Source: Smittium culicis (Eukaryota; Kickxellomycota; Harpellomycetes; Harpellales; Legeriomycetaceae). From it: 18,500 nt of DNA. Location: positions 1-18,500 of the forward strand of contig LSSN01000117.1 of the NCBI GenBank assembly GCA_001970855.1. Reading direction: 5' to 3'. The notes below the pieces were generated by a model, which worked only from the letters and a program-made list of their open reading frames with translations, ran no database searches and was not told where the DNA came from. This document shows positions 1 through 18,500 of this stretch, piece after piece. The position numbers and the translations under genes are program-made. The stretch's first letter is position 1. Each line of letters opens with the position of its first letter.

Positions 1-382
1 AATAGTTAATAGTTAATAGTTAATAGTTAATAGTTAATAGTTAATAGTTAATAGTTAATAGTTAATAGTTAATAGTTAATAGTTAATAGTTAATAGTTAA
101 TAGTTAATAGTTAATAGTTAATAGTTAATAGTTAATAGTTAATAGTTAATAGTTAATAGTTAATAGTTAATAGTTAATAGTTAATAGTTAATAGTTAATA
201 GTTAATAGTTAATAGTTAATAGTTAATAGTTAATAGTTAATAGTTAATAGTTAATAGTTAATAGTTAATAGTTAATAGTTAATAGTTAATAGTTAATAGT
301 TAATAGTTAATAGTTAATAGTTAATAGTTAATAGTTAATAGTTAATAGTTAATAGTTAATAGTTAATAGTTAATAGTTAATA
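1..382. repeat. Perfect 7-bp tandem array (AATAGTT)n
   Basis: The heptamer AATAGTT repeats without a single error from the window edge to 382, about 54.6 copies, and probably continues to the left. It stops abruptly when the expected G is replaced by T at 383. The perfect homogeneity implies recent expansion or active maintenance by slippage or unequal exchange. It resembles a telomere repeat in unit length only. Neither strand has runs of G, and the single G per unit is on the strand running inward from the left edge, the reverse of a left telomere. Stop codons occur in every frame on both strands, so it is not coding. Confidence 0.97.
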
Positions 383-552
383 TTTCTTGTGATTTTATTT
401 GTGTCTATTTTATTTTTAGTCTTAAATATAAATCGAATTCCGCAATAAAAGTTACGAAAAATACTACTGTTTAAATATAAGAAAATATAAGCTAACTTTT
501 ATTGACTATTTATCATTTAAAAAGCATCTTAATACTTCAAGTATAGTTGCAT

Positions 553-1125
553 TTAATTAAGGGTTTTTATTTGTTTTTTATTTATTTTTATTGAGATATT
601 TTCATACTTCAAAGATGGATTATATTTAAACAATTCTGTCACATTTTCTGGCCCTAATATTTCGATTGCAGTGAATATATGTCTTTTATGAAAAGTGAAA
701 TAGAGAGTTTTTATTGATTTTGCACCGTTATAACATACATTTTAATTTTCTGGATTTGATTGCAAATTTTTTTACTATCTAAGAAAATTCGAAGTTTTTT
801 TTTGAAGAAGTGTAAATATTTTCTTCAGTTCTAAAACTGATCAATAAATTTCAGATACAACTATGATTTGATCGCCACTTAATCCACGAGTATTGCAAAC
901 ATCAATTACCTCCTTACCTAGAGAAATATAGTGCTCTCGGTTTACAGTTCTATGTATTTATAGTCCATTCGTGTTTTTTTCTAAGTAGATTTAAAAAGAG
1001 TAACAGTTTCCTGTCAGATTTTCTGATGTTGTCTGCTCGACTACTATTGAAGTTTTCAATCTTTTTTCAGGTAATCTAGACCTAATGTTTGTTTGAGCTC
1101 TTAATTTTGATATCAAAATTTTACT
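553..1125 (-). pseudogene. Decayed protein-coding relic, family unknown
   Basis: One minus-strand frame reads from 1125 down to a TAA at 553-555 with only six internal stops (991-993, 958-960, 841-843, 775-777, 772-774 and 742-744) in about 190 codons. This composition would give roughly two to three times as many by chance. The stretches between stops look protein-like, for example VNREHYISLGKEVIDVCNTR (about 941-882), GLSGDQIIVVSEIY and, nearer the end, AIEILGPENVTELFKYNPSL. I do not recognise the family. It could be an old transposon ORF, a dead host gene, or exons of a gene with short A+T-rich introns. No start codon or promoter can be assigned. Confidence 0.45.
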
Positions 1126-2644
1126 TCATGTATTTATTTCTAATATAATTTGCCAATTCATTCCTATTTAATTTTTCTTTATTTAATGAATTTATTATGA
1201 TATGAATTTATTAAAGAAAATTATACAAGATAAATATAGCTGATAAAAATATATTTAATAGGTGGATTCTGAATTATACTGATAATTTTAAATATAATTT
1301 TTTATTTTTATGAGTGAAAATTAAAAGAAGAATAAAATAAACTTCTCATCAATAAAAAAACCAATAAAAATAAATTTTAATATTTATGTAGTGAGTTTAG
1401 TAATTCACTTAATTTATTTCAATATAATTTCTTTTATCTCCACTCCAATTATCGCCAAATTGGCTTTTGAGTCTAAATTTATATATTAATTTTCAAAATT
1501 TTGTAATTATTCAAATATTAGCTCAATGCTAAATTTATCGTGAAAAAAGAAAAAAAATCAACTCTAAGCTTACTTCAACCGTATTTTGGTATTTTTAATT
1601 AATCTATAGAAGCCATGCTTATAGTTATAACACCTTTTTTATTTTCTAAATCCCTTACTAATTCCTAATAATAAACTATATTTTAAAATTTAGTTACTAA
1701 AACACATATTATTGTGTATTTATATCTTTCATTGAATATTAGCTTCCGTTAAAAAGAAATTTTAATTAAATCCACTTTTAATAGACGCTTTTTTTCAAAA
1801 ATAAGTATAATTATTATACAAATATTTGATTTAAAAACGCTATTAAATCCTAATAGTTACTAAAACTCTGTCATGTTAGTTTTTTTATGATTTTGATGCA
1901 TTTAAATTGAAAAACTAAGCCCGTTCTAATCTCTTCTCCCTTAATTCGTATATGTAAAAGTCTGATAAATAATAGAAGGAAATTAATACCAAACTAAAAC
2001 CAATTAAAATAATTATTTTAAACTTTATTATCGATATTAGACCTAATTTTCCAGTTTTACAAATAAAAATATTTTCCCCTCAATATTTGAGCTTTTAAGA
2101 TAGTTTTTTTAATCTGGTAATAAATAATTCATCCCCTTTCAAATCGCATATCGAAAATAAATCATGAATAATATATCAATTTTTGTGAAAATATCAATCA
2201 ATTTCAGTAAAAATGCAAAATTAATATGTAAATACGCCGCAGAGTAGCTTCTTCAGTTATTAAATTGAATTTATATATAAGATGAAGAGGAAGCATAAAA
2301 TGAAAGAAAAAGAAACGAAATTAGTATAAAGGGAAAATTAATCTAATCTAAAAAATTTCAATTCATTTTATTTTTTAAATTATACTTATATGAATGGATT
2401 CGTATTAAGTGTTACCATCTTTATTAATAAACGATCAAAGATTACAAGTAAAGTAAAAATAGAAATACCAATAAAGGTTTTTTTTTAAATTTTTTAAATT
2501 AGATGTTATGATACATATTCTGTATTCTGTATATCATTGTCATATTTTCTTTTGAAAAGGAAATCTACGAGCGATATTAGATTTTCAGAATTAATTATTC
2601 TAAAATGATTTCAGAAACTGCAGTCACAGAAAAATTTATCGCTA
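1126..2644. other. A+T-rich spacer, no gene seen
   Basis: About 1.5 kb of very A+T-rich sequence with short homopolymer runs and frequent stops in all frames. I see no sustained open frame, RNA gene or clear repeat. The terminal repeat of the retrotransposon that follows could lie at its right end, but no matching partner was found by eye. Confidence 0.6.
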
Positions 2645-3440
2645 ATGTTTTTTAAAGCAATAAGCCACCTTAGTTCTAAGGTTGAAAATCTGTATGTATT
2701 TATAGCTTTGGATCCTCAACCAGATGAGGGTCAATGAATTTCTTTTCCTGGCCTAAAAATAGCGCATAATGTATCACATAACTTGGAAGCCCGATTAAAT
2801 CGATGACAGAAGACTTCTACAGAACCATCCTTAAAATAGAAGAGAAGAAGGAGTTGATATATTGATTCCCCAAGAGTAGAAATGTCTGATAATACCCTCA
2901 ACATGATTGACTAAGCTGCTCCTGAAACTGTAAAGAAGGTATATTCACTATTTTATGCCATTCAAAAAGCACTCGCAATATTCCATTGTTTATAAACTAC
3001 TTTATTCAAATTATTCTACATTAAAACACAGTATTGACAGTAGAAGACTCAGTGATGGATGTTTAAACATGCAAGAAGCATTATAGAAATTTAGAAATCG
3101 ATCGCAACCCAAGCCAGGTTAGATAATTTACATAGCGAAATGGATTTCATATGTTAGCCCAAAAAAGAAGTAGAATCCGAAGTTAAGCCGTTAATTGTTA
3201 GTGAAAAATTTGAAACCAAGTTAGCAGCGTCAAAAATAGTAAAACGAGCTAGATTCAGATACCCCTATAGCGGGCGACACTAGGTTCAAGGAAAAAAGAG
3301 TCCTATCAGCTTAATACCAGAAACGGTGAAAAAAACTGATGCTTCAGAACCAAGATTGATTCCTGCTTCCTCCCGTGGAAAGTTTCAAAACTTATCCAGG
3401 GTTCGAGGTCGAGGAAGCCATTAACAGCTTCAGATTCTCT
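2645..3440 (+). pseudogene. Gag-like ORF remnant of the DIRS-type element
   Basis: From an ATG at 2645 one frame persists, with stops, to about 3420. Readable pieces include VENLYVFIALDPQPDEG (about 2684-2734), APETVKKVYSLFYAIQKALA (about 2922-2981), a helical-looking stretch SIATQARLDNLHSEMDF (about 3098-3148) and a basic Arg/Gly patch RVRGRG near 3398-3415. Part of the protein near 2808-2870 reads better in the adjacent frame, so at least two frameshifts are present. The assignment as Gag rests on position directly upstream of RT, charged helical composition and the RG-rich end, a common nucleic-acid-binding feature. No conserved Gag domain or zinc knuckle was recognised, so the family label is an inference. 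Confidence 0.6.
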
Positions 3441-3444
3441 CTTA

Positions 3445-4210
3445 TACGGGTGGCGACTCTTAGTGCTCAAGATAGCACAGTAAAATCTAAAGTAAAATAT
3501 TTTAGCCCGTAAAATCGTAGAGATTTGGTCACAGATACCATTCAGAAATTCACAAAGGCACCATAAGGTGATTTTTATGGGACTGCAATCATTAAAAATG
3601 CATTATTAATGCAGAAAGAGAAAATCTAGCCACAAATCACGCAGAGCGTTTACTTGAAAAGTGCATCTTTGCTTGCGAAAAAGGCTATATAGGAAGCGGG
3701 AAAACAGAAATAAGTGTAACACAGCAATATTTTCTGCATTTCCAAGAAGACAGGATAACTTCAACAAGTTTTGACTTTATGGATCTGAACCAGAGCTTAG
3801 AGGAGAGAAATTTCTTGGCTAATTCTCTTCAATTTATCTGCTTATTGAAACTCCGAATGTATTACAAGATTTTAATGGATTTTAATGAAGTTTTTATACA
3901 TATAATATTAAATAATACACGCAGAAAATACCTTAATTTTTTCAGGAATGCCCGGAATTATCAATTCAGAGTTCTAAAATTTGGACTGTTGTTGAGTACT
4001 CACAAGTTCAAAAAGATTATAAAATCCATATTAAGATAGGCGAGAATATTGAAGATCAAGGCATCTGATCGCTAGAACAGCTCCTTAATAACAGAGGAGT
4101 CAAGAAAAGCATTTTAGAAGAGCACAAAGATGCTGAAATTGAAGCTAACCTAGCTGAGGTATCCTATTAATACTAAAAAAACGAAATTAATCCCTTCTGA
4201 AATAATAATA
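3445..4210 (+). pseudogene. Reverse transcriptase remnant (DIRS-type)
   Basis: A long open stretch in one frame (3596-4039, 147 codons) continues in the same frame past a TAG at 4037 to about 4200. It shows the RT blocks in order: QQYFLHFQEDRI (block leading into the fingers), FDFMDLNQSLEERNF, MDFNEVFIHI in place of the usual D-L-K-D-A-F-x-H-x catalytic block, RRKYLNF, YQFRVLKFGLLLST in place of the substrate-binding P-F-G-L block, and downstream KTKLIPSE. The region where the Y-x-D-D box should lie (about 4064-4084) contains a TAG stop with Asn and Ser where the paired aspartates should be, so the copy is catalytically dead. A short upstream piece near 3445-3470 in another frame resembles the G-G-R-L block that precedes RT in DIRS elements. 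Confidence 0.85.
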
Positions 4211-4355
4211 CATATAGAAGTGGCTAAGATACTTGGTATATGACATTGAAAGTTCTGGTATCGAACATCTGAGATCTGCGTCGATGAGCGGCAAAAATGA
4301 TTAATTCAGGGAAAGAATGCCTCAGGATCCATTTAAGCTTAATAAGGAAATTTAA

Positions 4356-4830
4356 AGACATTTTTGTTGCTCTTCTTCTAAGGCGGTTAATTCTGCGACC
4401 TCTATTGGAATTGAAAAACCGACCCCAATAAAAAAACTAATCTTGAAAATCAACAATTTTCCTAACCTAGCTATTAACACAGAATCATCTGTTCTGGGGG
4501 GAAATTTTGAAAAAATGGAACAGTCAGTAATTCTTTCTGAAAACACCGGAAAAAGAATTTTTTTACGGACGAGAGCGATTCGGATTGAGGAATTATCATT
4601 GAGAACAAAAGTTATTTGTGTTCATACAGGAGTTCGGAAGATATATTAAACTCTAACTGAAAAAAGACTATTAGCATGTTTCCCCCCCCCCATTTATGCT
4701 GATTGAGATAGTATGAAATCGTGCATTAAATTATTCATAAATACCTTCAATCTGTGTTATGTGAGAAAGGTAGGTGGATTACGCAAAGTTCTAAAACATA
4801 TTAGAGCGCATTTGGAACCATTTCGTATAG
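4356..4830 (+). pseudogene. RNase H remnant of the DIRS-type element
   Basis: A 98-codon open stretch (4356-4649) carries NLAINTESSVLGG at about 4464-4502, matching the beta strand of retroelement RNase H where the normal motif is x-x-T-D-A-S-x-x-G-x-G. The first catalytic Asp position is a Glu (codon 4482-4484). ENTGKRIF and IRIEELSLRTK follow as the next strand and helix. In the same frame, after a run of ten C residues, IYAD at 4692-4703 is a candidate for the second acidic position, followed by a GG and basic residues near 4770. Beyond about 4830 the domain dissolves into A+T-rich sequence. Its place directly after RT supports the call. The minus-strand reading frame across the same bases is only a shadow. 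Confidence 0.72.
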
Positions 4831-5021
4831 AAAAAAATAAAAAATAAAAAATACAAGTCTACTATGTCCTTTAACTTTAAACTACGCATTTTCTTCTGAC
4901 AAGTTAACCGTGAAATCACATTATTCTATCTATAATTAGCTTATTTATGATTTAAAGAAGAGTTATTATATACATAATTTGGACCTCTTATAATTATCAT
5001 AAAAATCTTAAAGTGTAGATT

Positions 5022-5147
5022 TATTTCAGCTGGTACACAGGTCTACAAGCTGTAGATCAGAATACGCTGAGACATGACTGGTACAAGTCAAAGAACCCAT
5101 ACTGCTACCCTCCCCTCCATGGAATCTTAAACCGAAAGTATTTTTAA
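5022..5147 (+). pseudogene. Post-RNase H segment of the DIRS-type pol
   Basis: Forty-one codons without a stop, ending at TAA 5145-5147, read YFSWYTGLQAVDQ, then RHDWYKSKNPYCYPPLHGI. The pattern S-W, then A-V-D, then D-W, then Y-x-x-P-P-x-x-x-I is the conserved stretch I associate, from memory, with the region just after RNase H in DIRS-group pol proteins. It sits between the RNase H and YR remnants, where expected. The 370-bp gap before it (4650-5021) is A+T-rich and largely unreadable as protein, so deletion, insertion or heavy decay lies there. Confidence 0.65.
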
Positions 5148-5340
5148 TGGCACTCCACGAGCGATTAAAGATGACTATGACCAAAAGAATGGAAGTTCAG
5201 GATATTTTTTTATGAAATAAAATCCCTATCAATTTCTCGTTCATAAATACAGGATACCTCCGAAGTGGTACCAGAACTGAAAAGCGGTAAAAAAATTCTA
5301 AAAAAGTACAAAAAATGTTTTCTCATGGATTGTAGGATCA

Positions 5341-6814
5341 GTGGAGCTCCGTAAAGTCGAAGGCGTCTCTAATAGCGCAATAACTCTTAAAAAAAATAGC
5401 ATAAGATCAGTATAAAAAAATCGATTTAATACCCATTACTGAAAAATTTTATCGATTTGCATAAGATTTGATACGAAAGTTAAGTTATATCGGCTGTGAA
5501 TGTGGTTAGATACTTTGTAGATATATATATCAAGTCAAATATTAGCTTCAGTACGATAAAGATCAACAATCATATATTTTTAAATTTATCATAATCAAAA
5601 TAAATCAGAAAATATGGCTGTATGCGCAAAATTTTAACAGAAATAGACGAAAAACGCATAAAAAACTCTGTTGACCAAAAAAAGATATTTATCTAGTTAT
5701 GTCTTACTTTAAATAAGTATAAAACAATAATATATTGGAAATTAAACTTCTAAATAGCATGGAATTTTTTTTGGCGGTATCTGGATTTATTCAGGCTAGT
5801 GACACAAAAAATTTGGTTTCTTCTTTCGGAGTTTACGGTTTTGATCTTGATATATTGAGAAAAAATAAACGCAAAATAAAAATAATTATGCTATTGTGTA
5901 ATTGGGTAAAAATATAAAATTTAGAATTTCGTTTACGAAAAGAAAGTAAGGAATAATATTTTATTTAATGGTTGCGGTTTAGTTATTTTGGGCTTGTTGA
6001 AATAATATTGAAAATCTATTTCAGGGATTTTTTTTAAAGTTTTTAAGTTTTAAATTTTTATATTTTGCGAGAAAAAAATAGTCAGATTTTTCGAGGAAAA
6101 AATCAAATTTTGTCCAAAAGGTAGCTTTTATAGTATTTTGTATAACTATATCTGTATTTTTTTTAAACTAATATTTCCAATGGTATTTTGGCTTAATTTA
6201 TGCTACTGATATTTGAAAAAATAAAAGTAAGCTTCCACCAATTAATACATAGTCTGGTTAATTTTAATTATTATTATTATATATTACTACTTTCTAGCCT
6301 TTATTATATACCTTAGACACAGTGTACTAGAACAATAGTCCTACCATTGAAAATACACATCGCATAGATGACTTTCAAACAAATGTAATTGACATCACGT
6401 ATAAATAAGTGATTGTGTTATCTAAAGCAAAACGTAAAGACCGACCAATAATTAAGCCGTGTGAAATTAGCTCGCATCACGACGTGCTTTTAAGTCTTGT
6501 TGAAGCTTGTAAGGCAATTAAGGAAAGATGAAAGTGGAACTGTGCCCTAAATTCATATCAATAAAAAATCTATCCAGTTAAATATATTATTCAGATACAC
6601 AGAGGAAAATACTAACTCTCTAACTGTAAATATTATGACAACAAAAATTCATAATATTTCTAATTTGATTAAAAGAAAATAAAGTGAACCTATCCCAAAG
6701 GCTAGTTATATTTCCGAATAGATAGCTGCAAACGCATTTGTTCCAGAATACTAAGTTTTAGCTCAGATCTTTTGGTCAAAATATGAGATATTAGTCAGCT
6801 ATTATTGCATCTAA
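5341..6814 (+). pseudogene. Tyrosine recombinase remnant, interrupted
   Basis: The YR replaces integrase in DIRS-group elements. The N-terminal SAM-like DNA-binding domain is seen as EGVSNSAITLKKNSIRS (5359-5409) and, in another frame, NVVRYFVDIYIKSNISFSTI (5499-5558). The catalytic domain begins near 5684 with YLVMSYFK, then FFLAVSGFIQASD (5765-5803), in which Gln (5792-5794) occupies the position of the first catalytic Arg. After a 550-bp interruption it resumes at about 6355 with HRIDDFQTNVID, LSKAKRKDRPIIKP and SHHDVLLSLVEACKA, then, in a new frame from 6557, LFRYTEEN, EPIPKASYISE, FVPEY, VLAQIFWSKYEI and SYYCI. The second Arg box reads P-K-A-S. The nucleophile Tyr region (6800-6805) is retained. 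At least four frame changes and several stops make it a pseudogene. Confidence 0.85.
5807..6354. mobile_element. Probable insertion within the recombinase relic
   Basis: Recombinase-like sequence stops right after the S-D-T codons (ending 5806) and resumes with T-H-R-I-D-D at 6355. These are positions that are adjacent in related proteins. The intervening ~550 bp is much more A+T-rich and unlike recombinase, although a chance open frame runs on to 5917. A 5-bp ACACA lies at both junctions (5802-5806 and 6355-6359) and could be a target duplication. I found no convincing terminal inverted repeats, so the element type is unknown. Replacement by drift is an alternative. Confidence 0.4.
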
Positions 6815-8531
6815 AGTAAAAAAAAAAATCTAACAGTAGATAATCATATTTTGATTTAGCCTTGTCGAATATTAGCTAATATTATACTAATAATGGGTTC
6901 ATTAATTCTCGAGCTAGCAAATCCATTATAAGTTATTCCTTTGAGAAAAGATGATTAGAAATTTATAGTACGCACATTTAGCATTTAAATATAAATAATG
7001 TATATAAATCTTATCTATTTCTAATTTTTGATATTTTATTTAATATAGATGATTAGACTTAATTTGAATTCACCATTGGTATAAAGATAGTTAGTTTTTG
7101 TCAAGACTAATTAAATTTAGATCTTTTTATTTTATTTAATTTAATTTTATTTAAAATAAAACATAACATGGATCTTTTGTAAAGTAAATGATTAATTTTA
7201 TAAAGTTATAAAGTAATTAAAAAACAAAGATAAAATTTTCATTTTCCCATAAAATAAAAATTCAATTAAAGTATGATATTTTATAAATATATATGTTTAA
7301 TCATCAAGGTTACTCATAATAAACCAGATTCAAAAAATAATTTCTTCATTTTTTTCAAGGTATAAAGAAAATTTAATTAGTTGTATAAATATCCTTATAA
7401 ATTTTGAATCTATATGACTATAGTTATAATTCTAAACATTTGTTTAGCTATCTGAATATAGGTTTTTATTTTATAAAATAGCTAAGATATTACATAACTA
7501 GTTATTTTTCAAAAGAAATAGTAAAAGTTTGTTATATTTTAAATTAGTTATATTTGATTTAGGATATCAAAAAATTTTGACAAGATTCAATTCAGTTGAA
7601 TTTTATTGTTATCAAATTACTTTTGTTGTAAATATAATTGAAATTTTTTATAATTTTTATGATTTTAATTCAATAAACAAAAATAAATTCCAAACCCAAG
7701 ATGTCTAAATATGAAGGTCATTCAGAAACTATAGAAGTTTTATTTCTTTTTATAAGTATATATTATCATCTGAAAAATTTTTCTCACAATATTATCACTT
7801 TGTAATTATAAATATATTTAGGTTCTTTTCCGTTAACGATTAGATTTAGAAAGTATTAATATCAATTTTTTTAATAAAAAAGTTAGTTATTCTGATTTAA
7901 TTTCATAGTTGGTATATACGAAAATTCCCATATATTTTTATGAATATTTATACCTTTACATTATTTTGACACTAAAATAAGACTTTATGGTTTTATAAGA
8001 ATCCAGAATGTATATTTTTTAGATTTATTTTATGGTTTAGCATTTCATTAATATGAATATAGGTTAATAAAATTTAATACAAATTAGTTAAGATTATATT
8101 AATTGATCTATTGCTAAATGTAAGCCCATAATAAATACCCAAAGGCTTAATTTCAATAGTGTTATTTTATTTTATAATGTAAATTCTTTTTATTTTACTT
8201 ATCTGATAATATTTAACAATCGAGTTTTTTTTTTGTATATAATGATTTTATCTGACCTTTTATTCCTGTTCTGAAAACCCTTATATTCTCTAATTTAAGC
8301 ATAGTTTGATTGTTAGTATTATTCATATATTACTTGATCTGATTAAGCATAAATTTATATTTTAACACTTTCACGTACGGTAGACTGGTTTTGATCTACA
8401 ATGTAATACCAACAGCTTTCAATTAAAATTTTATAATTCCAAGTTTCTAAGAATCTTTGGTATATTGTAGCTATTCAACAAATGGTAAATTTCGTTAAAA
8501 TATTAAAAGAATCAATACATAGATTTTTTTA
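6815..8531. other. A+T-rich spacer, no gene seen
   Basis: Extremely A+T-rich, with stops in all frames and simple A/T tracts such as 7125-7165. The first ~150 bp (to about 6980) is slightly less A+T-rich and may still be the 3' untranslated or terminal-repeat part of the DIRS-type element. No partner repeat was found on the left side of that element. Confidence 0.55.
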
Positions 8532-9009
8532 CAGAGTGTGTGGCGGAAAAGGGTTAAAATTTAAATTCCAAAAAGCATTAGCTTGTAAATAGTTTCTTAT
8601 CCAAAAATAAAAATGAAATAGCTGTAAATATTAAAAATTTTGTCAAAATCTATAAAAACCATCATTTTTTGCCCCAGTTCATAAAAATATACTTTTTACT
8701 TTAATGATCAAATAACTAAATTAAAATGATCTAATCAATTAATTTTATCACGAATCTTAAAAATAATTCTACTTTTGAAACAGTAAAGCTTAAAAATTTA
8801 CACTTTTTCTTTATTTTTAAATAAAATTAAAATAATAAAAAATTAAACTTACCTTAATTTACCCCCTTTTTTTTCACAAAGATTTTATTAAAAATCATTT
8901 ATAAGTATACAAAAGGCTAATAAAAAATATTCAAAAAGTTATAAAAATATTAAAAAAGTAATTTTTCAACAGATCCCCCTCCGCCGCTCTAGCAGCTCCA
9001 TACCCACTG
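8532..9009. mobile_element. Possible hAT-like non-autonomous element
   Basis: Two G+C-rich islands stand out in this desert. 8532-8553 starts CAGAGTGTGTGGCGG, and 8974-9009, read on the minus strand, starts CAGTGGGTATGGAGC and then has GCGGCGGAGGGGG. Both begin C-A-G and contain a GGCGGA core followed by a G run, like the ends of hAT elements (general form CAGNG). They are 478 bp apart in inverted orientation with no ORF between. Against the idea, the 8 bp on each side do not match as a target duplication, and the arms align only loosely. Confidence 0.25.
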
Positions 9010-10981
9010 CGAATTTTTTCAAGGATATCAAGATACTTGATTTATTTAAATTTAGTGAATTATGAATATAATTTAATAAGAAAAAGCTTTTTAATTAAAT
9101 TATTTTATAGTTTTATAGTGTAAGCCTATTATCACAGAATCTTTTAAACTTTTATAGGTATTATATATAATGATGTATTTAAAGCTTTCTGTATTTTATT
9201 CAATGTAAATTAATTTATTATACATTATTCTCCTAAAAATAAATACTAAAATACAATTAATGGATTGTCTATCCAAATTCCATGAAGTTTTAACACATTT
9301 TCTGCTTTAAATTTAGTTTTTTACAAAATATCTATTCAATGGATCTTGTATAAATTCGAGTTTTAATTATGGGAATTTATATAAATATTTTTTATAATTT
9401 TTTGACTAAAATTGAAATCTTTTTACTGAATAAAGCTTCATACAGTAAAATTATTTAAGGAAAATTTATAGCTCATTATATGCATCAAATATTCCTATTC
9501 AACCGAATCAAATTAATAAAATCTCATCACAAGCTAAAAAATATATATTATGATTCTTGATTAATAAAATTTAGTTATAGATAAATTACATGATAAATAA
9601 ATAAGTAATGAAATAAATAGTCAACTGAATAATATGATGGAATTTACTTTCAGATTATAGTCTAATTTTTATTGTAAACGATATAATTATATTTTATCTG
9701 AAAAAGTTTATAACGCGTGTTTTTATTACGGCATATGATAAATTATATTTATTAAAATCATTAACCTATGCTGGTTAATCTATGCAAAATAATTGTGCAA
9801 TTTTTTTTATTAAAATTTATTAGAAATATTTTGTTAAATATCTGTTAATCAAGCTTTTATAATGAAAAATCTTTCAAACTGTATATTTTTAAATGCTAAA
9901 ATTATGTATAAAGTAATCACAAATAAATAAATTAAGTTAGCGCAGTAAAAGTTAAAAGTTTTAAACTACTGTATGTTTGATAATTATAAAAATTAAAGCT
10001 TATTATAATTAATAAAAACATTATACTAACATGTGTCGTAGTAAAAACCTACCAGCCAATGATATGAAATTATTATTGATCTGAAATAGATAGTATTCAA
10101 TGTTTTTTTTTCTTCTAACAAAGATCCAAGATTCTTATTTTACTAAGAGTTTTTTTTTCAACATCAAAATACTAACTTGATTGGATCTTTACCATTTTTA
10201 TATAAAACTTATTTTTCTTTATTCAAACTATATTATTTTATTTATACTTATCACTATCATCATTTCTCTTTATTAAACATCATTTCTTACTAAAAGTAAT
10301 AAATGTATATTATCACAATAAAGGTATAAAAACCCCTTCAAGAAATGATTTTTTATATCATTATCGAAAATTTTATACTGGAAAAAAAATTTAATAAAGT
10401 TTAAATTTAAAACTAAATAAAACTGATATTAAAAAAAATCTGCTTATTGAATAGTGAAACACTTATAGTGCCGTACCAGATTATAAACGGCGAAACATGT
10501 TGCTCCTCGTTTTATTTTATTTAACAGCTTAATTATATTGAAAAAAGATCAGATACAGTGAATTAAAGCAAAGTAGATATAAAAAATATTATAGCTGTAT
10601 CAAGGCATAAAAAAATAATATCTTTACACATATAAATATCTTTTAAAATCTATCTAATGCGTACCAAATGATAATTAAAACAAGTCTACCATTAATAGAT
10701 CTCATCTCATCTCATATTAATTTAAGTAGGCTGGGTGACTGAGTTAGATCATTAATGGAGCTAAGCTCGTTTTATCAATATAAAATTCGTTGAAAATATT
10801 TGATTTTAGTAAGAACCTACACCTAACAAGATTATTAAAAAATGGGCTCATATTCAAACGAGAGAATGATCGACTAGGTACTTTTGAAATAAGCTGCTAT
10901 ACTTCTAAAATCCGTAGTGCTACCTAAATTTGGATTTTATTAGTAGATTTTCTAAAAATGCTCCGAAAGAATCTGCTTCTC
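9010..10981. other. A+T-rich spacer with one short inverted repeat
   Basis: No sustained ORF. The last ~350 bp (from about 10630) are less A+T-rich and contain an imperfect inverted repeat, CCATTAATAGATCT at 10689-10702 against AGATCATTAATGG at 10746-10758, and a TCTCA micro-repeat at 10700-10715. Nothing else could be assigned. Confidence 0.55.
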
Positions 10982-11212
10982 TCATTTCGAGATGATCCTC
11001 CTCTGAAATCTCTGTACTCTTAGCTGCACATCGTTGTCTTCAGTATTCCCAATTAAGGATAATGTATATCTAAGAGGAAAATTAGTATAGACGCTTCTAA
11101 AAGTACATTTAATAAGTAATAATATAACGTCAAAGAGTTTCTCTTGGAAAGTGCTATTCCTCGTTATAAAAAAAATAAACACAAACAGAATGTATTTCTT
11201 AAACATATTCAA
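10982..11212 (-). pseudogene. Small possible coding relic
   Basis: A 76-codon minus-strand frame from 11212, with a less A+T-biased second half (LSLIGNTEDNDVQLRVQRFQ). Downstream of its stop, a neighbouring frame reads on for about 30 codons without a stop as READSFGAFLENLLIKSKFR, which suggests one frameshifted ORF of about 110 codons rather than two chance frames. The N-terminal part is Phe/Ile-rich and may be only A+T-rich noise. No family recognised. It may belong to another decayed transposon or be chance. Confidence 0.25.
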
Positions 11213-14200
11213 AGCTTATATTTTCTAGACATTTGAAAACAAATAGGGTTAATTGAATAAGAGCTTTATTTTATTTTCGACAAGTAATATTCAATTTTAA
11301 AAAATGTGCTATATTTATTATCCAATACTTTTTTATATTTTAAATTAAAAATCTATTGAGACTCAAATGATATAATATTTCAATAAAAAAAAGTTTTTAT
11401 TTAAGTATATCGATATCATCTTTTTAGTGATTTTTTGTATTTAAGGGAATAAACGATCAAATTTCAATTAAATTTATTTAAATTTTTTAGAAATTTGATT
11501 TATCGAGAATTTAATTTCATTTAGTTATTATTCGAAGAAGTAACTCATAAATTAAGAGGGTATTGGATTAGAAAGGGAAATAAAAATTAAGATGTATATT
11601 TTTTATATTTTGGAGTAAAGTAATATAATCTAGCCTATCGAATGCTTAATGTGTTTATGTTATAAGCATAATCAGGATTATATATTTATTAAAGGATGTT
11701 TTACTATTTTTTTAAACATAGTTTTCAAATAAAAAGAGATACTAAAAATTCCTTAAGAATATACTTTATTGGAATTAAAACTATAATATACTAGAAAGAC
11801 CTGATTTAGTATTTAAAATAAACCTGGTTTATAATTAGGTTGTTTTTAAAATCAGAGCTTTTTTAATTTTAAAAATCTACAAGATTATTGAGAGCATCGG
11901 AGATTATTAAGCTAAAATATTGAATATCCGAACTTTTTTTAAAAGAATTAAATTTTTAATGTGATATAATCTCTATCATATAACTAAATTATCATATTTT
12001 TTTATTAGTTCACTCGATTCATAGATTTAATGAATTTGAAACAAATAAAATCACATTTATCATATTCTCATATCCTTGAAGCTTTATAAATAGCCAGAAT
12101 CGATTTTTTAATCTAGAAATCTACCATAAAAAAATAAAGAATTATTTTATTTATAATAATACTCAGATCTTAAAATTATCTGAATATTTTTTAGATAATA
12201 CAAAGTAAGCAATATTTAATTGCTATGATGCATATAAAAATAAAATACTTAAATATAATGGACCTCTGGTATTAATTCAAACGGGAATAAAAAAATAATT
12301 AGTAAATAATACTATCAATTAGTTAATCTTCGATACAAAATTCATAATATCGATTGGGTTTCAATAAATTGATATCAGGGATTGTAATACACTCTAAATA
12401 GCTTTTTACCCAAAGTAATAGATAAAAATTGATATTGAGAGCGCTATTTAATTAGAATATTTCTAAAAAGTTAAACCTTAGAAATCTAATTGAGCTTATA
12501 AAGCGCATAAATATTATTATTTGCCACCATTTTTATAACTATTATTTTTACATTTTCATATTTGTATTTTATTTACTGCTATTTAAAATATAAAATTTTT
12601 CAAAATTTGATCAAGTTTATTAAATAAATACTTACGTCAACTAAAAAAATTTTTTCTAGATTTTGATCCAAAGAACTCCTTTTTTTTATTTTATTTCTTT
12701 TTGATAGTTTGTGATTTGTTTGGTTTTATTAAAATAAGTGCGTTCCCAATTAAATTCTTCATATTATGTAAATATTATAGATAAAATAATAGGTACTAAG
12801 CATATCCAACTTTTTATTAATACTATATTTGTTTAAAAATTCATTTATATCCCATTCTAAAATATAATTAAAGCAATTAATGCTCACTCGCTACTGTTAA
12901 ATAGTCTTCAAAAAAGTTGATATTATTTCTTGTATCAAATTAAAGCTTTTTTAGATCAAAAAAGAGCAATTCATCTTTAATTAAATTTTAATCTTTAGAT
13001 TATTATTTTTAGTTTCCATGAAAGAATTTTATGCTTTCGACTATAATTCGTATTAAACAATATAGAAATCTTTCTAATTTATTTTTATATTTATATCTTT
13101 TTTTGTTTAATATTTTCATTGTTTATTCAAAATAATCATTTTTTGTTTAACGTAAATATTCCTGGTACATTTAGTGGATTTAAATTTAAATTTATTTATT
13201 AAATGAATAGACTTACTTTATAAGAAAAACTTTCGATAAGAGATAATCATTTCAATTTTTTTCTATTACTGGTAAAAAAATGAATAGGTAAGGGGTAAGA
13301 AACTAAGAAATTGAACTATTCTTGAAAATAATAAAGAATTTTGAAATATCTTTTTTTTGGGTATGAATAATAAATTTATTTAAATAAATTTCGGTCAGCT
13401 TATTAATTTATAGTCCCTATTTACTTATATAGGATCTGATTTGCTTAAAAAAAAAACAATTAATATCAGCTCGACATATGAAGAGATGTAAAAAATTTAT
13501 AATTTTTTTTTTTTTTGCAAATTTTGCATTATTAAACCTTTCATCCTTAGTATCTATCGTCGAGTAACTAAATCATCAATTCTAAGATCATATATTTTTT
13601 TATTTAAAAATATTTGAAGTGTTAAGATATTATTTATTAAATAGTGGTGAGATTGTATATGGCTGAAATTAAAGTAAATTATCTTGAATTATTTTTGCAA
13701 AATGATTAATCACGTCGATTAAAAAAAAGATATACTAAAATATTTTTTTATTTTATGAACTAGAATTAAAAAGAAATACAATAAACTAAAATTAAAATTA
13801 ACTGGTTTAGAAAGAATAGTGAAAGTATAAATTTTAGTTTTTAAAAAACTAAATGCTTGGATTAAATATATATTTATATAAAACTAATTACTTATTCATA
13901 AAATGTTTCAGAAATAAACTAGAAAAATCTAAGTTTTATAAATTATGTGCAACTAAAAATTCCAAGTTGTTTTCGTTTTCTTTTTTTCAAAGTTCAGTAA
14001 TCAAAAAAGTACATTTTTAATTGTCGGGATTTTTCTTATTAAAAATCAAAACTATGTTTAATAAACTCTAAGAAGAAAAAAAAGTCAAAATTTTAGCTCT
14101 TTTGAAACCAATTTATTTAATGGTCAATAAAATTCGCAAGATGTATACATTAAGTTTTATTTTTTTTTATTATTTGTAACCATTCCCACACAAATACACA

Positions 14201-14825
14201 TATGCAATAAATAACAGCTCTTTTATGAATTTGTAAACTTTTTGGAGATTTTCTTTTATTAGTGAATAGAAATGTGGATACTCGGATCTAAATCGAATAA
14301 TACTAATATCACTTATTTTAATCTAGAAATTATAGCAATGTGATTTAAAAATTAAGCTTTATTTATAAAATTCTTGATAAACCTGTTATTATTATAATTT
14401 TATTTGCGATTATAAAATTCTTATAATAACAACATAGAATATGAATAGCTTGATATTGGCTAATCAACAGAAAAACCATAAATTAGTCAAAAATCTTCCT
14501 ATTTTTTTAATGTGCGAGCAATATGATATTTTTTTTAAAATTAGACATTCTTGTTTCATCCAAAAAATATTTAAATAAAAAAAATTCAGTTCTACCATTT
14601 GATTTGGTCCAAGATTCGGTTTTTCAATTGAAATCGATGTTTATACAATTAAAGCTCGCAACAATATATTCTCGTGGCTTAAAAATAAAATAAAAAAATT
14701 TAATGAATAATGATTGTACTTTTTAACCATGTAAATAAATTATTACTGAAACATTTAATATTGTGAAATTGACAAACAAAATTAAATGCTATAGAAAAAT
14801 ATTTCAACAAGTATTGTGCAGTGTT
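11213..14825. other. Long A+T-rich spacer, no gene seen
   Basis: About 3.6 kb with A/T homopolymers (for example T14 at 13503-13516) and dense stops in all six frames. I found no coding relic, RNA gene or clear long repeat by eye. Old repeats degraded beyond recognition are likely. Confidence 0.6.
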
Positions 14826-15128
14826 TTAATTTATACTTTTTTTTTTTTTTAGTAATACCATTAAAAAACTGTATGCATAATCCTGTTTTATATTTTCTGG
14901 AATAAATATATAACATTCTATATCTAAACATGGGTAAACACTATCCACATATTTACCGATAAAAGTGATAAATGCCATTGGGAATCTTATGGATTTATTA
15001 TAACTTGCTTTAGCGCCATAAATTTTACTTTTTGGGAGTTGAAATAATAAAAATAAATTATTATGCATATTGATCGCTGTTCTTACAAAAACAAGATAAT
15101 CTAAACTACATGTATCAATATATCGAGA
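14826..15128 (-). CDS. Short ORF or exon of unknown function
   Basis: A minus-strand frame is open for 101 codons (from 15128, just after a TAA, to the stop at 14826). The first ATG is at 15068, giving 80 aa. The composition is protein-like rather than A+T noise: FPMAFITFIGKYVDSVYPCL, then CYIFIPENIKQDYAYSF, ending in a Lys run encoded by a poly-A tract. The open frame upstream of the ATG reads sensibly too (DTCSLDYLVFVRTAIN), so the true start may lie upstream or be spliced to another exon. It is divergent from the 345-aa gene, with about 400 bp between the two starts. I do not recognise it. A relic is equally possible. Confidence 0.35.
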   Translation of the reverse strand, partial: SRYIDTCSLDYLVFVRTAINMHNNLFLLFQLPKSKIYGAKASYNKSIRFPMAFITFIGKYVDSVYPCLDIECYIFIPENIKQDYAYSFLMVLLKKKKSIN

Positions 15129-15478
15129 TTAAAATGATTACAAAGCACTGTGTGTAAATATACTAGTTTTATAACTCAATTTACGATTAGCTTAATTCTT
15201 TTAAAGTAAATGTATTTATTTAATATATACCAAAATACTTGCTATAAGTTTATAATATTTTTCATCTGTTTAAATTTGAACCATCTTATAACAAAGTTTA
15301 ATGAATAAATAAGTGTTTTTAAAGCCTTTTATTTTTCTAAAGGGAGTTGTATATAAATAGCACAAAATAGCCAAGGTTATCAACTAAAATATGTTATTAC
15401 ATTTGTGATATATAGCTAAAATTTCAAATTTCAAAATATAATTGATAAAATATAATATAATATAGTTCACATATTAAA
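15129..15478. other. Intergenic region between divergent ORFs
   Basis: About 350 bp of A+T-rich DNA between the 101-codon minus-strand open stretch and the start of the 345-aa gene. Apart from the TATA-like string at 15352, and an in-frame TAA at 15458-15460 that closes the frame upstream of the ATG, nothing is recognisable. It could hold both promoters. Confidence 0.45.
15352..15360 (+). promoter_or_regulatory. Candidate TATA box for the 345-aa gene
   Basis: TATAAATAG lies about 120 bp upstream of the ATG at 15479 and directly follows a rare G+C-containing patch (AGGGAG). It matches the eukaryotic TATA consensus, but such strings arise easily in this composition, so position is the main support. 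Confidence 0.25.
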
Positions 15479-16516
15479 ATGACAACTCTTTATAACTCAA
15501 GAAGCAAGCCTAGAAAAAGTAATGACGAAAAGCTGGTTTTTATTAACTATAAATGTCCAAATGAGTATTCAGTCGATTCACATATCAAATCAATATGTGG
15601 TAGATCAAATACAAATTTAAATTTTGGAGAAGTAAAACCAGGAACTGCTGAAAGAATTATTGAACTTCAAGAATCTCATTCTATAGATTCAAAGTACGAA
15701 AAAGGCTTATATTTTTTCACTGATCCTATTTTAAGTGAGGAAGAATATAAATTTAACGAAAATAGGAATGTTTTTCATCAATACCATAAAGCTTTGCCGT
15801 TATCTAAATCTCCAGACAACCAAATATCATCAGAAAACTTGAATCTCGCTGATCATTTTAATAAACTTAGCCCAAAAATAAAAACTATAGAAAAAGAGCC
15901 GATATGCATTACAAGTAAAAAGAAGGAATTTGAAAACAATTTTTTTGGCTTAGATAAATATGACATTAAACTTGGGTCCAATAAAGTTTCAAACAATGAT
16001 AATAGTTTAAGTTATAGTGAAAATATAAGAAAAAATTTATACCAAGCTGGGATATGTAAAAATGATGACGATAATCATAAAAAATATTATACCAACACTT
16101 TAGAATTTTTAAAAACTAATCGAAACGCCTCTAGTTTAATTGAATGCATTTCTTCCATTAACCAAAATTGTGGTGAAAAAATAAAAACACAAAAAAATAA
16201 GTATAATTTTCTAAGAAAAGAAAGTACAAATGACCTTGAAATAGAATCGAATATATCTTTATTTAAAAATCTAAATGAATTTGAAAAAAAAGAACCTGAA
16301 TATGACTATGTTGATAGTAATTTAAATGGAGTTTCCGTGTATTCAAATCACTATGAATACACCAACAGCACAAGCTTAGCTGATTTTGGGACTGTTATAA
16401 ATAACATAATAGAATCAAAAAATACTAAAGCTGTTGGCACTGAAAATAAAAGTAATCTGAAGCTCAAATTAAAAAAATCCTTTAGTAAAAATTCAATAGA
16501 ATATATAATTGATTAA
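15479..16516 (+). CDS. Hypothetical protein, 345 aa, no recognised family
   Basis: This is the only long intact ORF in the window, and its length is far beyond chance at this composition. The ATG is the first in-frame Met after a stop at 15458-15460 and has A at -3. The frame is uninterrupted to TAA at 16514-16516 with no sign of an intron. G+C is clearly higher than in the flanks. The product is hydrophilic and rich in Asn, Lys, Ser and Glu, with no signal peptide or membrane segment. The best-structured part is residues 20-100 (LVFINYKCPNEY, then FGEVKPGTAERIIELQE, then GLYFFTDPILSEEEY). Six Cys (26, 40, 143, 193, 223, 231) do not form an obvious zinc motif. Residues 100-290 look low-complexity or disordered. 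A basic C-terminus (about 324-337) could bind nucleic acid or act as a nuclear signal, but this is speculative. Function unknown. It could be a lineage-specific host gene or an effector-like orphan. Confidence 0.75.
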   Translation: MTTLYNSRSKPRKSNDEKLVFINYKCPNEYSVDSHIKSICGRSNTNLNFGEVKPGTAERIIELQESHSIDSKYEKGLYFFTDPILSEEEYKFNENRNVFHQYHKALPLSKSPDNQISSENLNLADHFNKLSPKIKTIEKEPICITSKKKEFENNFFGLDKYDIKLGSNKVSNNDNSLSYSENIRKNLYQAGICKNDDDNHKKYYTNTLEFLKTNRNASSLIECISSINQNCGEKIKTQKNKYNFLRKESTNDLEIESNISLFKNLNEFEKKEPEYDYVDSNLNGVSVYSNHYEYTNSTSLADFGTVINNIIESKNTKAVGTENKSNLKLKLKKSFSKNSIEYIID

Positions 16517-16544
16517 TTTTTTTAAATTTAATGCTTTAATTTAA

Positions 16545-16550
16545 AATAAA
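16545..16550 (+). terminator. Candidate polyadenylation signal AATAAA
   Basis: AATAAA occurs 29 bp after the stop codon of the 345-aa gene, with another copy about 15 bp further on (AAAATAAATT). The spacing suits 3' end formation, but the motif is common in A+T-rich DNA. Confidence 0.3.
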
Positions 16551-16640
16551 AAAGATAAAATAAATTTCTCCTAACTTATTTGTGTATGAATTTAATTGAA
16601 TCCAGTGTATATTTCTACTGAGTTAAAATATGTATTTTAA

Positions 16641-16761
16641 AGGATTTTGAAATCGAATTTCTAAAAGCTTCGATCAATTGTAGATATCGCCCATGCAATT
16701 TCTAAAAAAAATTTCGTGATGCGATGGAAAAAAAAAAATTTTTTTTTTGGATTACATAAGT
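16641..16761 (+). repeat. Left inverted arm of the foldback-like element
   Basis: About 120 bp matched by the right arm in reverse orientation. It includes a perfect A11T10 tract (16728-16748), itself a palindrome. The arm begins about 125 bp after the stop of the 345-aa gene. Confidence 0.75.
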
Positions 16762-16787
16762 GCAACCCAAAGTTGATTCTAAATGTA

Positions 16788-17313
16788 CAGTAAAACCTCT
16801 GAGATATCAACAGCTATTTTTGCCCCACTTTGGCCCAAATGTCCTCTCAGATAGCAATTTGAGATCTGAGAGGTTTTTTAATGATAAAAATAGCTAGCAA
16901 GGAACTAGCTACAAATTGAATAAAAAAAAAATCAAGAATTCTAAATATAATAATTTGATTTGTTTATTTTTTTATTAAAAAAAAAGCAAAACTTAATTCT
17001 TCAAGTACATATTTTGTTGCTATCTTAGAAATTGTATTTTGGCTCATTTTACAGCCACTTTACAACAGAACTGCGAATTGCCCTCTTAGAGTACAATTGA
17101 TAATAGGCCAAACTATTTACAATATAAATAGCCAATTGACAAATAAAATTTTCTAAAAGTTGCAAACTTAATTTAATTAGCCTATAAAATCGCTTTAATA
17201 AGAGTGGGGTATACTTCAAACAATAAAGCAATGTTTTTTCAATTTAAAATTCATAAAGTTGCTATCTTAGAGGTTTGCAATCTCAAGGTGTTGCCATCTT
17301 AGAGGTTTTACTG
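16788..17313. mobile_element. pogo/Tigger-like MITE nested in the foldback arm
   Basis: A 526-bp non-autonomous element. The left end is CAGTAAAACCTCTGAGAT, and the right end read on the minus strand is CAGTAAAACCTCTAAGAT. The terminal inverted repeats agree at about 22 of the first 25 positions. TA flanks both ends (16786-16787 and 17314-17315), the target duplication of the Tc1/mariner/pogo superfamily, and CAGTAAAACCTCT is a well-known pogo/Emigrant-type terminus. Extra copies of the A-C-C-T-C-T-n-A-G-A-T motif occur inside in both orientations (near 16841, 16866 and 17270). No transposase is encoded; the 60-codon minus-strand frame at 17049-17231 is not recognisable. It interrupts the left arm region of the foldback-like element, so it inserted later. 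Confidence 0.88.
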
Positions 17314-17342
17314 TATCAACCAAAATTATTCATTAGTTCAAT

Positions 17343-17426
17343 CAATTTTCTACAAGTCTCAAAGCTGATTCTAATTTACCAAAACAGTTTTCTATAAGTT
17401 CCGAAGTTGATTCTAATTGACTCGAG
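17343..17426 (+). repeat. Two 42-bp subterminal tandem units
   Basis: Units at 17343-17384 and 17385-17426 share TTTTCTAYAAGT, then AAGYTGATTCTAATT. A degenerate third begins at 17427, and a partial unit sits at about 16767-16785, before the MITE. An inverted copy lies at 18262-18303. Subterminal repeats of this kind are often transposase binding sites, but here that is inference. Confidence 0.65.
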
Positions 17427-17858
17427 TAGTTTTCTAATATATCCAAATATTGTTCAAACGCTCATAATTGACTAATAAAACAATTTTAACACCATATAAA
17501 TCCCTTTTCCATTTCTTTTATTAAATCCTTGAATTTTTTACTTTTCAGTTTTATATAATAAAATAAAATAATCATAATTTTTTTTTAATATATTTATAGA
17601 TATACTTAATTACTAAACGTGCACACAAAATCTAGCTTATACATCTTGCAACTGAAACGGTCATTGTAAATAACTTGAAAATATATTACAATTTCAAAAA
17701 TTTTAATATTTTGATAAAATGCTATTCAAATATTTAGCTAAATAAAGAGTTGTTATACCGCTTTAGATTTATCGTACTTTATTTTTTAATTTTATTTTAA
17801 TTCTGTAATAATAATATAGTAAATGTTAAATAAATATTTTTAAATGAGCACAAATTTT

Positions 17859-17881
17859 AAACTGTTAATTTTAAACAGTTT
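17859..17881. repeat. Short perfect inverted repeat
   Basis: AAACTGTT at 17859-17866 and AACAGTTT at 17874-17881 form a hairpin with a 7-base loop, in the interior of the foldback-like element. No function is assigned. Confidence 0.4.
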
Positions 17882-18331
17882 GTTTAGGTTCTAATAAAGT
17901 TATGGTAATAATTAAAAAATAAACGTTTTGAAAAAATATTACTAAGGTATAAGTAAAAAAAAACACAAATTGATTTTATAAAGAATTTAGTAAAATTTAT
18001 TTTTATTTAATTGAATCAATCTAATTAACTCTTTCATGGGCGGTATAATGTAATCGAGAATCAATATATAAGCAACTATTTTCTATAACAGAATTCTAAT
18101 TCTGTGAATCATTCATCTATTGGTTTATAGCAAAGTACCAGCGAATAATAATTTTCTTTTAAAATTATTGAATCAATAAATTCGCTTCATTAAAAAGCAT
18201 TGGAGGGGAAAGGGTTAAAGCAGATTTTTTAGCGTATCATTAACATACTAGAATATTTTTTGAGTCAATTAGAATCAACTTTGAAACTAGTAGAAAATCG
18301 ATTGATAAATTTATAATCGTTTTTTGGTTAT

Positions 18332-18453
18332 ACTTATGTAATCCAAAAAAAAAAAAAACTTTTTCCATCGAGACACGGAATTTTTTTTTTAGAAATTACA
18401 TGGGCGATATCTACAATTGATCGAAGCTTTTAGAAATTTGATTTCAAAACCCT
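18332..18453 (-). repeat. Right inverted arm of the foldback-like element
   Basis: The inverted copy of 16641-16761, with scattered substitutions and different homopolymer lengths, as expected for an old element. Confidence 0.75.
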
Positions 18454-18470
18454 ATATAACTTTATTTAAG

Positions 18471-18500
18471 ATTAATCGAGCCCTAAAGGGCTCGATTAAT
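18471..18500. repeat. Perfect palindrome at the window edge
   Basis: ATTAATCGAGCCCT, two A residues, then its exact complement in reverse: 14-bp arms with a 2-base centre. The CGAGCCC/GGGCTCG core is unusually G+C-rich for this region. It begins 17 bp outside the right arm of the foldback-like element, and no copy is seen at the left arm. It may be the start of another element or continue beyond the window. Confidence 0.8.

What the first reader, a model, noticed from the sequence alone, without database searches (positions are those of the whole stretch)
2645..6814. Hidden relic of a DIRS/Ngaro-type retrotransposon
No long ORF marks this region, yet frame-by-frame reading recovers Gag-like, RT, RNase H, post-RNase H and tyrosine recombinase remnants in order over 4.2 kb. 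The RT block YQFRVLKFGL, the RNase H piece INTESSVLGG, and the YR pieces DRPIIKP and VLAQIFWSKYEI with a final SYY are specific. The absence of a recognisable methyltransferase and the gag-RT-RH-YR order point to a Ngaro-like layout. An annotation by ORF length alone would miss it.
Basis: partly seen in the sequence, partly recalled or inferred. Interest (0 to 1): 0.75.

Follow-up and report, generated by a model that had tools for sequence, protein, structure and literature searches.

The report
Decayed DIRS retrotransposon in a fungus
This stretch is an old, broken copy of a known kind of jumping gene (a DIRS retrotransposon) in the genome of a fungus that lives in insect guts; the find is real but ordinary.

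Summary
Confirmed, with corrections. The window is a whole contig of a 56.3-Mb Smittium culicis genome. A decayed tyrosine-recombinase retrotransposon lies at about 2373-7123, longer than the reported 2645-6814. Translated matches to relatives run in order gag, RT, RNase H, methyltransferase, YR; nine matched pieces hold 39 stops in 865 codons. The reversed window gives no match. A stop-tolerant six-frame Pfam scan of the window finds nothing. The "Ngaro-like" reading is wrong: relatives carry a Dam methyltransferase after RNase H and the relic matches it at 5001-5351; the ends are inverted repeats (0 of 1000 shuffles as good); another copy shows DIRS1 internal complementary regions. INTESSVLGG is not RNase H. 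A nested 549-bp repeat, 5807-6355, splits the YR gene. A YR search lists 143 matching stretches elsewhere in the genome, so this is a fossil of an abundant family. Interest is low: DIRS elements in this fungal subphylum are published (PMC3783388, passages).

The parts
2373..2460 (+). left terminus with inverted terminal repeat (best-aligned core 2378-2450)
   Evidence: inverse match to 7092-7016, 74% over 77 columns; local score 48, best of 1000 shuffles 38. Homology to relatives' left ends starts at 2366 (L027, L028), 2372 (L024), 2373 (L025), 2394 (L026); for L029 only at 2577. Exact first base not defined
2612..3421 (+). gag-like remnant, frames 1 and 2, with stops
   Evidence: tblastn: L025 gag frame 2906-3349, E 4.7e-15; S. 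culicis P0012 2612-3253 and 3098-3415, Furculomyces P0018 2794-3268, P0024 and P0029 to 3421
3773..4216 (+). reverse transcriptase remnant, frame 2 (contains YQFRVLKFGL 3959-3988)
   Evidence: P0002 and P0013 match 3773-4024 at 36.9%, E 1.0e-10 and 5.5e-11; both match RVT_1, P0002 above and P0013 below the cut-off; L042 frame matches 4031-4216
4228..4563 (+). pol remnant between RT and RNase H, frame 1
   Evidence: 38.9-49.1% identity over 108-112 aa to frames of seven relatives, L031, L042, L043, L047, L052, L055, L057; score 132-137 against shuffle maxima of 42-58 for three relatives over 4354-4563
4562..4987 (+). RNase H remnant and start of the methyltransferase, frame 2 (FTDESDSD 4562-4585)
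   Evidence: L025 pol frame residues 54-193, 27.6% identity; in that frame DNA_pol_viral_C is at residues 49-166 and Dam at 171-245
5001..5351 (+). Dam-type N6-adenine methyltransferase remnant, frame 3
   Evidence: 29-38% identity over about 107-197 aa to relatives' pol frames, best E 5.8e-15; overlaps their PF05869 stretch, e.g. L031 residues 295-409 against Dam at 268-364
3862..5362 (+). traces of the YR reading frame overlapping pol (3862-4125 frame 1; 4356-4649 frame 3, weak; 4730-5362 frame 2)
   Evidence: P0004 E 7.9e-4; L025 second frame, chain E 2.3e-12; the 4356-4649 piece: 1 of 300 shuffles as good for L043 but 12, 50, 57 and 270 of 300 for four others
5415..5806 (+). YR remnant, N-terminal (core-binding) part
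   Evidence: L037 residues 460-546 match 5415-5672 at 34.5%; L031 frame 5021-5803 at 24.6%; a residue invariant in 13 of 13 aligned YR sequences is replaced here
5807..6355 (.). unrelated 549-bp repeat nested inside the YR gene
   Evidence: 84-85% identical to copies on C339, C1368 and C369, with flanks that do not align
6358..6528 (+). YR catalytic part, first piece, frame 1 (DRPIIKP)
   Evidence: 57.9% identical to L031, 56.1% to L037
6554..6805 (+). YR catalytic part, second piece, frame 2 (VLAQIFWSKYEI...SYY)
   Evidence: 50.0% identical to L031, 48.8% to L025; a second invariant residue is replaced, the Tyr of the YYR motif is kept
6851..6956 (+). internal complementary region remnant
   Evidence: aligns to the ICR of L025: score 69, best of 1000 shuffles 27; pairing to the relic's own right end is weak (26 of 1000 shuffles as good), to its left end absent (570 of 1000)
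7016..7123 (+). right terminus: inverted terminal repeat plus outer extension
   Evidence: 7047-7122 aligns to the L025 right end: score 63, best of 1000 shuffles 30; 7016-7092 is the inverse of the left end. Last base estimated

Best explanation
It is an inactive, decayed copy of a DIRS1-like retrotransposon in Smittium culicis. Inferred from the family's known biology: such an element was transcribed, copied into a circle by its reverse transcriptase and RNase H with help of the internal complementary regions, and inserted by its tyrosine recombinase without a DDE integrase. After insertion this copy drifted: stops, frame changes, loss of two invariant recombinase residues, base composition moving towards the AT-rich host, and a later insertion of a 549-bp repeat into the YR gene. 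Shown here: gene order, methyltransferase remnant, inverted ends, decay, nesting. Inferred: the replication route and the relative age.
Confidence: 0.95

Rival explanations
1. Ngaro-type element: gag-RT-RH-YR without methyltransferase, A-pol-B-A-B repeats.
For: Shares gag, RT, RNase H and YR; the methyltransferase piece is too decayed for Pfam in the window itself.
Against: Match at 5001-5351 overlaps the Dam stretch of relatives; inverted ends; no Ngaro in early-branching fungi according to PMC3783388 (passage).
Confidence: 0.02
2. PAT/TOC-type element: DIRS order, but with split direct repeats.
For: [quoted passage not shown]
Against: Ends of the relic and of L025 are inverted, and L025 has complementary regions next to the right end.
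Confidence: 0.02
3. Ty3-type LTR retrotransposon with a DDE integrase.
For: RT and RNase H of DIRS are related to those of Ty3 (PMC3266345, passage).
Against: No integrase (rve) family in the 17 relative frames scanned; no direct repeat of 25 nt or more reported in the window except the 7-mer array; the YR pieces.
Confidence: 0.005
4. Chance reading of frames in noncoding DNA.
For: Single short motifs are weak; INTESSVLGG lies outside the pol frame.
Against: Reversed window 0 matches; 50 shuffles at most 26.6 bits; 12 other places at 64-73% DNA identity.
Confidence: 0.005

Closest known systems
DIRS1-like retrotransposons (Dictyostelium DIRS1 as reference; PMC3266345, passages)
   Same: gag; pol with RT-RH-MT; YR frame overlapping pol; inverted terminal repeats; internal complementary regions next to the right end
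   Different: this copy is decayed beyond profile detection and carries a nested repeat in the YR gene; in L025 the two complementary regions overlap by about 10 alignable bases, where the paper describes a 3-bp junction
Fungal DIRS of Mucoromycotina and Kickxellomycotina (Coemansia reversa; PMC3783388, passages)
   Same: same subphylum of host, same domain set with Dam; long frame overlap reported for the five fungal elements annotated in PMC3266345
   Different: the word Smittium does not occur in PMC3783388; no tree was made here, so the sub-group is not placed
Ngaro
   Same: gag-RT-RH-YR order
   Different: Ngaro lacks the methyltransferase and has split direct repeats; both were tested here and not met

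Membership tests
DIRS1-like retrotransposon | RT and RNase H in one pol frame | tested here: met
   relatives L037, L043, L047: RVT_1 and DNA_pol_viral_C/RT_RNaseH in one frame; relic matches RT 3773-4024 and RNase H from 4562
DIRS1-like retrotransposon | N6-adenine methyltransferase (Dam) after RNase H | tested here: met
   PF05869 in 5 of 17 relative frames scanned (1 of 7, 4 of 10), 3 of the 5 above the curated cut-off; the relic match at 5001-5351 overlaps it
DIRS1-like retrotransposon | tyrosine recombinase instead of DDE integrase | tested here: met
   Cre-like core-binding fold in a relative; invariant R, R and Y in 13 of 13 sequences (that these are catalytic is recalled); no rve. Against: PF00589 has no hit in the genome
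DIRS1-like retrotransposon | inverted terminal repeats | tested here: met
   2378-2450 against 7092-7016, 0 of 1000 shuffles as good; also L025, 0 of 300
DIRS1-like retrotransposon | internal complementary regions matching both ends | tested here: inconclusive
   met in copy L025 for both ends, 0 of 300 shuffles each; in the relic only homologous to L025's region, own pairing 26 of 1000 (right) and 570 of 1000 (left)
DIRS1-like retrotransposon | long overlap of YR and pol frames | tested here: inconclusive
   met in relatives such as L037, L043 and L047 and C1946; only traces in the relic
DIRS1-like retrotransposon | insertion without target-site duplication (recalled) | not tested
   ends of the relic are not defined to the base
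Ngaro | no methyltransferase | tested here: not met
   Dam in relatives and matched in the relic
Ngaro | split direct repeats (A-pol-B-A-B) | tested here: not met
   ends are inverted; no direct repeat of 25 nt or more reported in the window other than the 7-mer array
Ty3 LTR retrotransposon | DDE integrase | tested here: not met
   no rve in 17 relative frames or 6 window frames

The most novel reading that the evidence does not exclude
The Smittium copies belong to a DIRS1-like lineage of their own, confined to Harpellales gut fungi, with a YR so diverged that the standard Phage_integrase profile finds no copy in the genome; such lineages would be under-counted wherever YR elements are annotated by that profile.
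Probability: 0.3. Interest if true: 0.3.

Novelty: new member of a known kind. Interest (0 to 1): 0.15.

Why it matters
It matters mainly for annotation. The relic is invisible to ORF length and to Pfam but clear once compared with better-kept copies of its own genome. It corrects a Ngaro call to DIRS, which fits the published split (DIRS in early-branching fungi, Ngaro in Dikarya; PMC3783388, passages). It also suggests that PF00589 can miss the YRs of an abundant family.

Tried and rejected
Ngaro, PAT, Ty3 and chance were considered and rejected as above. Host as a microsporidian: my first guess from GC; the SSU rRNA search that would have tested it did not complete; RPA2 identity then pointed to Smittium culicis. 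RIP-like mutation: transitions do not dominate (ts/tv 0.65-0.81 against five copies). A fused gag-YR frame, suggested by database gene models such as P0004: in copy C1946 gag lies in a separate frame, so rejected for that copy; other copies were not checked. The AATAGTT array as telomere: only 2 of 2529 contigs hold five perfect copies in a row, so unlikely. First structure job: mean pLDDT 31, not used. PDB sequence searches: nothing. NCBIfam: 1 of 4 proteins (L043 pol) matched, with a phage N6-adenine methyltransferase model and distant RT and RNase H models, all below cut-off. The frame at 15482-16513 has no homologue at E<=0.001 among 2162 candidates. Papers: Smittium culicis + genome + transposable elements gave 0; Smittium + DIRS gave 1, where DIRS occurs only in a cited title. 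No paper was read whole; passages were seen in PMC3783388, PMC3266345 and PMC10386755. SSU and Rfam: the window itself has no Rfam match and no tRNA.

Full report
What and where. The window is the whole contig C102 (18,500 bases) of a 56.3-Mb, 2529-contig genome. An RNA polymerase I subunit 2 frame from the same genome is 100% identical over 1032 aa to a Smittium culicis protein; the next best is S. mucronatum at 75%. S. culicis is a fungus of Kickxellomycotina, Harpellales.

Observation. GC is about 0.35 at 2501-4000 against 0.17-0.27 outside the relic, and no stop-to-stop frame in the relic exceeds 147 aa. DNA search of 2500-5500 found 12 other places at 64-73% identity. tblastn of 36 open frames from 15 loci gave collinear matches across gag, RT, RNase H, methyltransferase and YR; the reversed window gave none. 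A protein search with one YR frame returned 35 proteins, all 35 named from Smittium or Furculomyces (only the 7994 best candidates were scored). Those of the 35 that match the window do so in the same order, and 50 shuffles with 71 queries reached at most 26.6 bits. Pfam on the window itself found nothing in 6 of 6 frames, and the relic is not among the listed matches of the genome-wide RVT_1, YR and Dam searches.

Class. Seventeen relative frames were scanned with Pfam. Dam (PF05869) appears in 5 of them, directly after an RNase H-like match, 3 above the curated cut-off; the relic's 5001-5351 match overlaps that stretch. Genome-wide, Dam has 58 matches among 101 candidates, at least 20 of them on contigs that also hold a YR match. 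The relic's ends are inverted repeats: 2378-2450 against 7092-7016, score 48, best of 1000 shuffles 38. Copy L025 shows the DIRS1 terminal plan: one complementary region inverse to its right end, another inverse to its left end, overlapping by about 10 bases; PMC3266345 (passages) describes two such regions overlapping on a 3-bp junction. In copy C1946 gag, pol and YR lie in three frames and the YR frame overlaps pol. PMC3783388 (passages) states that MT is present solely in DIRS and that Ngaro was not found in early-branching fungi. Hence DIRS1-like, not Ngaro.

Decay. Nine matched pieces hold 39 stops in 865 codons. GC is 0.324 (2373-5806) and 0.275 (6356-7123), against 0.43-0.47 in four better-kept copies, 0.30 in L022, and 0.21-0.23 in the flanks. 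Transitions do not dominate (ts/tv 0.65-0.81), so there is no sign of RIP. A 549-bp repeat at 5807-6355 splits the YR gene; three copies elsewhere are 84-85% identical, with flanks that do not align. Relatives' YR frames run without a break there. The repeat therefore came in after the DIRS element.

Motif corrections. YQFRVLKFGL, DRPIIKP, VLAQIFWSKYEI and SYY are right. INTESSVLGG (frame 3) is not RNase H: the pol frame there is frame 1 (score 132-137 against shuffle maxima 42-58 for three relatives), while frame 3 gives no pol signal (146, 30 and 174 of 300 shuffles as good). It may be the overlapping YR frame, but that is weak: 1, 12, 50, 57 and 270 of 300 shuffles as good for five relatives. 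The RNase H match begins with FTDESDSD at 4562.

Setting. The family is abundant: 143 matching YR stretches from 142 scored of 953 candidates, many with stops and some copies counted twice. The relic is one old member of it. DIRS in Kickxellomycotina is published (Coemansia reversa, PMC3783388); a search of the held library for Smittium culicis with genome and transposable elements gave no paper.

Noticed in passing
window 1-382: A perfect 7-base array (AATAGTT, 54.6 copies) forms the end of the contig; five perfect copies in a row occur on only one other contig, C595, so it does not look like a general telomere repeat.
   Followed up: partly
window 5807-6355: Unclassified dispersed 549-bp repeat nested in the YR gene; close copies on C339, C369 and C1368, further relatives at 68-82% on other contigs.
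   Followed up: partly
window 10567-11107: Another old dispersed repeat, 67-75% identical to 39 other listed places; 40 of 158 candidates were scored.
   Followed up: partly
window 16635-18459: Element with long inverted ends (77 bp at 94% plus inner arms) and a relative on C2016; inside it, about 16786-17316, lies a short repeat with 38 other listed places at 79-91% identity (40 of 633 candidates scored) and a 30-bp inverted end.
   Followed up: partly
window 15461-16516: The longest frame of the contig (351 aa, + strand); searched from 15482 to 16513, no homologue at E<=0.001 among 2162 candidates.
   Followed up: partly
L057 1-2148: In this copy one open frame of 716 aa matches the relic both in pol and methyltransferase and in the YR gene, unlike the separate overlapping frames of other copies.
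   Followed up: no
genome G000: Many matches come in near-identical pairs on different contigs (e.g. C2336 and C1225, 98% identical over 1857 bases), as if haplotypes or duplicates were kept apart in the assembly.
   Followed up: no
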